Shown here piece by piece: positions 1-64,000 of a stretch of 64,000 nt of DNA (positions are counted from its first letter, which is position 1; the number at the start of each line of letters is the position of its first letter). The DNA lies in the NCBI RefSeq assembly GCF_000021985.1, contig NC_011901.1, positions 2,862,501-2,926,500 on the forward strand, read 5' to 3'. The position numbers and the translations under genes are program-made. A model generated the notes under the pieces. The model did no database searches. It was not told where the DNA came from and saw only the letters and a program-made list of their open reading frames with translations. This stretch comes from Thioalkalivibrio sulfidiphilus HL-EbGr7. GTDB lineage: Bacteria; Pseudomonadota; Gammaproteobacteria; Ectothiorhodospirales; Ectothiorhodospiraceae.

Positions 1-54
1 CAGTTCGTCGCCCTGGCGAACCGCATCCACGCGCTCAGGTCTGAATTGGCATAA
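1..54 (+). CDS. 3' end of an unidentified gene
   Basis: An open frame enters from the left edge and ends at a TAA at 52-54, giving 17 residues that end in IHALRSELA. Too little is left to identify the protein. It points the same way as the tal-pgl-glk genes that follow, but a 150-base gap with a hairpin repeat separates them, so membership of the same operon is uncertain. Confidence 0.35.
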   Translation, partial: QFVALANRIHALRSELA

Positions 55-68
55 AAGCTCGTAAGGCC

Positions 69-166
69 TTTTGCCACAGAGGTCACAGAGGACACAGAGG
101 TAAAATCCAAAAGCGAGCCCGACTCGGTTTTGTTTCTCTGTGACCTCTGTGTCCTCTGTGGCAAAA
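69..166. repeat. CACAGAGG-type inverted repeat
   Basis: The left arm (69-99) is made of TTTTGCC followed by degenerate ACAGAGG words and the right arm (about 136-166) is its near-perfect complement, with a loop of about 35 bases. The same family recurs at 22617-22794 and, as a half element, at 36152-36184. It sits directly upstream of the transaldolase gene. Confidence 0.8.
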
Positions 167-202
167 ATAGACTTTCCATCTCCACACGGGACGGGATACG
201 CC

Positions 203-1324
203 ATGAGCGCCGAAAACCGGATCAGGGCCCTGCGCGCGCTGGGTCAGAGCATCTGGTATGACTACATCCGCCGGGACCTGCTGGATTCCGGCGAACTGGC
301 GCGCCTGATCCGCGAGGACGGCCTGGGCGGGCTCACCTCCAACCCCGCCATCTTCGACAAGGCCATCGCCGGCACCGACCTGTACCGCACGGCCATCCGC
401 GACGCCCTGCGGGCGGACCCCGGACTCAACGACGAGGCCCTGTTCTTCCGGCTGGCCATCGAGGACCTGCAGCGGGCCGCCGACGTATTCCTGCCCCTGT
501 ACCGGGAGACCGGCGGTGCCGACGGCTTCGTCAGCCTGGAGGTCTCCCCGGACCTGGCCCACGACGCCGAGGCCACGGTGCGCGAGGCCCGCGCCCTGTT
601 CGCGCGCATGGACCGGCCCAACGCCATGATCAAGGTGCCCGGCACCCGCGCCGGGGTCGAGGCCCTGGAGACGCTGATCGCAGACGGCGTGAACGTGAAC
701 GTCACCCTGCTGTTCTCCGTGGCCCGCTACGCGCAGGTGCTGGAGGCCTGGATGCGCGGCATGGAGGCGCGGCTGGAGCGGGGCGAAGCCCTTGAGACTG
801 TGACCTCGGTGGCGAGCTTCTTCGTCAGCCGGGTGGACAGCGTCCTGGACCCGCTGCTCGAGGAACGCATCCAGGAAGGGCGGCCGGCGGAACACCTGCG
901 CGGCCGACTGGCCATCGCCAACGCCCGCCTGGCCTATGCCCATTTCCGCGACCAGCGCGGCGGCGCGCGCCACACCCGCCTGACTGCCGCCGGGGCCCAT
1001 CCCCAGCGCCTGCTGTGGGCCAGCACCGGCACCAAGAACCCCGACTACAGCGACGTGCTGTACGTGGACAGCCTGATCGGTGAGCACACCGTCAACACCC
1101 TGCCCCCAGCCACCTACCGGGCCTTCCTGGACCATGGCTCGGTGGCCGAGACCCTGGCCGAAGGCGTGGAGACGGCACGGGCCCAGGTGGCTGCGCTGGC
1201 GGACCTGGGCATCGACCTGGAAAGCATCACCGACCGCCTGGAGAGCGAGGGCATCGAGGCCTTCCAGAAGGCCTTCCGGCACCTGCTCGGCGTGCTGGCC
1301 GAGGCCCGGCAGGGGAAGCGATGA
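203..1324 (+). CDS. tal: Transaldolase
   Basis: Transaldolase moves a dihydroxyacetone unit between sugar phosphates in the non-oxidative pentose phosphate pathway (cytoplasm). The 373-residue product has the N-terminal TSNPAIF motif (about 45-51), the MIKVPGT motif whose lysine (about 144) should form the Schiff base, and the NVNVTLLFS strand typical of the family. It belongs to the longer transaldolase type rather than the roughly 317-residue TalB type. The ATG at 203 is preferred because an earlier in-frame start at 140 lies inside the hairpin repeat. The stop overlaps the pgl start (ATGA), so the two are probably translationally coupled. Family assignment is secure. Confidence 0.95.
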
Positions 1325-2079
1325 ATCACCCCCGCGAGCCACAGCTCAGGATCCACCCGGACCCGGAGGAGCTGGCCGCGACCGTGGCCAGCGAGGTCCT
1401 GGACCTGGCCGCGCGCTGCATCCGGGCGCACGGCGTGTTCCGCATCGCCCTGGCCGGCGGTCGCACACCCCGCGCCCTGTACGAACACCTGGCACAGATC
1501 GGTCCCGGGCACGGGGACTGGTCCCACTGGGAGATCTTCTACGGTGACGAACGCTGTGTCCCCCAGGACGATCTCGACAGCAACCACCGCATGGCCCGGG
1601 AGGCCTGGCTCGACCGGGTGCCGATCGCCCCTGAACACATCCACCCCATGGTCACGGACCCGAACGACCCCGCGGGCGACGCGCGCCGCTACGGCGCACA
1701 CCTGTCCGAACTGCCCCGGCGCGAGGGCATGCCCGTGTTCGACCTGGTGCTGCTGGGCCTGGGCCCGGACGGGCACACCGCCTCCCTGTTCCCCGGCACG
1801 GACATCCTGGCGGTGACGGATCGGCCGGTGGCGGCCGTCTATGTGCCCGAGAAGGACAACTGGCGCATCAGCCTGACCCGGCCGGCGCTGGAGCAGGCCG
1901 ATGCCCTGTGGTTCCTGGTCACAGGCAGCGACAAGGCCGACACCGTCGCCCGGGTGCTGCATCCGGCCGGCGCCGAGGACGCCGCCCTGCCCGCCGCCCT
2001 GCTGGCACCCGCCCGTCCGCCCGTGTGGCACCTGGACCGGGATGCCGCACGGTCCCTGATCGCTGACGGCGGAGACTGA
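1321..2079 (+). CDS. pgl: 6-phosphogluconolactonase
   Basis: Hydrolyses 6-phosphogluconolactone in the oxidative pentose phosphate or Entner-Doudoroff route. The 252-residue product has the DevB/SOL features: LAGGRTP near residues 44-50, YGDERCVP near 74-81, and [15 protein letters not shown] near 146-160. It overlaps tal by 4 bases and is followed about 70 bases later by glk, so tal-pgl-glk form a compact sugar-phosphate cluster. Zwf, its usual partner, is not in the window and could lie to the left. Confidence 0.95.
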
Positions 2080-2149
2080 GACGACATTGCCCCGATGCTT
2101 TCCGGGGGCTCTGAAGCCACGACCCGGGACGGTGCAGTACACTACCCGT

Positions 2150-3166
2150 ATGCATGTACTGGCAGCCGACATCGGTGGTACCAAGACCCTGATCGCCCTG
2201 GGCCGTCAGGAACGCGGCCGCCTGCACCTGGACACCCCCCAGCGTTTCGAGAGCGCTGCCTTCCCCGACTTCGAGACCCTGGCGCGCACCTTCCTCAAGC
2301 ACGAAGGGGTCGATCCCGCGCGCATCAGCAGCGCCTGCCTGGCCATCGCCGGCCCGGTGGAGGGCGATGCCGAGCGTCAGCAGGCCCGGCTCACCAACCT
2401 GCCCTGGCAGCTGGACAGCGCCTCCCTGGCCGACTCACTGGGCATCGCCCGCGTGGTGCTGATCAATGATTTTGAAGGCGTGGCCCACAGCGTGGACGAC
2501 CTGCCCGCCTCCTCGCTCGCCACCCTGCAGGCCGGCGAACCCGATCCCGCCGGCCCGCGCCTGGTGGTGGGCGCCGGCACCGGTCTCGGGGTCTGCGCCG
2601 TGTGCGCCAATGGCGCGGGCCTGCTGCCCGGCGAAGGTGGCCATGCCGGCTTCTCCCCGACCGATGCGCAACAGATCCGCCTGTGGCAGTTCGTCACCCG
2701 GGAGGAAGGCCGCTGCACCCGTGAACACCTGCTCTCGGGTCGGGGCATCGCCCGCATCGCCGCCTTCCTGCAGACCGAGGGCCACGCGCCCGGCCCCGCC
2801 CTGGCCGAGGCCATGGCCGAGGGCGATCCCGCCGCCGCCCTGAGCCGTTTCGCCCTGCGCGGCGACGAACCCCTGGCCCGGGAGACCCTGCGCCTGTTCG
2901 TGCGCCTCTACGGCGCACAGACCGGCGACCTGGCCCTGAGCGTGCTGCCCACCGGCGGCGTATATCTCGCCGGCGGCATCGCGCCGCGCATCCTGCCCCT
3001 GCTGCAGAACGGCGACTTCATCGCCGCCTTCTGCCGCAAGCCGCCCATGAGCCACCTGTTGGCCAGGCTGCCGGTGAAGGTGATCAACGAACCCAATGCC
3101 GGGCTGATGGGTGCGGCGCGCTGGGCGCTCACAAGTGCGAAGGGTGAATCGGGCAGTGGGCAGTAA
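2150..3166 (+). CDS. glk: Glucokinase
   Basis: ATP-dependent glucose phosphorylation feeding the neighbouring pathway genes. The 338-residue protein carries the N-terminal phosphate-binding motif ADIGGTKT, an ND pair near residue 106 (sugar binding and catalytic Asp in the family), GAGTGLG near 141-147, EGGH near 163-166 and LAGGIAPRI near 273. This pattern is that of the proteobacterial Glk family rather than ROK kinases. The start at 2150 places the phosphate-binding motif at the usual distance from the N-terminus. An upstream in-frame start at 2087 would add 21 unlikely residues. Confidence 0.93.
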   Translation: MHVLAADIGGTKTLIALGRQERGRLHLDTPQRFESAAFPDFETLARTFLKHEGVDPARISSACLAIAGPVEGDAERQQARLTNLPWQLDSASLADSLGIARVVLINDFEGVAHSVDDLPASSLATLQAGEPDPAGPRLVVGAGTGLGVCAVCANGAGLLPGEGGHAGFSPTDAQQIRLWQFVTREEGRCTREHLLSGRGIARIAAFLQTEGHAPGPALAEAMAEGDPAAALSRFALRGDEPLARETLRLFVRLYGAQTGDLALSVLPTGGVYLAGGIAPRILPLLQNGDFIAAFCRKPPMSHLLARLPVKVINEPNAGLMGAARWALTSAKGESGSGQ

Positions 3167-3170
3167 TTCC

Positions 3171-3197
3171 CTTTTGAATTTTGAATTTTGAATTATT
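3171..3197. repeat. Half element of the AATTTTGAA repeat family
   Basis: A short run of TTTTGAATTTTGAA words lies just behind the glk stop. It matches one arm of the inverted repeats at 26358-26446, 33459-33550 and 43399-43473; the partner arm is absent here. Confidence 0.6.
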
Positions 3198-3215
3198 TGA
3201 CCGAAGCATAAGGCC

Positions 3216-3605
3216 ATGACCGCACAGCACAACCAGGATCACCACATCGAAGTGGACGTGAAGACCACCTACATCCCGGAGCAGTCCGACCCGGACGGCT
3301 CCCGCTACGTGTTCGCCTACACCATCACCATCCGCAACGTGGGCCGCGTGCCCGCCAAGCTGCTCACCCGCCACTGGATCATCAACGACTCCAACGGCAA
3401 GGTGCAGGAAGTGCGCGGCGAGGGCGTGGTGGGCGAACAGCCCTACCTGAAACCCGGCGAGGGTTTCCAGTACACCAGCGGCACCATGATCGAGACCCCC
3501 GTGGGCACCATGCAGGGCAGCTACCAGATGCGCGCCGACGACGGCGTGGAGTTCGACGCCGAGATCCCGGCGTTCATGCTCTCGATTCCACGTGTCCTCC
3601 ATTGA
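3216..3605 (+). CDS. apaG: ApaG domain protein
   Basis: The 129-residue product is a full-length ApaG family protein with an immunoglobulin-like beta fold. The family's hallmark stretches are visible: YVFAYTITIRN, LLTRHWIIND, VVGEQPYLKPGEGFQYTSG and MQGSYQM. In E. coli apaG lies next to apaH and its deletion affects cobalt and magnesium efflux; the biochemical role is unsettled. Here apaH is 2.8 kb downstream, separated by a methyltransferase and an iron-regulated block, so the ancestral pair appears to have been split by insertion. Confidence 0.95.
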   Translation: MTAQHNQDHHIEVDVKTTYIPEQSDPDGSRYVFAYTITIRNVGRVPAKLLTRHWIINDSNGKVQEVRGEGVVGEQPYLKPGEGFQYTSGTMIETPVGTMQGSYQMRADDGVEFDAEIPAFMLSIPRVLH

Positions 3606-3610
3606 ATGCA

Positions 3611-3691
3611 GTGGCCAGTAGCAAGTCTCAAGTGGCAAGGAAGTTCAAAAGATTGTCATTTCCTTGCCACTAGCCACTTGAGACTTGCCAC
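3611..3691. repeat. AGTGGCAAG-type inverted repeat
   Basis: The left arm (3611-3642) has words such as GCAAGTCTCAAGTGGCAAGG, and the right arm (3661-3691) is its complement. The same family is seen at 28100-28213, 32791-32861, 46828-46893 and 51483-51567. The right arm ends at the start codon of the next gene. Confidence 0.8.
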
Positions 3692-4294
3692 TTGTCTCTA
3701 AAACACACCTACACCCTCTGGGCCCCCATCTACGACCTGTTCGTGGACCGGGCCTTGCGCGGTCCGCGCCGGCGCAGCCTGGCGCGGCTGGGTGAGGTGG
3801 CAGGTCAGGAGATCCTGTTGCCGGGCATCGGCACGGGTCTGGACCTGCCTTATCTGCCTGCGGGCGGACGCTACCATGGCGTCGACCTGACCCCCGCCAT
3901 GCTGGCGCGGGCACGCAGCCGCGCCGATCAGCTGGGGATCGAGATCGGACTGCACGAGGGTGATGCCATGGCCCTGCCCTTCGAGAACGACCGATTCGAT
4001 GCGGTGGTGCTGCACCTGATCCTCGCTGTCGTGCCTGAGCCCGCACGCGCCTTTGCCGAGGCCGTTCGTGTTGCGCGCCCCGGTGCGCGACTGCTGATCC
4101 TGGACAAGTTCCTGCGTCCGGGACAGCGTGCTCCACTGCGGCGCATGATCAACCCCGTCATCAGTCGCCTGGCCACCCGCACCGATGTGATCTTCGAGGA
4201 ACTGCTGGCAGGGCATGACGAGCTTCGCCTCGTCGAGGACACGCCAGCCCTCGCGGGAGGCTGGTTCCGGCATCTGGTGCTGGACAAAATCTAG
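3692..4294 (+). CDS. Class I SAM-dependent methyltransferase
   Basis: A 200-residue methyltransferase. The SAM-binding motif I is LLPGIGTGLDLPYLP (about 42-56), followed by GVDLTPAMLARA (acidic residue for the ribose), DRFDAVVLHLILAVVP and the ARLLILDKF strand. The opening HTYTLWAPIYD resembles small phospholipid or quinone methyltransferases, so a lipid-type substrate is possible but unproven. The only plausible start is a TTG at 3692, at the very end of a hairpin arm, and no good ribosome binding site is visible. The gene converges with the leftward gene at 4291 and their stops overlap. Confidence 0.8.
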   Translation: MSLKHTYTLWAPIYDLFVDRALRGPRRRSLARLGEVAGQEILLPGIGTGLDLPYLPAGGRYHGVDLTPAMLARARSRADQLGIEIGLHEGDAMALPFENDRFDAVVLHLILAVVPEPARAFAEAVRVARPGARLLILDKFLRPGQRAPLRRMINPVISRLATRTDVIFEELLAGHDELRLVEDTPALAGGWFRHLVLDKI

Positions 4295-4506
4295 TCCGTG
4301 CCGACGCCCTTGCGATGACAGACCCGCTCACATCGATTGCAGTTTTGGACGCAGGCATCCAGGAACAGACGCCTCAGATATATCCGTGATTCTGCATCCA
4401 GGCATCGTATGTCCATGGCATGGAGTCGATTCTCCGCCAACAGCGCGAACAGGCGCGTGGCAGAAATCTCGATTCGAAGCACATCGCTGTGCGCCTTCCC
4501 GATCAT
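4291..4506 (-). CDS. Small cysteine-rich protein, Fur-linked operon
   Basis: A 71-residue protein of unknown function. The start at 4506 is set by a strong AGGAGG eight bases upstream, lying between it and the stop of the preceding gene (4523). The C-terminus has four cysteines in the pattern Cx3Cx2Cx3C (ACVQNCNRCERVCH), which could bind iron or an Fe-S cluster; the rest is probably helical (LRIEISATRLFALLAENRLH). It is the last gene of a three-gene leftward unit starting at 5160 behind a Fur box. I do not recognise a named family. Existence is well supported by operon structure and ribosome binding site. Confidence 0.65.
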   Translation of the reverse strand: MIGKAHSDVLRIEISATRLFALLAENRLHAMDIRCLDAESRIYLRRLFLDACVQNCNRCERVCHRKGVGTD

Positions 4507-4522
4507 GGATCTACCCTCCTGA

Positions 4523-4993
4523 TCACTGTGAGGGAGCCGGCGAATCCACACAGCCTTGGGTATCGAAGCCGTCCGCCAGGTGTTGCAGCGGCTCCTGATG
4601 ACTGCTTGCAAGGGCCTCCATAACCCGACCCCAGATACCTGCTGAATCAAAACACCGGGGCACGGAGATCCGGTATTCACCCTGCTCCGCCAACAACTCA
4701 AGGCTCACGCGATCCCAGCAACCGTTGACATCTCGAACGGCACGCGCGGTAGACAGCCTCTCCAGATCTATACACAGGGAAGCGTCCGGCCCCGCCAAGC
4801 GCAGACATGGCCCCTCCTGACAGCAGCTGATGCCAGCCGCACGGATGGCTACCTCCCCGGCGTGGCTGATCAGACCGATATCTACCGTGAGGGCATGGTC
4901 CTCCAGAAGCCTGAGCAAGGCGGGCACATCCCGAAGATCAATGGACCAGTGGCGCTGGTGCTGCGATAGGGGTTCCATGCGATTTGCGGCCAT
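4523..4993 (-). CDS. Uncharacterised protein, Fur-linked operon
   Basis: A 156-residue soluble protein with no signal peptide or membrane segment. The ATG at 4993 has AGGGAGG about 7 bases upstream; a GTG two codons earlier is too close to it. The central stretch ISCCQEGPCLRLAG has three nearby cysteines. Alternating hydrophobic stretches (DIGLISHAGEVAIRAAG, LELLAEQGEYRISVP) suggest a beta-rich fold. The gene starts 2 bases after the stop of a 54-residue gene and is followed by a 71-residue one. A distant relation to haem-handling proteins (HemS/HutX fold) is conceivable from size and context, but no motif proves it. Confidence 0.6.
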   Translation of the reverse strand: MAANRMEPLSQHQRHWSIDLRDVPALLRLLEDHALTVDIGLISHAGEVAIRAAGISCCQEGPCLRLAGPDASLCIDLERLSTARAVRDVNGCWDRVSLELLAEQGEYRISVPRCFDSAGIWGRVMEALASSHQEPLQHLADGFDTQGCVDSPAPSQ

Positions 4994-4995
4994 CG

Positions 4996-5160
4996 TCACG
5001 CCTCCCTCCCCGACTTGCGTCGGGGACAGTCAGCACACTCCCCCTTGCATGGGGCCCCGGGGCCGCTATTCGGCACCGGGCGAAATGATGACGCTGGCAC
5101 GAGAGGGAAATGTTTCTGCATCTTGAGAGGCTGACCGGATTTACTGACACGACAAGGCAT
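4996..5160 (-). CDS. 54-residue protein with CxxxCxxC tail, Fur-linked operon
   Basis: A short gene at the head of the leftward operon. The ATG at 5160 is preceded by AGGAGA with 8-base spacing, and the TGA (4998-4996) is followed 2 bases later by the next ATG, a typical coupled arrangement. The C-terminal part reads APCKGECADCPRRK, so three cysteines are spaced CxxxCxxC, suggesting a small metal or Fe-S site. The Fur box at 5297-5315 lies about 140 bases upstream. No named family is recognised; the call rests on start signal, spacing and the cysteine pattern. Confidence 0.55.
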   Translation of the reverse strand: MPCRVSKSGQPLKMQKHFPLVPASSFRPVPNSGPGAPCKGECADCPRRKSGREA

Positions 5161-5296
5161 AACGCAGGTCTCCTAATTGTATGTCTGCGCCGATGCTGAC
5201 TGGGTGAGAAAGCCACTGGGGCTTTCGCTGCCGGGCTGGCTGACGGCCGAGGTTTGATCTGGGGCGCCATCTGGGAGCTGAGACGCACAATCGAAT

Positions 5297-5315
5297 GTTA
5301 ATGATTATCATTCTT
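5297..5315 (-). promoter_or_regulatory. Fur box for the leftward operon
   Basis: The sequence GTTAATGATTATCATTCTT matches 15 of 19 positions of the Fur consensus (GATAATGATAATCATTATC). It is the closer of two boxes to the leftward genes starting at 5160, so iron repression of that operon is inferred. Confidence 0.7.
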
Positions 5316-5365
5316 AATTAAAGCTGTCAAGCGCAGCCACGCACCTCGCAAACTTGAACGCTATT

Positions 5366-5384
5366 GACAATCATTATCATTAAC
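5366..5384 (+). promoter_or_regulatory. Fur box for bfd
   Basis: The sequence GACAATCATTATCATTAAC matches about 15 of 19 positions of the Fur consensus and lies 51 bases upstream of the bfd start, in a position suited to cover the promoter. Iron-dependent repression of bfd, which mobilises iron from bacterioferritin, fits known biology. Confidence 0.75.
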
Positions 5385-5434
5385 ATCTAGTCTGACATTC
5401 ATCCACTCACCCCGTGTCAGGAGGTCCAGTCATC

Positions 5435-5653
5435 ATGTACGTCTGTCTGTGCCGAGGCGTCACCGATGGTGACATCAAACAGGCGGTAGCCGCGGGAGCC
5501 TCAAGCATGAAGGCCCTCAGGCAATGTCTGGGCGTATGTTCGGAATGCGGCAAATGTGGCGCGTGCGCGAGGAACATCCTGCGGGAAAGCCTCTATGAGC
5601 AGGACATGCCCACCCCATTGCCAGAGCACGCATTGATACCGGCCACACCATGA
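5435..5653 (+). CDS. bfd: Bacterioferritin-associated ferredoxin
   Basis: A 72-residue [2Fe-2S] BFD-type ferredoxin that passes electrons to bacterioferritin to release stored iron. Cys4, Cys6, Cys38 and Cys41 (CLC near the start and CSECGKC) match the family ligands. Extra cysteines occur at 31, 35 and 44. The ATG at 5435 has CAGGAGG about 10 bases upstream; an earlier in-frame start lacks such a site. A Fur box lies 51 bases upstream, and bfr follows 83 bases after the stop, giving a release and storage pair. Confidence 0.95.
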
Positions 5654-5735
5654 TTCATTGACTTCCGCAACGGCCCAGTCGCATGCCGCTGTCTATACTC
5701 AACCAGGCGCACAAACCCTCCCAGGAAGCACGCTC

Positions 5736-6209
5736 ATGAAAGGCGATAAGAAGACCATCGGTTATCTCAACAAGGTGCTCAAGAACGAACTCACTGCCAT
5801 CAACCAGTATTTTCTGCATGGACGCATGCTCAAGAACTGGGGCCTGGAGAAACTCGGCGCCCATGAATACGAAGAATCTATCGACGAGATGAAGCATGCC
5901 GACCGACTGATCGAGCGAATACTGTTCCTCGAAGGCCTACCGAACCTTCAGGACCTGGGCAAGCTGCACATCGGTGAGACCGTGAAAGAGATCCTGGAAT
6001 GCGATCTCAAGATGGAGATGGACAGCCATGTCACACTCAAAGAAGCGATCGCCCATTGCGAAAGCTGCGGGGACTACGTGACCCGCGAGTTGTTCGAGGA
6101 GATTCTGGAGGGCGAGGAGGAGCACATCGATTGGCTTGAAACACAGCTTGAGCTGATCGGACGTGTCGGCCTCGAAAACTATCAGCAATCCATGATGGGT
6201 ATGAGCTGA
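5736..6209 (+). CDS. bfr: Bacterioferritin
   Basis: A 157-residue four-helix ferritin forming the 24-subunit haem-containing iron store. All ferroxidase ligands are at canonical positions: Glu18, Glu51, His54, Glu94, Glu127 and His130, and Met52, the axial haem ligand, is present. The start at 5736 (AGGAAG upstream) gives exactly this numbering. It follows bfd; the two probably act together, although iron usually affects storage and release genes in opposite directions, so a separate promoter in the 83-base gap is possible. Confidence 0.96.
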
Positions 6210-6361
6210 ACATCAGCTTCCACACCAGTCAAGATGGGCGCTGGCAGAGACATCGATTCCTGCGCATCACACTGGAACACCACAGTTTGTGATATGGGAA
6301 ACAGAAGCAAGGCAGAGCCTTCTGACTTCCCAATTCACCCTTCGCCCTTCACACTTGGGTC

Positions 6362-7174
6362 ATGTCCATCTACGCCGTCGGCGACCTCCAGGGTTGCCTT
6401 ACTCCGCTCAAGCGCCTGCTGGAGCAGGTGCGCTTCGATCCCGCTGCCGATCAGCTGTGGCTGGTGGGTGATCTTGTGAACCGTGGGCCGGAATCCCTGG
6501 AGGCGCTGCGCTTCGTGCGCGATCTGGGCGATGCCGCCATCACCGTGCTGGGCAATCACGACCTGCACCTGCTGGCCATTCACCAGGGTGTGCACAAGGT
6601 CCGGCGCAAGGACACGGTGCAGCCCATCCTGGATGCACCCGATCGCGCCGAGCTCATGGACTGGCTGCGCCACCGTCCGCTGCTGCACCACGACCCGCGC
6701 ATCCAGTGGACCCTGCTGCACGCCGGCCTGCCGCCCCAGTGGGATCTGGCCATGGCCCGCGCCTGTGCCTCGGAAGTCGAGACCGTGCTGCGCGGCCCGG
6801 ACCACCCGACGCTGCTGGAACGCATGTACGGCGACGAGCCGGACCAGTGGTCTGAATCACTGCAGGGCTGGGCGCGACTGCGCTTCATCACCAACTGCTT
6901 CACCCGCCTGCGCTACTGCACCGCCGACGGCAGCGTCGACATGGCATACAAGGGCGCCCCCGGCGGACAGCTGCCACATCTCATGCCCTGGTTCGCCGTG
7001 CCCGGGCGCAGGAGCGTGGGAACACGCATCGTGTTCGGCCACTGGTCCACGCTGGGACTCTACCAGGGTGATGACGTGCTGTGCCTGGACACCGGCTGCG
7101 TGTGGGGGCAACGCATGACGCTGGCGCGGCTGGACAGCAGTGCGCTGGAGACGATGCACACCCGCTGCGAGTGA
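6362..7174 (+). CDS. apaH: Symmetrical Ap4A hydrolase
   Basis: Cleaves diadenosine tetraphosphate to two ADP. The 270-residue protein has the metallophosphoesterase signature: GDLQGC (7-12), GDLVNRG (36-42), GNHD (64-67) and HAGLPPQWD near 120, with a later GHW motif. Length and motifs are those of E. coli ApaH. The short gap before it ends in a GAAGTGGGA-type half repeat (CTTCCCAATTC). The partner apaG lies 2.8 kb upstream. Confidence 0.95.
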   Translation: MSIYAVGDLQGCLTPLKRLLEQVRFDPAADQLWLVGDLVNRGPESLEALRFVRDLGDAAITVLGNHDLHLLAIHQGVHKVRRKDTVQPILDAPDRAELMDWLRHRPLLHHDPRIQWTLLHAGLPPQWDLAMARACASEVETVLRGPDHPTLLERMYGDEPDQWSESLQGWARLRFITNCFTRLRYCTADGSVDMAYKGAPGGQLPHLMPWFAVPGRRSVGTRIVFGHWSTLGLYQGDDVLCLDTGCVWGQRMTLARLDSSALETMHTRCE

Positions 7175-7225
7175 TGCGGGCTAGACATCCACGCCCGTCA
7201 TGTGGGCCACGGCGGGTGCCCCGAA

Positions 7226-8335
7226 TCAGATCAGTACGGCCTCCAGCGGACGGCGCACGGACCGGGGCATCTCCGGGCCGCGGCCGAAGCGGATGACCAG
7301 GTCGGGCCTTGACCCCGCGGCACCGACCAGCCCGGCGAACGCCGGTCGCAGCGAGGCCACCTCGACGGGCTGGTTGAGATGTGCCGTGCGCACTCCCAGG
7401 GCCGTTGCCTGCAAAGCGAAACGCTCGAACGCGCGTCCCGCCTCCACCCAGTGGGCCTTGTCGTCCCGTTCGGAGACGAACACGGCGATCCCCGCCGAAC
7501 TCCTCACCTGCCGCGCATACTTGTCATTCTCCGCCTGCTCGGTGAAGAACAGATCGAACATCAGGCTGCCGAGCCACGCCGGCAAGGAGGGATTCCCCGA
7601 CGAGCCCGCGAACAGGCCATCCCCGGTCCTTGCCGCGTGGGCCCCGTTGAAACGCACCCAGTCCTTGAGCTCCCTGACGAAGGCGGGATCGCGCACCTGG
7701 GCGCTATTGCCCTGGATCACGAAGTCGAGCACGTTCTCCATGACCTGACGATCGGTCAGCAGGAGCACGCTGACGCCAGGGCCGGTGCCGGCGGCCTCCA
7801 GCAGATTCAGCTCAGCGCTGGAAAGCGGCCTGGTGTCGTATTCGCCCCGGGTCGATTGCCGCGCCGGAATGGCCTGATAGAGCGGCGAGACCTCGGGACG
7901 GGTTGGCGAGAGCGGGATGTTCACCGCATCGGCAGGTGCAGAGGAAAAGCTCGGCTCGGCATGCCAGCCCAGCGCCGCCGCTGCCTGGACCAGGTTCTCG
8001 GTGGCACAGCCCAGGCTCACGAACAGATGATGATCGTCGGGATCGACCACGGGGCATCGGCGCTGGAAATCGGGCAAGAGGGTGACCGCCGACTCGCCGA
8101 GGCGGAATTTCCAGCACTGGGTGTTGTGGCTGGAGGGCGCGAGCGTCGCATAGCGCACCAGTTCGAGCAGCAATTCCCTGCCCTGCACCGTCTCGCTGCT
8201 GCCATGCCGCCAGGTCTGTTCCACATGCCGCTGGTATTGCGTGCGGGCGTTCTGCGCATGGAGGGCGTAGGCACCCACGGCGATGCCGGAACCCGCCACC
8301 GCCGCTGCGGCGATAAACTGCCTTCTGCTCATCAT
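7226..8335 (-). CDS. Acg-family nitroreductase-like protein, Tat-type leader
   Basis: A 369-residue FMN-binding, nitroreductase-fold protein of the Acg type. The N-terminus MMSRRQFIAAAAVAG has the twin-arginine motif followed by a hydrophobic stretch and a likely cleavage near ALHA, so export by Tat is expected. The segment YATLAPSSHNTQCWKFR (about 60-76) is the family's FMN-binding hallmark. GGAGA lies 7 bases ahead of the ATG at 8335. The substrate is unknown; the family includes bacterial proteins linked to dormancy and redox sensing. It opens a leftward series with ybaK. Confidence 0.85.
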   Translation of the reverse strand: MMSRRQFIAAAAVAGSGIAVGAYALHAQNARTQYQRHVEQTWRHGSSETVQGRELLLELVRYATLAPSSHNTQCWKFRLGESAVTLLPDFQRRCPVVDPDDHHLFVSLGCATENLVQAAAALGWHAEPSFSSAPADAVNIPLSPTRPEVSPLYQAIPARQSTRGEYDTRPLSSAELNLLEAAGTGPGVSVLLLTDRQVMENVLDFVIQGNSAQVRDPAFVRELKDWVRFNGAHAARTGDGLFAGSSGNPSLPAWLGSLMFDLFFTEQAENDKYARQVRSSAGIAVFVSERDDKAHWVEAGRAFERFALQATALGVRTAHLNQPVEVASLRPAFAGLVGAAGSRPDLVIRFGRGPEMPRSVRRPLEAVLI

Positions 8336-8366
8336 GGCCGTGTCTCCGAATCTCTGACTCAGGACA

Positions 8367-8834
8367 CTAGGTGCTGATCTCGGCGAACCGCCCATCCGTC
8401 AGTCGGGCGAGATCTCCAGGGCTCAACTCGATCTCGAGCCCGCGACGGCCCGCGCTGACAAAGATGCTGGAAAACTGCTGCGCCGATACGTCGATGAAGG
8501 TCTTCAGGCGCTTCTTCTGCCCCAGCGGACTCACCCCGCCCAGCACGTAGCCGGTCACCCGCTCCACCTCGGCCTTGTCGGCCATGGCGGCCTTCTTGGC
8601 GCCTGCGGCACGGGCGATCTGCTTCATGGAAAGCATGGCCGCCACGGGCACCACGCCCACCACCAGTTCCCGCCCGTCGAGACTCACCACCAGGGTCTTG
8701 AACACCCGCTCGGGCGGCAGTCCCAGCTTCTCTGCGGCCTCCAGGCCGTAGGACTCGCTGGCAGGGTCATGGGCGTACTCGTGGACCGTGTGCGCGACCC
8801 CGGCCTTTTTGGCGACGTTGATGCCAGGCGTCAT
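8367..8834 (-). CDS. ybaK: Cys-tRNA(Pro)/aminoacyl-tRNA deacylase YbaK
   Basis: A 155-residue editing enzyme that hydrolyses misacylated Cys-tRNA(Pro). The conserved catalytic-site lysine is Lys46 in RVFKTLVV, the same number as in E. coli YbaK, and GGVSPLGQKK near 101-110 is another family hallmark. The ATG at 8834 has AGGTG just upstream. It is followed 25 bases later by an unrelated DUF2062 gene, while the Acg-type gene lies downstream. Confidence 0.93.
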   Translation of the reverse strand: MTPGINVAKKAGVAHTVHEYAHDPASESYGLEAAEKLGLPPERVFKTLVVSLDGRELVVGVVPVAAMLSMKQIARAAGAKKAAMADKAEVERVTGYVLGGVSPLGQKKRLKTFIDVSAQQFSSIFVSAGRRGLEIELSPGDLARLTDGRFAEIST

Positions 8835-8858
8835 GCGGCACCTGTGAATCGGGAGGGA

Positions 8859-9389
8859 TCAAACATCCGAGTCGATGGAGCCCTGGGATCGAAGCCGGCG
8901 AAGACGCCGGCTGTGCCATCGCTGCGACAGGACATGAGCGATGAAATAGCCAGCAATCGCGGCCGGGATGGCCACCGCCAGGCTGCCGGCGGCGGTGCAG
9001 AGGATGTCGTCGCCCGCGCCCCGGAGGTACCAGACATCGCCCCGTGCCAGCAGCGAGGCCCATGGCGAGAGGAGGACCTCGCCCAGTTCGTGGAATGCCC
9101 AGACCATGGGCGCGAGGGTCAGCGGGTTGCTCACCCAGGAAATGGCGAAGGCGGCGGGAAAGTTGCCCGCGACCAGCACGCAGAGGGCGATCATCAGGAC
9201 GGTCTGTATGCCCACCGTGGGCGTGAGCCCGATCAGCAGCCCCACCGCGACGCCACGGGCGATCGCCTCGGGACTGCCATGCAGGCTGCCGGTGCTGTGC
9301 AGCAGGGCATGTGCACGGGGATGGGACCTGAGCCAGACGTGACCCCGCCTGCGCATGGCGCGCCAGCGGATACGGACTGCATCCAGCAT
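8859..9389 (-). CDS. DUF2062 membrane protein
   Basis: A 176-residue inner-membrane protein of the DUF2062 family. Hydrophobic segments lie at GVAVGLLIGLTPTVGI, TVLMIALCVLVAG and near the end (AGSLAVAIPAAIAGYFI). The loop SWVSNPLTLAPM is the family's characteristic NP-containing motif. The ATG at 9389 is chosen because GAGG lies 6 bases upstream; an ATG four codons earlier has no site. The family function is unknown; many members sit beside cell-envelope genes. Confidence 0.85.
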   Translation of the reverse strand: MLDAVRIRWRAMRRRGHVWLRSHPRAHALLHSTGSLHGSPEAIARGVAVGLLIGLTPTVGIQTVLMIALCVLVAGNFPAAFAISWVSNPLTLAPMVWAFHELGEVLLSPWASLLARGDVWYLRGAGDDILCTAAGSLAVAIPAAIAGYFIAHVLSQRWHSRRLRRLRSQGSIDSDV

Positions 9390-9416
9390 GGGCAACCTCA
9401 TCCCGGGATGAGCGGG

Positions 9417-9677
9417 TCAGTCATGCCGCGGGTCGTGGGTGATCCGCTCACGGACCACCACGTACTCGGCGTCCAGGACCGTGGGGGCACCGGACCTGTG
9501 TAACTGCCGCCTGAGCCACCACAGCCGCACGGCCATGCCGATGGCGAACACGGCGGCCAGGCCGAGCACGGCGAGGAACAGGAAGAAGCCCAGCATCATG
9601 GCCACGAGCAGGAGCGGGACCATCAGGGCGGCGGCAAGCCAGGGACGCCATCCGGTGGAATGGCCGGGAGTATTCAT
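9417..9677 (-). CDS. Small two-helix membrane protein
   Basis: An 86-residue protein with two adjacent hydrophobic segments, roughly residues 12-30 (WLAAALMVPLLLVAMMLGFF) and 32-50, followed by an arginine-rich cytoplasmic-type tail ending in RITHDPRHD. GAGG precedes the ATG at 9677 by 10 bases. It lies 27 bases before the DUF2062 gene and probably shares its transcript. No family is recognised. Confidence 0.65.
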   Translation of the reverse strand: MNTPGHSTGWRPWLAAALMVPLLLVAMMLGFFLFLAVLGLAAVFAIGMAVRLWWLRRQLHRSGAPTVLDAEYVVVRERITHDPRHD

Positions 9678-9827
9678 GCCGGGGAAACCTCACTGCAGGC
9701 GGGAAGGCATGAGACTTAGAGTGAGGCCGGAGGCAATCGGTTTCAAGTGCAAGGAAATTTCCCGTGACGATCTGCCACCCTTGCCGGCGAGCACCGGACA
9801 ACCCGGCCTGATGGCGGGTTGAACGGA

Positions 9828-9899
9828 GTAGGTCGGGCTTCAGCCCGACAGCGCGGTGTCCCACGCAAGCTCCGGCGTCGGGCTGAAGCCCGACCTACG
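9828..9899. repeat. REP pair, GTAGGTCGGGCTTC type
   Basis: Two palindromes in head-to-head orientation: GTAGGTCGGGCTTCAGCCCG at the left and its complement at the right, with a spacer of about 28 bases. This is the BIME-like arrangement typical of REPs mobilised by RAYT transposases. Related copies are at 22674-22743, 39810-39880, 47502-47571, 52638-52836, 53347-53409 and 62748-62769. Confidence 0.85.
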
Positions 9900-9957
9900 G
9901 GATGGCACCCGGGCCGGGAGCAGAACGGCCAGAACGTGGCTGCCCCGGCAGGCTCAG

Positions 9958-10476
9958 CTACAGGGCCAGACTCACCAGGGCCACCGTGGCACCGATGCCC
10001 GCGCCGGCCAGCACATCGGTCGGGTAGTGCAGGCCCAGCACCAGGCGGGACAGGGCCACCAGCACCGTGAAGGGCACCACCAGAAGCGCCCATTCCGGGT
10101 AGTAGGCCAGCAGCACGATGGTGAAACCCACCGCGTGCATGGTGTGACCGGAGGGGAAGCTGAACTGGTCCAGGGCCGGGACACTGCGGTGGATCAGAGC
10201 ATCCCGGTCGCAGGGGCGGGAACGCACCGTGGTCTGTTTCAGCCACTTGTAGATGGGCAGGGCCACCGCGCCCACCACGGCCATGTGCAGGCTGGCCCAG
10301 ATGGCCTCCCAGCCGTGGATCACGGGCAGGGCGATCATCAGCACGTACCAGAACACGCCATCGCCCAGGCGGCTGACCACCGCGAACATCCGTCCCGGGA
10401 CGGGACGCAGGCTGGCCCGGTTGAACACCAGGCACAGGTTCATTTCCGCTTCACCGATTCGCTGTAACAGACCCAT
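9958..10476 (-). CDS. PAP2-family membrane phosphatase
   Basis: A 172-residue integral membrane phosphatase. All three PAP2 motifs are intact: Lys80-x6-Arg87-Pro88, PSGH at 108-111, and Ser143-Arg144-x5-His150-x3-Asp154. Substrates in the family include phosphatidic acid and undecaprenyl diphosphate. The ATG at 10476 has GGAGGA upstream and lies 26 bases inside the end of the glycosyltransferase gene. It is the last of four overlapping lipid or envelope genes, which suggests a role in removing phosphate from a lipid intermediate. Confidence 0.9.
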   Translation of the reverse strand: MGLLQRIGEAEMNLCLVFNRASLRPVPGRMFAVVSRLGDGVFWYVLMIALPVIHGWEAIWASLHMAVVGAVALPIYKWLKQTTVRSRPCDRDALIHRSVPALDQFSFPSGHTMHAVGFTIVLLAYYPEWALLVVPFTVLVALSRLVLGLHYPTDVLAGAGIGATVALVSLAL

Positions 10477-11662
10477 GGGATAGTCCTCCCGCTGCATGCG
10501 CCTGGAGCAGTGACTCCAGGGTGTCATAGATATGGTCCCAGTCCACGCTCAGTGCCCGCTCCCGGGCGGCGGCACCCAGGACGCGGATGCGCTCGGGGTC
10601 TTCCACCAGGGCGCGAGCACGCGCCACGAAGCCGTGGCCATCATCCAGATGCGCCAGGGCCGCCGAGCGGCCGTCGCGCAGGTGTTCCCGGGCCGCGGCG
10701 TAGTCGTAGGCAACGATGGCCAGACCGCTGGCCATGGCCTCCAGCACCACGTTGCCGAAGGTCTCGGAGGTGGACGGAAACAGGAACACGTCGCCGCTGG
10801 CGTAGTGACGGGCCAGGTCCTCGCCGGTGCGCATGCCGCAGAAGACGAAGTCCGGATGCTGGCGCTTGAGTTCCGCGGCCAGGGGACCGTCGCCCACCAG
10901 CACGAAACGGGCGGCGGGGCATTTGCTTTGCAGTGCCCGGAAGGCCTCCACGGCGAGACCCAGGTTCTTCTCCGCCGCCAGGCGTCCCACGTACAGCACC
11001 ACCGGTGCGTCGCCCTCCACGCCCCAGCTCTGACGCAGGTCCGGGTCTCGGCGGGCGGGATCGAACAGGCGGGTGTTCACGCCCCGGGCGAGCACCGCGC
11101 AGTTGCGAAAGCCCTGGCCGGTGAGTTCGGCGCGCAGGTTCTCCGTGGGCACCAGGGTGCAGTCGGTGCGGTTGTGGAAACGGCGCAGCAGGCCTGCCAC
11201 GGCGGGCTCGAGAAAGCCCAGCCGGTAGTAGCGGCTGTAGCTGTGGAAGTTGGTATGGAAACCGCTCACCACCGGCACACCCAGGGAGCGCGCCGCCGCC
11301 AGGGCGGAATGACCCAGGGGTCCCTCGGTGGCCAGGTACACCACGTCGGGCTTGGTGGATGCCCAGGCCTTCTGGATCGCGCCACGGGCGGGCAGGCCGA
11401 AGTGCAGGCCCTTGTAGCCGGGGATGGGCAGACCGGGCAGCACCTGTTCGCTCAGGCCCGTGATTTCGCCGTTGGGCCTGTCGGCCCGGTGCTGGCGGGG
11501 GCGCACCAGGTGCACGCTGTGGCCCCGGCCCAGCAGCCCCTCGCTCATGTGGTGAAGGGTGTGGGCCACGCCGTTGATCTCCGGCGGCCAGGTCTCGGTG
11601 ACGAGCCCCACGCGCATCGCCCCGAACTGTCCTGCCTGCGGAAAGTTCGGGGACCGGTTCAT
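10451..11662 (-). CDS. GT4-family glycosyltransferase
   Basis: A 403-residue retaining glycosyltransferase of the GT-B fold. The N-terminal domain starts RVGLVTETWPPEINGVA (about 17-33), the nucleotide-sugar domain has VLYVGRLAAEKNLGLAVEAF, and the family E-x7-E motif is in TSETFGNVVLEAMASG (about 295-310). Similar proteins transfer glucosyl or mannosyl units to lipids. The start at 11662 overlaps the acyltransferase stop (ATGA), though an ATG at 11617 directly before the first strand is possible. Context points to a glycolipid. Confidence 0.88.
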   Translation of the reverse strand: MNRSPNFPQAGQFGAMRVGLVTETWPPEINGVAHTLHHMSEGLLGRGHSVHLVRPRQHRADRPNGEITGLSEQVLPGLPIPGYKGLHFGLPARGAIQKAWASTKPDVVYLATEGPLGHSALAAARSLGVPVVSGFHTNFHSYSRYYRLGFLEPAVAGLLRRFHNRTDCTLVPTENLRAELTGQGFRNCAVLARGVNTRLFDPARRDPDLRQSWGVEGDAPVVLYVGRLAAEKNLGLAVEAFRALQSKCPAARFVLVGDGPLAAELKRQHPDFVFCGMRTGEDLARHYASGDVFLFPSTSETFGNVVLEAMASGLAIVAYDYAAAREHLRDGRSAALAHLDDGHGFVARARALVEDPERIRVLGAAARERALSVDWDHIYDTLESLLQAHAAGGLSHGSVTANR

Positions 11663-12429
11663 GTGCGCTCCGGAGTGTCGGTGACGGCCTGACTCACCAC
11701 CACGGCACGCACCGCCTGGTGGGCGGCATCGGCCAGTTCACGGCGCTCTCGCCCCTCGGGGTGAATCACCGGCAGGAAGCTCACTTCCACGTCCAGGCGC
11801 GGTTCGGCCAGTACCTGGATCACGCTCGACAGCAGCGTGGCATCGCCATAGTAGGGCGCCGGGCTGGGACGGCCATCCGGGGTGGGCAGGTAGCGGATCG
11901 CCACCGGCTGGATCGGGCTGCCCGTGTCCTGCGCCGCCGCCAGCAGGCGGGGATGAAAGCGGCGCACGTCGCTGCCGTCGGTGGTGGTGGCCTCGGCGAA
12001 CACGTGCACCCGGCGGCCACGCCGCAGGTCCCCGGCGATCGCCTCGCTGACGGCGTTCGACATGTTCGCACCCCGACGGATGAACAGGGTGCCGGTGCGT
12101 GCCGCGAGCCAGCCGATCATGGGCCAGCGGCGCACCTCGGCCTTGGACAGGAAACCCACCGACTCAAGCCCGCCCAGCACCGGGATGTCCAGCCAGGAGA
12201 CGTGGTTGGAGACCACCAGCACCGGACCGTCGGCGGGCACGCCCCGGGCGTGCACCCGCACACCCGCGATACGCGGGATGCGTCCCAGCCACCAGCGCAC
12301 CGCCCGCTCGAACCGGCCGCGGGGGATATGCCCGTCCCGCTGGTGGCCGATGGCAAGGATCGCGGCCATTCCGATGAGCATGTGGGCGAGCAGCAGCATC
12401 AGCCTAAACGTGACTCTCAAGGACTTCAT
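11659..12429 (-). CDS. PlsC-like acyltransferase, OlsA candidate
   Basis: A 256-residue membrane-associated acyltransferase of the 1-acylglycerol-3-phosphate type. The HX4D catalytic motif is in NHVSWLD (about 74-80); the second motif appears as VFAEATTTDG (about 140-149) instead of the more usual FPEGTRS. One N-terminal hydrophobic segment (LMLLLAHMLIGMAAILA) should anchor it. It begins 26 bases inside the end of an OlsB-like gene. In ornithine-lipid synthesis OlsB adds a hydroxyacyl group to ornithine and OlsA, a PlsC homologue, adds the second fatty acid; this pairing suggests OlsA. Confidence 0.8.
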   Translation of the reverse strand: MKSLRVTFRLMLLLAHMLIGMAAILAIGHQRDGHIPRGRFERAVRWWLGRIPRIAGVRVHARGVPADGPVLVVSNHVSWLDIPVLGGLESVGFLSKAEVRRWPMIGWLAARTGTLFIRRGANMSNAVSEAIAGDLRRGRRVHVFAEATTTDGSDVRRFHPRLLAAAQDTGSPIQPVAIRYLPTPDGRPSPAPYYGDATLLSSVIQVLAEPRLDVEVSFLPVIHPEGRERRELADAAHQAVRAVVVSQAVTDTPERT

Positions 12430-13219
12430 GACCGCGTCCCCCTTGGGCCGGCCAGCTGCGGTCCAGGAAGTGACGCTGATAACGGGCGGGGATGTGGTCC
12501 ATGTTCAGCAGGATGAACACGTCGGCCACCTTGAAATCCGGGTCCCAGCAGGCCTCGCCGCAGATGCGCGCGCCGATGCGCAGGTAGGCCTTGAGCAGCG
12601 GCGGCATGTTGGCGGTGTCGGACACGCGGTTGACCGGCGGCAGGGCAAGGCGCGGTGTGACCCGCAGTTCGGGCGCGGACAGGTGCTTCTCGCGCAGGCG
12701 CGCCATGATGGCATGGGCCTCCGCGCCACCATCGGCCATGCCGATGCTGGCGCAGCCCATCAGGTAATCGAAACGGTGAATGGCCATGAAGCGCGCCATG
12801 CCCGCCCACAGGATGGTGATGGCCCCGCCGGTGCGGTAGTCCGGGTGGATGCAGGTGCGACCGATCTCCATGATGCGACCCGGCAGTGCGCGGATGGCAG
12901 TGAGGTCGAATTCGCTCTGGGAGTAGAAGCCACCCGCGGCACCGGCCTGCTGGTCGGTGAGGATGCGTGTGCTGCCCACCACCTGACCCGTGACCGAATC
13001 GCGCACCAGCAGGTGATGGCAGAAGGCGTCGTAGTAGTCCCGGTCGAGACCCTCTTCGGCACCCTCCACCTGCGCGCCCATCTCCTCGGCGAAGACCTGG
13101 TAGCGCAGCCGCATGGAGGCCTCCACGTCCGCCCGGGTGGCCGCCAGCTCCACGTGCAGGGCATGGGACGGCTCGGATCGGACGATGTCCTGATCGGACA
13201 GCGGGGCGGCATGGCGCAT
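12404..13219 (-). CDS. OlsB-like N-acyltransferase
   Basis: A 271-residue GNAT-superfamily acyltransferase of the hemolysin/ornithine N-acyltransferase type. Recognisable stretches are RLRYQVFAEEMGA, DYYDAFCHHLLVRD, GRIMEIGRTCIHPDYR (acyl-donor binding loop) and ILWAGMARFM. The ATG at 13219 has GGAG 8 bases upstream; an earlier GTG at 13240 is less likely. Together with the PlsC-like gene it matches the olsBA pair making ornithine lipids, phosphorus-free membrane lipids. The exact amino acid acceptor cannot be read from sequence. Confidence 0.8.
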   Translation of the reverse strand: MRHAAPLSDQDIVRSEPSHALHVELAATRADVEASMRLRYQVFAEEMGAQVEGAEEGLDRDYYDAFCHHLLVRDSVTGQVVGSTRILTDQQAGAAGGFYSQSEFDLTAIRALPGRIMEIGRTCIHPDYRTGGAITILWAGMARFMAIHRFDYLMGCASIGMADGGAEAHAIMARLREKHLSAPELRVTPRLALPPVNRVSDTANMPPLLKAYLRIGARICGEACWDPDFKVADVFILLNMDHIPARYQRHFLDRSWPAQGGRGHEVLESHV

Positions 13220-13302
13220 GGTGCAGTCTCCGGTACTCACTGCTGCGCATGCTATGACCCTCCTTTGTCAGGGGTGTGACGGGATGGTGACGGATTAATG
13301 AA

Positions 13303-13388
13303 CGAAGTGAGAATTGGGAAGTGAGAACTGAAAGGCCTTTACTTCGAACTTCCCAATTCCCAATTCCCAATTCCCACTTCTCACTTCA
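13303..13388. repeat. GAAGTGGGA-type inverted repeat
   Basis: The left arm (13303-13335) reads as GAAGTGAGAATTGGGAAGTG words and the right arm (13341-13388) is complementary, with extra copies of TCCCAAT. It separates the lipid operon from the rhodanese gene. Relatives are at 14711-14796, 15957-16095 and 47606-47665. Confidence 0.75.
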
Positions 13389-13389
13389 T

Positions 13390-13800
13390 TTACGGCAGTT
13401 GCCCCTCATACGCCCCCGCCGCCATCTCGTAGTCCTCCGCCTCCCACATCTTCAGCCCGCCGGAGAGGCTGCGCACCTTGCCGAAACCCATCTGCTGGAG
13501 GGTGTCGGCGGCCATGGCGGAGCGCCCGCCGGTATTGCACAACACCACGATGGCGCGGTCCTTCGCGGTGTACAGGGCCTCGATGCGGTGGGGGTTGTTG
13601 GGATCGGCGGCGCCTTCCAGCATCCCCCGGGGGATCAGCAGGCTGCCGGGGATGTGGGCCTTCTCGAATTCATAGGGCTCGCGGATGTCCACCAGGAGCA
13701 GGTCCTCGCCCTCCTCCAGGGCCTCCTGCAGGTCATCGGCGCTCACCTCCTCGACGCGCTCGCGGGCTTCCTTGATGAAATCACTCAGGCTCTTGGACAT
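13390..13800 (-). CDS. Single-domain rhodanese
   Basis: A 136-residue rhodanese-fold sulfurtransferase. The active-site Cys88 lies in VVLCNTGGRS, and the CDC25-like DIREPYEF (38-45) and HIPGSLLIP (49-57) motifs are present. No signal peptide, so it is cytoplasmic. The ATG at 13800 has GGAGA upstream. The loop CNTGGRS is that of sulfur carriers rather than the long rhodaneses. The divergent neighbour is an oxygen-binding diiron protein, which suggests a sulfur or redox link. Confidence 0.88.
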   Translation of the reverse strand: MSKSLSDFIKEARERVEEVSADDLQEALEEGEDLLLVDIREPYEFEKAHIPGSLLIPRGMLEGAADPNNPHRIEALYTAKDRAIVVLCNTGGRSAMAADTLQQMGFGKVRSLSGGLKMWEAEDYEMAAGAYEGQLP

Positions 13801-13920
13801 GGTCTCTCCGGATCGGCTTGCATCAGGACGGTAATTGACCGGCATCTTGACGAGTGTCAAATCTGCCGACAGCAAAGCCCGTTATTTTAGGACACCCCAA
13901 TCAACAAGGACATTTATGCC

Positions 13921-14694
13921 ATGGCCACGGTGCTTTACGACGACGGCAACCATCGATGCCTTTCCTTCGGCGACCTGGTCACCGGGGAGGGGATCCAGTC
14001 CAACCAGTTCCTGATGATCCATGGAGAACACGAGGCCCTGATCGATCCCGGCGGCGACCTGACCTTCACCGCCCTGTCCATGGAGATCAGCAAGCACATC
14101 CGGCTGCAGGACCTGGACTACCTGGTGGCCTCCCACCAGGACCCGGACATCATCGCCTCCCTGTCCAGCTGGCTGTCGCGCACCAACGCCACGGTGGTCT
14201 GCTCCCGCCTCTGGTCGCGCTTCGTGCCGCACCTGATCCCCGGCTACCTGGGCAGCCAGGTGGGCAGCCGCTGCCTGGCCCTGCCCGACGGCGGCGGCGA
14301 CATCCCCATGGGCGATGCGGTGCTGAAAGCGGTGCCCGCCCACTTCCTGCACTCGGTGGGCAACTTCCAGTTCTACGACCCGGTGAGCCGCATCCTGTTC
14401 TCCGGCGACATGGGCGCCTCGGTGGCGGACGATCCGGCCGGGTCGCCGTTCGTGGAGGACTTTGCGGCCCACATCCCGCACATGGAGGGCTTCCACCGCC
14501 GCTACATGGTATCGCGCAAGGTGACCCGACTGTGGGCCAACATGGTGCGCCACATGAACGTGGACATGCTGGTGCCCCAGCACGGCCCGGCCTTCCGGGG
14601 CAGGGAGATGATCGGCCAGTTCCTGGACTGGATCTCCAACCTGGAATGCGGCATCGACCTGATGACCCAGGAGAATTACCGGATGCCGTCTTGA
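13921..14694 (+). CDS. MBL-fold oxygen-binding diiron protein
   Basis: A 257-residue metallo-beta-lactamase-fold protein similar to the diiron domain of flavodiiron proteins but without the flavodoxin part. Probable iron ligands are His72, Asp74 and Asp76 (SHQDPD), His141 or His144 (AHFLHS), Asp163 (SGDMG) and His221 (PQHGPAF). The usual HxExDH is replaced by HxDxDI, so the active site differs from catalytic flavodiiron reductases and fits oxygen sensing or binding. The gene diverges from the rhodanese gene with 120 bases between starts. Confidence 0.85.
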   Translation: MATVLYDDGNHRCLSFGDLVTGEGIQSNQFLMIHGEHEALIDPGGDLTFTALSMEISKHIRLQDLDYLVASHQDPDIIASLSSWLSRTNATVVCSRLWSRFVPHLIPGYLGSQVGSRCLALPDGGGDIPMGDAVLKAVPAHFLHSVGNFQFYDPVSRILFSGDMGASVADDPAGSPFVEDFAAHIPHMEGFHRRYMVSRKVTRLWANMVRHMNVDMLVPQHGPAFRGREMIGQFLDWISNLECGIDLMTQENYRMPS

Positions 14695-14710
14695 GGTGGG
14701 AAGGGTCGAT

Positions 14711-14796
14711 TGAAGTGAGAAGTGAAAAGTGAGAAGTGCGAAATGGGAAGTGGGAAGGCAGTTTCCTTCGCACTTCCCAATTCCCACTTCTCACCT
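14711..14796. repeat. GAAGTGGGA-type inverted repeat
   Basis: Left arm with repeated GAAGTGAGAAGTG words (14711-14758) and complementary right arm CTTCGCACTTCCCAATTCCC (14766-14796). It lies between two convergent genes and could act as a bidirectional terminator, although no T-run follows. Confidence 0.7.
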
Positions 14797-14837
14797 TATG
14801 CGGCACTTCCCTGTGCTGATTGAATCCGATCCGTTTG

Positions 14838-15823
14838 TTACGGCAGGGCCGGGATGGCGAACTGCGGCATGTCCCCGGTCAGTGCATGCATGAAGGCCTT
14901 CATGTCCTCCACCTCATTGTCCGGCAACTCGGTATTGAGCATCTCCCGGGCCATGATGCGGATCGCCTCGGCCAGGCTGCTCACGTTGCCGTTGTTGAAG
15001 TAGGGATAGGTGAGCGCGACGTTGCGCAGGGTCGGTGTGCGGAAGGCGAACTTGTCCTGCTCCTCGCCGGTCACCAGGTAACGGCCGAGATCGGTGGAAC
15101 CGGGCACCTGAATGCGATGGAACTGACTGTCGCTCAGGGCCGGTCCGCGATGACAGGCCACGCAGCCCCGATCCACGAAGGCACGCATGCCACGCACCTG
15201 CTGATCGCTCAGGGCCTTCTCGTCACCGGCCAGGTAACGGTCGAGGGGTGAGTTGGGGGTGATCAGGGTGCGCTGGAAGGCGGCCAGGGACAGGGCCACG
15301 TTGTCGGCGTGGATGGCGTCATCACTGCCGAATACCTCGGCGAACATCTCCTGGTAGACATCGAACTCCCTGAGACGCTGCACGGCCTGCTCAAGCGGCA
15401 TGGCCATCTCGATGTCCGCCTCGATGGGACCCAGGGCCTGTTCCTCCAGGGTCGCGGCGCGGCCGTCCCAGAACTGCGAGCCCAGGAACGCGGCGTTGAG
15501 GACCGTGGGGTGTTGCGCTCGCCCACCTGCCCCATGTGACCCACGGCGCGGGGGATGCGGTCGGTGAAGCCCAGGGCCGGGTTGTGGCAGGTGGCGCAGC
15601 TGATTACGCCGCTGGCGGAGATGCGCGGCTCGAAGAACAGCATCTTGCCCAGCTCCACCTTCACGGCGGTCTGGCTGTTGTCCGCCGGGATTGGCGCGAT
15701 GGCGGGCAAGGGCTCGAAGAACTGCTTGTAGCGTGCCATGTCGGCGTCCGCCACCGCGGCGGTGCCGAGACCCAGGCCCAGGGCCAGTCCGGCCAGCAGG
15801 CCGAGGGATTGCCTCAGTTTCAT
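14838..15823 (-). pseudogene. Dihaem cytochrome c peroxidase, frameshifted
   Basis: The gene encodes a periplasmic MauG/CcpA-type dihaem peroxidase but is broken by one missing base. It starts at 15823 (AAGGAG upstream) with a signal peptide (MKLRQSLGLLAGLALGLGLG) and the first haem site CATCH. The frame is lost after GERNTP at a run of four G (15507-15510, plus strand), where adding one C to the coding strand restores NTPTVLNAAF and joins the second frame with haem site CVACH and the YPYFNNG region. The repaired product would be about 328 residues, a normal family length. It may be a real inactivation or a homopolymer sequencing error. Confidence 0.85.
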
Positions 15824-15854
15824 GATGTACTCCTTGCAGCTTGGGATGGAGGGT

Positions 15855-15889
15855 TCGGGTTTAAGACTTGGTCCAAGTCTAAAACCCGA
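15855..15889. repeat. 16-bp perfect-type palindrome upstream of the peroxidase gene
   Basis: The arm CGGGTTTAAGACTTGG and its complement CCAAGTCTAAAACCCG (one length difference in the A/T run) flank a three-base centre. It lies about 30 bases ahead of the start codon of the peroxidase gene, so it could be an operator, an mRNA hairpin, or a solitary repeat. Confidence 0.6.
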
Positions 15890-15956
15890 GCCTTCGTGCC
15901 GGGAGCGAAACCGGGCGCTCAATTGATCGAGGTCAAACAAAATGCGGAATCAAGCG

Positions 15957-16095
15957 TGAGTTGGGAAGTGAGAACTGAAAAGCGCTATTTTGCACATCAA
16001 AGCCCCATGGGGCGCCCTATGGATAAGGCCAGGGAAACGGGGCGCGAAGCGATCCACCTGCTTCGCACTTCCAAATTCCCACTTCCCACTTCAAA
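15957..16095. repeat. GAAGTGGGA-type inverted repeat with long loop
   Basis: Left arm TTGGGAAGTGAGAACTGAAA near 15961 and right arm CACTTCCAAATTCCCACTTC near 16065, separated by about 80 bases of apparently unique sequence. Together with the palindrome at 15855 it accounts for most of the 320-base gap between the peroxidase and the channel genes. Confidence 0.6.
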
Positions 16096-16142
16096 CCCCC
16101 TAGACTTCCAGCAGACCCAAGCCACCCCGGAGCCACACAGCC

Positions 16143-16820
16143 ATGTTCTCCCCCGCCGACGGATTCACCCTGCCCATCTATTTCGATCTGGGCGCCGTGT
16201 TCGTGTTTGCCCTGTCCGGCGTGGTGGTGGCCATCCGCAAGGGCTACGACATCGTGGGCATGTTCTTCCTGGCGCTTGCCACCGGCGCAGGCGGAGGCCT
16301 GATCCGCGACGGCCTCTTCTTGCAGCAGGGTCCGCCCCTGTTCGCCACCAATCCCGAGTACCTGGCCGTCATCGCGGCGGCGGCGCTGGTGGGTCTGCTG
16401 TTCGGTGATCACCCGTTTTTCAACCGCCGCGGCGTGGCCATCATCGACGCCGCGGGTATCGGCGGTTTCGCGGTGGTTGGCATCGAACTGTCGCTCGCGG
16501 CGGGCCTGAGCATCCCCACGGCGCTGCTGGTGGGGGTGATCAACGGCGTGGGCGGCAGCGTGATCCGCGACGTGCTGGCGGGCGATCCGCCCCTGATCCT
16601 GCGGCCAGGGCAGTTCTATGCCCTGGCAGTGCTGGGCGGCTGCTTCTCCTACATGGCCCTGACCCAGTGGCTAGGGCTGGCCGTGGTGCTGGCCGGCTGG
16701 CTCACGATCCTGATCACCTTCGCCATCCGCATGCTGTCCATCGAACTGAACTGGAGCACGCGACCGGTGAGCCGGGAAGGCTGGATCCAGTTCCTGAAAC
16801 GCAAGAAGGGAGATGAGTAG
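16143..16820 (+). CDS. TRIC-family (UPF0126) cation channel protein
   Basis: A 225-residue inner-membrane protein with about seven hydrophobic segments. It has the internal duplication of the family: GAGGGLIRDGL (about 54-64) and GVGGSVIRDVLAG (about 136-148), the glycine-rich kinks that line the pore in bacterial TRIC channels. Structural studies of prokaryotic members show monovalent-cation channels; the physiological role here is unknown. The upstream gap is filled by repeats and a REP-flanked hairpin starts at its stop. Confidence 0.9.
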   Translation: MFSPADGFTLPIYFDLGAVFVFALSGVVVAIRKGYDIVGMFFLALATGAGGGLIRDGLFLQQGPPLFATNPEYLAVIAAAALVGLLFGDHPFFNRRGVAIIDAAGIGGFAVVGIELSLAAGLSIPTALLVGVINGVGGSVIRDVLAGDPPLILRPGQFYALAVLGGCFSYMALTQWLGLAVVLAGWLTILITFAIRMLSIELNWSTRPVSREGWIQFLKRKKGDE

Positions 16821-17024
16821 GAGCGGCGACCCTGTCGCGGACCTTCCGAGGTGTTATCTGTGTATCGCTGATCACGCAGAGGGCGCAAAGACGCAGAGGA
16901 CGCAGAGGACGCAGAGTTTTTTCGATCAATATCCTTTGCGCACTTTGCGTCTTTGCGCCCTCTGCGTGATCAGATCTGCGCGGCAGGATCACCATACCCG
17001 TTCGGCCCGGGGTCGGGCCTCCTA
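16818..17024. repeat. Composite repeat: REP pair enclosing a GCAGAGGGCGC hairpin
   Basis: The outer parts are GTAG-headed palindromes: GTAGGAGCGGCGACC at 16818 on the plus strand and GTAGGAGGCCCGACCCCGGG at 17025-17005 on the minus strand. Between them lies an inverted repeat (16869-16972) of GCAGAGGGCGCAAAGACGC words. The same nesting occurs at 31680-31876. The right REP head forms the cfa stop codon. Confidence 0.8.
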
Positions 17025-18224
17025 CAGGGGTCTTCGGTAACCCCCCGGCACCCCGTCGGGACTCAGCACCAGCTGCCAGACCTGGATGGTGCGGGCCCGG
17101 AAGGCACCGGCGCAGGCCTGCAGGTAGTACTCCCACATGCGCTTGAAACGCCCGTCGAACTGTCCGGAGAGTTCCGGCCAGGCGGCCTGGAAGTTCTCGT
17201 TCCAGGCCATCAGGGTCCGGTCGTAGTCGGCGCCGATGTTGTGCAGGTCCTCGATGATGAACTGGTCCTCCACCGCCTCGGCGATCTGGTCCAGGGACGG
17301 CAGGTCGCCGTTGGGGAAGATGTAGCGGTCGATCCAGGGATCGGGGGTGCTGTGGCGGCGGTTCTTGCCGATGGTGTGCAGCAGGAACAGGCCGCCGTCC
17401 TTGAGGCAGCGGCGCGCCACCTGGAAGTAGGTGTGGTGGTTCTTGTGGCCCACGTGCTCGAACATGCCGACGCTGGCGATGTGGTCGAACTTCTCGTCCA
17501 GCTCCCGGTAGTCCATGAGCCGGAACTCCACCGGCAGGCCCTCGCACAGCTTCTGCCCGTGGGCGGCCTGTTCTTTGGAGATGGTCACCCCCACGCACGC
17601 CACGCCGTAGTGCTCGGCGGCGAACCTCATGAAGCTGCCCCAGCCGCAGCCGATGTCCAGCACCCGCTGGCCGGGCTTGAGATCCAGCTTGCGGCAGATC
17701 ATGTCGAGCTTGGCCTCCTGGGCCGACTCGAGATCCGAGGCCTGCGCCCAGTAGCCGCAGGTGTAGGTCATGCGGCGGTCCAGCATCTTCTCGTAGAAGC
17801 CATTGCCCAGGTCGTAATGGGCCTCGCCCACCTGCCAGGCGCGGCGCATGTTCTGCAGGTTGAATAGGCGATGCCGGATGGCATGAATGGCGAGCCGGAT
17901 GGGGTGTTCCACCTCCCGGTCGAGCCGGGCGGCCAGCACCCGGGTGAAGAACTCGTCCAGGCGCTCGGCGTGCCAGTCCCCGTCCATGTAGCTCTCGCCC
18001 AGCCCCAGGCTGCCGTAGGCCAGCACCCGCTCGGCCACCGACTCGTCGCGCATGAGCATGTCCCAGGGGCGGTCGCCGTTGATGCGCACGTCCGCCTTGT
18101 CCAGCATCTCCCGGATGATGGCAAGGGCGGAACTGTCATGGAGATCCTGGGAGGTCGACAACTGCCGGGGGTCAGCCCCCCGTTGCGGTACTGAACCGTG
18201 GTCACGAAGGCCATGCTGGGACAT
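17022..18224 (-). CDS. cfa: Cyclopropane-fatty-acyl-phospholipid synthase
   Basis: Adds a methylene bridge from SAM to unsaturated acyl chains of membrane phospholipids. The 400-residue product has the family architecture: an N-terminal lipid-binding region, then the SAM motif VLDIGCGWGSFMRF (about 188-201), GVTISKEQ, and the catalytic-site region MFEHVGHKNHHTYF. Overall length is near E. coli Cfa (382). The stop TAG is formed by the GTAG head of the adjoining REP, so the last few codons may have been remodelled. Confidence 0.95.
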   Translation of the reverse strand: MSQHGLRDHGSVPQRGADPRQLSTSQDLHDSSALAIIREMLDKADVRINGDRPWDMLMRDESVAERVLAYGSLGLGESYMDGDWHAERLDEFFTRVLAARLDREVEHPIRLAIHAIRHRLFNLQNMRRAWQVGEAHYDLGNGFYEKMLDRRMTYTCGYWAQASDLESAQEAKLDMICRKLDLKPGQRVLDIGCGWGSFMRFAAEHYGVACVGVTISKEQAAHGQKLCEGLPVEFRLMDYRELDEKFDHIASVGMFEHVGHKNHHTYFQVARRCLKDGGLFLLHTIGKNRRHSTPDPWIDRYIFPNGDLPSLDQIAEAVEDQFIIEDLHNIGADYDRTLMAWNENFQAAWPELSGQFDGRFKRMWEYYLQACAGAFRARTIQVWQLVLSPDGVPGGYRRPL

Positions 18225-18345
18225 GTGGAAACCGGCTCCCTGCCAGGGGTCCTGGCATCATGAGGATTGCGCAGACTCCTAACGAATATAGACCTTGTGT
18301 GACAGATGGCAGATAGATTGTGACTAAGACCCCGATAGCCCTGAA

Positions 18346-21300
18346 CTATTGAGCCGGCCCATGATCCCGTCCGCGCCGATCCCCCCAGACCAGCATGGCC
18401 GGGGTGACCAGCAGGGTGAGCGGTGTGGCCACCAGCAGGCCGCCGGAGATGGCGGTGGCCAGCTGCACCCAGTACTGGGTGGAGGGAGCGCCGATGCTGA
18501 AGTCCCGCCCGGTGAAGTCCACGGTGAGCCCGAACACCATGGGCGTGAGGCCCAGGATGGTGGTGATGGTGGTGAGGAGCACCGGACGCAGGCGCTGGGC
18601 GCCGGTGCGCAGCGCCGCCTCGACCGCGTCCAGGCCCTGGCGGCGCAGCACGTTGTATGTGTCGATGAGCACGATGTTGTTGTTCACCACGATACCGGCC
18701 AGCGCGATCACCCCCACCCCGCTCATGACGATGCCGAAGGCCTCCTGGCGCAGGATCAACCCGAGCAGCACCCCGGCGGTGGAGAACACGATGGCGGAGA
18801 GCACCAGCCCCGCCTGGTAGAGGCTGTTGAACTGGGTCACCAGGATCAGGAACATCAGGAATACGGCAAGCCCAAAGGCCAGCTCCAGGAAGACCATGGC
18901 CTCGGCCTGCTCCTCCGCCTGGCCGCGGAAACGGATCTCCACCCCCTCGGGCAGGGGTTCCGCGGCCAGCGCCGCCTGCAGGCGGCGCACCTGGTCGTCC
19001 ACCAGCAGGCCCGCAGCCGCATCGGCGGTGACCGTGAAGCTGCGCCGCCCGTCCACCCGCTTGATGATGCCGGTCTTGGGCGCGGGGCGGAATTCCACGA
19101 AGTTGCTGATGGGCACCAGCCCGTAAGCGGTGGGCACCCGCAGGTTCACCAGCTGCGCCAGGTTGCGCTCATCGAAGGGAAAGCGCACCCGGATGTCCAC
19201 CTCCTCGTCGGCATCCTCGGGCCGGTAACCGCCGAGCCGTATCCCCTGGGTGACCATTTGCACCGCGTTGCCCAGCAGGCCGATGTCCGCCCCGTAGCGG
19301 GCCGCCTCCCGGTGGTCCACCTCCACGCGCACTTCCACCCCGGGCAGGGAGCGGTCATCCTCCACGTCCACGAAGCCGCCCAGCCGGTCCATGTGGGCGC
19401 GTATCCGCGTGACGGCTTCGGAGAGTTGCGCCACCTCCCGGCCCGAGACCTCCACCTGGATGGGCTTGCCCTGCTGGGGTCCGCCCTCCTGTTCCCGGAA
19501 CTGCAGCACCAGGCCCGGCAGGTCGGCGGTCTCGGCGCGCAGGCGGGCGAGGATCTCGGCGGCGGGCGGGCGCAGGCGCCAGTCGATCAGCTCCAGCTGG
19601 ATCACCCCGATCACGTCCTCGGCATAGTCGGCCATGAGCCGCTCCCGGGGCGTACCGATGGTGCGCGCGTAGACGGTCTGGATCTCGGGCACGTCCAGCA
19701 GGCGCGCCTCCACCCGGCGCACCAGGGCGTCCGCCTCCCACACGGAGAGATCGCCCCGGGCCTGGATCTGCACCTGTGCGAAGCGAGGCTCCACGTGGGG
19801 GAAGAAGTCCACGCCCCGGCCGAACTGGCCGTAGGCGGCGTAGGCCGCCACCACCAGGATGGCCGCCACCGAGAAGGTCTGCCCCGGGTGCGTGACCAGG
19901 TAACGCAGCGCGCGCACGTAGCGGGCGGTGAAGCCGTCGATGTGGTCGTAGTCGCCCCGCTCGGCGGCCTGGATGCGCGCCACCTGCGCGGGGCGGCTCG
20001 CGTCCCGCGCCCCCACCAGGCTGCCCAGGGTGGGGATGAAGATGAGCGCCATGAGCAGGGAGGCGGTGAGCGTCACCAGCACCGTGGCGGGCAGGAAGAA
20101 CATGAACTCGCCCACCATGCCCGGCCAGAACAGCATGGGGAAGAACACGGCGAGCGTGGTGAGCGTGGAGGCGATGATGGGCCAGGACATGCGCACCGCC
20201 GCGCGCCCGAAGGCCTCGCGCCGGTCCATGCCCTCGGCCAGGTAACGGTCCGCCTGCTCCACCACCACGATGGCGCCGTCCACCAGCATGCCCACCACCA
20301 GGATCAGCGAGAACAGCACCACGATGTTCAGCGTGAAGCCCATGAGATGGATGGCGAGTATCCCGCCCAGGAAGGCGCCGGGGATGGCCAGCCCCACCAG
20401 CCAGGAGGAGCGCCCGCCGAGCGCCGCGACGATGGTGAGCATCACCAGCACGATGGCGAGAATGACGTTGTTCTCCAGGTCCCCCAGCAGGTCAGCGATG
20501 TCGTCGGCCATGTTCTGCAGGTGATCCACCCGCACCGCCTCGGGCCAGTCGGCCCGGGCCGCCTCGATCACCGCCATGGCGTCGTTCACCGTGTGGATGA
20601 TGTTGGCACCGCCGCGCTTGCGGATCTCAAGCGACACCGCCGGCTGGCCGTTGATGCGCGCGAAGCCCTCCGGGTCCTTGAAGGTGCGCCGCCCGGTGGC
20701 CACGTCGCCGAAGGTGACCACCGTGCCCGCGTCCACCATCACCGGCAGGTTGAGCACGTCCTCCAGGGATTCGATCACCCCCGGCACCTTCAGCGTCACC
20801 CGTCCCGCGCCGGTGTCCATGGCGCCAGCGGCCACCAGGCGGTTGTTGCGCTCGATGGCCTGGATGAGCTGCTGGTAGGGAATGCGGTAGGTCTCCATCA
20901 CCAGGGGATCGACCATCACCTCCAGCACGTCCACCCGGTCGCCGCCGATGTTCACCTCCAGCACCCCGGGCAGGGACTCCAGACGGTCGCGCAGGTCACG
21001 GGCGATGCGCACCAGGGTGCGTTCCGGCACCGGCCCCGAGAGCGTGGTGGTGAGCACCGGGAACATGGACAGGTCCACCTCGATGACCTGGGGCTCGTCG
21101 GTGCCCTGGGGCAGTTCGCCGCGCACCAGGTCCACCTGCTCGCGCACGTCGGCCAGGGCCTGGCGGTTGTCGTAGCCCGGCTCGAAGTCCAGGCGGATGA
21201 GCGCGAAGCCTTCGCCGGCCCGGGACTGCAGTTCCTTGAGCCCCGCCACGGGCATCAGCTCCCGCTCCAGGGGCCGCACCAGCAGGCGCTCGCTGTCCTC

Positions 21301-21471
21301 CGGCGAGATGCCCGAATAGGTGACCGAGACGAAGAAGATGGGGATGTCGATGTCCGGCGCCGCCTCCTTGGGGATGGAGACGTAGCTGATGCCGCCGGCG
21401 GTGAGGATCAGCAGCAGCACCAGCAGGACCGTGCGGTTGCGATCCAGGGCCGCCTGAATCAGTGCGTTCAT
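18346..21471 (-). CDS. RND efflux transporter, inner-membrane permease
   Basis: A 1041-residue RND permease with the usual 12-helix layout: TM1 near 13-33 (VLLVLLLILTAGGISYVSI), a large periplasmic domain, a block of helices around 340-540, a second periplasmic domain and the C-terminal helices. In the proton-relay region the helix-4 motif reads GMLVDGAIVVVE, so one of the two adjacent aspartates of AcrB is glycine, and the AcrB lysine position in helix 10 is asparagine (IVVNNNIVLID). This places it in a divergent HAE1-type subgroup. It overlaps the adaptor gene by ATGA. No outer-membrane factor is nearby. Substrate unknown. Confidence 0.92.
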   Translation of the reverse strand: MNALIQAALDRNRTVLLVLLLILTAGGISYVSIPKEAAPDIDIPIFFVSVTYSGISPEDSERLLVRPLERELMPVAGLKELQSRAGEGFALIRLDFEPGYDNRQALADVREQVDLVRGELPQGTDEPQVIEVDLSMFPVLTTTLSGPVPERTLVRIARDLRDRLESLPGVLEVNIGGDRVDVLEVMVDPLVMETYRIPYQQLIQAIERNNRLVAAGAMDTGAGRVTLKVPGVIESLEDVLNLPVMVDAGTVVTFGDVATGRRTFKDPEGFARINGQPAVSLEIRKRGGANIIHTVNDAMAVIEAARADWPEAVRVDHLQNMADDIADLLGDLENNVILAIVLVMLTIVAALGGRSSWLVGLAIPGAFLGGILAIHLMGFTLNIVVLFSLILVVGMLVDGAIVVVEQADRYLAEGMDRREAFGRAAVRMSWPIIASTLTTLAVFFPMLFWPGMVGEFMFFLPATVLVTLTASLLMALIFIPTLGSLVGARDASRPAQVARIQAAERGDYDHIDGFTARYVRALRYLVTHPGQTFSVAAILVVAAYAAYGQFGRGVDFFPHVEPRFAQVQIQARGDLSVWEADALVRRVEARLLDVPEIQTVYARTIGTPRERLMADYAEDVIGVIQLELIDWRLRPPAAEILARLRAETADLPGLVLQFREQEGGPQQGKPIQVEVSGREVAQLSEAVTRIRAHMDRLGGFVDVEDDRSLPGVEVRVEVDHREAARYGADIGLLGNAVQMVTQGIRLGGYRPEDADEEVDIRVRFPFDERNLAQLVNLRVPTAYGLVPISNFVEFRPAPKTGIIKRVDGRRSFTVTADAAAGLLVDDQVRRLQAALAAEPLPEGVEIRFRGQAEEQAEAMVFLELAFGLAVFLMFLILVTQFNSLYQAGLVLSAIVFSTAGVLLGLILRQEAFGIVMSGVGVIALAGIVVNNNIVLIDTYNVLRRQGLDAVEAALRTGAQRLRPVLLTTITTILGLTPMVFGLTVDFTGRDFSIGAPSTQYWVQLATAISGGLLVATPLTLLVTPAMLVWGDRRGRDHGPAQ

Positions 21472-22544
21472 GAACCGGCGCCTTCGTCCACCACCCGCAC
21501 GGGCTCGCCCGCATTCACGAAGCCCTGGCCGATGGTGATGATGCGCGCAGCCTCCGGCAGACCGGTGACCCAGACACCGTCGGCATCGGCGCGCACCACG
21601 TCCACCACGTGGAAGGCCACGCGGTCGTCGTCATCCACGGTCTTCACCCCCAGGCGCCCCCGGTCGTCCAGACCGATCAGGGCCGGCGAGATGCGCTGGG
21701 CCATCACCTGCTCCACCGGGATGCGCACCTGCACGCTCACCCCCGAGGGCAGCGAACGCTCTTCGTTGGGCACGGTGATCTCCACCCGGAAGGTGCGCGT
21801 GGTGGTGTCCGCCCGAGCCGAGATGTAGCGCACCGTGCCGGTGTGCTCGCTGCCGTCCACGAAGCTCACGTGGGCCGGACCGCCCACCTGCACCCGATGC
21901 ACGTTGTGCTGGGGCACCTGCACCACCGCGCGCAGGGGATGGTTCTCCAGCACCTCGGCCACCGGGTCGGCACGGCCGACGAAGTCGCCCACCTCCGCGT
22001 AGCGATGATTGACCACCCCGGCGATGGGCGCGCGGATATGCGTGTTGGCGATGTCCAGGCGCACGGCTTCCAGTTCCGCCCGGGCCGCCTCCAGCTCCGC
22101 CAGCGCCGTCTCCACCCGCAGCTGCGCCTGAAAGCCCTCCCGCGCCAGTTGCTGGGCGGCGCGGTAATCGGTCTCCCGTCCCCTGACCGCCGCCTCGGCC
22201 CGGCGCAGCCGCGCGTCCCGATCGTCCATGCTGATGCGCGCGATCACCTCGCCCGCGCTCACCCGCTGCCCCAGCTCCACCGGCAGGGCCGCGATGCGCC
22301 CCGCCGTCTCCGCGCGCACCGTCACCCGCTGGTCCGCCTGCACCTCCCCCTGGAGCGTGAGCAGGCGCTCCACGGTCTGCGCCGCGCTGCGCATCACCGC
22401 CACGGTCATGGGCTGCGCCTCGGCGCGCTGATTGATCTGCGGCGGCTCGCGGGTGAGCACCCCGCTCAGGATCCACAGCGTCAGCAGCAGTGCGACACCG
22501 GCGATGGTGAGGGCGGAACGGTTTCGGGCGAAGAAGGAGGACAT
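21468..22544 (-). CDS. RND efflux periplasmic adaptor (membrane fusion protein)
   Basis: A 358-residue adaptor with an N-terminal membrane anchor (LTIAGVALLLTLWILSGVL). A lipoyl-like segment (LQGEVQADQRVTVRAETAGR, about 64-83) and its partner half (IRAPIAGVVNHRYAEVGDFV) flank an alanine- and glutamate-rich helical hairpin of about 60 residues, followed by beta-barrel domains. It is translated just before the permease, with which it would span the periplasm. Confidence 0.92.
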   Translation of the reverse strand: MSSFFARNRSALTIAGVALLLTLWILSGVLTREPPQINQRAEAQPMTVAVMRSAAQTVERLLTLQGEVQADQRVTVRAETAGRIAALPVELGQRVSAGEVIARISMDDRDARLRRAEAAVRGRETDYRAAQQLAREGFQAQLRVETALAELEAARAELEAVRLDIANTHIRAPIAGVVNHRYAEVGDFVGRADPVAEVLENHPLRAVVQVPQHNVHRVQVGGPAHVSFVDGSEHTGTVRYISARADTTTRTFRVEITVPNEERSLPSGVSVQVRIPVEQVMAQRISPALIGLDDRGRLGVKTVDDDDRVAFHVVDVVRADADGVWVTGLPEAARIITIGQGFVNAGEPVRVVDEGAGS

Positions 22545-22616
22545 GGGAGAAAGTCTAGCCGGTGAAGTTGACCGGGGTATTGACGGGGCTCAGGTGACAC
22601 TGGGGTGAAACAGCAG

Positions 22617-22794
22617 TTTTGCCACAGAGGCCACAGAGGTCACAGAGAAAAAGGCGAGCCGGGTCTCATGATCGTAGGTCGGGCTTCAGCCCGACAACGG
22701 TGCCTCTCGAAGCCTCGGCTGTCGGGCTGAAGCCCGACCTACGCATACCAAGCGTTGATCTTTCCTCTGTGACCTCTGTGGCCTCTGTGGCAAA
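22617..22794. repeat. Nested repeats: REP pair inside a CACAGAGG hairpin
   Basis: The outer inverted repeat has arms TTTTGCCACAGAGGCCACAG (from 22617) and its complement ending at 22794. The loop contains a complete REP pair (22674-22743) of the GTAGGTCGGGCTTC type. The arrangement implies that one element was placed inside the other. Confidence 0.85.
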
Positions 22795-22809
22795 CCGCCC
22801 TTACCCCAG

Positions 22810-24840
<2,031 letters not shown>

Positions 24841-24874
24841 GGGCGGGTTCACCGGGCTTGGACTTCGGAAGGGA

Positions 24875-25034
24875 TTGCCGCAGAGACGCGGAGGCGCAGA
24901 GAAAGAATAAGGATCTGACAGGATTTACATGATGAACAGGATTGAAAAAACCTGGACGGGCTTTCTTTAAAAATCATGTTCATCATGTAAATCCTGTCAA
25001 AGATCTTCTCTGCGCCTTCGCGTCTCTGCGGCAG
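24875..25034. repeat. GCGCAGAG/GACAGGATTTACATG inverted repeat
   Basis: About 160 bases with arms consisting of an outer part GCCGCAGAGACGCGGAGGCG and an inner part CTGACAGGATTTACATGATG, followed by GAACAGGATT, with a central loop GACGGGCTTTCTTTAAAAAT. It fills most of the 310-base gap between the DUF255 and rlmI genes. Close relatives are at 28731-28895, 35449-35600 and 38224-38378; the loop of this copy is nearly identical to that of the 28731 copy but in opposite orientation. Confidence 0.85.
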
Positions 25035-25150
25035 ATGTTGCAACTAGAACTATACCCCCGTGAACCGGCAAGGTCCCGTAACCCCACCCACCAACGGGAA
25101 TGCCCCGCGCGCTATACTGCCCAGCCGCACGACGACACCGGAACCGCCCC

Positions 25151-26431
25151 ATGGACAGCCTCGACTACACCCCCCTGCGCCTGAGAAAGAACGAGGAACG
25201 CCGCCTGCTGGCCGGCCATGCCTGGGTGTTCAGCAACGAGGTGGACATCGCCGCCACGCCCATCAAGGACCTGACGCCGGGCCAGCCGGTGCTGATCGAG
25301 GATCATCGCGGCAAGGCCATCGGCACCGGCTATGCCAATCCCCAGTCCCTGATCTGCGCGCGGCTGGTGAGCCGGGACAAGGCACACCCGTTCAACGCCT
25401 CCCTGCTGGTGCATCGGCTCAAGGTGGCCCTGTCCCTGCGCGAGCGCCTGTTCACCGAGCCCTGTTACCGGCTGGCCTACGGCGAGAGCGACGGCCTGCC
25501 GGGGCTGGTGGTGGATCGCTACGGCGACGTGCTGGTGGCCCAGGTCACCACCGCGGGCATGGAGGTCATGCAGGACGCCATCCTGGAGGCGCTGCACAAG
25601 GCCGTGCATCCCAAGGCGGTGCTGTGGCGCAACGACAGCCCGGTGCGGGAACTGGAAGGACTGGACCTGTACATGAGACCGGCCCTGGGCGAGGTGCCCG
25701 AGACGGTCACCCTCACGGAGCACGGCGCCCGCTTCCACGCACCACTCCTCTCGGGCCAGAAGACCGGCTGGTTCTTCGACCAGCGGGACAACCGGGCCTG
25801 GCTGGCGCGGGTCTCCAGAGGTATGAAGGTGCTGGACCTGTTCAGCTACGTGGGCGCCTGGGGCGTGCAGGCCGCGCTCAACGGCGCCGAGTCAGTCACC
25901 TGCGTGGACGCCTCCGGTGATGCCCTGGAAAGCATGGCCGCCAACGCCGCCGAGAACGGGGTCGGGGACCGGGTGAGCGGCGTGAAGGGGGATGCCTTCG
26001 AGGTGCTTAAGCAACTGCGCGAGGACCAGGCCCGATTCGACGTGGTGATCACCGACCCGCCCGCCTTCATCAAGCGCCGCAAGGACGTCAAGGAAGGCAC
26101 CGCCGCCTACCGGCGCCTGAACCAGATGGCCATGCAGGTGATGGCCAAAGACGGCCTGCTGATCGCCTGCTCCTGTTCCCAGCACCTGGAGGCCGCCTCC
26201 CTGGAGGCTCAGCTCTGGGGCGCCGCCCGTCACGTGGACCGCAGCCTGCAGATCCTCTGCCCGGGGCGGCCAGGCCCCGGACCATCCCGTCCACCCGGCC
26301 ATGCCGGAGACCGCCTACCTCAAGGCGGTGCTGTGCCGGGCGGTACAGGCATGATCCAGAATTCAAGATTCAAAGTTCAAGATTCAAAGAGTTGGTTTGG
26401 GTTATCCTCTGCCCCAGTCTTTGAATCTTGA
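25151..26431 (+). CDS. rlmI: 23S rRNA m5C1962 methyltransferase RlmI, frameshifted C-terminus
   Basis: A class I rRNA methyltransferase with an N-terminal PUA domain (about 1-80, LRLRKNEERRLLAGHAWVFS), the SAM motif VLDLFSYVGAWGV (about 223-235), VITDPPAF and the catalytic cysteine region ACSCSQH. After SLQIL the frame should continue through GGQAPDHPVHPAMPETAYLK to a TGA at 26352-26354, but an extra C near 26258-26263 shifts it. The open frame instead runs to 26431 with about 55 unrelated residues, partly encoded by the adjacent repeat. It may be a sequencing error or a recent mutation; only the conserved C-terminal tail is affected. The start at 25151 gives the family-typical N-terminus. 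Confidence 0.85.
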   Translation: MDSLDYTPLRLRKNEERRLLAGHAWVFSNEVDIAATPIKDLTPGQPVLIEDHRGKAIGTGYANPQSLICARLVSRDKAHPFNASLLVHRLKVALSLRERLFTEPCYRLAYGESDGLPGLVVDRYGDVLVAQVTTAGMEVMQDAILEALHKAVHPKAVLWRNDSPVRELEGLDLYMRPALGEVPETVTLTEHGARFHAPLLSGQKTGWFFDQRDNRAWLARVSRGMKVLDLFSYVGAWGVQAALNGAESVTCVDASGDALESMAANAAENGVGDRVSGVKGDAFEVLKQLREDQARFDVVITDPPAFIKRRKDVKEGTAAYRRLNQMAMQVMAKDGLLIACSCSQHLEAASLEAQLWGAARHVDRSLQILCPGRPGPGPSRPPGHAGDRLPQGGAVPGGTGMIQNSRFKVQDSKSWFGLSSAPVFES

Positions 26432-26446
26432 ATATTGAATTTTCAA
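26358..26446. repeat. AAAATTCAA-type inverted repeat
   Basis: Left arm AATTCAAGATTCAAAGTTCA (from 26359) and right arm CTTTGAATCTTGAATATTGA (from 26418). It lies between the natural rlmI stop and lgt, 14 bases before the lgt start. Confidence 0.75.
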
Positions 26447-26459
26447 CTTCGATTTCCCC

Positions 26460-27257
26460 ATGTACCCCACGCATCCCTTCATCGACCCGGTCGCCATCAG
26501 CCTCGGGCCCCTGAGCATCCACTGGTACGGCATCATGTACCTGGTGGGCTTCGCCGGCTTCTGGTGGGTGGGCCGCATCCATGCCCGCAAGCCCTGGAGC
26601 CCGGTGAAGCCGGAGCAGGTGGGCGACATGCTGTTCTACGGGGTGATCGGCATCATCGTGGGCGGTCGCCTGGGCTACATCCTGTTCTACAACTTCGACG
26701 CCTGGCTGGCCGACCCGGCCATGCTGCTGCGGGTCTGGCAGGGGGGCATGAGCTTCCACGGCGGGCTGATCGGCGCCCTGGTCGCCTCCTGGTTGTACGG
26801 GCGCAAGGTCAACGCGCGCTTTTTCCAGATCACCGACTTCATCGCGCCCCTGGCCTGCATCGGGCTCGGCACCGGGCGCATCGGCAACTGGATCAACGGC
26901 GAGCTCTGGGGCAAGCCCACGGACCTGCCCTGGGCGATGATCTTCCCCGCCGCCGACATGCTGCCCCGCCACCCGTCCCAGCTCTACCAGGCGGCCCTGG
27001 AGGGCCTGGCCCTGTTCACCCTCCTATGGCTGTTCTCCCGTCACCAGCGGCCGGTGGCCGCCGTCTCGGGCCTGTTCCTGATCGGCTACGGGGTGTTCCG
27101 CTTCCTGGTGGAGTTCGTGCGCCTGCCCGACGCCCACATCGGCTACCTCGCCTTCGGCTGGCTGACCATGGGACAGCTGCTGACCCTGCCCATGGTCCTG
27201 GCCGGCATCGTCATGATGGCCTGGGCGTACAATCGCAACAAATCCGCAACTGCCTGA
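26460..27257 (+). CDS. lgt: Prolipoprotein diacylglyceryl transferase
   Basis: Transfers diacylglycerol from phosphatidylglycerol to the lipobox cysteine of prolipoproteins at the inner membrane. The 265-residue protein has seven predicted helices, [21 protein letters not shown] with the catalytic-region HGG, and the Lgt signature [15 protein letters not shown] (about 139-153). It is followed 10 bases later by thyA, the same lgt-thyA-folA order as in many gammaproteobacteria. Confidence 0.96.
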
Positions 27258-27267
27258 TCGCCAAGCC

Positions 27268-28101
27268 ATGCAACCCTATCTCGATCTCATGCGCCAGCTG
27301 CTGGAACACGGCACGGTGAAATCCGACCGCACCGGCACCGGCACCCGTTCCCTGTTCGGCCACCAGATGCGCTTCGACCTGTCGAAGGGCTTTCCCCTGG
27401 TGACCACCAAGAAGCTGCACCTGAAATCCATCATCCACGAACTGCTGTGGTTCCTGAAGGGCGAGACCAACATCGCCTATCTCAAGGACAACGGCGTGCG
27501 CATCTGGGACGAGTGGGCCACCGAGGACGGCGAACTGGGCCCGGTGTACGGCAGGCAGTGGCGCGCCTGGCCCACCCCCGACGGGCGCCACATCGACCAG
27601 ATCAGCCAGGTCGTGGAACAGATCCGCACCCGCCCGGATTCCCGGCGCCTGATCGTCAGCGCCTGGAACGTGGCGGAGCTGCCCGACGAGGGCATCTCGC
27701 CCAAGGACAACGCCCGGGCCGGACGCATGGCGCTGGCCCCCTGCCATACCTTCTTCCAGTTCTACGTGGCCGACGGCCGGCTCTCCTGCCAGCTCTACCA
27801 GCGCAGCGCAGACGTGTTCCTGGGCGTGCCCTTCAACATCGCCTCCTACGCCCTGCTCACGCTGATGGTCGCGCAGGTGACGGACCTTGAGCCCGGCGAC
27901 TTCGTGCACACCTTCGGCGACGTGCACCTGTACTCCAATCACGTGGAGCAGGCGAAGGAACAGCTCTCCCGCGAGCCCTACCCCCTGCCGAAGATGCATC
28001 TCAACCCCGAGGTAAAGTCCCTGTTCGATTTCAGGTACGAGGACTTCACCCTGGAGGGTTACCAGGCGCATCCGCATATCAAGGCGCCGGTTGCAATCTA
28101 A
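27268..28101 (+). CDS. thyA: Thymidylate synthase
   Basis: Converts dUMP to dTMP using methylene-tetrahydrofolate. The 277-residue protein has the catalytic Cys159 in [12 protein letters not shown], the folate-binding RQWRAW region and the dUMP-binding RRLIVSAWN and [18 protein letters not shown] motifs. It is slightly longer than E. coli ThyA (264) because of a short insertion after [15 protein letters not shown]. FolA, which recycles the dihydrofolate produced, follows after a hairpin repeat. Confidence 0.97.
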
Positions 28102-28213
28102 GTGGCAAGTCTCAAGTGGCTAGTAGCAAGGTAAAAAACTCTCCCCCGCTTTACGGGGGAGGGTTGGGGAGGGGTTTTTTACCTTGCCACTTGAGACTAG
28201 CCACTAGCCACTT
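28100..28213. repeat. AGTGGCAAG-type inverted repeat with inner GGGGGAG hairpin
   Basis: Outer arms AGTGGCAAGTCTCAAGTGGC (28101-28120) and CCACTTGAGACTAGCCACTA near 28186-28209. The loop contains a second element CTCCCCCGCTTTACGGGGGA, a stable hairpin followed further on by a T-run (GGGGTTTTTT), which could end transcription from thyA. Confidence 0.75.
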
Positions 28214-28231
28214 CTACTAAGAGGTACGCCC

Positions 28232-28720
28232 GTGAGACTGTCCTTAATCGTCGCCGTCGACCGAAACAACCTCATCGGCCGCGACAACCAGCTCCCGTGG
28301 CACCTGCCGGCGGATCTCGCCTTCTTCAAGCGCACCACCATGGGCGCGCCCATGCTCATGGGCCGCAAGACCTGGGAATCCATCGGACGCCCCCTGCCCG
28401 GGCGCACCAGCATCGTCATCACCCGTGATCCCGACTACCGGGCCGAGGGGGCCAGGGTGGTGCATTCCATCGAGGAAGGGATCGCTGCCGCGGGGGACGC
28501 GCCGGAGCTGTTCGTGATCGGCGGCGCCAAGCTGTTCGTGGACACCCTGCCGCTGGCCGACCGGCTGTATCTCACCCGCATCGATCACGCCTTCGAGGGA
28601 GACACCTGGTTTCCGGAGATCGGGGATGCGTGGCGGGAGATAACCCGTGAAGAACACGAGCCGGATGAGAAGAATGCTTATGCGTACGCCTTCATCACCC
28701 TGGAACGGGATCGGGGATAA
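28232..28720 (+). CDS. folA: Dihydrofolate reductase
   Basis: Reduces dihydrofolate to tetrahydrofolate. The 162-residue protein starts with GTG (28232; GAGG upstream) and has LIVAVDRNNLIGRDNQLPWHLPADL written across residues 5-29 (catalytic Asp in PADL), MGRKTWESIGRPLPGR, and the NADPH-binding FVIGGAKLF. Length equals E. coli FolA. It follows thyA, and shared transcription is plausible unless the hairpins in the gap terminate. Confidence 0.96.
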   Translation: MRLSLIVAVDRNNLIGRDNQLPWHLPADLAFFKRTTMGAPMLMGRKTWESIGRPLPGRTSIVITRDPDYRAEGARVVHSIEEGIAAAGDAPELFVIGGAKLFVDTLPLADRLYLTRIDHAFEGDTWFPEIGDAWREITREEHEPDEKNAYAYAFITLERDRG

Positions 28721-28730
28721 AAGCGCACTT

Positions 28731-28895
28731 TCGCCGCAGAGGCGCAGAGGAATCCCGAAAAAAAGGCTTTTGACAGGATTTACATGATTAGCATGATTTT
28801 TAAAGAAAGCCCGTCCAAGTTTTTTCAATCCTGTTAATCATGTAAATCCTGTCAGATCCTTATTCTTTCTCTGCGCCTCAGCGCCTCTGCGGCAA
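28731..28895. repeat. GCGCAGAG/GACAGGATTTACATG inverted repeat
   Basis: Outer arms CGCCGCAGAGGCGCAGAGG and CTGCGCCTCAGCGCCTCTGC, inner arms TTGACAGGATTTACATGATT and its complement. It separates the convergent folA and znuB genes. Confidence 0.85.
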
Positions 28896-28909
28896 GTCAT
28901 CCGCCCGGA

Positions 28910-29710
28910 TCAGCCCGCCCGACGAAAGCGCCGCCCCGGGATCAGGTAGATCACCGCGAACAAGGCCGCCGCCGCCACCACGATGGACGGCCCCGTGGGC
29001 GTGTCCCAGGTGAGCGAACCCATCACGCCACCCACCACCGCAAGCGAGCCCAGCACGCCGGCATAGAGGGCCATCTGCTCCGGCGTGGCCGCCAGGCGCC
29101 GGGCGGTGGCGGCGGGAATGATCATCAGCGAGGTGATCAGCAGGATGCCCACCACCTTCATGGCCACGGCGATCACCAGGGCGATGAGCAGCATGAAGCC
29201 CAGGCTCACCCACATCACCGGCACGCCCTCCACCCGGGCCAGGTCCTCGTGCACGGTCATGGCCAGCAACGGACGCCAGAGGATCATGAGCAGGATCAGC
29301 GCCAGCGCACCGCCGCCGAAGATCCACAGCAGGTCCCCCTGGCTCACCGCGAGGATGTCGCCGAACAGGTAACCCATGAGGTCGATGCGCACCCCTTCCA
29401 GGAAGGCGACCGAGACCAGGCCCAGGGACAGGGTGCTATGGGCGAGGATGCCCAGCAGGGTGTCACTGGCCAGCCGTCGCTGACGCTGCAGCAGGACCAG
29501 CAGCACTGCGAGCGCAGTGCACAGGGCGATCACCGTGAGGTTCAGGCTGATGCCCAGCAGGAAACCGAGCGCCACGCCCAGCAGCGCCGAATGGGCCAGG
29601 GTGTCGCCGAAATAGGCCATGCGCCGCCACACCACGAAGGAGCCCAAGGGCCCCGCCACCAGGGCCACCGCGATGCCGCCCATGAGGGCTCTGAGGATGA
29701 AGTCGTCCAT
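28910..29710 (-). CDS. znuB: Zinc ABC transporter permease ZnuB
   Basis: Integral membrane component of the high-affinity zinc importer. The 266-residue protein (from ATG 29710) has about eight hydrophobic segments and the family stretch RRMAYFGDTLAHSALLGVALG (residues 30-50) contacting the ATPase, plus MKVVGILLITSLMIIPAATA. An ATG eight codons upstream is possible but gives an atypical N-terminus. It follows znuC by 46 bases. Confidence 0.94.
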   Translation of the reverse strand: MDDFILRALMGGIAVALVAGPLGSFVVWRRMAYFGDTLAHSALLGVALGFLLGISLNLTVIALCTALAVLLVLLQRQRRLASDTLLGILAHSTLSLGLVSVAFLEGVRIDLMGYLFGDILAVSQGDLLWIFGGGALALILLMILWRPLLAMTVHEDLARVEGVPVMWVSLGFMLLIALVIAVAMKVVGILLITSLMIIPAATARRLAATPEQMALYAGVLGSLAVVGGVMGSLTWDTPTGPSIVVAAAALFAVIYLIPGRRFRRAG

Positions 29711-29755
29711 AAGGGCGCTAGAGACAATATCCAAGAGGCAAGAGGCAAGTGTGTT

Positions 29756-30553
29756 TCATTGCTTCTCCTTGTGACCTTCGTTCTCGACCACGCAACCATG
29801 GAGGTCGTGGTGGTGGTCGTGGGCGTGGGTGTAGATGGCGAGACCCCGGGCCTCGGCGGGGTCGCCGAACAGCTTGAGGTATTCCGGGTGGCGGCTCACC
29901 GCCTCGGGACGGCCGGTGCAGCAGACGTGCTGGTTGAGGCAGACCACGGAGTCGGCGGCCTCCATCACCAGGTGCAGCTCGTGGGAGACCATCAGCACGC
30001 CGCAGCCGTAGCGGTCGCGCAGGCGGGCGATGAGCCGGAACACCTCGCCCTGCCCGGCCACGTCCACGCCCTGGGCGGGCTCATCCAGCACCAGCAGGTC
30101 CGGCCTGCGCATCAGCGCGCGGGCCAGCAGCACGCGCTGCATCTCACCGCCGGAGACCGACTGGATGGGCTGATCCAGCAGGTGTTCCACACCCACCTCC
30201 CGCAGCACCTCCCGCTGGTGTGCGCGGCTGGCCCGCCCGCCCAGGGTGAGGAAACGGCCCACGGTGATGGGCAATACCTCATCCACCAGGACCCGCTGGG
30301 GCATGTAGCCCAGTTTCAGCCCCGGGGTACGGATCACCTCGCCCTCGGTCGCGGGCAACAGGCCCAGCAGGATGCGCACCAGGCAGGTTTTGCCGGCCCC
30401 GTTGGGGCCGATCAGGGTGACGATGCGACCGCGCTCCACGCCGAGATCCACGCCATGCAGGATGTGACGACCGCCCAGGGTCAGGCCCACGCCCCGCGCT
30501 GCAACCAGGGGCGAGGCCGCATCGTGGGCATTTGAGCGGGTCACTGATGACAT
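29756..30553 (-). CDS. znuC: Zinc ABC transporter ATP-binding protein ZnuC
   Basis: A 265-residue ATPase with Walker A GPNGAGKT (about 49-56), signature VSGGEMQR, Walker B LLVLDEPAQGVD and the switch MVSHELH. The C-terminus is histidine-rich (THAHDHHHDLHG), which may bind zinc. Divergent from znuA with a shared 85-base promoter region containing a Zur box, so both arms should be repressed by zinc. Confidence 0.95.
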   Translation of the reverse strand: MSSVTRSNAHDAASPLVAARGVGLTLGGRHILHGVDLGVERGRIVTLIGPNGAGKTCLVRILLGLLPATEGEVIRTPGLKLGYMPQRVLVDEVLPITVGRFLTLGGRASRAHQREVLREVGVEHLLDQPIQSVSGGEMQRVLLARALMRRPDLLVLDEPAQGVDVAGQGEVFRLIARLRDRYGCGVLMVSHELHLVMEAADSVVCLNQHVCCTGRPEAVSRHPEYLKLFGDPAEARGLAIYTHAHDHHHDLHGCVVENEGHKEKQ

Positions 30554-30593
30554 GGGAGATCCGTGTCCTGAAAAGCTGGACGCAAAGGGCGAA

Positions 30594-30608
30594 TGTTATA
30601 TTATTACA
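30594..30608. promoter_or_regulatory. Zur box between znuC and znuA
   Basis: TGTTATATTATTACA differs at only two positions from the palindromic Zur core TGTTATAATATAACA. It lies 30 bases before the znuA start and 40 before the znuC start, suited to repress both. Confidence 0.8.
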
Positions 30609-30638
30609 TCACATATCCATTCCTGAGAGTAACGCGCC

Positions 30639-31637
30639 ATGCCTGCCATCCGCCAGAGGAAACTGACATCGCACCCGGGCCTTTTCCTGGCTGTCCTGTC
30701 CTTGTTCGCCCTGCTGCTGGGCAACGTGCAGGCCGCACCACAGGTGGTGGTGAGCATCAAGCCGGTCCACGACCTGGTCACCGGCGTGACCGAAGGCGTG
30801 ACGGCACCGGTGCTGCTGGTGCCCGGCGGCGCCTCCCCCCATGACTACGCCCTGCGCCCCTCGGAGATGCGCGCCCTGCAGCAGGCCCGGGTGGTCATCT
30901 GGACCGGGCCGGAACTGGAGAACTTCCTGGTGCGCCCCCTGGCGGGGCTGGGCTCGGAGGTACAGCGCGTCACCCTGCTCAAGGATGCGGATCTGGTGCA
31001 ACACCCGGTACGCGAGGGCGGGATCTGGGACAGTCATGGTCATGGGCACGGGGACCACAACCACGCACACAGTCACAGCCACAACCACGGGCACAGCCAC
31101 GCGGCTCACAACCATGCTCACGCCGAACCCGACGCCCATGTCTGGCTGTCGCCGGAGAACGCCCGGCGCATCGTGACGCACGTGGCCGGCGTACTCGCGG
31201 CGGTTGACCCGGACAACGCGGCGGCCTACGGGGCCAACCGGGATCGCATGCTGGCCCGGCTCGACCAGCTGGACGAGGAACTGCGCGCCCGGCTGGCGCC
31301 GGTGCGCGAGGCGCCCTTCATCGTGTTCCACGACGCCTACCAGTACTTCGAGCGCCACTACGGCCTGACGCCGGCCGGCTCCATCACCGTGGACCCGTCC
31401 CGAGCCCCCGGCGCACGGCGCATCCAGGAGATCAGGCAGCGGGTCAGCCAGTCCGAGGCCCTCTGCGTGTTCAGCGAACCCCAGTTCCGCCCTGCCATCG
31501 TGGCCACGGTGATCGAGGGCACCCAGGCACGCACCGGCGTGCTGGATCCCCTGGGTGCGGACCTGCCGTCGGGTCCGGAGGGCTATGAGGCGCTGCTGCG
31601 CAACCTGGCGCAGAGCCTGGTGGAGTGCCTGTCTTGA
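30639..31637 (+). CDS. znuA: Periplasmic zinc-binding protein ZnuA
   Basis: A 332-residue periplasmic receptor of the zinc importer. An N-terminal signal peptide (FLAVLSLFALLLGNVQAA, cleavage near residue 33) precedes the mature protein. Likely zinc ligands are His in GGASPHDYALRP, DAHVWLSPEN and VFHDAYQYFERHYG, and a histidine-rich loop lies at about residues 130-160 (HGHGDHNHAHSHSHNHGHSH). A homologous Zur box lies upstream, and znuC-znuB are divergent. Confidence 0.96.
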   Translation: MPAIRQRKLTSHPGLFLAVLSLFALLLGNVQAAPQVVVSIKPVHDLVTGVTEGVTAPVLLVPGGASPHDYALRPSEMRALQQARVVIWTGPELENFLVRPLAGLGSEVQRVTLLKDADLVQHPVREGGIWDSHGHGHGDHNHAHSHSHNHGHSHAAHNHAHAEPDAHVWLSPENARRIVTHVAGVLAAVDPDNAAAYGANRDRMLARLDQLDEELRARLAPVREAPFIVFHDAYQYFERHYGLTPAGSITVDPSRAPGARRIQEIRQRVSQSEALCVFSEPQFRPAIVATVIEGTQARTGVLDPLGADLPSGPEGYEALLRNLAQSLVECLS

Positions 31638-31679
31638 AGTGGGAAGGGTGAATCGGGAAGTGGGAAGAAAACCCACCCT

Positions 31680-31876
31680 GTAGGAGCGGCGACCTCGCCG
31701 CGAATCGCCCGGGAAGCAACCAGGCCTTGGCTGGTAACGCAGAGGGCGCAAAGACGCAGAGGACGCAAAGAATTCACATCCAAAAACTTTGCGCTCTCTG
31801 CGTCTTTGCGTTCTCTGCGTGAATGACCGATCACCGAGTCCCCGCCAACCCGTTCGGCCCGGGGTCAGGCCTCCTA
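31680..31876. repeat. Composite repeat: REP pair enclosing a GCAGAGGGCGC hairpin
   Basis: Same structure as 16818-17024: left REP GTAGGAGCGGCGACCTCGCC, inner inverted repeat 31735-31823 (ACGCAGAGGGCGCAAAGACG and complement), right REP read on the minus strand as GTAGGAGGCCTGACCCCGGG. A GAAGTGGGA-type half repeat (31636-31668) precedes it, directly behind the znuA stop. The right REP provides the stop codon of the next gene. This fills the 236-base gap. Confidence 0.8.
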
Positions 31877-32701
31877 CGCCGCCTTCTTGTCCGCACCCAC
31901 CAGCACGCCCAGCAGATCCGGGACCGGCACCTCTACGGCGCAGTCACTGGCCTCCACCCGGCAGTGGTCGGACCAGTGCAGCAACTGCATCGTGCCGCTG
32001 AAATCCTCCACCAGGGTGGTGCAGTGCTCCACCCAGTCACCGTCGTTGCAGTAGAGCACGCCGTCGATGCGCTCGATGCCGGCCTTGTGGATGTGGCCGC
32101 AGATGTAGCCGTCAAAGCCGTTGCGCAGCGCCTCCTGGGCGGCAGCCTCCTCGAACTTGCGGATGTAGGCCCGGGCGTTGCCCACCCGGGTCTTGAGCCA
32201 TGCGGACAGGGACCAGTAGCCGTGGCCCCGGCGGCGGCGCCAGGCGTTGTAGACGCGGTTGCCCTTGAGCAGCATCTGGTAGGCACCGTCACCCACCGCC
32301 TTGAGCAGGGCGTTGTGGCGCACGTCGCCGTCGAACTCATCACCGTGACTGACGAAGAAACGCCGCCCGTCGGCACTCAGGTGCTCGGCGTTCAGGCGCA
32401 CCTGCACGCCATGGAACTCGCTGCCTGCGAAGTCGCGGAACAGCTCGTCGTGATTGCCGGGGATGTAGGTGACCCGGGTACCACTGCGCGCCATGTGCAG
32501 GATGCGCTGCAGCACTGCAGACTGGTCCGCGGTCCAGTACACGGAGCGGCGCATGCTCCAGAGATCGAAGATGTCGCCCACCAGGTAGAGCTGTTCACAG
32601 CGGACGCTGTTGAGGAAATCCAGCAGGTAATCGGCGCGGCACTCGCGGGTGCCCAGATGCACATCGGAGATGAATACACTGCGGCAGCGAAGCGTTCCCA
32701 T
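31874..32701 (-). CDS. LpxH-like UDP-2,3-diacylglucosamine diphosphatase
   Basis: A 275-residue metallophosphoesterase of the LpxH/LpxH2 type. Metal-binding motifs are FISDVHLGTRE (9-19), LVGDIFDLW, IPGNHDELF, VSHGDEFD and ICGHIHKAG. It is longer than E. coli LpxH (240) and its middle region (NRVYNAWRRRRGHGYWSLS) fits the LpxH2 group, so its substrate could be the lipid A precursor or a related one. GAGG lies upstream of the ATG. Its stop TAG comes from the adjacent REP. Confidence 0.85.
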   Translation of the reverse strand: MGTLRCRSVFISDVHLGTRECRADYLLDFLNSVRCEQLYLVGDIFDLWSMRRSVYWTADQSAVLQRILHMARSGTRVTYIPGNHDELFRDFAGSEFHGVQVRLNAEHLSADGRRFFVSHGDEFDGDVRHNALLKAVGDGAYQMLLKGNRVYNAWRRRRGHGYWSLSAWLKTRVGNARAYIRKFEEAAAQEALRNGFDGYICGHIHKAGIERIDGVLYCNDGDWVEHCTTLVEDFSGTMQLLHWSDHCRVEASDCAVEVPVPDLLGVLVGADKKAA

Positions 32702-32790
32702 GGACAGACCCTCGGCAGTGGTTTCGCGGAGTCTGAATTGGGGAGGTTACAAAAAGATCAAGCAATCATGAATTTACGGTGAAAAAAGGC

Positions 32791-32861
32791 ACTTGAGACA
32801 AGTTGCCAGATGCAAGAGACAAGAGGGTTTTCTTGCCACTTGTCTCTTGCATCTTGTCTCT
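32791..32861. repeat. GAGACAAG-type inverted repeat
   Basis: Arms ACTTGAGACAAGTTGCCAGA and CTTGTCTCTTGCATCTTGTC around a short loop. It is a variant of the AGTGGCAAG family and fills the gap before the stop of the next gene. Confidence 0.7.
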
Positions 32862-32870
32862 AGCGCTCTC

Positions 32871-33368
32871 CTATCCCATATCGAGATCGAACTGCACCGC
32901 CTCGAGTCCCGCCGCGGCACACTTCTCATCCAATTCACCACTGGGCGCTCCGCTGACACCGACGCCGCCCACGATGGCACCGGCCGAGTGGATGGGCAGG
33001 CCGCCGGCGGAGAACACGATGCCCTGCACCTTGCCCACCGAGAAGGGCCGGGTGAAGCGGTCTTCCATCTGGGACAGGGGCGCGTTGAAGGACATGGCGG
33101 TGTAGGCCTTCTGCCTGGAGATCTCCAGGGTCAGGTCCATGGCCAGGGTGTCACGCATCACCACCTGGGGATGCCCGCCGCGATCCACCACGGTCACGGC
33201 AACATTCACGCCCTCGGCGCGGCAGGCCTCGATGGTGGCCAGAGCGATGCGGTTGGCCATCTCCAGGGACAGGCGCTTGATGTCCGCGGTCACCGGGGCA
33301 TCGGCCTGGGCAACGGCACCGGCGCTCAGGATCACGGCACCGGCCAGCAGGGAACGGATCATTTTCAT
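32871..33368 (-). CDS. Periplasmic GlcG/HbpS-family protein (DUF336)
   Basis: A 165-residue protein with a cleavable signal peptide (MIRSLLAGAVILSAGAVAQA) and one GlcG/HbpS domain: the strand VAVTVVDRGGHPQVVMRD (about 59-76) and FSAGGLPIHSAGAIVGGVGVSG are hallmarks. Members bind haem or corrinoid-like ligands, or are of unknown function; ligand here cannot be told. The ATG at 33368 has GAGGAG upstream. It appears monocistronic. Confidence 0.85.
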   Translation of the reverse strand: MKMIRSLLAGAVILSAGAVAQADAPVTADIKRLSLEMANRIALATIEACRAEGVNVAVTVVDRGGHPQVVMRDTLAMDLTLEISRQKAYTAMSFNAPLSQMEDRFTRPFSVGKVQGIVFSAGGLPIHSAGAIVGGVGVSGAPSGELDEKCAAAGLEAVQFDLDMG

Positions 33369-33458
33369 GGTGGTTTCTCCTCTCATGGTGGCGATTTATT
33401 CATTGCAGGGCCTCTATGAGTGTAGAAGCCCGGAGCCAGAGAGTGCGCGCGGTGGAAC

Positions 33459-33550
33459 AATTCAAAATTCAAGATTCAAGATTCAAAATTCAAAGGTTGT
33501 CGGCGCCACTGCATGTGCTAGCTCCCCCTTTGAATTTTGAATTTTGAATC
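33459..33550. repeat. AAAATTCAA-type inverted repeat
   Basis: Left arm TTCAAAATTCAAGATTCAAG (33461 on), right arm CCTTTGAATTTTGAATTTTG up to 33549, loop of about 35 bases. It ends 5 bases before the dgkA stop codon. Confidence 0.75.
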
Positions 33551-33554
33551 CGCT

Positions 33555-33914
33555 TCAGATCAGCACCAGCAACCAGATCACCGCCGCGTTGATGAGCGCG
33601 AACAACACCGCCGCCGAACCCATGTCCTTGGCCCGGGCGGAGAGCTTGTGCTGTTCGCCGCCGAAGCGGTCGATGGCCGCCTCGATGCCGGAGTTGAGCA
33701 GTTCCACGATGAGGATGAGCAACAGGCTGCCCACCAGCAGGGCCCGCTCCACCCCGGTCTCGCCCAGCCACAGGGCCAGGGGCAGGGCGAGCACCACCAG
33801 CAGCAGTTCCTGGCGAAACGCCTCCTCGTGCTTGAAGGCGGCGCGCAATCCCGCCCAGGAGTAGCCCGCGGCCTTGACGATGCGCGTCATACCGCGGTTG
33901 CCGCTGTAGGCCAT
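33555..33914 (-). CDS. dgkA: Diacylglycerol kinase
   Basis: A 119-residue inner-membrane kinase that phosphorylates diacylglycerol. It has three hydrophobic helices and the signature VELLNSGIEAAIDR (about 70-83), with catalytic-site AARAK-type KLSARAKDMGSAAV. Its ATG overlaps the gcvPB stop by one base (TGATG), so it is the last gene of that transcript. Confidence 0.95.
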   Translation of the reverse strand: MAYSGNRGMTRIVKAAGYSWAGLRAAFKHEEAFRQELLLVVLALPLALWLGETGVERALLVGSLLLILIVELLNSGIEAAIDRFGGEQHKLSARAKDMGSAAVLFALINAAVIWLLVLI

Positions 33915-35404
33915 CAGTCCGTCCGTCCCTGTTCAGCGACCTCGTCGAGCGCGGCGCCGGGCCGCCAGGCCACATCCAGTTCACGGGCGGCACGCACCTC
34001 ATCGAAGCGCCGGTTGGGCTGGGTATAGGGGGCACCCTTGACCTTGTCGGGGCTGGTGCGCGCCTCTTCCAGGATCTCGGCCATGGCCTCCACAAAGCCG
34101 TCCAGGGTCTCCTTGCTCTCGGTCTCGGTGGGCTCGATGAGCAGGCACTCGGGCACCAGCAGCGGGAAGTAGGTGGTGGGAGCGTGGTAGTTGAAGTCCA
34201 GCAGGCGCTTGGCCACGTCCATGGCGGTCACCTCGGTGTCCTTGGCGAGCCGCTTGAGGGTCACGATGAACTCGTGAGTGGCGCGGCGCCCGGGGAAGGC
34301 CAGTTCGAAGCCCTTCTCCCTCAGGCGCGCCATCACGTAGTTGGCGTTGAGGGTGGAGAACTCCGCCACCCGGGGCATGCCCGCGCGGCCCAGCATGCGC
34401 ATGTACACGTAGGCGCGCAGCAGCACGCCGGCGTTGCCGGCAAAGGCCGAGAGCCGACCGATGGACTGGGGCAGGTCCTTCTCGGTCATGAAGCGATAGC
34501 GCTCGCCCTCCTTCGCCACCACCGGGATGGGCATGAAGGGGCGCAGGCGCTCGCTCACGCCCACCGCGCCGGCACCGGGACCGCCGCCACCGTGTGGGGT
34601 GGAGAAGGTCTTGTGCAGGTTCATGTGGATCACGTCAAAGCCCATGTCCCCGGGGCGCACCTTGCCGAGGATGGCGTTGAGGTTGGCGCCATCGTAGTAC
34701 AGCAGTCCGCCGGCCTGGTGCACCAGGTCGGCGATCTCCTTGATGCGCCGCTCGAACACGCCGAGCGTCGAGGGGTTGGTGAGCATGATGCCGGCAGTGT
34801 GCGGACCCAGAGCGGCCTTCAGGGCCTCCATGTCCACGTCACCGGAATCGTCGGTGGGGATCTCCTTCACCGTGTAGCCGCACATGGTGGCGGTGGCCGG
34901 GTTGGTGCCGTGGGCCGCATCGGGCACCAGGATCTCGGTGCGCGCGGTGTCCTTGCGGGCGTCGTGGTAGGCGCGGATCATGGCCACGCCGGCGAACTCG
35001 CCCTGGGCACCGGCCATGGGGGTGAGCGACACGCCGCCCTTCATGCCGGTCACATCCCGCAGCATCTCCTGCAGCTCGAACATGCAGGCCAGGAAGCCCT
35101 GGCTGTGGGTGTCCGGCGCGTGGGGATGGCGGCCCAGGAAACCCGGCAGCATGGCCAGGCTGTTGCAGGCCCGCGGGTTGTACTTCATGGTGCAGGACCC
35201 CAGCGGGTAGAACTGGGTATCGATGGAGAAGTTCTTCTGGGACAGCCGGGTGTAGTGGCGCACCACGTCCAGTTCGGAGAGTTCCGGCAGCGGCGCGCGC
35301 GTGCCGCGACGGAAGCGCTCGGGCAGCCCGCTCACGGTGGCCTCGCGCAGCGGCGCCTGGGCCGTGGCCCCGCGCCCGGGACGGGAACGCTCAAAGATCA
35401 GCAT
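33914..35404 (-). CDS. gcvPB: Glycine decarboxylase, P-protein subunit 2
   Basis: PLP-binding half of the split P protein of the glycine cleavage system. The 496-residue product has the PLP lysine (about 265) in [18 protein letters not shown], and [14 protein letters not shown] near the N-terminus. GAGGAG precedes the ATG at 35404. It is separated from gcvPA by the tpx gene and two repeat elements, so it may be transcribed from its own promoter. Confidence 0.96.
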
Positions 35405-35448
35405 GTCTGGAAACTCCTCAAGTATCGGTATTCAATCAAATCCACATC

Positions 35449-35600
35449 AGCCGCAGAGGCGCAGAGAAAAGAAATGCCTGGACAGGATTTACATGATTAA
35501 CAGGATTGTTCGAAAAAGGGAGTGCCCTACTTCGTTGAATCCTGTTGATCATGTTAATCCTGTCGATTTTTCCCTCTGCGACTCAGCGCCTCTGCGGCAA
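35449..35600. repeat. GCGCAGAG/GACAGGATTTACATG inverted repeat
   Basis: Outer arms CAGCCGCAGAGGCGCAGAG and its complement CTCAGCGCCTCTGCGGCA; inner arms GACAGGATTTACATGATTAA and TTGATCATGTTAATCCTGTC. It lies between tpx and gcvPB. Confidence 0.85.
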
Positions 35601-35607
35601 TCAGTCT

Positions 35608-36108
35608 TCAGCCCAGCGCCGCAAACGCCGCATCCAGATCCGGCTCTTCGCTGAATTCCTGGACCAACTCCGTGTGCAGCACCTTGTTGTTCTGGTCCAG
35701 CACGATGACCGCCCGGGCCGTGATGCCTGCCAGGGGGCCATCGGTGAGCAGGATCCCGTAGTCCTTGGCAAAGTTTCGCGAGCGCATCATGGACAGGGTC
35801 TGCACCTGCTCGATCTTCTGGGCCGCACAGAAACGCGCCTGGGTGGGCGGCAGATCGGCGGAGATCACGAGCACCACCACGTCGTCGCGGCCTGCCAGCA
35901 GCTTCTCAAGCTTCATGGTGGAATTGGCGCAGGTGCTGGTGTCCAGCGCACCCACCACGGACAGGACCTTCTTCTTGCCCGCAAACGCGGCCAGGCCCAC
36001 ATCGTTGAGGTCCTTGTCCACCAGAGTGAAATCGGGGGCCTGGGAGCCCACGGGCGGCAGGTCGCCGTTGGTATGGATGGGGTTACCGTGCAGTTTGATC
36101 TCGGCCAT
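35608..36108 (-). CDS. tpx: Thiol peroxidase
   Basis: A 166-residue atypical 2-Cys peroxiredoxin reducing lipid and hydrogen peroxides via thioredoxin. The peroxidatic cysteine is Cys60 (DTSTCANST) and the resolving cysteine Cys94 (ARFCAAQ), positions equivalent to E. coli Tpx Cys61 and Cys95. AGGAACC lies ahead of the ATG at 36108. It sits between the two glycine decarboxylase halves with repeats on both sides. Confidence 0.96.
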   Translation of the reverse strand: MAEIKLHGNPIHTNGDLPPVGSQAPDFTLVDKDLNDVGLAAFAGKKKVLSVVGALDTSTCANSTMKLEKLLAGRDDVVVLVISADLPPTQARFCAAQKIEQVQTLSMMRSRNFAKDYGILLTDGPLAGITARAVIVLDQNNKVLHTELVQEFSEEPDLDAAFAALG

Positions 36109-36151
36109 GATTTGGTTCCTCGCTTGCGTTCGTGGTTGTCTCAAGGAATTC

Positions 36152-36348
36152 TTTTTGCCACAGAGGTCACAGAGGTCACAGAGCTAACACAACCGGTCGG
36201 GATATGCAGGTTGGACTGAGCACAGCGAAGTCCAACCCGCTTGCACCGGCAACGACCCGTTGGGGTTCGTTCCTCACCCCAACCTACGATCCCGAATCGC
36301 CTTTCAATCTCCCGCACTCTCTGCGCCTCCGCGCCTCTGCGGCAGAAG
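36152..36348. repeat. Mosaic of half-repeat arms
   Basis: Between gcvPA and tpx stand: a CACAGAGG arm (36152-36184), a GTTGGACTGAGCACAGCGAA element folding with TCCAACC (36204-36237), a half of the TAGGTTGGGGT element (36249-36293), and a single CTCTGCGCCTCCGCGCCTCT arm (36318-36347). None has its full partner nearby, which suggests successive insertions and deletions. Confidence 0.6.
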
Positions 36349-36355
36349 TTCATTG

Positions 36356-37711
36356 CTACGCCAGCGCTGCCTTCATCACCTCGGCATAACGGTCCAGGTC
36401 AGCCTCGGTCTTGGTCTCGGTGGCGCACACCAGCAGCAGGTCGCCGAGATCGCTGTAGTCATCACCCAGGGCGTAACCGCCCAGCACGCCCTGCTGCGCC
36501 ATGGCATCCAGCACCGGACGCACCGGCCTGGGCAGACGGAAGGCGATCTCGTGGAAGGCCTCGCCGGCAAACGCCGGGGTCACGCCCAGTGGTTTCAGGC
36601 GCTCGATCAGGGCATGGGTGTTGGCGTGGCAGGCGGCTGCGACCCGCTCCAGGCCCTCGGGACCCAGCAGCGCCATGTGGATGGTGGCGGCGGTGACCAC
36701 CAGGCCCTGGTTGGTGCAGATGTTCGAGGTGGCCTTGGAGCGACGGATGTGCTGCTCGCGGGCCTGCAGGGTCAGCACGAAACCGGTGCGCCCGTCGGCG
36801 TCCAGGGTGCGGCCCACGATACGGCCCGGCATCTGGCGCACGTGCTCCTTGCGGCAGCACATGAAACCGAAATACGGGCCGCCGGAGGACAGGGGCGCGC
36901 CCAGAGGCTGGCCTTCGCCGCACACGATGTCCGCGCCCTTCCCACCCCACTCACCCGGGGGCTTGAGCAGCGCGAGGCTGACCGGATTCACCACGCCGAT
37001 CACCTGGGCGTCCTGGGCGTGGGCCCAGTCGGTGAGCGCATCCGCCTCTTCCAGCACGCCGAAGAAGTTGGGCTGGGGGATCACCAGGGCGGTGATGTCC
37101 TGGCCTTCGAAGGCAGCCAGGGACTTGGGATCGACACGGCCGGTGGCGGGATCGAAGGGCACCTCCACCAGCTCGATGCCCTGGCCATGCACGATGGCGC
37201 GGGTCACCGAACGGTACACCGGGTTCACCGTGGCGGGCATGAGCACGCGGTGGCTCTTGGACTTGCGGTTGGCACGCACGCTCATGAGCACCGCCTCCGC
37301 CAGCGCCGAGGCGCCGTCGTAGAGGGAGGCGTTGGAGACGTCCATGCCGGTCAGGCCCGTCATCATGGTCTGGTATTCGTAGACCAGCTGCAGGGTGCCC
37401 TGACTGGCCTCGGCCTGGTAGGGCGTGTAGGCGCTGTAGAACTCTCCCCGCGTGGCGATCTGCCAGACCGCCGCAGGGATGTGGTGCTCGTAGGCACCGG
37501 CGCCGATGAAGTTGAGATCCACGTGGTCCTGGGCCGCGCGCCGGTGCATCAGGCGCGTGATCTCCATCTCGCTCATGGCCTCGGGCACCAGGTTCAGCGG
37601 TCCCGTGCGCAGCGCACTGGGGATCTCGTCGAACAGCTGCTCGATGTCGTTGACGCCGATGGCGGCCAGCATGTCCTGGATATCGGTCTCGGTGTGCGGA
37701 ATAAACGGCAT
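36356..37711 (-). CDS. gcvPA: Glycine decarboxylase, P-protein subunit 1
   Basis: Non-PLP-lysine half of the heterodimeric P protein. The 451-residue product begins [20 protein letters not shown] and has [27 protein letters not shown] and [12 protein letters not shown], all usual in subunit 1. It follows gcvH by 66 bases in the gcvT-gcvH-gcvPA order. The split P protein is typical of archaea, Gram-positives and some proteobacteria rather than enterics. Confidence 0.96.
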
Positions 37712-37777
37712 AACTTAACCCGGTCTGTGTGAAGGCTTGATGTCCGTCCCTGGACCGTTTGTGCGGATCGGCTGGGC

Positions 37778-38170
37778 TCAGCCTTCCTCGTCCACCATGG
37801 CCTGGTAGGCGTCGGCGTCCATCAGGCCGCCGGCGGCGCCCGCATCGGCGGGCTTGAGGCGGAACAGCCAGCCCTCGCCGTAGGGATCGCTGTTGACCAG
37901 TTCGGGGCTGTCGGCGAGCTGCTCGTTGACCGCCACCACCTCGCCGGCCACGGGCGCATAGACGTCGGAGGCGGCCTTCACCGACTCCACCACGGCGCAG
38001 GCGGCACCGGCGCCATGACTGCTGCCCACCTCGGGGGTCTCCACGAACACCAGGTCGCCGAGCAGCTCCTGGGCGTGATCGGAGATGCCCACGGTGACGG
38101 TGCCGTCGGATTCACTGCGCACCCACTCGTGGCTCTTGGTATAGCGAAGATCAGCAGGGGTATTGCTCAT
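37778..38170 (-). CDS. gcvH: Glycine cleavage system H protein
   Basis: A 130-residue lipoyl carrier shuttling the aminomethyl group between P, T and L proteins. The lipoylated Lys65 is in [15 protein letters not shown]; the N-terminus YTKSHEWVR is conserved. AGGAG lies 6 bases before the ATG. A long hairpin repeat separates it from gcvT. Confidence 0.97.
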
Positions 38171-38223
38171 GTCGGACTCCTGGGTTCTGTGATTTAAAAA
38201 TCAAACTTCTGAAAATCAAATTT

Positions 38224-38378
38224 CTGCCGCAGAGGCGCAGAGACGCGGAGAAGAGCAAGGCTTGGACAGGATTTACATGATTAACAGGATTTAAAGAATC
38301 AAGGCCTTTTGAATCATCCTGTGAATCATGTAAATCCTGTCGATTTGTTTCTCTGCGTCTCCGCGCCTCTGCGGCGAA
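38224..38378. repeat. GCGCAGAG/GACAGGATTTACATG inverted repeat
   Basis: Outer arms CTGCCGCAGAGGCGCAGAGA and CTGCGTCTCCGCGCCTCTGC, inner arms GGACAGGATTTACATGATTA and GTGAATCATGTAAATCCTGT. It lies inside the gcvT-gcvH gap, only 9 bases before the gcvT stop, so the operon would have to be transcribed through it. Confidence 0.85.
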
Positions 38379-38386
38379 AATAAGGT

Positions 38387-39478
38387 TCAGATCTCCACGC
38401 AGGCCTGGCCGTTGCGCACGAAGGGGGGCTTGACCAGCCTGGCCGGCTGGGGCTTGCCGCGCACGTCCACTTCCACGCGCTCGCCGGTGCCCGCGGGCAC
38501 CCGGGCCAGGGCGATGGAGACACCCAGGGTGGGCGAGAAGCCGCCGCTGGTGATCTCGCCCTCGCCGGCCGCACCGCACAGCACGCGCATGTGGCCGCGC
38601 AGCACGCCACGGCCCTCCAGCACCAGGCCCACGAAACGGCGCAGGCCGCCTGCCGCCTTCTGTTTTTCCAGGGCCGCACGGCCGACGAAGTCACGCTCGG
38701 CGGGCTCGAAGGCCACGGTCCAGGCGAGACCCGATTCCAGGGGCGAGACCTGCTCGTCCATGTCCTGGCCGTAGAGATTCATGCCCGCCTCCAGGCGCAG
38801 GGTGTCCCGGGCGCCGAGGCCGGCGGGCTGCACGCCGGCCACCTTGAGGCGGTCCCAGAAGGCGGGTGCCTCGGCGGCGGGCAGCATGATCTCGAAGCCG
38901 TCCTCGCCGGTGTAACCGGTGCGGCCCACGAACCAGTCGCCGGCCTGCCCGCCCACGAAGGGAGACAGGGCATCGGCGACCCGGGCGATCTCGCCATCCA
39001 ATACCGACAGGGCCTTGTCACGGCCATGGGGACCCTGCACCGCCACCATGGCGAGATCGTCCCGCTCCTGGAGCAGCACATCGAAACCGGTGGCCCGATC
39101 CCGCATCCAGGCCAGATCCTTGTCCCGGGTGGCCGCGTTGACCACCAGGCGATAGAACGTATCGGAGAGATAGTAGGTGATCAGGTCGTCCACCACCCCG
39201 CCCTCGGGGGTGAGCATGCAACTGTACAGGGCCTTGCCGGGCACCTTGAGTTTCGCCACGTCGTTGGCCAGCAGGAAGCGCAGGTAGTCGCGGGCACCGT
39301 TGCCCTGCACGTCCACCACGGTCATGTGGGAGACGTCGAACATGCCGGCATCGCGGCGCACGGCGTGGTGTTCCTCGATCTGGGAGCCGTAATGCAGGGG
39401 CATGGACCAGCCGCCGAAGTCCACCATGCGGGCGCCGGCTTCCAGGTGTTTCTCATACAGCGGGGTCTGCTTGCTCAT
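38387..39478 (-). CDS. gcvT: Glycine cleavage system T protein (aminomethyltransferase)
   Basis: A 363-residue folate-dependent aminomethyltransferase. Family stretches visible are [37 protein letters not shown] and [17 protein letters not shown] (catalytic Asp region). It is the first gene behind a glycine riboswitch with a terminator, so the whole gcv unit should be switched on by glycine. Confidence 0.97.
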
Positions 39479-39500
39479 GGTTCAGGTTCCTTGGAAAACG

Positions 39501-39539
39501 AAAAAGGGGTGGCCGATGCCTTTCACATCGACCACCCCT
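39501..39539 (-). terminator. Riboswitch expression-platform terminator
   Basis: On the minus strand GGGGTGGTCGATG pairs with CATCGGCCACCCC, followed by TTTTT. The stem begins right behind the second glycine aptamer and 23 bases ahead of the gcvT start. Glycine binding is expected to prevent its formation. Confidence 0.85.
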
Positions 39540-39717
39540 CTGTCCTGAAACCTGAGAGATTAAACCGCGTCGCGGTTCTCCCCTTCGGTGGGCCGCGCGC
39601 GGCGACCGCTCTCCAGAGCCGGTACGGGTAACCACACGGTCCTTTTGCCTGAGCGTTTCCGGGCGGAAGTTGCGCCTTCGGCGCCTCTCGATTCCGGGGA
39701 ACGGAGAGGGCTCTCCC
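39540..39717 (-). ncRNA. Tandem glycine riboswitch
   Basis: Two glycine aptamers in tandem, read on the minus strand. The first opens with GGGAGAGCCCTCTCC, and contains CGCCGAAGGCGCAA and ACGCTCAGGCAAAAGGACCG; the second contains CACCGAAGGGGAG, AATCTCTCAGGTTTCAGGAC and ends AGAGGGG. These are the conserved gcvT-motif blocks. It lies upstream of gcvT and is followed by an intrinsic terminator. Confidence 0.95.
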
Positions 39718-39809
39718 ATGTGGACCGGACGCGCCTGACAGGGCGCCCTGACCGAGCCCGAACTATAGCGCACTCCAGGGTGAGGCGTAAGGGGAAAGGC
39801 GTGTGAATC

Positions 39810-39880
39810 GTAGGTCGGCCTTCAGGCCGACAGCGGCGGCTTGGAGAACCGCCGGGATGTCGGGCTGAAGCCCGACCTAC
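39810..39880. repeat. Hybrid REP pair
   Basis: The left palindrome is of the GTAGGTCGGCCTTCAGGCCG subtype, while the right one is GTCGGGCTGAAGCCCGACC. So one pair unites both REP subtypes seen elsewhere in the window. It lies between the gcv promoter region and a methyltransferase gene. Confidence 0.85.
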
Positions 39881-39896
39881 AGGAGGTGAAAGCCCC

Positions 39897-40496
39897 TCAC
39901 GGCCGCCGCACCAGGGCCCGGGTCACCGCCGCCGGGCCCTGGTGATAAGGCCCCTCGTCCAGGGTGGTGAGGGTCTCGGCGATCTCTTCGATGTCGCCGT
40001 CCACGAAGTCCTCGCGCAGCATGACCGCCGAGTAGAGCATGGCGGGATCCCGCGGGCCGCCGCTCTCGTAGTCCAGCTGTTCCGGGCTGAAGGCCTCCAG
40101 GAGCAGGACACCGCCGGGTTTCAGCGCGCGCAGCATGGCCCGGTGGATCTGCTGACGGATGTCCGGGGGGAAGTGGGCAAAAACGGCCACCACGTGGTCG
40201 AAGGCCGCCTCGGGCCAGTCCCATTCGGCCAGATCCACGCAGCGGGTCTCCACGGCCACGCCCCGGGACGCGGCCAGCAGTTCGGCCTTGTCGAGCCCCA
40301 CCTGGGAACGATCCACCGAGAGCACCTGAAGCCCACGGCCGGCCAGCCAGACCCCGTTGCGCCCCTCGCCATCGGCCACGGCCAGGGCCCGTTGTCCCGG
40401 CTGATAAAGCCGTTCATGGCTCACCAGGAAGGCATTGGGGGCCTCGCCGTAGGCGAAACCGGACTCACGGTAGCGCTCGTCCCAGAATTCCTTCAT
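39897..40496 (-). CDS. Class I SAM-dependent methyltransferase (TehB-like)
   Basis: A 199-residue small methyltransferase. It starts KEFWDERYRESGFAYGEAPN, as in TehB/TPMT-like proteins, and the SAM motif is ALAVADGEGRNGVWLAGRG (about 37-55), then DRSQVGLDKAELLA and FDHVVAVFAHFPP. Related proteins methylate tellurite, thiols or unknown compounds; the substrate is not predictable. Two adjacent ATGs (40499, 40496) follow GAGGG. Confidence 0.82.
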   Translation of the reverse strand: MKEFWDERYRESGFAYGEAPNAFLVSHERLYQPGQRALAVADGEGRNGVWLAGRGLQVLSVDRSQVGLDKAELLAASRGVAVETRCVDLAEWDWPEAAFDHVVAVFAHFPPDIRQQIHRAMLRALKPGGVLLLEAFSPEQLDYESGGPRDPAMLYSAVMLREDFVDGDIEEIAETLTTLDEGPYHQGPAAVTRALVRRP

Positions 40497-40667
40497 CATA
40501 AAAGCCCTCAAAAAACGTGGCGAAAAGTTGCTTTCAGTCTGGCACGAAAACAGACTGTTCGCAGGTCACATCACCGGGTACGAGGCGACGGCCATGGACC
40601 GCGCCCACCCATCGGAATCCCCCGCCGGCATGAGCCGGGGTACCGAACGCAGTCCAAAGGAGGTCTC

Positions 40668-40799
40668 ATGCCTGTTCGCAGCCTTTTCGCAGCCCTGTTG
40701 CTCGCCCTGTTCCTGAGCGCCCCGGCCCTGGCCGATGCCCCTGCCGAGAGCCAGGAGATCACCGGCCCCGTGATCAACCAGGATTTCTGCCCGGGCTGA
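40668..40799 (+). CDS. 43-residue secreted peptide
   Basis: A very short gene with an unusually strong ribosome binding site (AAAGGAGG, 5 bases before the ATG). The product has a clear signal peptide: Arg at 4, hydrophobic core LFAALLLALFLSAPALA, cleavage after ALA at about residue 22. The mature peptide of about 21 residues (DAPAESQEITGPVINQDFC plus PG) is acidic and ends near a single cysteine. It stands alone between a methyltransferase and the ubi genes. No family is recognised. Confidence 0.6.
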   Translation: MPVRSLFAALLLALFLSAPALADAPAESQEITGPVINQDFCPG

Positions 40800-40804
40800 T
40801 TGTC

Positions 40805-40950
40805 AGGGTGAAGGTGGAACCACCCTCACCCCAGCCCTCTATTCCGGGCATCCTGCCCTCCACCCTTCGGGCCAGCCTGTTGGCTGCTCAAGTCCGCTCC
40901 CGGCGGATTTGTCCCTGAGGGAAAGGGCGTGCAGGGTCTTTCATTTATCC
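40805..40950. repeat. CCCTCACCCC-type intergenic repeat
   Basis: CACCCTCACCCCAGCCCTCT and, 90 bases later, CCCTGAGGGAAAGGGCG form the ends of a G/C-rich element, with further internal inverted segments such as CTTCGGGCC. No gene is seen in this stretch. Confidence 0.4.
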
Positions 40951-40964
40951 TTCATCCTTGTATT

Positions 40965-42155
40965 TCACCCCTCCAGCGCCCGGCGCAGGAAACCGTTCTT
41001 GATGGCGGGAAGGCGATCCGCCAGGTTCAGGCCCAGTCCCCGGGCCAGTTCCACCGGCGCAAGCCGGCTGCCGAACAGCCCGCTGAACCCCTCCATGGCC
41101 CGCATCATCACCCAGTTCTCGCCGCGCCGGGCACGCTCGTAGGCGCGCAGGCCGCGCAGGTCACCGGGATCCCGGCCAGCAGACTCTGCCAACACCCGGG
41201 CCAGTTCCGCCACATCCGCCAGGCCCAGGTTGGCCCCCTGACCCGCCAGAGGATGGATGGTGTGCGCCGCGTCCCCCACCAGGGCGATGCGGCTGCGCAC
41301 GTAGTGCTTCGCCTGGCTGCCCGCCAGGGGAAAGGCGGCCCGGGCGCTGGTGGCGGTCACCTCGCCCAGGCGCCGCTCGAAGGCGGCACCCAGCTCCCGG
41401 CAGAAGCTCGACTCGTCCAGGGCAAGCAGCGCCTCGGCGGACTCGGTGTCCGTGGACCAGACGATGGAGGATCGGCCATCGGCGAGCGGCAGGAAGGCCA
41501 GCGGCCCGCTGGGCAGGAAACGCTGCCAGGCGGTGGCGGGATTGGGCCGTTCGGTGCTGACGTTGGCCACCACCGCCTTCTGGCCGTAGCGGGTGACATC
41601 CACGCCGATGCCGCACAGGCTGCGCACCCGGGAACGGGCGCCGTCGGCCCCCACCACCAGGCGCGCCTCGAACACCCGCCCGTCATCCAGGCTGGCCCGC
41701 ACCCGCTCACCCGATACATCCAGGTGGGCCAGGCTGGCCGGACACAGGCGCAGCACATCCGCTCCTTCGAGTGCTTCCCAAAGCACCGTCTGGATGACCC
41801 GGTTCTCGATGATATGCCCCAGGTCCGCCTCGCCCACCTCGGCGGCCTCGAAGCGGATGCGCCCTGGGCTACGTGCGTCCCAGACCTCCATGGCCTCGTA
41901 GGGGCTCACCCCCCGGGACACCATGGCCTCCCAGGTACCCAGCGACTGGAACAGACGCTGGCTGGCGTGATTGATGGCGAACACCCTGAGGTCCGTCTCC
42001 GCCCCGGGGTCGAAGGGCGCCGGGTGATCCCGTTCCAGCAGGCCCACCTTGAAACCCTGCCGACCCAGGGCCAGGGCCAGGGCGGTGCCCACCACGCCGG
42101 CGCCCACCACCAGGACATCCAGTGCCTGGGCATGCCTTATATATGTGTGGCTCAT
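40965..42155 (-). CDS. ubiI: UbiI/VisC-type FAD-dependent ubiquinone hydroxylase
   Basis: A 396-residue aromatic hydroxylase of the UbiH/UbiF/VisC family in ubiquinone synthesis. It has the FAD GxGxxG motif LVVGAGVVGTALA (about 16-28), DG motif LVVGADGARSRVR and GDAAHTIHPLAGQGANLG near 287-304. The motif with GDAAHTI suits UbiI or UbiF rather than UbiH. Position after ubiH and pepP, as in E. coli (pepP-ubiH-visC), favours UbiI. The ATG at 42155 overlaps the ubiH stop (ATGA). Confidence 0.85.
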   Translation of the reverse strand: MSHTYIRHAQALDVLVVGAGVVGTALALALGRQGFKVGLLERDHPAPFDPGAETDLRVFAINHASQRLFQSLGTWEAMVSRGVSPYEAMEVWDARSPGRIRFEAAEVGEADLGHIIENRVIQTVLWEALEGADVLRLCPASLAHLDVSGERVRASLDDGRVFEARLVVGADGARSRVRSLCGIGVDVTRYGQKAVVANVSTERPNPATAWQRFLPSGPLAFLPLADGRSSIVWSTDTESAEALLALDESSFCRELGAAFERRLGEVTATSARAAFPLAGSQAKHYVRSRIALVGDAAHTIHPLAGQGANLGLADVAELARVLAESAGRDPGDLRGLRAYERARRGENWVMMRAMEGFSGLFGSRLAPVELARGLGLNLADRLPAIKNGFLRRALEG

Positions 42156-43372
42156 AGGGCGCGCCCTCTGGCCAGACGCGGCAGACGGCCCGCCAGGCCC
42201 ATGCTCTGGCGTGCCAGCCGGTGTCGCAGGGGCGGACAGAGATCCAGCGCGGCGAGCGCCGCGCCGCGGGCATGGGCCAGGGGCGGCCAGGGATTGGTGA
42301 ACAGGCGCACCAGCCCATCGGTGTAGGTCTGCACCGTGTCGAGATCCTCGCGGCGCCACGCCGAGTAGGCATCCAGCAGCGCCGGCGCACCCGGGTCGCT
42401 GCCGTCACGAGCGGCGCCGGCGAGCAGGTCCGCCAGCACCGCCACGTCCCGCAGGGCCAGGTTGAAGCCCTGCCCCGCCACCGGGTGCAGGGTGTGGGAG
42501 GCATTGCCCACCAGCACCAGGCGCGCAGCGGTGTCGCGCACGGCCCGCACCAGTTTCAGGGGATAGGCGGCGCGGCGGCCCACCTTGCGCAGGCGGCCCA
42601 GGCGATGGCCGAAGCGATCCTGCAGGGCAGCGAGAAAATCGGCATCGTTCAAGGCCAGGGTGACATCCACCTGGTCCGCGGGCCGGGTCCAGACCAGGGC
42701 GCAGCGCCCCTCGCTCATGGGCAGCAGGGCGATGGGGCCCTCGTCGGTGAAGCGCTCGTAGGCCACGCCCCCGTGATCCCGGCCCGGGGTGAGATTGGCG
42801 ATGACGGCGGTCTGGCCGTAGTCCCGCTCATGCACCCCGATGCCCGCCAACTGGCGCAACATCGAATGGGTGCCGTCGGCGGCCACCAGCAGGCGCGCCC
42901 GTAATTCCCGCGTTGCGTCGTCCTGCCCCCGGATCTGTACCGACACGCCGTCGGCATGCACCCGATAGGCCTGCACGGTGGCGGGGGTGATCAGTTCCAC
43001 GGATGAATCCTTGAGCGCCGCCAGCCAGGCGGCGCCGATGGCGCGGTTGGCCACCACGTAGCCCAGGGCGGGCACATTTTCGTCGGCGGCCGAGAGGCGC
43101 GTGACGCCGAAGCGTCCCCGCTCGGAGACATGGATGTGCTCGATGGGCGTGGCCTGGTCCGCGACCCCCTGCCACAGACCGAGGGCCTCCAGGATGCGTC
43201 GGGAACCGTAGGCCAGGGCGGTGGTGCGGTCATCGTAGCTGGGCTGACCGGGCTCTCCCGGCGGACGGGCCTCCAGCACGCCCACCCGATATCCGTTGCG
43301 CGCCACCGCCAGGGCCAGGGTGGCCCCGACCATGCCGCCGCCGGCGATGAGAATGTCGAATGGTTCAGCCAC
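42152..43372 (-). CDS. ubiH: 2-octaprenyl-6-methoxyphenol hydroxylase
   Basis: A 406-residue FAD monooxygenase in ubiquinone synthesis. It has ILIAGGGMVGATLALA at the N-terminus, LLVAADGTHSMLRQ, and VGNASHTLHPVAGQGFNLALRD, in which GN replaces the usual GD as in E. coli UbiH. The GTG at 43372 has GAGG 9 bases upstream; a TTG three codons earlier is too close to it. Adjacent to ubiI and pepP in the conserved order. Confidence 0.92.
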   Translation of the reverse strand: MAEPFDILIAGGGMVGATLALAVARNGYRVGVLEARPPGEPGQPSYDDRTTALAYGSRRILEALGLWQGVADQATPIEHIHVSERGRFGVTRLSAADENVPALGYVVANRAIGAAWLAALKDSSVELITPATVQAYRVHADGVSVQIRGQDDATRELRARLLVAADGTHSMLRQLAGIGVHERDYGQTAVIANLTPGRDHGGVAYERFTDEGPIALLPMSEGRCALVWTRPADQVDVTLALNDADFLAALQDRFGHRLGRLRKVGRRAAYPLKLVRAVRDTAARLVLVGNASHTLHPVAGQGFNLALRDVAVLADLLAGAARDGSDPGAPALLDAYSAWRREDLDTVQTYTDGLVRLFTNPWPPLAHARGAALAALDLCPPLRHRLARQSMGLAGRLPRLARGRAL

Positions 43373-43398
43373 GGGTTCCAACCTCAGCGTTGATGATC

Positions 43399-43633
43399 AA
43401 TTCAAAATTCAAAATTCAAAATTCAAAGGAAGACTGCACATAACCTTTGAATTTTGAATTTTGAATTTTGAATCTCGATTCGCCATTCAGGCGCTTCCGA
43501 CCAGTCGTAGGCCGGACATAGCGTAGCGATGTCCGGCATAAGCTGCCCGATACCGCTTGCGCTCTATCGGGCCTACGGAGCTGCACACCCCTTTGAATTT
43601 TGAATTTTGAATCTTGAATTTTGAATTTTGAAT
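43399..43633. repeat. Cluster of two AAAATTCAA hairpins and a GGCCGGACATAGC palindrome
   Basis: 43399-43473 is an inverted repeat of AAAATTCAA words. 43506-43577 is a palindrome of another type, GTAGGCCGGACATAGCGTAG and complement-like GATGTCCGGC plus CCCGATA...TATCGGGCCTAC. 43589-43633 is a single arm of TTTTGAATTTTGAA words. Together they fill the 264-base gap between ubiH and pepP; the last copy ends at the pepP stop. Confidence 0.75.
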
Positions 43634-43636
43634 GAG

Positions 43637-45001
43637 TTATTCCCCGCTCCCCACCAGCGCCTCGATCTCGTCCGGCGCCTTGGGGCAGTCCCTGGTGAGC
43701 ACGTCATAACCATCGGCGGTCACCAGCACGTCGTCCTCGATGCGAATGCCGATGTCGTGGAAACGCTTGGGCACACCCTTGGTACCCGCCGGGATGTACA
43801 GGCCTGGCTCCACGGTCATCACCATGCCCGGTTCCAGCAGGCGCCAGGTCTCGTCCAGCTTGTAGTCGCCCACGTCGTGCACGTCGAGACCCAGCCAGTG
43901 GCCGGTGCGGTGCATGTAGAACTGCCGGTAGGCGCCGTCCTTGATGAGCTGCGCGGGCCGCCCCTTGAGCAGACCCAGGGACACCAGCCCCCTGGTGAGC
44001 ACCTTCACCGCCGCCATGTGCGGGTCGTTCCAGTGGTTGCCGGGCACCGCCTGTTCGATGGCCGCGTACTGGGCCTCCAGCACCACCTCGTAGAGCTCCC
44101 GCTGGGCCGGGCTGAAGCGTCCGTTGACCGGGAAGGTGCGGGTGATATCGCTGGCATAGCCCTGCAGCTCGCAGCCGGCGTCGATAAGCAACAGGTCGCC
44201 GTCATTCAGACGCGCGTTGTTCTCGGTGTAATGCAGGATGCAGCCGTTGGCGCCGCCGCCGACGATGGAGGGATAGGCGGGCTCGGTGCCGGCGCGGCGG
44301 AATTCGTACAGCAGCTCCGCCTCGATCTCGTATTCCATCATGCCGGGTCGGCAGGCCTTCATGGCGCGCACGTGGGCACGGGTGGAGATGGCGCCCGCCT
44401 CGCGCATCAGCCTGATCTCGGCGCGGGACTTGAACAGGCGCATGTCGTGGAGCAGGTACTCCAGGGACACGAACTCATGGGGTGGATGCACGCCGCTGCG
44501 CGCCTGTTCCTTGAGCCGGTTCACCCAGCCCATGAGCTTCTGGTCGAAGTCCTGATCCCGGCCCAGGGTGGCGTAGACCCGCACGCGATCCTCCAGCAGG
44601 CCGGGCAGGATGTCGTCCACGTCGGAGATGGGGAAGGAGTCGTCGGCGCCGAAGCGCTCCACCGCCCCCTCCTGGCCGGCGCGGCGGCCGTGCCAGGTCT
44701 CCATCACCGGGTCCCGCTCCCGGCAGAACAGCACGTACTCCCCCTGGGGCCGGCCGGGCACCAGCACCGCCACGGCGCCGGGCTCGGTGAAGCCGGTGAG
44801 GTAGAGGAAATCGCTGTCCTGGCGGTAGGGGTACTCCACGTCATGGTTGCGCACCCGCACCGGCGCCGAGGGGATCACGGCGATGCTGCCCTGCCCCATG
44901 GCGCGCATCAGCTGGCGGCGTCGGCGCGCCAGTTCCTTGGCCATGGCGGGGGTGAAGGCATCGGCGGACGGGCGTCGTGCATTGCGGGTGGTGGCATTCA
45001 T
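43637..45001 (-). CDS. pepP: Xaa-Pro aminopeptidase
   Basis: A 454-residue dimetal aminopeptidase P. Metal ligands are visible: Asp in LLLIDAGCEL, Asp in YASDITRTFP, His in HRTGHWLGLDVHDVG, Glu in TVEPGLYI and Glu in GIRIEDDVLV. The N-terminal part has the RVRNHDVEYPYRQDSDFLYL region typical of the family. Length is close to E. coli PepP (441). Part of the conserved ygfB-pepP-ubiH block. Confidence 0.96.
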   Translation of the reverse strand: MNATTRNARRPSADAFTPAMAKELARRRRQLMRAMGQGSIAVIPSAPVRVRNHDVEYPYRQDSDFLYLTGFTEPGAVAVLVPGRPQGEYVLFCRERDPVMETWHGRRAGQEGAVERFGADDSFPISDVDDILPGLLEDRVRVYATLGRDQDFDQKLMGWVNRLKEQARSGVHPPHEFVSLEYLLHDMRLFKSRAEIRLMREAGAISTRAHVRAMKACRPGMMEYEIEAELLYEFRRAGTEPAYPSIVGGGANGCILHYTENNARLNDGDLLLIDAGCELQGYASDITRTFPVNGRFSPAQRELYEVVLEAQYAAIEQAVPGNHWNDPHMAAVKVLTRGLVSLGLLKGRPAQLIKDGAYRQFYMHRTGHWLGLDVHDVGDYKLDETWRLLEPGMVMTVEPGLYIPAGTKGVPKRFHDIGIRIEDDVLVTADGYDVLTRDCPKAPDEIEALVGSGE

Positions 45002-45014
45002 GGCGTCGTGTGTC

Positions 45015-45563
45015 TCACTGAAGTCTCGGCGGGGCCTTGATGGGCTGAAGTTCCTCGTTGATCAGCAGCACCCCGACCCTCACGTATTCGACAATCTCGC
45101 TGTAGGCAGTTTCATTGGTCTCGTCGATCTCCACGTCGAAACCCGTGCCGGCGATCTCCGCGAAATCCCGCACCAGCTCGGCGGTATCCTCGGGCAGGTT
45201 GGCGCCCTCGCGCACACCGCACACCGCCATGCCGTAGAGATAGCCCTGGCACCAGTGCCCCAGGGCCTCGACCCGGCGCTCCAGGCCTTCATCATCGCCG
45301 GGCAGCAGCAGGTGGAAATCGAGCCCCGTGTCATGGAGTTCCATGCGGGTCTCCTTGAACACCTCGCCCAGCTGGCGGCGGGCCTCCTGGGCCAGCAGGT
45401 CGCCCGGCTCGGGATCGGGCAGCAACTCCCGGAACCAGTCCTCGCTGCTGATGGCGTTGTTGACGCTCAGCATGCCGCACAGGGTGCCATGCCCCTCCGC
45501 CGCGTCGGTGTCGGCACCGGCGCGGGCCAGGGCCGCATCCACAGTGTCGTAATCGGACGCCAT
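45015..45563 (-). CDS. ygfB: YgfB/UPF0149 family protein
   Basis: A 182-residue cytoplasmic alpha-helical protein of the UPF0149 family. Family stretches are EGHGTLCGMLSV (about 24-35), LLLPGDDEGLERRVEALGHWCQGYLYG and VRDFAEIAG. It lies directly before pepP as in most gammaproteobacteria. In Pseudomonas, a homologue (YgfB) influences ampC expression; general function is unsettled. Confidence 0.92.
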   Translation of the reverse strand: MASDYDTVDAALARAGADTDAAEGHGTLCGMLSVNNAISSEDWFRELLPDPEPGDLLAQEARRQLGEVFKETRMELHDTGLDFHLLLPGDDEGLERRVEALGHWCQGYLYGMAVCGVREGANLPEDTAELVRDFAEIAGTGFDVEIDETNETAYSEIVEYVRVGVLLINEELQPIKAPPRLQ

Positions 45564-45565
45564 GA

Positions 45566-45862
45566 TCAGAACGCCTCCAGGCGCGCCTCGTAGGGGAACA
45601 GGATCAGGCGGTAGAGGTTCTCGCCCATCTGTATATGTGTAAATTCCGGCTCACCCAGGCGGATGGTGCTGCCGCCGGTGGCGGACAGGCCCGAGAGACC
45701 GAAGCGACGCGCCTCGATCAGCTCATCCAGCAGCGCAGCCAGATCGCCACGATCCAGGGTGCCGGTGTTGTCCACCACGCGGCAGGGCTTGCCGTTGTGG
45801 GCCGTGCCTTCGACCACGATGGCCTGTTCGCTGAGGGGCGGGGTGGAGGTGTGCTGGGACAT
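45566..45862 (-). CDS. Conserved-looking 98-residue protein, unknown
   Basis: A small soluble protein between ygfB (2 bases downstream) and the divergent zapB-like gene. No signal or membrane segment. Features are AIVVEGTAHNGKPCRVVDNT, an amphipathic DLAALLDELIEARRFG helix and a beta-rich C-terminus (TIRLGEPEFTHIQMGENLYR). Good codon use and tight spacing with ygfB support a real gene. No family recognised. Confidence 0.7.
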   Translation of the reverse strand: MSQHTSTPPLSEQAIVVEGTAHNGKPCRVVDNTGTLDRGDLAALLDELIEARRFGLSGLSATGGSTIRLGEPEFTHIQMGENLYRLILFPYEARLEAF

Positions 45863-45972
45863 GGGGCTTGAGGGGTCTCGGGCAGACTGCCCATTCTAGC
45901 ATCCGCACCCACCCCCGGCCACGCATCACGGCTTTGTTGACGCCCCCGGGGACGAGTCCTAGACTAGCTTCC

Positions 45973-46206
45973 ATGGACACGATCAATACACAGGACATCG
46001 CCGAACAGGAGCTCAGGAAACTTGAGGTCCGTGTGGGTGAACTCATCCGCACCTGCGAGCGGCTCAAAGAGGAAAACCGCCTCCTGCGCGAGCAGCAGGT
46101 CAACCTCGCCGCCGAGCGATCCTCCCTGGTGGAAGGACAGGAAGCGGCGCGTCTGAAGGTGGAGGCGATGATCGCCCGCCTGAAGTCCATGGAGCAGTCC
46201 GCGTGA
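45973..46206 (+). CDS. ZapB-like coiled-coil division protein (TIGR02449 type)
   Basis: A 77-residue protein that is almost entirely a predicted coiled coil (ELRKLEVRVGELIRTCERLK, then ENRLLREQQVNLAAERSSL). Small coiled-coil proteins of this type stand before zapA in many gammaproteobacteria and are presumed to act at the division ring. Its stop overlaps the zapA start (GTGA). The ATG at 45973 is used because the longer in-frame extension overlaps the divergent gene. Confidence 0.82.
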   Translation: MDTINTQDIAEQELRKLEVRVGELIRTCERLKEENRLLREQQVNLAAERSSLVEGQEAARLKVEAMIARLKSMEQSA

Positions 46207-46517
46207 GCAATCCCGCTGAGCCGGTTGCGGTTCAGATCCTGGGCAAGGAATACAAGGTTGCCTGTCCCCAGGATGAACGCAGTGCCCTGATCGCCTCCGC
46301 CAGCCTGCTGGACCGGCGCATGCAGGAGATCCGCGACAGCGGACGCATCATCGGGGGCGACCGGATCGCCGTGATGGCGGCCCTGAACATCACCCACGAG
46401 ATGCTGGTGACCCGCAATCAGCGGGAGAGCCTGAGTCAGAACCTGAGCGCGAGGATTCGCGCCCTGCAAGACAAGATCGACCACGCCCTGGAAAACGGGC
46501 AACAGATGGACCTGTAA
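46203..46517 (+). CDS. zapA: Cell division protein ZapA
   Basis: A 104-residue FtsZ-ring stabiliser. Starts at GTG 46203 with VAVQILGKEYKVACPQDER, then LLDRRMQEIRDSGRIIGGDRIAVMAALNI, the typical globular part, and a C-terminal coiled coil. Followed directly by 6S RNA, the arrangement known from E. coli. Confidence 0.95.
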   Translation: MSNPAEPVAVQILGKEYKVACPQDERSALIASASLLDRRMQEIRDSGRIIGGDRIAVMAALNITHEMLVTRNQRESLSQNLSARIRALQDKIDHALENGQQMDL

Positions 46518-46628
46518 GGACTTTTCACCGAGACTGGCGACCCGGAAGCGGTCGCCCGCGGGATTCGCGGAACAGCCTCCCGGGCCACAGGCCCCGCCCA
46601 GACGGATTTCTAGCAACGATTTCAGTTT

Positions 46629-46819
46629 GGGCACCTCTGCGGTGTACGTGAGCGGCTGGGTAGTATCCTTGAGCCTAATTTCTCACCCCGGGAGCCTTGC
46701 TGATGATGTGGTTGTGCATGTCCGCCCCGTAGCGGAAAGCCTCTAAGCATCGCGCAGGCACCCACTTGAACCCCTGGTTCAAGGTCGAAAGCCGGCCACG
46801 GCATATGCGGAGTGTGCCC
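46629..46819 (+). ncRNA. ssrS: 6S RNA
   Basis: About 190 bases between zapA and fau, the standard 6S locus. The termini pair (GGGCACCTC with GAGTGTGCCC), the open-bubble side has CCTTGAGCCTAATTTCTCAC and the opposite side has CACTTGAACCCCTGGTTCAA, both conserved 6S blocks. It binds the sigma70 RNA polymerase in stationary phase. Exact ends are approximate. Confidence 0.93.
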
Positions 46820-46827
46820 TCTTAATT

Positions 46828-46893
46828 CAGTGGCAAGTGGTCAGTGGCGAGTGGCAAGGAAAACCTTGCCAGTTCGCACTGGCCACTTGTAAC
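46828..46893. repeat. AGTGGCAAG-type inverted repeat
   Basis: Arms CAGTGGCAAGTGGTCAGTGG and CAGTTCGCACTGGCCACTTG around AAGGAAAACCTT. It lies between 6S RNA and fau, 10 bases before the fau start. Confidence 0.7.
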
Positions 46894-46902
46894 TTCCATC
46901 CC

Positions 46903-47505
46903 ATGTCTATCCGTGACCAACTGCGCAAGCGGCTGCGTGCCGAGCGCGCCGCCCTGTCCGAGGACGCGCGCACGCGCCTCTCCAGCCAGATAGCGCGCCA
47001 CATCATTCATTCCCCGCTGTTCAACCGCGCCCGGCGCATCGCCGTATATATGCCCAACCGGGGCGAGGTGGATCCGGGCCTGGTGATCGCCGCGGCACGG
47101 GCACGGCACAAGCAGCTCTACCTCCCCGTACTCGATCCGGGTCATCCGCATCGCCTCTGGTTCCTGCCCTGGGAAGCACGCACGCGCCTGCAGGCCAACC
47201 GCTTCGGCATCCCCGAACCGGTCATGACCCGGGGCCGGCGCCTCAGCCCTCGCCACCTGGACCTGGTGCTGACCCCCCTGGTGGGTTTCGATCGCGACGG
47301 CAACCGCCTGGGCATGGGCGGCGGCTACTACGACACCACCTTCGAATTCCTCGCCGGGCGCAGTCACTGGCACAAACCCCGCCTGCTGGGGCTGGCCTAC
47401 GGCTTCCAGGAAGTGGATGCCCTGCCCCACGAGCCCTGGGACGTGCCATTGACCGCCATTGTCACGGAGGCGGGCCTGATACGGCCCCACACACACCCAT
47501 CATAG
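46903..47505 (+). CDS. fau: 5-formyltetrahydrofolate cyclo-ligase
   Basis: A 200-residue ATP-dependent enzyme recycling 5-formyl-THF. It has RDQLRKRLRAERAALS at the start, LDLVLTPLVGFDRDGNRLGMGGGYYDTTF with the nucleotide-binding GMGGGYYD. The ATG at 46903 lies just behind a hairpin repeat and no clear ribosome binding site is visible; an in-frame start at 46837 would be inside the repeat. The stop TAG is shared with the head of the following REP. Confidence 0.94.
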   Translation: MSIRDQLRKRLRAERAALSEDARTRLSSQIARHIIHSPLFNRARRIAVYMPNRGEVDPGLVIAAARARHKQLYLPVLDPGHPHRLWFLPWEARTRLQANRFGIPEPVMTRGRRLSPRHLDLVLTPLVGFDRDGNRLGMGGGYYDTTFEFLAGRSHWHKPRLLGLAYGFQEVDALPHEPWDVPLTAIVTEAGLIRPHTHPS

Positions 47506-47571
47506 GTCGGCCTTCAGGCCGACGGCCGTGGCTTCGACGGACAACGCTGTCGGCCTGAAGGCCGACCTACG
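47502..47571. repeat. REP pair, GTAGGTCGGCCTTC subtype
   Basis: Left palindrome TAGGTCGGCCTTCAGGCCGA (head ATAG instead of GTAG) overlaps the fau stop codon, right palindrome GTCGGCCTGAAGGCCGACCT ends in CTAC. Spacer of about 28 bases. Confidence 0.85.
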
Positions 47572-47605
47572 GGGAGCGGATACGGCCAAAGGCGGAGTTG
47601 AACTA

Positions 47606-47665
47606 AGAAGTGGGAATTGGGAAGTTGGAAGAAAGACCTTTTCGCACTTCCCAATTCCCACTTCC
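47606..47665. repeat. GAAGTGGGA-type inverted repeat
   Basis: Arms GAAGTGGGAATTGGGAAGTT and ACTTCCCAATTCCCACTTC around a short loop. Together with the REP pair it fills the fau-EVE gap. Confidence 0.75.
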
Positions 47666-47762
47666 GCCTTACTGCAATGCCCCTCCTCCCCACCCCCCAA
47701 TTCACCCTCCCCCGCTCCACTACTTATACTGTCGGCCGAATCCACAACCGATCGACAGGACC

Positions 47763-48221
47763 ATGGCTTATTGGCTGATGAAATCCGAACCGGACGTGTT
47801 CGGCATCGACGATCTCAAGCGGGTGAAGGTGGAGCCCTGGGATGGGGTGCGCAACTACCAGGCCCGCAACATGATGCGCGATGAGATGAAGCAGGGTGAT
47901 GAGGTGTTCTTCTATCACTCCAACTGCGAGGTGCCCGGCATCGTCGGGCTCATGACCGTGGCCCGGGAGGGCTACCCGGACGACACAGCGTTCAACCCCG
48001 AGGCCAAGTACTACGATCCCAAGAGCGATCCCGACAACCCCCGCTGGTACCGGGTGGACGTGCGTTTCAAGCGCAAATTCAAGGAGACCATCCCGCTCTC
48101 CGATCTCAAGACCTACCCCGAACTGGCGGACATGGCCCTGGTGCGCAAGGGCAACCGGCTGTCCATCATGCCGGTGAGCCCCCAGGAATGGGACTTCATC
48201 ATGGGCCTGGTCAAAGCGTGA
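47763..48221 (+). CDS. EVE-domain protein
   Basis: A 152-residue single-domain EVE protein (PUA-like fold) that in related proteins binds modified nucleic acid bases. The opening AYWLMKSEPDVFGIDDL, then WDGVRNYQARNMMRDEMKQGD and FYHSNCEVPGIVG are family hallmarks. The start at 47763 is fixed by this conserved N-terminus. The stop overlaps the GST gene start (GTGA). Confidence 0.92.
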   Translation: MAYWLMKSEPDVFGIDDLKRVKVEPWDGVRNYQARNMMRDEMKQGDEVFFYHSNCEVPGIVGLMTVAREGYPDDTAFNPEAKYYDPKSDPDNPRWYRVDVRFKRKFKETIPLSDLKTYPELADMALVRKGNRLSIMPVSPQEWDFIMGLVKA

Positions 48222-48895
48222 CGACGCTCTACCACTTCCATTCCTCGCCCCAGTCCCAGCGGGTTCGCCTGGCGCTCTCGTACAAAGGCGTGCCCTGGCA
48301 GGACCGACCGCTTGCCTGGGACGACGACGAGACCTTCTTCGAGCTGGGCATCGCCCGCCAGGTGCCGGTGCTCGCCACGGACGACGGCCGCCTGCTCACC
48401 GACTCACTCGCGATCCTGCGGGACATCGACACCCTGTTTCCGGACACCCCGCCACTGGTCAACGGCCGCATCGACGAGGCCGCCTGGCAGGCGCTGGTGG
48501 ACTGGCGCGACGGCTGCGATGCCGTGCTCGAACGCCTCTACGCCCCCGTGCGTCCCGCCTGGCGCGAGATAGGCGGCCATGCCGAGACCCTGGCCGCCTA
48601 CAAGCAGGAGGTCAAACACCGCTTCGGCATGAGCCTGGAGGAGCTGGCCAATGACCGCTACGATGGCTTCGCCCAGTTCTCACGCCTGTCGCGGCTGACG
48701 GAACTGTCCCGGCACCTGGCGAAAAACCGCTTCTACATGGGCGAACCCAGTATCGCCGACATGCTGCTGTGCGCCGACATCTACCCCATCCAGATCCACG
48801 ACGGCATCGCTCTGCCGGTGGATCTCATGTACTACCTCAAGCGGGTCGAGGACCTGTGCGGCCTGTCCCCGGGCGAAGACCTGCTGACCCGATAA
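48218..48895 (+). CDS. Glutathione S-transferase family protein
   Basis: A 225-residue GST-fold protein. The thioredoxin-like N-domain has LYHFHSSPQSQRVRLALSYK, with a serine at the usual catalytic place, and QVPVLATDDGRLLTDSLAIL (cis-Pro and glutathione-binding DS). The C-terminal half is all-helical. The GTG at 48218 overlaps the stop of the EVE gene. Maleylacetoacetate-isomerase-like and stringent-starvation-like proteins share this fold; substrate unknown. Confidence 0.85.
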   Translation: MTTLYHFHSSPQSQRVRLALSYKGVPWQDRPLAWDDDETFFELGIARQVPVLATDDGRLLTDSLAILRDIDTLFPDTPPLVNGRIDEAAWQALVDWRDGCDAVLERLYAPVRPAWREIGGHAETLAAYKQEVKHRFGMSLEELANDRYDGFAQFSRLSRLTELSRHLAKNRFYMGEPSIADMLLCADIYPIQIHDGIALPVDLMYYLKRVEDLCGLSPGEDLLTR

Positions 48896-48914
48896 CCACC
48901 AAAGGAGACGCTCC

Positions 48915-49247
48915 ATGACCCTCAATGAACTGCTCGACTACCTGCAGGAGAACACCGGCTTCGAACTGCTCGACGGCAGCCCGGAGGCATCCATTCGCAA
49001 GGCCGCCGAAGGCACACACCCCCACGAGATTGCGGCAGAGATCATCCGCGCACTGGATGAAAAGGCCGGTCACGCAGGGGGCGAAGCCAGCCTGGAACGC
49101 ATCGATGCGGTGAAGTCCCTGAGCCCGCTGCGCCTGAAATACATGGCGGACAACGCACCCGTGGAGGGTTTCCGCATGGTGGAGAAGATCATCACCACCA
49201 TCGATGCCGCCTACAACGAAGAGGCACTTCGACTGCGCGGCGCGTGA
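48915..49247 (+). CDS. 110-residue protein, unknown
   Basis: A small soluble protein behind the GST gene, with an AAAGGAG site 7 bases before its ATG. It is mostly helical (TLNELLDYLQENTGFELLDG, ASIRKAAEG, IAAEIIRALDEKAGHAGGE). No signal peptide. The EVE-GST-this gene order with 4 and 19 base spacing indicates an operon. No family recognised. Confidence 0.7.
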   Translation: MTLNELLDYLQENTGFELLDGSPEASIRKAAEGTHPHEIAAEIIRALDEKAGHAGGEASLERIDAVKSLSPLRLKYMADNAPVEGFRMVEKIITTIDAAYNEEALRLRGA

Positions 49248-49297
49248 ATCACATGCGACACATGAACACGCTCACGGGACGCATGAATCATCTTATC

Positions 49298-49398
49298 GAT
49301 GATGAAAGCACGCATAAGGCAGATACTCGGTAAAATTTTCATCATCAAATCTCTAGTATTTTGAAAGTAGTTGTTTATACTCAATTCCGGGTATCTGC
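49298..49398 (+). promoter_or_regulatory. Interleaved inverted repeats in the leader of the H1-like gene
   Basis: GATGATGAAA (49298-49307) pairs with TTTCATCATC (49337-49346), and GCAGATACTCGG (49319-49330) pairs with CCGGGTATCTGC (49387-49398) with one G-T wobble. The two pairs interleave, so they either form a pseudoknot or exclude each other. The ribosome binding site GGAGGGAG follows 9 bases later. A regulatory leader or DNA operator is inferred. Confidence 0.45.
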
Positions 49399-49419
49399 TT
49401 ATCTCTTGGAGGGAGCATA

Positions 49420-49830
49420 ATGGCCGTCAAAAAAGCCGCCGCTCAGAAAAAAGTCAGCACGAAGTCTCGCGTTAAGAAGTCCAACACCAAGGCCGCCGTG
49501 AAGAAGGCCGCCACCAAGAAGAAAGTGGCCGTCAAGAAGAAGGTCGCTGCCAAGAAAAAGGCCGTGAAGAAGGCGGTCACCAAGAAGAAGGCCGCCGTTA
49601 AGAAAAAGGCTGCCGCGAAGAAGAAAGCGGTGAAAAAGGCGGTGAAGAAGGCCGTCAAGAAAGCCGCCACCAAGAAAAAGGCTGTCAAGAAGAAGGTCGC
49701 TGCCAAGAAGAAGGCCGTGAAAAAGGCCGTAAAGAAGGCAGCACCGAAGAAGAAGGCAACAACCAAGAAGAAGGCCGCCCCCAAGAAAAAGGCGACCACC
49801 AAGAAGAAGGCCGCGGCGCCTGGCGCCTAA
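49420..49830 (+). CDS. Histone H1-like Lys/Ala-rich DNA-binding protein
   Basis: A 136-residue protein almost wholly made of lysine, alanine and valine, in pentapeptide-like AAVKK and TKKKA repeats, with PKKKA repeats near the C-terminus. This resembles bacterial H1-like proteins (HctB, AlgP/AlgR3 tail), which bind and compact DNA. GGAGGGAG lies 6 bases upstream of the ATG. A strong intrinsic terminator follows 18 bases after the stop, so it is monocistronic. The repetitive coding DNA is prone to length change. Confidence 0.88.
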   Translation: MAVKKAAAQKKVSTKSRVKKSNTKAAVKKAATKKKVAVKKKVAAKKKAVKKAVTKKKAAVKKKAAAKKKAVKKAVKKAVKKAATKKKAVKKKVAAKKKAVKKAVKKAAPKKKATTKKKAAPKKKATTKKKAAAPGA

Positions 49831-49847
49831 GCCCTTCGGCTGAAACG

Positions 49848-49875
49848 GAAAGGCCCGCCAATGGCGGGCCTTTCC
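49848..49875 (+). terminator. Intrinsic terminator behind the H1-like gene
   Basis: GGAAAGGCCCGCCA pairs with TGGCGGGCCTTTCC, a 13-bp stem with a very short loop ending in TTT. Confidence 0.8.
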
Positions 49876-49954
49876 GCATCTGCTCCTGGATCGCGGCAGC
49901 GTCCTGCACCGCGACATCCCTCCCTGACTCGCTCTAAAGTGCGGCTCGCCCGAC

Positions 49955-51475
49955 TCAGAGGGCGCCGAGGAACATCCGGTATACCGGGTTGTCCGTTTCC
50001 TCCCAGCAGGGATATCCCAGTTCATCCACGAAAGCCTGGAAACGCTTGGCGTCACCGGACGGCACCTGCATGCCCACCAGCACCCGACCGTAGGCAGCAC
50101 CGTGGTTGCGGTAGTGGAACAGGCTGATGTTCCAGTCCTGCCCCATGCGGGTCAGGAAGCGCAACAGGGCCCCGGGGCGTTCAGGAAATTCGAAGCGGTA
50201 GACCCGCTCGTCGCCCACGTCGCCCACGTGCCCGCCCACCATGTGGCGCAGGTGGCTCTTGGCCATCTCGTTGTCGGTGAGATCCAGCATCGCGTAGCCC
50301 TGCCGCCGCAGGCTTTCCAGGATGGCCTGGCGCTCCTCGTCACCACCGGAGAGCTTCACCCCCACGAACACGTGGGCCTCCCGGTCATCGGCATAGCGGT
50401 AGTTGAATTCGGTGATGCCCCGCTTGCCGATGGCGCGGCAGAAGGCACGGAAGCTGCCCGGTCGTTCGGGGATGGTGGCGGCGAACAGGGCCTCGCGGCG
50501 CTCACCCAGTTCCGCGCGCTCGGCCACGTAGCGCAGCCGGTCGAAGTTCATGTTGGCGCCGCTGAGCACTGCCACCAGGTTCTGCCCGGAGACGCCGCGG
50601 GCCTCCACGTACTTCTTGATACCCGCCACCGCCAGCGCTCCGGCGGGCTCGGCCATCACCCGGGTATCATCGAAGATGTCCTTGATGGCCGCGCAGATCT
50701 CGTCGGTGCTCACCAGCAGCATCTCGTCCACGTGCTTGCGCGCCAGCCGGTAGTTCTCCTCGCCCACCTGGCGCACCGCCACACCATCGGCAAAGATGCC
50801 CACCTGGTCCAGGATGATGCGGCGTTTGCGCCGCAGGGCCTCGGTCATGGAGGGCGCATCGTCCGGCTCCACGCCGATGACGCGGATCTCCGGCCGCAGC
50901 GCCTTGATGTAGGTGGCCATGCCCGCCAGCAGGCCGCCGCCACCGGTGCAGATGAACACCGCATCGATGGGGTCCGGGTGCTGGCGCAGCAGTTCCATGG
51001 CCACGGTGCCCTGGCCGGCGATCACGTAGGGGTCGTCGAAGGGATGGATGAAGGTGTAGCCGTGCTTTTCCACCAGGCCCATGGCATGGGCGTAGGCGTC
51101 GTCGTAGGAATCCCCGTGCAGCACCGCCTTGCCGCCCAGGCTGCGCACCGCGTCCACCTTGATGCTCGGGGTGGTCTGGGGCATGACGATGATGGCGCGG
51201 ATACCCAGTTGCCGGGCACCGAGGGCCACGCCCTGGGCGTGGTTGCCCGCGGAAGCGGCAATCACCCCCCTGGAGCGCTCCTCCTCGGTGAGGTGGAACA
51301 TGCGGTTGTAGGCGCCGCGCAGCTTGAAGGAAAACACCGGCTGCAGGTCCTCGCGCTTGAGCAGCACGCGGTTGTCCAGGCGCCCCGAGAGGGTCGGCAT
51401 CGAATCGAGGGGGGTCTCCCGGGCCACGTCGTAGACGCGCGCGGTGAGGATTTTTTCCAGGTAGGGGAATGGCAT
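49955..51475 (-). CDS. ilvA: Threonine ammonia-lyase, biosynthetic
   Basis: PLP enzyme making 2-oxobutanoate for isoleucine. The 506-residue protein has the PLP Lys51 in FSFKLRGAYN, the phosphate-binding CTGGGGLLAG near 185-194, and two C-terminal ACT-like domains (ERPGSFRAFCRAI and ERPGALLRFLTRM), giving the length of the allosteric biosynthetic form. The ATG at 51475 gives the normal N-terminus. The divergent rpiA lies beyond a hairpin repeat. Confidence 0.96.
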   Translation of the reverse strand: MPFPYLEKILTARVYDVARETPLDSMPTLSGRLDNRVLLKREDLQPVFSFKLRGAYNRMFHLTEEERSRGVIAASAGNHAQGVALGARQLGIRAIIVMPQTTPSIKVDAVRSLGGKAVLHGDSYDDAYAHAMGLVEKHGYTFIHPFDDPYVIAGQGTVAMELLRQHPDPIDAVFICTGGGGLLAGMATYIKALRPEIRVIGVEPDDAPSMTEALRRKRRIILDQVGIFADGVAVRQVGEENYRLARKHVDEMLLVSTDEICAAIKDIFDDTRVMAEPAGALAVAGIKKYVEARGVSGQNLVAVLSGANMNFDRLRYVAERAELGERREALFAATIPERPGSFRAFCRAIGKRGITEFNYRYADDREAHVFVGVKLSGGDEERQAILESLRRQGYAMLDLTDNEMAKSHLRHMVGGHVGDVGDERVYRFEFPERPGALLRFLTRMGQDWNISLFHYRNHGAAYGRVLVGMQVPSGDAKRFQAFVDELGYPCWEETDNPVYRMFLGAL

Positions 51476-51482
51476 TGAGGGA

Positions 51483-51567
51483 AGATACAAGAGGCAAGCG
51501 GCAAGATACAAGAAAAGTCAGTGACTTGGGTCGTCTTGTATCTTGCCTCTCGTATCTTGTATCTTGC
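51483..51567. repeat. AGATACAAGAGGCAAG inverted repeat
   Basis: Arms AGATACAAGAGGCAAGCGGC and complementary TCTTGCCTCTCGTATCTTGT, each with internal reiteration. It lies in the divergent promoter region of ilvA and rpiA, so it may influence both. Confidence 0.75.
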
Positions 51568-51623
51568 GTCGGCTGAATGAGCTGCAATCAAAGACTTGCG
51601 CGGAACGCGCCCAAGGAATTCCT

Positions 51624-52280
51624 ATGAATCAGGACCAGATGAAAAAGGCCGCGGCGGAAGCCGCCATCGAATACGTGGAATCCGGCATGATCGTCGGCGT
51701 GGGCACCGGCTCCACCGCCAACCACTTCATCGATCTGCTGGCAGCCATCAAGGACCGCATCGACGGCACCGTCGCCTCCTCCGAGGCCAGTGCCCAGCGC
51801 CTGCGCGGCCATGGCATCCAGGTCATGGACCTGAACACCGCCGGCCAGCTGCCCCTGTACGTGGACGGCGCCGACGAATCCAACGCCGAGCTGCACCTGA
51901 TCAAGGGTGGCGGCGGCGCCCTGACCCGGGAAAAGATCGTGGCCGCCGCCAGCGACAAGTTCGTGTGCATCGCCGACGAGAGCAAGCTGGTGGACGTGCT
52001 GGGCGCCTTCCCCCTGCCCGTGGAAGTGATCCCCATGGCCCGCGCCTACGTGGCCCGGGAGCTGACCAAGCTGGGCGGCCAGCCGGTGCTGCGCGAAGGC
52101 TTCACCACCGACAACGGCAACGTGATCCTGGACGTGCACAACCTGCAGATCAGCGACCCGGTGGCCATGGAAGACCATATCAACCAGCTGCCCGGCGTGG
52201 TCACCGTGGGCATCTTCGCCCAGCGCCCGGCGGACGTGCTGATCCTGGGTTCTGCCGGCGGCATCAGGAAGATCGGCTGA
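51624..52280 (+). CDS. rpiA: Ribose-5-phosphate isomerase A
   Basis: Interconverts ribose 5-phosphate and ribulose 5-phosphate. The 218-residue protein has [18 protein letters not shown] (about 21-38), YVDGADESN with the catalytic-site Asp residues, and [15 protein letters not shown]. Length equals E. coli RpiA (219). CCAAGGAA lies upstream of the ATG at 51624. Confidence 0.97.
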
Positions 52281-52299
52281 TCCCGCCCCATGAGCGGAC

Positions 52300-52389
52300 G
52301 TAGGTTGGGGTGAGCAACGCGAACCCCAACGCTGTCTGTGGTGATCGAGCTCGCCCCGTTGGGGTTCGCGTGGCTCACCCCAACCTACG
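52300..52389. repeat. GTAGGTTGGGGTGAG palindrome
   Basis: Arms GTAGGTTGGGGTGAGCAACG and its complement ending CCCCAACCTAC, each with an inner GCGAACCCCAAC part. It has a GTAG head like the REPs but a different stem. A half copy lies at 36249-36293. It ends 4 bases before the next start codon. Confidence 0.8.
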
Positions 52390-52393
52390 CACG

Positions 52394-52603
52394 ATGAAGC
52401 CCATGTCACGGATCCTTATCACCCTCGGCATCCTGCTCGTCAGCATCGGTCTCGCCTGGCCCTGGATCAGCAAACTGGGGCTGGGGCGTCTGCCGGGAGA
52501 CATCGTCATCGAGCGGGAGGACTTCCGTTTCTACTTCCCCGTCACCACCATGATCCTGCTGAGCCTGGTGCTCAGCGTCATTGTGTGGCTGTTTCGCAAG
52601 TAA
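52394..52603 (+). CDS. DUF2905 small membrane protein
   Basis: A 69-residue protein with two transmembrane helices (ILITLGILLVSIGLAWPWI and TTMILLSLVLSVIVWLF) linked by the conserved GLGRLPGDIVIEREDFRFYF loop, the mark of DUF2905. A second ATG three codons on (52403) is also possible, and no clear ribosome binding site is visible since the upstream DNA is a repeat. Function unknown. Confidence 0.85.
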   Translation: MKPMSRILITLGILLVSIGLAWPWISKLGLGRLPGDIVIEREDFRFYFPVTTMILLSLVLSVIVWLFRK

Positions 52604-52637
52604 CCGACAGACCGTTGGCGGCGACCCATGCCCCGCA

Positions 52638-52836
52638 GTCGGCCTGAAGGCCGACCTACGACAACACGGCCAGTCCGTAGGTCGGCCTTCAGGCCGACAA
52701 CACAAGACGGGGATACCCCCTAGCGAAGATCCCATGACCTCTCGTAGGTCGGCCTTCAGGCCGACATCACGGGGTCGGAGTTCCCCCGCCACGGCGAAGG
52801 GCCCAGGATCTCCCGTAGGTCCGCCTTCAGGCCGAC
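52638..52836. repeat. Cluster of four REPs beside a RAYT gene
   Basis: Copies of the GTAGGTCGGCCTTCAGGCCG palindrome at 52638-52659 (reverse), 52677-52698, 52744-52765 and 52815-52836 (forward; the last has CCGCC instead of CGGCC). The RAYT gene ends 22 bases further on. Confidence 0.88.
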
Positions 52837-52857
52837 AGACCAAGCAAGCCGAAGCCC

Positions 52858-53307
52858 TCACAGCCATTTCGCATCCCAGTGAGGGTAATCACCCAACCGA
52901 TCAACCAACCCGGCCCGCAACGGATTCGCTACCACATATCTCGCCACATCGACCAGATCCTCCTCCCGCCTCAAGGCGTGATCATGAAAACTCTGCTGCC
53001 AGATTCGACCTGACCTGCCCAAGCTCAGATTGATCTGCCGGGCGCTTCGTCCCTTCAGTCGGCCGACGACACCACGCAGTTCGTAACCCGGTTGCAGAGT
53101 CAGCAGCCAATGCAGGTGATCAGGCATGAGCACCCAGGCCAGGGATTCCACCCATCCCTCCCCATGCAGCAGGCACATCTGCGCAATGACACCACGGGCA
53201 TGGGTGAAATCCAGGAACCAGGGGATGCGCTGATGCGTGACCGTGGTGACGAGGTAGATTTGGCCGGGGATTGAATCACGGCCCTTACGCAATTCCGAAT
53301 AGGGCAT
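52858..53307 (-). CDS. REP-associated tyrosine transposase (short RAYT)
   Basis: A 149-residue HUH-type single-strand transposase of the IS200-like family. The HUH motif is His64-x-His66 in MPDHLHWLL and the catalytic tyrosine is Tyr124 in ARYVVANPLRAGLV, the conserved RAYT context. The ATG at 53307 has GGAGG 8 bases upstream. It is intact and flanked on both sides by REPs (52638-52836 and 53347-53409), the palindromes such enzymes recognise. RAYTs are single-copy domesticated enzymes rather than selfish insertion sequences. Confidence 0.92.
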   Translation of the reverse strand: MPYSELRKGRDSIPGQIYLVTTVTHQRIPWFLDFTHARGVIAQMCLLHGEGWVESLAWVLMPDHLHWLLTLQPGYELRGVVGRLKGRSARQINLSLGRSGRIWQQSFHDHALRREEDLVDVARYVVANPLRAGLVDRLGDYPHWDAKWL

Positions 53308-53346
53308 GGCTGCATCCTCCCTGATGCGGTCCATCCTGACGATGCA

Positions 53347-53409
53347 GTCGGGCTGAAGCCCGACCTACACAGGAAAGCGCTGCCCTGTGGGTCGGCCTTC
53401 AGGCCGACA
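53347..53409. repeat. REP pair on the other side of the RAYT gene
   Basis: GTCGGGCTGAAGCCCGACCT (53347 on) and GGGTCGGCCTTCAGGCCGAC (to 53409), one of each subtype. Both are near the upstream side of the RAYT gene. Confidence 0.85.
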
Positions 53410-53456
53410 ACCGGCGCCCGGGAAATACCGCCTTGCCCCGGGCACCTCGACAGACC

Positions 53457-56400
53457 CTACAACAGCACCTTCTCGATCCCGCCGCTGCGCGCCCGCTCCA
53501 CGAAGCGCTCCTGCCAGCCCTCACCCAGCATGCGGTTGGCCATCTCCACCACGATGTAATCGGTCTCGAGCCCCGTGTCCTCCCGGTAACGGGACAGGCC
53601 CTGCTGACAGGCGGGACAGGCGGTGAGCAGCTTCACGTTGCCCTGTTCAGCGCGATCCTGGCCGGTGAGGCTGCGGATACCGGCGCGCAGTTCCTCTTCC
53701 TTGCGGAAACGCACCTGGGTGGCGATGTCCGGGCGGCTCACGGCGAAGGTTCCGGCCTCGCCGCAGCAGCGGTCGGAGAGCTGCACGTCCTGGCCGATCA
53801 GCTTGCTCGCCACCTGCACGGGGGCGTGGGTCTTCATGGGCGAGTGGCAGGGGTCGTGATAGAGGTACTGCACCCCTTCCACACCGTCCAGGCTCAGGCC
53901 CTTCTCCATCAGGTACTCATGGATGTCCAGCAGGCGGCAGCCGGGGAAGATCTGCTCGAATTCGTACTTGAGCAGCTGGTCCATGCAGGTGCCGCAGGAG
54001 ACGATCACCGTGCGGATGTCGAGATAGTTCAGGGTGTTGGCCACCCGGTGGAACAGCACCCGGTTCTCGGTGGTGATGGCCTTGCCCTTGTCCACGTCGC
54101 CCGCCGAGGTCTGGGGATAACCGCAGCACAGGTAGCCGGGCGGCAGCACGGTCTGGGCGCCGGCCTCGTAGAGCATGGCCATCGTGGCCAGGCCGATCTG
54201 GCTGAACAGGCGCTCTGAGCCGCAGCCGGGGAAGTAGAACACCGCATCGCTGTGCTCGCCCACCTTGGCCGGATCGCGGATCACGGGTACCTGGGTGGCA
54301 TCCTCCAGCCCCAGCAGGGCACGGGTGGTGCGTGCCGGCAGGCCTGCGGGCATGGGCTTTTTCACGAAATGCACCACCTGGGCCGGCAGTGATGGTTTGC
54401 CGGTGGTGGAGGCCGGGAGCTTCTTGGCACTCAGCAGGCCCAGACGCTTGAACAGGCCATGGCCGAAGCGCTGGCTGGCATAGCCCCATTGCACCAGGCC
54501 CTTGCGCATCAGCTTGATGGTGGCCGGGTCCTTGATGTTGAGGAAGGCCATGGAGGCGGCGGTGGCGGGCCTGACGCGCCGCTGACCGCGCGCCTTGAGG
54601 ATGCTGCGCATGCGGATGGTGACATCGCCGAAGTCGATGTTCACCGGGCAGGGGTTGGCGCACTTGTGGCAGACGGTGCAGTGGTCCGCCACGTCGTTCA
54701 TCTCGTCGAAGTGGCGCAGGGACAGACCGCGGCGGGTCTGCTCCTCGTACAGGAAGGCCTCGATGATCAGGCCCGTGCCGAGGATCTTGTTGCGCGGCGA
54801 GTAGAGCAGATTGGCCCGGGGCACGTGGGTGTTGCACACCGGCTTGCACTTGCCGCAGCGCAGGCAGTCCTTGATGTCGTCGTTGAGCGCGCCCAGCTCG
54901 CTCTGCTCCAGGATCAGGGCCTCCTGCTGCAACAGGCGCAGGCTGGGGGTGTAGGCGTTGGCCAGTCCCGAACCGGGCATGAGCTTGCCCTTGTTGAAAC
55001 GCCCCTTGGGATCCACCTTCAGCTTGTAGGCCACGAAGGCCTCGACCTGCTCCGGCTCCAGGTACTGCATCTTGGTAATGCCGATGCCGTGCTCGCCGGA
55101 GATGACGCCGCCCAGGCGCCGGGCCAACTCCATGATCTGGTCCACGATGCGCTCGGCCTCGTGCATCATGGCGTAGTCGTTGGAGTTGACCGGGATGTTG
55201 GTGTGCACGTTGCCGTCGCCGGCGTGCATGTGCAGGGCCACGAACAGGCGGCTGGTGAGCACCCGGTCGTGGATGGACTCCAGGCGCTTGCGCACCGGCT
55301 CCAGTTCCAGGCCGTCGAAGATGTCCCACAGGGGACGACGCACCTCGCGCTTGTAGGAGATGCGCAGGCTGCGGCGCAGCAGCAGGTTGACGAGCCGGTC
55401 GCCGGGACGCAGGTCGGTGCGGGACTTCTCGTCCAGCAGGCTGTCGTGGGCGACGGCGTCCCCGTCCAGGTTGCCGAGGATCAGGCGCCAGCGGGCACGC
55501 ACCCCTTCCAGGTGCTGGGTGGCGGCGGTGCGCTTGCCCTCGAACCAGCGCCGGCCCTCCTCGTTCTCGATGGCCAGCAGCTCGCGCAGTTCCGGGTGAT
55601 CGCCCTTCAGGCATTCGAGCATCTCGTCGATCATGCGCAGCTTGTTGCCCATGGACTGGACCACGTTGATGCGCTCGATGCCCTCGCTGTACTCGGCCAG
55701 GCGGTCCAGCGGGATGACCACGTCCTCGTTGATCTTGAAGGCGTTGGTGTGGGCGGCGATGGCGGCGGTGCGCGCGCGCTCCGACCAGAAGCGCTTGCGC
55801 GCCTCGGGGCTCACGGCGATGAAGCCCTCGCCGTTGCGGGCATTGGCCAGGCGCACCACCTCGGAGGCGGCGCGGCCCAGCGCGTCCTCGTTGTCCGAGG
55901 AGATGTCCGCGATGAGCACCATCTTGGGCCGCTCGCCCCGGGCACCCTTGGGCGTGTAGCGCACGGCGCGCACGTAGCGTTCGTCCAGGTGTTCCAGACC
56001 CGAGAGCATCACCTGCGGGTCGCCGTCCAGGCGGTGCTTGATCTCCACGATGGCGGGCACTGCCTCGTGCAGATCGTCGCCGTAGAACTCCAGGCACACG
56101 GTGCGAATATGCCCGGGCATGCGGTGCAGGATGAACACCCCGGAGGTGATCAGGCCGTCGCAGCCCTCTTTCTGCACACCCGGCAGACCGGCGAGGAACT
56201 TGTCGGTCACGTCCTTGCCGAGCCCCAGCTTGCGAAAGACCTGACCCGGGCAGCTGATCACCTCGGGTTCGCCCTCGGGGGTCTTGCCGTCGGCCTTGTA
56301 GCGGGTGATGCGGAAATGCACCGTCTCCTGGTCGTGGATCTTGCCCAGGTTGTGGCCGATGCGCTCCACCTCCAGCCACTTGGCGTCGGGGGTGACCATG

Positions 56401-57326
56401 CGCCAGGACACCAGGTTGTCCAGGGTCGTGCCCCAGAGCACCGCCTTCTTGCCACCGGCGTTCATGGCGATGTTGCCGCCGATGGTCGAGGCGTCCTGGG
56501 AGGTGGGGTCCACGGCGAACACGAAGCCCTCGCGGCCGGCGAGATCCGAGACCCGGCGCGTGACCACGCCCGCCTCGGCACGCACCGTGGGCACCGGCTG
56601 GTCCACGCCCGGGATGCGGCGCATCTCCACCGCCCCCAGGCCCTCCAGCTTCTCGGTGTTGATCACCGCGCTCTTCTCATCCAGGGGCACCGCCGCGCCG
56701 GTGTAACCGGTGCCGCCGCCCCGGGGGATCACGGTCAGGCCGAGTTCGATGCAGGCGGCCACCACCCCGGCCATCTCCTCCTCGGTATCCGGGGTGACCA
56801 CCACGAAGGGCAGTTCCACGCGCCAGTCGGTGGCGTCGGTGACATGGGAGACCCGGGCCAGGCCGTCGAAATGGATGTTGTCCTTGCGGGTGTACCGGGA
56901 GAGCTTGCGCAAGGCCCGCCTGCGCAGGGCCCGCTGCTCCGGGAACCAGGCCTCGAAGCGGCGCACCGCCGCCCGGGCCCGGCTGGCCAGTTCCAGGGCC
57001 TTTTCGTTGCCGTCCGCCCGGGCCACGATCTGGTCCACCCGGTGGTCCATGGCCTCGATGAGTGCGGTCAGGCGCTTGCGGTTGTCCAGCAGGTCATCCT
57101 GGATGTAGGGATTGCGGGTCACCACCCACATGTCCCCCAGCACCTCGAACAGCATGCGCGCCGAGACCCCGGTACGCCGCTCACCGCGCAGCCCCCCGAG
57201 CACCTGCCACATCGCCTCGCCGAGGAAACGGATCACGATCTCGCGGTCGGAGAAGGAGGTGTAGTTGTAGGGGATTTCGCGGATGCGCGGGTTGGCCTGG
57301 ACGGGCATGGGCGCGGTGTCGGGCAT
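53457..57326 (-). CDS. Giant FAD-linked oxidase with Fe-S and CCG domains (DUF3683 type)
   Basis: A 1289-residue fused oxidoreductase. Order: an N-terminal DUF3683-like part (to about 140), a PCMH-type FAD domain ([16 protein letters not shown] near 230), an FAD-oxidase C-terminal domain with [14 protein letters not shown] and [13 protein letters not shown], two 4Fe-4S motifs near 818-830 ([12 protein letters not shown]) and 879-890 ([12 protein letters not shown]), then two cysteine-rich CCG domains (PGCGSERL near 1030, [18 protein letters not shown] near 1185). Such proteins oxidise 2-hydroxy acids such as D-lactate and pass electrons to the quinone pool or another carrier; substrate not predictable. 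The ATG at 57326 precedes the conserved [13 protein letters not shown]. Confidence 0.9.
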
Positions 57327-57565
57327 CGGGAAGCAAACCTCCGGGAAGCAGGCCCGCGCCTTCGGTCCGGCGCGGGTGACAAGCCGCAAATCATAACACC
57401 GGCCCGTGGTGCGGCGCACACAACCACCAGCGTCGCGGGGGATAGTGGCGAACGGGATAGACAGGCGGGATAAGGAAACTGTCTAGTGCCAGAGACAAGG
57501 GCGTCAGAGTGACACACCCCGGATGATGACGGTGGGGACGATCACGGGATCGGGAATTGATCCAT

Positions 57566-57832
57566 CTACCTGTAAACGTCCTTGCGGTGGGAAACACGAA
57601 TCACAAGGATCCGGACACCTATGTCGTCAATGTGACAGACCAGCCGCCAGTCACCGATGCGGTAACGCCAGTAGTCCCTAAGATGCCCCTTCAGCGGTTT
57701 ACCTAGCGAACGGGGATTGTCAGAGGTTGCTACACGATCACGGAGGAAACGAATGATCCGCCGGGCTGTGGCGCCATCCAGATCACCCAACTCCTTGCGC
57801 GCGGATGTTTCAAACTCAATCTTCCAGACCAA
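57566..57832 (-). CDS. RelE/ParE-family toxin
   Basis: An 88-residue type II toxin. WKIEFETSARKELGDLD, HLRDYWRYRIGDWRLVCHID and ILVIRVSHRKDVYR match the RelE fold with C-terminal basic and tyrosine residues as in mRNA interferases. It begins with TTG inside the antitoxin gene (17-base overlap), a usual coupling. The promoter is that of the antitoxin. Confidence 0.9.
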   Translation of the reverse strand: MVWKIEFETSARKELGDLDGATARRIIRFLRDRVATSDNPRSLGKPLKGHLRDYWRYRIGDWRLVCHIDDIGVRILVIRVSHRKDVYR

Positions 57833-58046
57833 GATCCCTGACTACCTCGTCCAATGAGTGGGTTGTGCTACGTCCAGCGTTCAGATCTTCCATACGCGCA
57901 TCAGCCAGATAAATATCCTCAAGATCATCGAGCGCACACCGCAGAGCCTCCTTCACATAGAAGGCTTTGCTACGTTGAGTCTTCGCAGCAAGGTTCTCCA
58001 GCCGCTCGCTAAGGTCATCTGGCAGCCTGACGGCCAGTTGGCTCAT
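57816..58046 (-). CDS. RelB/RHH-type antitoxin
   Basis: A 76-residue antitoxin. N-terminal ribbon-helix-helix sequence LAVRLPDDLSERLENLAAKT followed by RSKAFYVKEALRCALDDLED, and a C-terminal toxin-binding tail. It should repress its own promoter, which lies in the first 60 bases upstream; a TGCAGCAATTACATGCAATGCA stretch split at 58058-58084 shows imperfect dyads. Confidence 0.9.
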   Translation of the reverse strand: MSQLAVRLPDDLSERLENLAAKTQRSKAFYVKEALRCALDDLEDIYLADARMEDLNAGRSTTHSLDEVVRDLGLED

Positions 58047-58114
58047 GACACATTACCTGCATTGCAGCAATTACATGCAATGCATTATGGGCGCCCGATC
58101 ACTCTGATTCAAGG

Positions 58115-58357
58115 GCGCACTTTGGGACACCCATCATCCCGAGGGCGCACTTTGGGAGGGCGCACTTTGGAGGGCGCACTTTGGGACACCCATCATCCGG
58201 CACTTTGGGACACCCATCATCCCGAGGGCGCACTTTGGGCGGAGGCACTTTGGGGGCACTTTGGGACACCCATCATCCCGGCGGAGGCACTTTGGGACAC
58301 CCATCATCCCCACACTGGCGCGCACTTTGGGCGCGCACTTTGGGACACCCATCATCC
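58115..58357. repeat. Left TGGGTGTCCCA repeat cluster (reverse orientation)
   Basis: Six full copies of CGCACTTTGGGACACCCATC-type units at about 58115, 58174, 58200, 58256, 58286 and 58334, with several truncated GCGCACTTTGGG copies between. The core TGGGTGTCCCA is a small palindrome. The cluster lies on the far side of a RAYT gene from its mirror-image cluster at 60232-60557. Confidence 0.9.
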
Positions 58358-58508
58358 CCATGGCTACTTTGTTAACCAATACGTGACTAATGCCTGACCA
58401 TGCGGTAGCGCAGCCGCCCTTGACCAGAGGTGCGCAAGGTGATCACAAAGAACGGGGGGATTTTGGGAGCTGAGATTGACGTTTGCCTGTCGGCAAGTAG
58501 CTGACCAT

Positions 58509-58536
58509 AAAAAAACCCCGGTCACGAGTACCGGGG
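58509..58536 (-). terminator. Orphan intrinsic terminator
   Basis: On the minus strand CCCCGGT-ACTCGTG-ACCGGGG is followed by TTTTTTT. It is a textbook terminator, but no gene ends nearby: the next gene upstream in this direction stops 620 bases away. Confidence 0.8.
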
Positions 58537-58734
58537 CCGGCCGTCCTGGCCTTACAGGAATTTGGTGATTGGAGCACTGGAATTTCCTGTACGACCTGTT
58601 GAGTCCTTTCCTGGGCATCCCTGTCCCAGTCGTGGAAATCCACTTTCTCTCAGATCGCAGGCAAATGATGTCGAACAGACAACCCCGCGTAAACCCCCAA
58701 ATCATGCTAATTTTGTAGGAATCTTCCACAATTC

Positions 58735-58768
58735 GTGTAGGCCCAGGCCTACACGCGGGTTTTCCCGC
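58735..58768. other. Two adjacent stem-loops in gene-free DNA
   Basis: GTGTAGGCC-CA-GGCCTACAC (58735-58754) is directly followed by GCGGG-TTTT-CCCGC (58755-58768). The stretch 58385-59156 otherwise contains no convincing gene on either strand. Along with the terminator at 58509 it may belong to an untranslated RNA or a decayed gene. Confidence 0.5.
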
Positions 58769-59156
58769 AGAATTATGCCCGTTTTGATCCCCTTAACATG
58801 CGGCGCAAACAGAACCCAAGCATATCCAGGATTGTTATCCGAAAGCCGTATGCCCCCTGGAAACACCCATAAGTCCTGACACGCAACATGCGCCACGCAT
58901 GCAGTCGGGGGCACGCGCACTGGATACGCAAATACTGAAGTGGAGATTTACTGAGAGAAAGAAGGAACGAAGAAGATCGATCCGAGAAAAGATGGAGCCG
59001 TACACCACGAATCCCTGTGATGCCGGCTCCGGCTCAAGTCCGCCTCCTTGCAGACCGAATTGAGTTTAGAACACTTAAAATGCAAATCCAGACCTGATTG
59101 ACCCGTTTTTCGAGAATTGATTCACAAAAATACCACTTTATTACATTCTGCCAGCA

Positions 59157-60167
59157 TCAATCCGCCGACAGGTACAGACGCGCAAACTGCGCTTGCCCCT
59201 TGAAATAGTTTCGGCCAAGCCGAGCCGCCGCTTCACGCATTCGAGGCTGTCGACCCATAGCGACCACCTGGTGATCCCGCCTGCCGCATCGGACATGGCT
59301 CAAGAATCGCTGCGCATCAATATTCAATCGAGCCAATATCGACGGCATGCCCGCTGGTATCGCACCGCGCTTGTCCTCCCGAATCGCCCGCCCACACCAG
59401 TCCACCAATTCCAGATAATCAGGTGTCGAAAACACGAAATCATTCGCGTGCCCACCTGATTCACATGCATCGAGGCTCACCAGATCCGGACACGCCTGCA
59501 GAGATTCCCGCGCGGAGCCATCACCCACCGAAAGCTCAAGAATACGCTGTCGCACCGAGGTGAAATTCGAATCCTCCGGTGTGTGCGCCATCCCCGCCCG
59601 TATGGGATTGAGATCCACGTAACTCATGCAAGTCAGCACTGCCGCCTCGTCCAGCAGGGCCTGGCACTTGAATCGCCCCTCCCAGAACCGCCCCTTGCAG
59701 CCGTCCTCCTGGTTGGCGCGGCGGGCCAGATGCTCATTCAGGCTACGCATGAACCAGGACAGATCCACCAGACGCGTGCGCCATTCTGCAATCACACGCC
59801 GTGCCGCATCCCGCTCCGCATCGCTCACGCGCTCACCCCTCAGCACACGGTCAACCAGCACAGGGCGTGAAAACAGCCTGGCCCAGCGAGCGGCAACTTC
59901 ATCATCGCTCCACTCCCCGGCCCGCTCTGAATCGACTCTCAGCACCAGATGATAGTGATTGGACATGACCGCGTATGCGCAGACTTCCACTGCAAAAATG
60001 GACTGAAGCTCACGCACGCGCTCCAGCACCCAGCCACGTCGGTGCTCGAAGTCCCTGCCCGAGTGCACATCCCGACCACAGAGGAACGCCCGACGCACGC
60101 AGCGGCTGATGCAATGGTAGTAAGAGGTGGTTTCCAGATGAACGAGTTCCCTTCTGGCTCTGGTCAT
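59157..60167 (-). CDS. REP-associated tyrosine transposase (long RAYT)
   Basis: A 336-residue IS200-like HUH transposase. His71-x-His73 in AVMSNHYHLVL and Tyr183 in CMSYVDLNPIRAGM are the catalytic residues, with the N-terminal YYHCISRCVRRAFLCG typical of the longer RAYT group. The C-terminal third (about 230-336) has no recognised domain. The gene is intact and lies between two clusters of the same TGGGTGTCCCA repeat in opposite orientation, which are probably its substrates. Confidence 0.92.
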   Translation of the reverse strand: MTRARRELVHLETTSYYHCISRCVRRAFLCGRDVHSGRDFEHRRGWVLERVRELQSIFAVEVCAYAVMSNHYHLVLRVDSERAGEWSDDEVAARWARLFSRPVLVDRVLRGERVSDAERDAARRVIAEWRTRLVDLSWFMRSLNEHLARRANQEDGCKGRFWEGRFKCQALLDEAAVLTCMSYVDLNPIRAGMAHTPEDSNFTSVRQRILELSVGDGSARESLQACPDLVSLDACESGGHANDFVFSTPDYLELVDWCGRAIREDKRGAIPAGMPSILARLNIDAQRFLSHVRCGRRDHQVVAMGRQPRMREAAARLGRNYFKGQAQFARLYLSAD

Positions 60168-60231
60168 TGGGCGCTCCCTGTCCCTGTTGGCATTGATTTG
60201 AAACTAGTCGCCTAGTGGCTGACAGTCAAAC

Positions 60232-60557
60232 GGATGATGGGTGTCCCAAAGTAACCACCATGGGTGTCCCAAAGTACCCACGCCCCTCACCAAAGTACCT
60301 CCCCCAAGAGGATTATGGGTGTCCCAAAGCACCGCCACCCAAAGCCCCCGTCATGGGTGTCCCAAAGTCTCGCCTCTCCACACCGCCTGGCAGATGATGG
60401 GTGTCCCAAAGCTCCTCCAGGATTATGGGTGTCCCAAAGTACCGCCACCAAAGTTCATTGGCAGATGATGGGTGTCCCAAAGTAACCAAACGGATGATGG
60501 GTGTCCCAAAGTACCTCCAAAGTGATCCGCCGTGCCGAATTATGGGTGTCCCAAAGT
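60232..60557. repeat. Right TGGGTGTCCCA repeat cluster (forward orientation)
   Basis: Nine copies of GATGATGGGTGTCCCAAAGT or GATTATGGGTGTCCCAAAG at about 60232, 60258, 60310, 60350, 60391, 60421, 60461, 60492 and 60538, and some CCAAAGT remnants. Spacing is irregular (26-52 bases). Fills the gap between the RAYT gene and the porin terminator. Confidence 0.9.
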
Positions 60558-60611
60558 GCCCTTCCAAAGTGCCCTTACCTTTAATGGGGGCCCTTATTAA
60601 ATCCTTACCAT

Positions 60612-60639
60612 AAAAAAACGGGGCCCCGAAGGGCCCCGT
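60612..60639 (-). terminator. Intrinsic terminator of the first porin gene
   Basis: On the minus strand ACGGGGCCC-TTC-GGGGCCCCGT is followed by TTTTTTTA. It lies 26 bases behind the porin stop. Confidence 0.85.
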
Positions 60640-60664
60640 CTCAATCGGCTAGGTAAAACTCCGA

Positions 60665-61732
60665 TTAGAAGGTCACGCGCATGCCGGCACCGACAACGGT
60701 TTCCTTGTTGCCCGTGTCAGCGGCACCCAGATCGTACTCGGTCTGACGCACACCGCCATGGATGGACACATTGCGGTTGAAGGCATGACGCATACCAGCG
60801 GCGATCCACTGCTGGTCGCGGTCGTCGTTCTCGGCGGAGAACTGACCGAAGCCCAGCATGAAGGTGTTGGCACCCATGCTGTAGGTACCGGACAGCATGT
60901 AGAAGTTGCCGGCATAGTTGGTATCGACACCAGCGGTATCATGCTTGATGTTCTCGTACTGTCCCACCACGCCGAAGGCACCGGTCTTGAACTGGGCACC
61001 CAGCTTGGTGGCCTGGAAGTTGGTGTCGATGGGACGGGTACGGGTGGCTTGGCCGTACTCATCGGCGTTGGTGTGGGCAACCCACACTTCCACCGGGCTC
61101 AGGTCCACGTTCACGCGCAGGGCGTACATGTGCTGACCGTTGTTGTCCTCGCTGAGGGCATCGGTATTAGCGGACTGGTCCAGGCCGAGGGTGGCGTTCA
61201 GGCTCACCATCTCGAACTTGTTTTTGTAGCCGATGGCATTGTTCACGTAGGAACCGTTACCCAGGCCCTGGAACCCACCGAGCTGGCCGCCGTTACCACG
61301 GGCCTGCATGAAGGTGGCGTTGAAGGGGTCCTTGCCGGCGGTGCCGTAGGCACTGGCCATACGACCCACGGACAGGTCACCGAAGGCACCACGCAGACCC
61401 ACCAGCACTTCACGGCTAGCGCCCAGCGCATTACCGGTGGTGATGTTCGGGTTCGCGCTCAGGTGCGCATAGCCGGTCAGGCCGTTGCCCAGGTCGTGGC
61501 TGGCGCGCAGATCGACACGGCTCCAGTTGCCGGAGTTGATGTCGCCACCTTCTTCAATGGCATCACCGATGTACAGGCCCTTGCCGTTCATGTTGGTGCC
61601 ATTGCGGGGATCGCCGGAAACGCTGAACAGCTCGGCCTGCAGCTGAGCAGACAGCTGCACATCAGCAGCAGCGATGGCGGGGATGGCCATGGCAGCGGCC
61701 ACACCAGCAGCAATCAGAGTCTTCTTCATCAT
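60665..61732 (-). CDS. Outer-membrane porin
   Basis: A 355-residue beta-barrel porin. A signal peptide MMKKTLIAAGVAAAMAIPAI with cleavage after AAA (about 25) precedes DVQLSAQLQAELF; the last strand ends in VVGAGMRVTF, with the C-terminal Phe required for barrel assembly. Amphipathic strands alternate throughout. The ATG at 61732 (or 61729) has GGGAG about 9 bases upstream. It has its own consensus promoter (61811-61839) and terminator. Specificity unknown. Confidence 0.9.
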   Translation of the reverse strand: MMKKTLIAAGVAAAMAIPAIAAADVQLSAQLQAELFSVSGDPRNGTNMNGKGLYIGDAIEEGGDINSGNWSRVDLRASHDLGNGLTGYAHLSANPNITTGNALGASREVLVGLRGAFGDLSVGRMASAYGTAGKDPFNATFMQARGNGGQLGGFQGLGNGSYVNNAIGYKNKFEMVSLNATLGLDQSANTDALSEDNNGQHMYALRVNVDLSPVEVWVAHTNADEYGQATRTRPIDTNFQATKLGAQFKTGAFGVVGQYENIKHDTAGVDTNYAGNFYMLSGTYSMGANTFMLGFGQFSAENDDRDQQWIAAGMRHAFNRNVSIHGGVRQTEYDLGAADTGNKETVVGAGMRVTF

Positions 61733-61810
61733 TGTTTCACTCTCCCAGGAGTTGAGTCTTGAAACTGCTTTCACACAAGTTTGTGTGTCATTTTCGAAAA
61801 TGACCGGCTT

Positions 61811-61839
61811 ATTATACGCCCTGATTTCGAGCATTGCAA
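61811..61839 (-). promoter_or_regulatory. Sigma70 promoter of the first porin gene
   Basis: Minus strand -35 TTGCAA (61839-61834), spacer of 17 bases, -10 TATAAT (61816-61811). The start codon is about 80 bases downstream. Confidence 0.75.
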
Positions 61840-62010
61840 GGGGTGATTCGCAAAAAAACGACAAATGCACGAAATTTGTGTTGTGTTTTTGCAACAATCA
61901 CCAGCCATGGCGCTTTGATCGAAGCCATCGAACATTGGGATCGATAGCTCAGAACTTACTTTAAGTGCGGCGTGACGGGTGCACCCGGACGGGGCGCGGG
62001 GTGTTGTTTG

Positions 62011-62062
62011 GGGGTCAGGGGTCAGGGGTCAGGGGTCAGGGGTCAGGGGTCAGGGGTCAGGG
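62011..62062. repeat. Heptanucleotide tandem repeat (GGGGTCA)n
   Basis: Seven exact copies of GGGGTCA plus GGG. It lies 83 bases upstream of a toxin-antitoxin pair. Slipped-strand copy-number change is expected. The rest of the 61733-62144 gap contains the porin promoter and no gene that I can support. Confidence 0.92.
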
Positions 62063-62094
62063 CATGGCGGATATTTCTTTGGACAAAAACTTCA

Positions 62095-62113
62095 TATACT
62101 TTGTCTATACTTT
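62095..62113 (+). promoter_or_regulatory. Possible antitoxin operator, paired TATACTTT
   Basis: Two direct copies of TATACTTT (62095-62102 and 62106-62113) lie 32 bases before the antitoxin start, overlapping a plausible -10 region. Autoregulation by the antitoxin is inferred only from position. Confidence 0.35.
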
Positions 62114-62144
62114 TTCATTACGTTGTCCGAGGGGAGATGCCGAT

Positions 62145-62426
62145 ATGGCCAAAGAAACTGTTTTCACCATGAAAATGGAGAAGGACCTCAGGGACGAGTT
62201 CATGGCCGAGGCCAAGGCCGCCGACCGTCCCGCTTCCCAAGTTGTCAGGGAGTTGATGCGTGAGTTCATACAGCGACAGCGGGAAGCCCGCGAATATGAG
62301 TCCTATATTCACCACAAGGTGCAGCTGGCACGCGATTCCGTTAACCGCGGACAGGGACTCAGTCATGAAGAGGTCGAAGCGGTCTTTACAGCACGCCGTA
62401 AAGCGATGGGGGGCGAGCACGATTAG
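62145..62426 (+). CDS. Antitoxin of a ParE/RelE-type module
   Basis: A 93-residue protein with a DNA-binding ribbon-helix-helix N-terminus (TVFTMKMEKDLRDEFMAEAK, PASQVVRELMREFI) and a charged C-terminal tail. A GAGGGGAG site lies upstream of the ATG at 62145. It is followed 2 bases later by the toxin gene. Confidence 0.85.
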   Translation: MAKETVFTMKMEKDLRDEFMAEAKAADRPASQVVRELMREFIQRQREAREYESYIHHKVQLARDSVNRGQGLSHEEVEAVFTARRKAMGGEHD

Positions 62427-62428
62427 CT

Positions 62429-62713
62429 ATGAAAGCCATTTGGACGGCGGAAGCCATGCGCGACAGGGAAGTCATATTCGAGTATGTCGCACGCGATAAC
62501 CCCATGGCGGCCATCAAACTTGACGAATGTTTCGGCGAGGCTGTTGCGCTGCTCGCCACACACCCCCATCTAGGCAAGGAGGGGCTGGTCAGTGGTACTC
62601 GCGAATTCATCCCACACGAAAGCTACCGGCTGATCTACGAGGTCGATGCCGACACCCTGTGGATTCTTGCCGTAGTTCATACGGCACGATGCTGGCCGCC
62701 GGTGCGGGGTTGA
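62429..62713 (+). CDS. RelE/ParE-family toxin
   Basis: A 94-residue type II toxin: KAIWTAEAMRDREVIFEYVA, an helical hairpin (NPMAAIKLDECFGEAVALL), THPHLGKEGLVSGTREFI and SYRLIYEVDADTLWILAVVH, the order of ParE-type proteins whose target is gyrase or, in RelE types, mRNA. Coupled to the preceding antitoxin. Confidence 0.88.
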   Translation: MKAIWTAEAMRDREVIFEYVARDNPMAAIKLDECFGEAVALLATHPHLGKEGLVSGTREFIPHESYRLIYEVDADTLWILAVVHTARCWPPVRG

Positions 62714-62747
62714 GCTGGATGGTCCGGATTGTGAGGCTGGTATCGCT

Positions 62748-62769
62748 GTCGGCCTGAAGGCCGACCTAC
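62748..62769. repeat. Solitary REP
   Basis: A single GTCGGCCTGAAGGCCGACCT palindrome with a CTAC end, lying between the toxin gene and the terminator of the second porin. Confidence 0.85.
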
Positions 62770-62789
62770 GGCAATGCATGATGCGCGCA

Positions 62790-62817
62790 TAAAAAAGGGC
62801 GCGGTTGCCCGCGCCCT
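62790..62817 (-). terminator. Intrinsic terminator of the second porin gene
   Basis: On the minus strand GGGCGCGG-GCAA-CCGCGCCC is followed by TTTTTT. It lies 30 bases behind the porin stop. Confidence 0.88.
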
Positions 62818-62846
62818 CAAGACTCAACTCTTGGGATGACTTCAGA

Positions 62847-63866
62847 TCAGAAATCGAACTTGAAGTTGTGCATCACGCCGAAGCTGATGATGGAGGGGGA
62901 GGAACCACCCACCACGCCGGGGATGTTGTCACCATGGCCGCCGCCAGCGGGACGATAGGTGGCAGTGTCATCATTGTCGGTCATGGCATAGGCGGCGTAG
63001 AAGCTGGTCTGGCGGGTCAGGTTGTACTGCACACCCAGGGCCAGCATGGCGGCATCAGCATCGGTGCCGTCGTTGTCGGTCCAGTAGTACTGGGCCTTCA
63101 GCTGGGTCTTGCCCATGGTGTAGCGCACGCCCAGACCGAAGGTGTTCAGGTCGTTGTCGGCGGCGTCGGTGGCGGCCTGGTACAGACCGGTGAAGCGGAA
63201 GGCGTCCATGTCGTAGTAGGCACCCAGACGGGTGGCCTTGTTGTCGGTGCCGTTGGCGAAATCACGGGCCTCGTAGCCCAGACCGATGTACAGGGGGCCT
63301 TCGCGGTAGACGGCACCCAGGCTGTAGGCCTGGTCGTCGTTGCTGTCGGCAGCGGTGCTGTTGGTGTTGTCGTTGGTGGAGTACTCAACGCTCACGGTGA
63401 CGGGGCCCAGCTTCGGGCTGGTGTAGAACAGGGCATTGCGGAAGCGCTGGTCACCGATGCCGTTGAGCATGTTGCGGGAGTCACCGGCCTGGTCACCGAA
63501 CAGATCGGTGGCGCGGCTGATGCCCTTGGTGACGGTGTCGCTGTAACCGGCGCGAATGCGACCGAAGCCGCCTTCCAGACCCACGAAGGTGTTGCGGGTG
63601 CCCAGACGACCGTTGTTGGAATCACCAGCGGCCTCGAAGTTGGACTCGACCTGGAAGAAACCCTTCAGATCGTCGGTCAGCTGCTGGGAACCGCGCACGC
63701 CGACGCGGCTGGAGTTGTTGGAGACGTTGGTGGCGCTGTAGTCGCCATCGTTATCCAGGTAGTCAAAGGACACATGGGCACGGCCGTAGATGCTGGCATC
63801 GGCCATGGCCACGGCGGGCACAGCGAGGGCAGCGGCCACGGCCACCACGAGCACTTGCTTCTTCAT
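62847..63866 (-). CDS. Gram-negative porin (general porin type)
   Basis: A 339-residue outer-membrane barrel of the Neisseria/Bordetella-like general porin group. The signal peptide is MKKQVLVVAVAAALAVPAVA with cleavage after AMA (about 22); the mature start ASIYGRAHVSFDYLD and the strand GFFQVESNFE are typical, and the final strand ends VMHNFKFDF with terminal Phe. GGGGAG lies about 9 bases before the ATG. It is unlike the first porin outside the signal region, so the two are not a recent duplication. Confidence 0.93.
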   Translation of the reverse strand: MKKQVLVVAVAAALAVPAVAMADASIYGRAHVSFDYLDNDGDYSATNVSNNSSRVGVRGSQQLTDDLKGFFQVESNFEAAGDSNNGRLGTRNTFVGLEGGFGRIRAGYSDTVTKGISRATDLFGDQAGDSRNMLNGIGDQRFRNALFYTSPKLGPVTVSVEYSTNDNTNSTAADSNDDQAYSLGAVYREGPLYIGLGYEARDFANGTDNKATRLGAYYDMDAFRFTGLYQAATDAADNDLNTFGLGVRYTMGKTQLKAQYYWTDNDGTDADAAMLALGVQYNLTRQTSFYAAYAMTDNDDTATYRPAGGGHGDNIPGVVGGSSPSIISFGVMHNFKFDF

Positions 63867-64000
63867 GTTTGGATCTCCCCAGGGGATTGGAAGTGGTTGA
63901 TGAAGTCATCACGTCAATGACGGGCGTCTTTGTACCAATCCCGGAGGGGGTGATTAAATCGCTGTTTGGTAAAGTTTTTTGAAGTTTTTGTTGCCCTGGA
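63867..64000. other. Upstream region of the second porin gene
   Basis: The last 134 bases hold the 5' region of the leftward porin gene. The A/T-rich part (GTTTGGTAAAGTTTTTTGAA near 63964-63983) may include the promoter, but no -35/-10 pair fits well. No other gene is visible. Confidence 0.3.

Follow-up and report, generated by a model that had tools for sequence, protein, structure and literature searches.

Outward-facing core elements beside subclass 2.3 TnpA-Y1 transposases, a candidate recognition sequence and a possible one-ended route of array growth in Thioalkalivibrio sulfidiphilus

The window analysed here is a 64 kb stretch of the T. sulfidiphilus HL-EbGr7 genome (G000:C1:2862501-2926500; the genome is a single contig of 3.46 Mb), and it carries a Y1 HUH transposase gene bracketed by two clusters of a short repeat whose units all point away from the gene (Table 1). 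An earlier note on this DNA had described six reverse units to the left and nine forward units to the right of an intact 336-codon HUH transposase, and the mapping agrees in every particular: exact copies of TGGGTGTCCCA fall at six minus-strand positions (58123, 58182, 58206, 58262, 58293 and 58341) and nine plus-strand positions (60238, 60261, 60316, 60354, 60398, 60426, 60469, 60498 and 60543), and the open reading frame between them encodes a protein with Y1 motifs. With up to one mismatch allowed, TGGGTGTCCCA was matched 15 times in the 64 kb, whereas shuffled sequence averages 2.09 matches and none of 100 shuffles reached that total. The core of the gene-proximal unit begins 70 nt upstream of the start codon, a placement that is similar in many relatives. 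Interspersed with the full units are half-units that keep the tail only (CCAAAGT...), with further examples in the right cluster near 60340, 60452, 60516 and 60563, while some full units are truncated on the 5' side at differing points, two of them directly before ATGGG. A ParE-type toxin gene adjoins the left cluster, and two neighbouring porin-like genes lie beyond the right one. Elsewhere in the window a partial Y1_Tnp match is perhaps the remnant of another Y1 family.

Table 1. Features of the transposase locus and of related loci. Plain coordinates are window positions; others are prefixed with genome, contig or locus.
Feature	Coordinates	Strand or orientation	Detail
Y1 HUH transposase gene	59157..60167	-	336 aa, intact ORF; motifs NHYH, WE, YVDLNP
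Left cluster, past the gene's 3' end	58115..58364	-	6 full units, all outward
Right cluster, upstream of the gene	60225..60576	+	9 full units, all outward
Gene-proximal unit GTCAAACGGATGA-TGGGTGTCC-CAAAGT	60225..60252	+	right cluster
Left-cluster half-units, tail without core	58144..58181	-	repeat family D3
Right-cluster half-unit CCAAAGTACC...	60290..60307	+	repeat families D6, D10
ParE-type toxin gene	57566-57832	-	PF05016, 53.6 bits
Two porin-like genes	60665-61897 and 62847-63866	-	
Partial Y1_Tnp match	~52933-53154	-	36.7 bits; 168-aa open frame
Gene-less core cluster	G000:C1 2734881-2735111	single orientation	6 units
Gene-less core cluster	G000:C1 2841398-2841513	single orientation	3 units
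Gene-less core cluster	G000:C1 3188131-3188237	single orientation	4 units
Gene-less core cluster	G000:C1 3114262-3114452	single orientation	5 ATGGGTGTCC
Relic subclass 2.3 gene (L016)	G000:C1 ~1805154-1806042		three 5' fragments among units
Y1 gene L013	G000:C1 1416320-1416631 and flanks		
FitA-like antitoxin and PIN-domain toxin genes, ALJ17	L029 755-1473		
AT-rich repeat, TTGAATTTTGAATCTTGAATC type	L149 ~600-650		
GC-rich inverted repeat, ~25-30 nt	L026 ~4763-4794		

The window protein scores 23.6 bits against Pfam Y1_Tnp (cut-off 23) and 45.2 bits against NCBIfam REP_Tyr_transpos, which is under the cut-off of 80 for that family. The residues of the HUH motif and the single catalytic tyrosine (H71, H73 and Y183) are invariant across 73 aligned proteins, and the motifs of subclass 2.3 are found at N70-H73 (NHYH), W162-E163 (WE) and Y183-P188 (YVDLNP), with a distance of 110 from H73 to Y183 and a length of 336 aa that fit this subclass (~325 aa, HuH-to-Tyr ~110). 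An AlphaFold2 model built on the 73-protein alignment (pLDDT 85.5, pTM 0.89) has as its best solved match 4er8, the E. coli TnpAREP with its REP hairpin (VIA Z 11.6, with the next at ~6 and IS608 at about 6; Foldseek E 3.8e-4 for 4er8). Among PDB sequences, phmmer with the window protein returned no matches, and a profile of the aligned family returned no relative and three weak, unrelated matches. By motif and modelled fold the protein belongs to the Y1 HUH superfamily, with cleavage of single-stranded DNA predicted, and its motifs, length and spacing are those of TnpA-Y1 subclass 2.3. The fold is shared with IS200/IS605 elements (IS608, ISDra2), from which the window protein differs in being much longer, in lacking near-identical genome copies and in having no stable subterminal hairpin.

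Subclass 2.3 comprised 224 proteins in the 2018 census, which reports that automatic and manual searches alike yielded no REP-like sequences for subclasses 2.1 and 2.3 (Quentin et al. 2018, PMC6006769). The present family resembles the subclass as set out there in its NHYH/WE/YVDLNP motifs, its length class, its median HuH-to-Tyr distance of 110 and its gammaproteobacterial hosts, but it differs in that an outward core stands beside most members examined. This was evident from the best 80 of 544 relatives, which with the window give 81 loci, of which 79 have long enough flanks upstream and 78 downstream; the closest named relative among these 80 is T. sulfidiphilus ALJ17, with a transposase 98% identical. 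Across the 80 relatives, the best inverted repeat between a gene's two flanks often contained the same core with two positions varying. Within 400 bp upstream, TGNNTGTC[CT] occurs facing outward at 68 of 79 loci and inward at two, with 4.6 expected from shuffles; within 450 bp downstream it is outward at 48 of 78 and inward at six, with 6.6 expected. The upstream core is missing at 11 of the 79, at one of them (ALJ17, L029) because of an insertion. Bases 3-4 of the core vary among GG, CG, GA, GC, CC, TC and AG, so that the core is generally non-palindromic. Among the titles and abstract openings given by literature searches, from which subscription papers were mostly absent, none linked the core to a transposase: papers containing both TGGGTGTCC and 'transposase' looked unrelated by title, and GGGTGTCC by itself is a frequent string. 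Rfam gave no matches at gathering thresholds in window positions 57800-60800.

Where an upstream core is present, the first one lies mostly 60-110 bp from the start codon, and such a fixed offset might be expected of a double-stranded operator through which the protein controls its own gene. That explanation is very unlikely, given that outward cores stand downstream as well and that cores are also found at gene-less clusters where DNA was copied; an operator function could nonetheless be an added role.

A more specific tie between core and enzyme emerged from covariation. Of the 80 relatives, 72 were aligned with the window protein, eight having been dropped as broken or startless, and 62 loci combined an intact aligned protein with a core no more than 140 bp upstream. 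Of all protein columns, residue 141 goes best with core base 3 (z 9.6; next 5.3), the base-residue pairs being G-Arg at 46 loci, C-Lys at eight, G-Lys at four, C-Arg at two and T-Lys and A-Arg at one each. On a maximum-likelihood tree Arg/Lys141 changes four times. Nine Alcanivoracaceae have Lys141, six of them with TGCG as the first upstream core, and L049 and L054, nested in this group, have Arg141 with TGGG; Pseudoalteromonas has Lys141 with TGCC or TGTC, and two Saccharospirillum loci (L100 and L107) have Lys141 with mixed cores. Exceptions run in both directions. Arg141 accompanies CC (C3) at L072 and L081 and a downstream CC at L089, and Lys141 accompanies G3 upstream with C3 downstream at L045, L056 and L059, and GA upstream with CC downstream at L100.

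A further 29 loci (L109-L137) were considered; they include the ALJ17 gene a second time (L109) and many near relatives of loci in the discovery set. Twenty have Arg141 with an upstream core (18 G3 and two A3, the latter at L129 and L137), five have Lys141 with no upstream core within 250 bp or the available flank, and the remaining four gave no information on covariation. Four of the five Lys141 loci carry GCCTGTC downstream (three TGCC, one CGCC), and this Lys141 clade outside the discovery set is, judged from its sequences, in agreement with the base 3 pairing. For core base 4, column 160 is suggestive (z 6.6), yet His160 occurs with GG in Aeromonas. In the AlphaFold2 model residue 141 lies within helix 136-155, which precedes the WE motif and the tyrosine helix, and we infer that this helix corresponds to the DNA-binding helix alpha-3 of TnpAREP as described by Corneloup et al. 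(2021, PMC8266576). The earlier suggestion that the units are this enzyme's own substrate is thus strengthened at the level of the family, both by the outward cores at 68 of 79 loci and by the pairing of residue 141 with core base 3.

Given the fold shared with TnpAREP, it might be expected that the unit forms a short hairpin, recognised in the manner of the GTAG-type REPs that serve other TnpAREP enzymes. Upstream arms beside the core are indeed more complementary than swapped arms (3.35 versus 2.98; 0 of 2000 permutations, n=68), but downstream arms are weaker (n=48; shares of 0.03 to 0.16), and the upstream result is therefore not built upon. The 4-bp stem pointed out previously exists as letters in the window unit, yet folding of the 15 units in the window does not surpass that of dinucleotide shuffles (mean z -0.01), the 67 first units of other loci give no clear signal (z -0.23, standard error 0.15), and a whole-unit energy swap gives no hairpin signal (-1.34 versus -1.27, sd 0.11). 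The full TGGGTGTCCCA palindrome is present in only four of 41 TGGG-type first units at other loci, and the proposal of a REP-like palindrome as the recognised form is not supported. The units lack the GTAG foot, as had been stated, and no inverted pairs of the BIME or REPIN kind occur in the two window clusters or in four other clusters. A classical REP is the least probable of the explanations weighed here and most improbable on its own terms. Compared with TnpAREP/REP systems (REPtrons, REPINs; PMC8266576), the fold of 4er8 and the occurrence of repeats both next to the gene and dispersed through the genome are alike, while the absence of GTAG or a stable hairpin, the direct arrays in place of inverted pairs and the cluster-specific tail are unlike.

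Within the HL-EbGr7 genome the tail reads CAAAGT at the gene, CAACTCGCC at L024, CAAACCGCC at L025, CAAACCGAGCC at L026, CCAAG or TCAACGG at L149 and TCTTTTACTT at the relic L016. Because tails differ among clusters of this one genome, CAAAGT cannot be a general recognition sequence, contrary to what had been suggested, and on this comparison that tail, like the 4-bp palindrome, is a local feature. The element is best read as a core, TGNNTGTC[CT], of linear form and set orientation, which would be recognised facing outward from the gene, not as a stable REP hairpin.

How the arrays grew can be approached from 122 unit copies on 46 locus-sides that have a recognisable earlier copy (homologies under 6 nt were dropped). 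On the 3' side, homology continues beyond the core for a median of 8 nt and exceeds 20 nt in five of the 122, while on the 5' side the median is 10.5, 36 of the 122 exceed 20 nt and some reach the 150-nt limit; the two extents differ in spread (Levene p 4e-6), and a sign test that takes the maximum extent for each locus-side is weak (29 to 15, p 0.049). As aligned, copies end alike on the 3' side, ~8 nt past the core, and are ragged at the 5' end. Among 81 consecutive pairs (pairs with less than 8 nt of 5' or 5 nt of 3' homology were left out), the spacer in 29 equals, to a tolerance of -4 to +6 nt, one unit's tail plus the upstream DNA copied with the next unit, as at L033 (14 + 119 nt, overlap 0), L067 (9 + 139, 1), L098 (11 + 158, 0) and L105 (9 + 51, 0). 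Unexplained filler is present at 38 of the 81 junctions and an overlap above 6 nt at 14, and growth was therefore not always so simple. Among the segments copied are the 5' end of the transposase gene itself, at L033, L105 and the relic L016, and, at L024, the end of an adjacent host gene; nearby reading frames at L024 contain no transposase.

Passive tandem repeats, expanded by slippage or unequal crossing-over with a merely adjacent transposase, would account for some of this, in that short direct repeats slip readily, the 14 overlapping junctions resemble periodic arrays and arrays vary among strains. Such processes give no reason for copies to share a 3' end while varying at the 5' end, for many junctions to have almost no microhomology, for the units to keep the same place and direction next to a single gene family, or for covariation at residue 141, and they are an unlikely origin for the units. 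The earlier claim that clusters grew by local amplification is upheld by the fixed 3' ends, the tail plus copied-upstream junctions and the strain differences in arrays, while its corollary, growth outward from the gene only, is not supported, as gene-less clusters show the same pattern.

Those gene-less clusters, four of which are listed in Table 1, are part of a wider distribution. ATGGGTGTCC occurs 52 times in the HL-EbGr7 genome against 0 for a reversed-pattern control, and most lone copies inspected look like chance occurrences. Counts were extended to 38 of 47 family genomes, those at least 90% complete, with statistics that ignore kinship. In 12 genomes with a relative at least 64% identical the median is 18 (control 2), in 22 other family genomes 10 (control 3) and in four genomes in which a relative is absent at E 1e-10 it is 2 (control 0.5); the first and last groups differ at p 0.006 with kinship ignored. 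Equal repeat density in genomes without the transposase, which the earlier note had named as evidence against its proposal, was therefore not what was found, the median of 2 (n=4) standing against 18 and 10.

A further explanation is that the inverted outward units are the termini of a mobile element, IS-like or TIRtron-like, which carries the entire gene with it. Inverted units do lie on both gene sides, as in the TIRtrons (TIRYT) of Di Nocera et al. (2013, PMC3733652), and the complement of GTGTCCCC fits the TIRtron motif GGGGWSAS given there; loci with TGTCCCC read GGGGACA on the other strand, while the window reads GGGACAC. The same genome also holds a relic, L016, with 5' gene fragments 60-77% identical. 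However, a second near-identical copy is absent from the genome, which has one intact copy, the rest being partial relics or stretches less than 40% identical, and there are many same-orientation units per side as well as clusters without a gene; the single-orientation arrays with a fixed 3' end are likewise unlike TIRtrons. Most TIRYT were placed in subclass 2.1 by Quentin et al. (PMC6006769). The present system may or may not be a TIRtron variant. Mobile-element ends are quite unlikely as the whole explanation, and are partly compatible with the reading of the units as a recognition element.

Relic L016 is a second subclass 2.3 gene, whose fragments lie among units with the TCTTTTACTT tail; it also holds a different palindrome, GGGGTCGGTGACAAATGATTTTCATTAGTCACCGACCCC, which may belong to another Y1 family. 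Pfam finds five Y1 genes in the genome, of which L009, L010 and L013 were read; L011 and L012 lie on the other strand. The flanks of L009 and L010 contain no comparable inverted core. L013 is flanked by GTAG-type inverted repeats, and GTAG-5 repeats are listed for Thioalkalivibrio HL-EbGR7 by Di Nocera et al. (PMC3733652).

Copy number beside the gene, for which a strain comparison had been recommended, does differ between strains. In G044, taken as ALJ17, there are 15 TGGGTGTCC on the transposase contig (L029) and 24 on contig C60 (L179), thus 39 on two contigs against nine in the window, and the C60 array runs into a porin gene as does the window cluster. Both array contigs stop at sequences that recur at several contig ends and are probably insertion sequences, and a single broken array in ALJ17 is for this reason a presumption. 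Aligned homology between ALJ17 and the window breaks off at window position 60246, where the first TGGGTGTCC has its final base. A toxin-antitoxin gene pair, located between the ALJ17 array and its transposase, begins exactly there. The L149 cluster has seven units by TGGATGTCC, its ALJ17 orthologue has four, and the orthologous stretches of G045 and G043 have none; the ALJ17 orthologue of L024 has one unit with another tail, and for the L026 cluster only one flank was matched. L149 also contains an AT-rich repeat with dozens of copies in each of four relatives searched, and the inverted repeat at L026 has many copies in four relatives.

The outward association across the 81 loci, the covariation at residue 141, the single-orientation clusters, the common 3' ends and ragged 5' ends of copies, their recurrence at gene-less clusters and the strain-differing arrays are direct observations. 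On these sequence comparisons, the units are probably (roughly two chances in three) the recognition element of the neighbouring subclass 2.3 enzyme, with a putative nick just 3' of the core driving one-ended duplication. We infer a 3' nick and a variable upstream re-entry because these would be expected to give fixed 3' ends, ragged 5' ends and little microhomology. The enzyme would cut one strand (the strand and polarity being presumed) a few nt beyond the core on its 3' side; the outward flank would then carry a 5'-phosphotyrosine, and a free 3' end would remain. This 3' end may then re-prime, or a fragment ending there may join, at a variable upstream point, after which the new copy would be sealed onto the same outward flank. 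Every round would thus add one copy, terminated at the cut site and including the DNA that happened to lie upstream, be it the start of the transposase gene or the end part of a host gene, and scattered units would be acted on by the enzyme in trans. Copies with one fixed end and an arbitrary start would, under one-ended duplication, be comparable to 5'-truncated retroelements. Similar arrays would also result from two steps, in which full-length duplicates were later trimmed at the 5' end. It is conceivable, though doubtful enough to be put forward tentatively, that subclass 2.3 enzymes are engines of one-ended tandem duplication, which use residue 141, and perhaps also residue 160, to recognise a linear core of nine bases, nick a few bases 3' of it, repeatedly copy the DNA upstream and duplicate pieces of neighbouring genes wherever the core has landed.

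Subclass 2.3, previously reported without a DNA partner, gains from these comparisons a candidate recognition core, and with it a single-residue prediction, namely that R141K should move preference from TGGG towards TGCG. One-ended growth, if true, would be unlike both REPIN mobility and cut-and-paste transposition and would explain debris-like repeat arrays, and it would give bacteria a route by which short host segments are duplicated beside a nick site.
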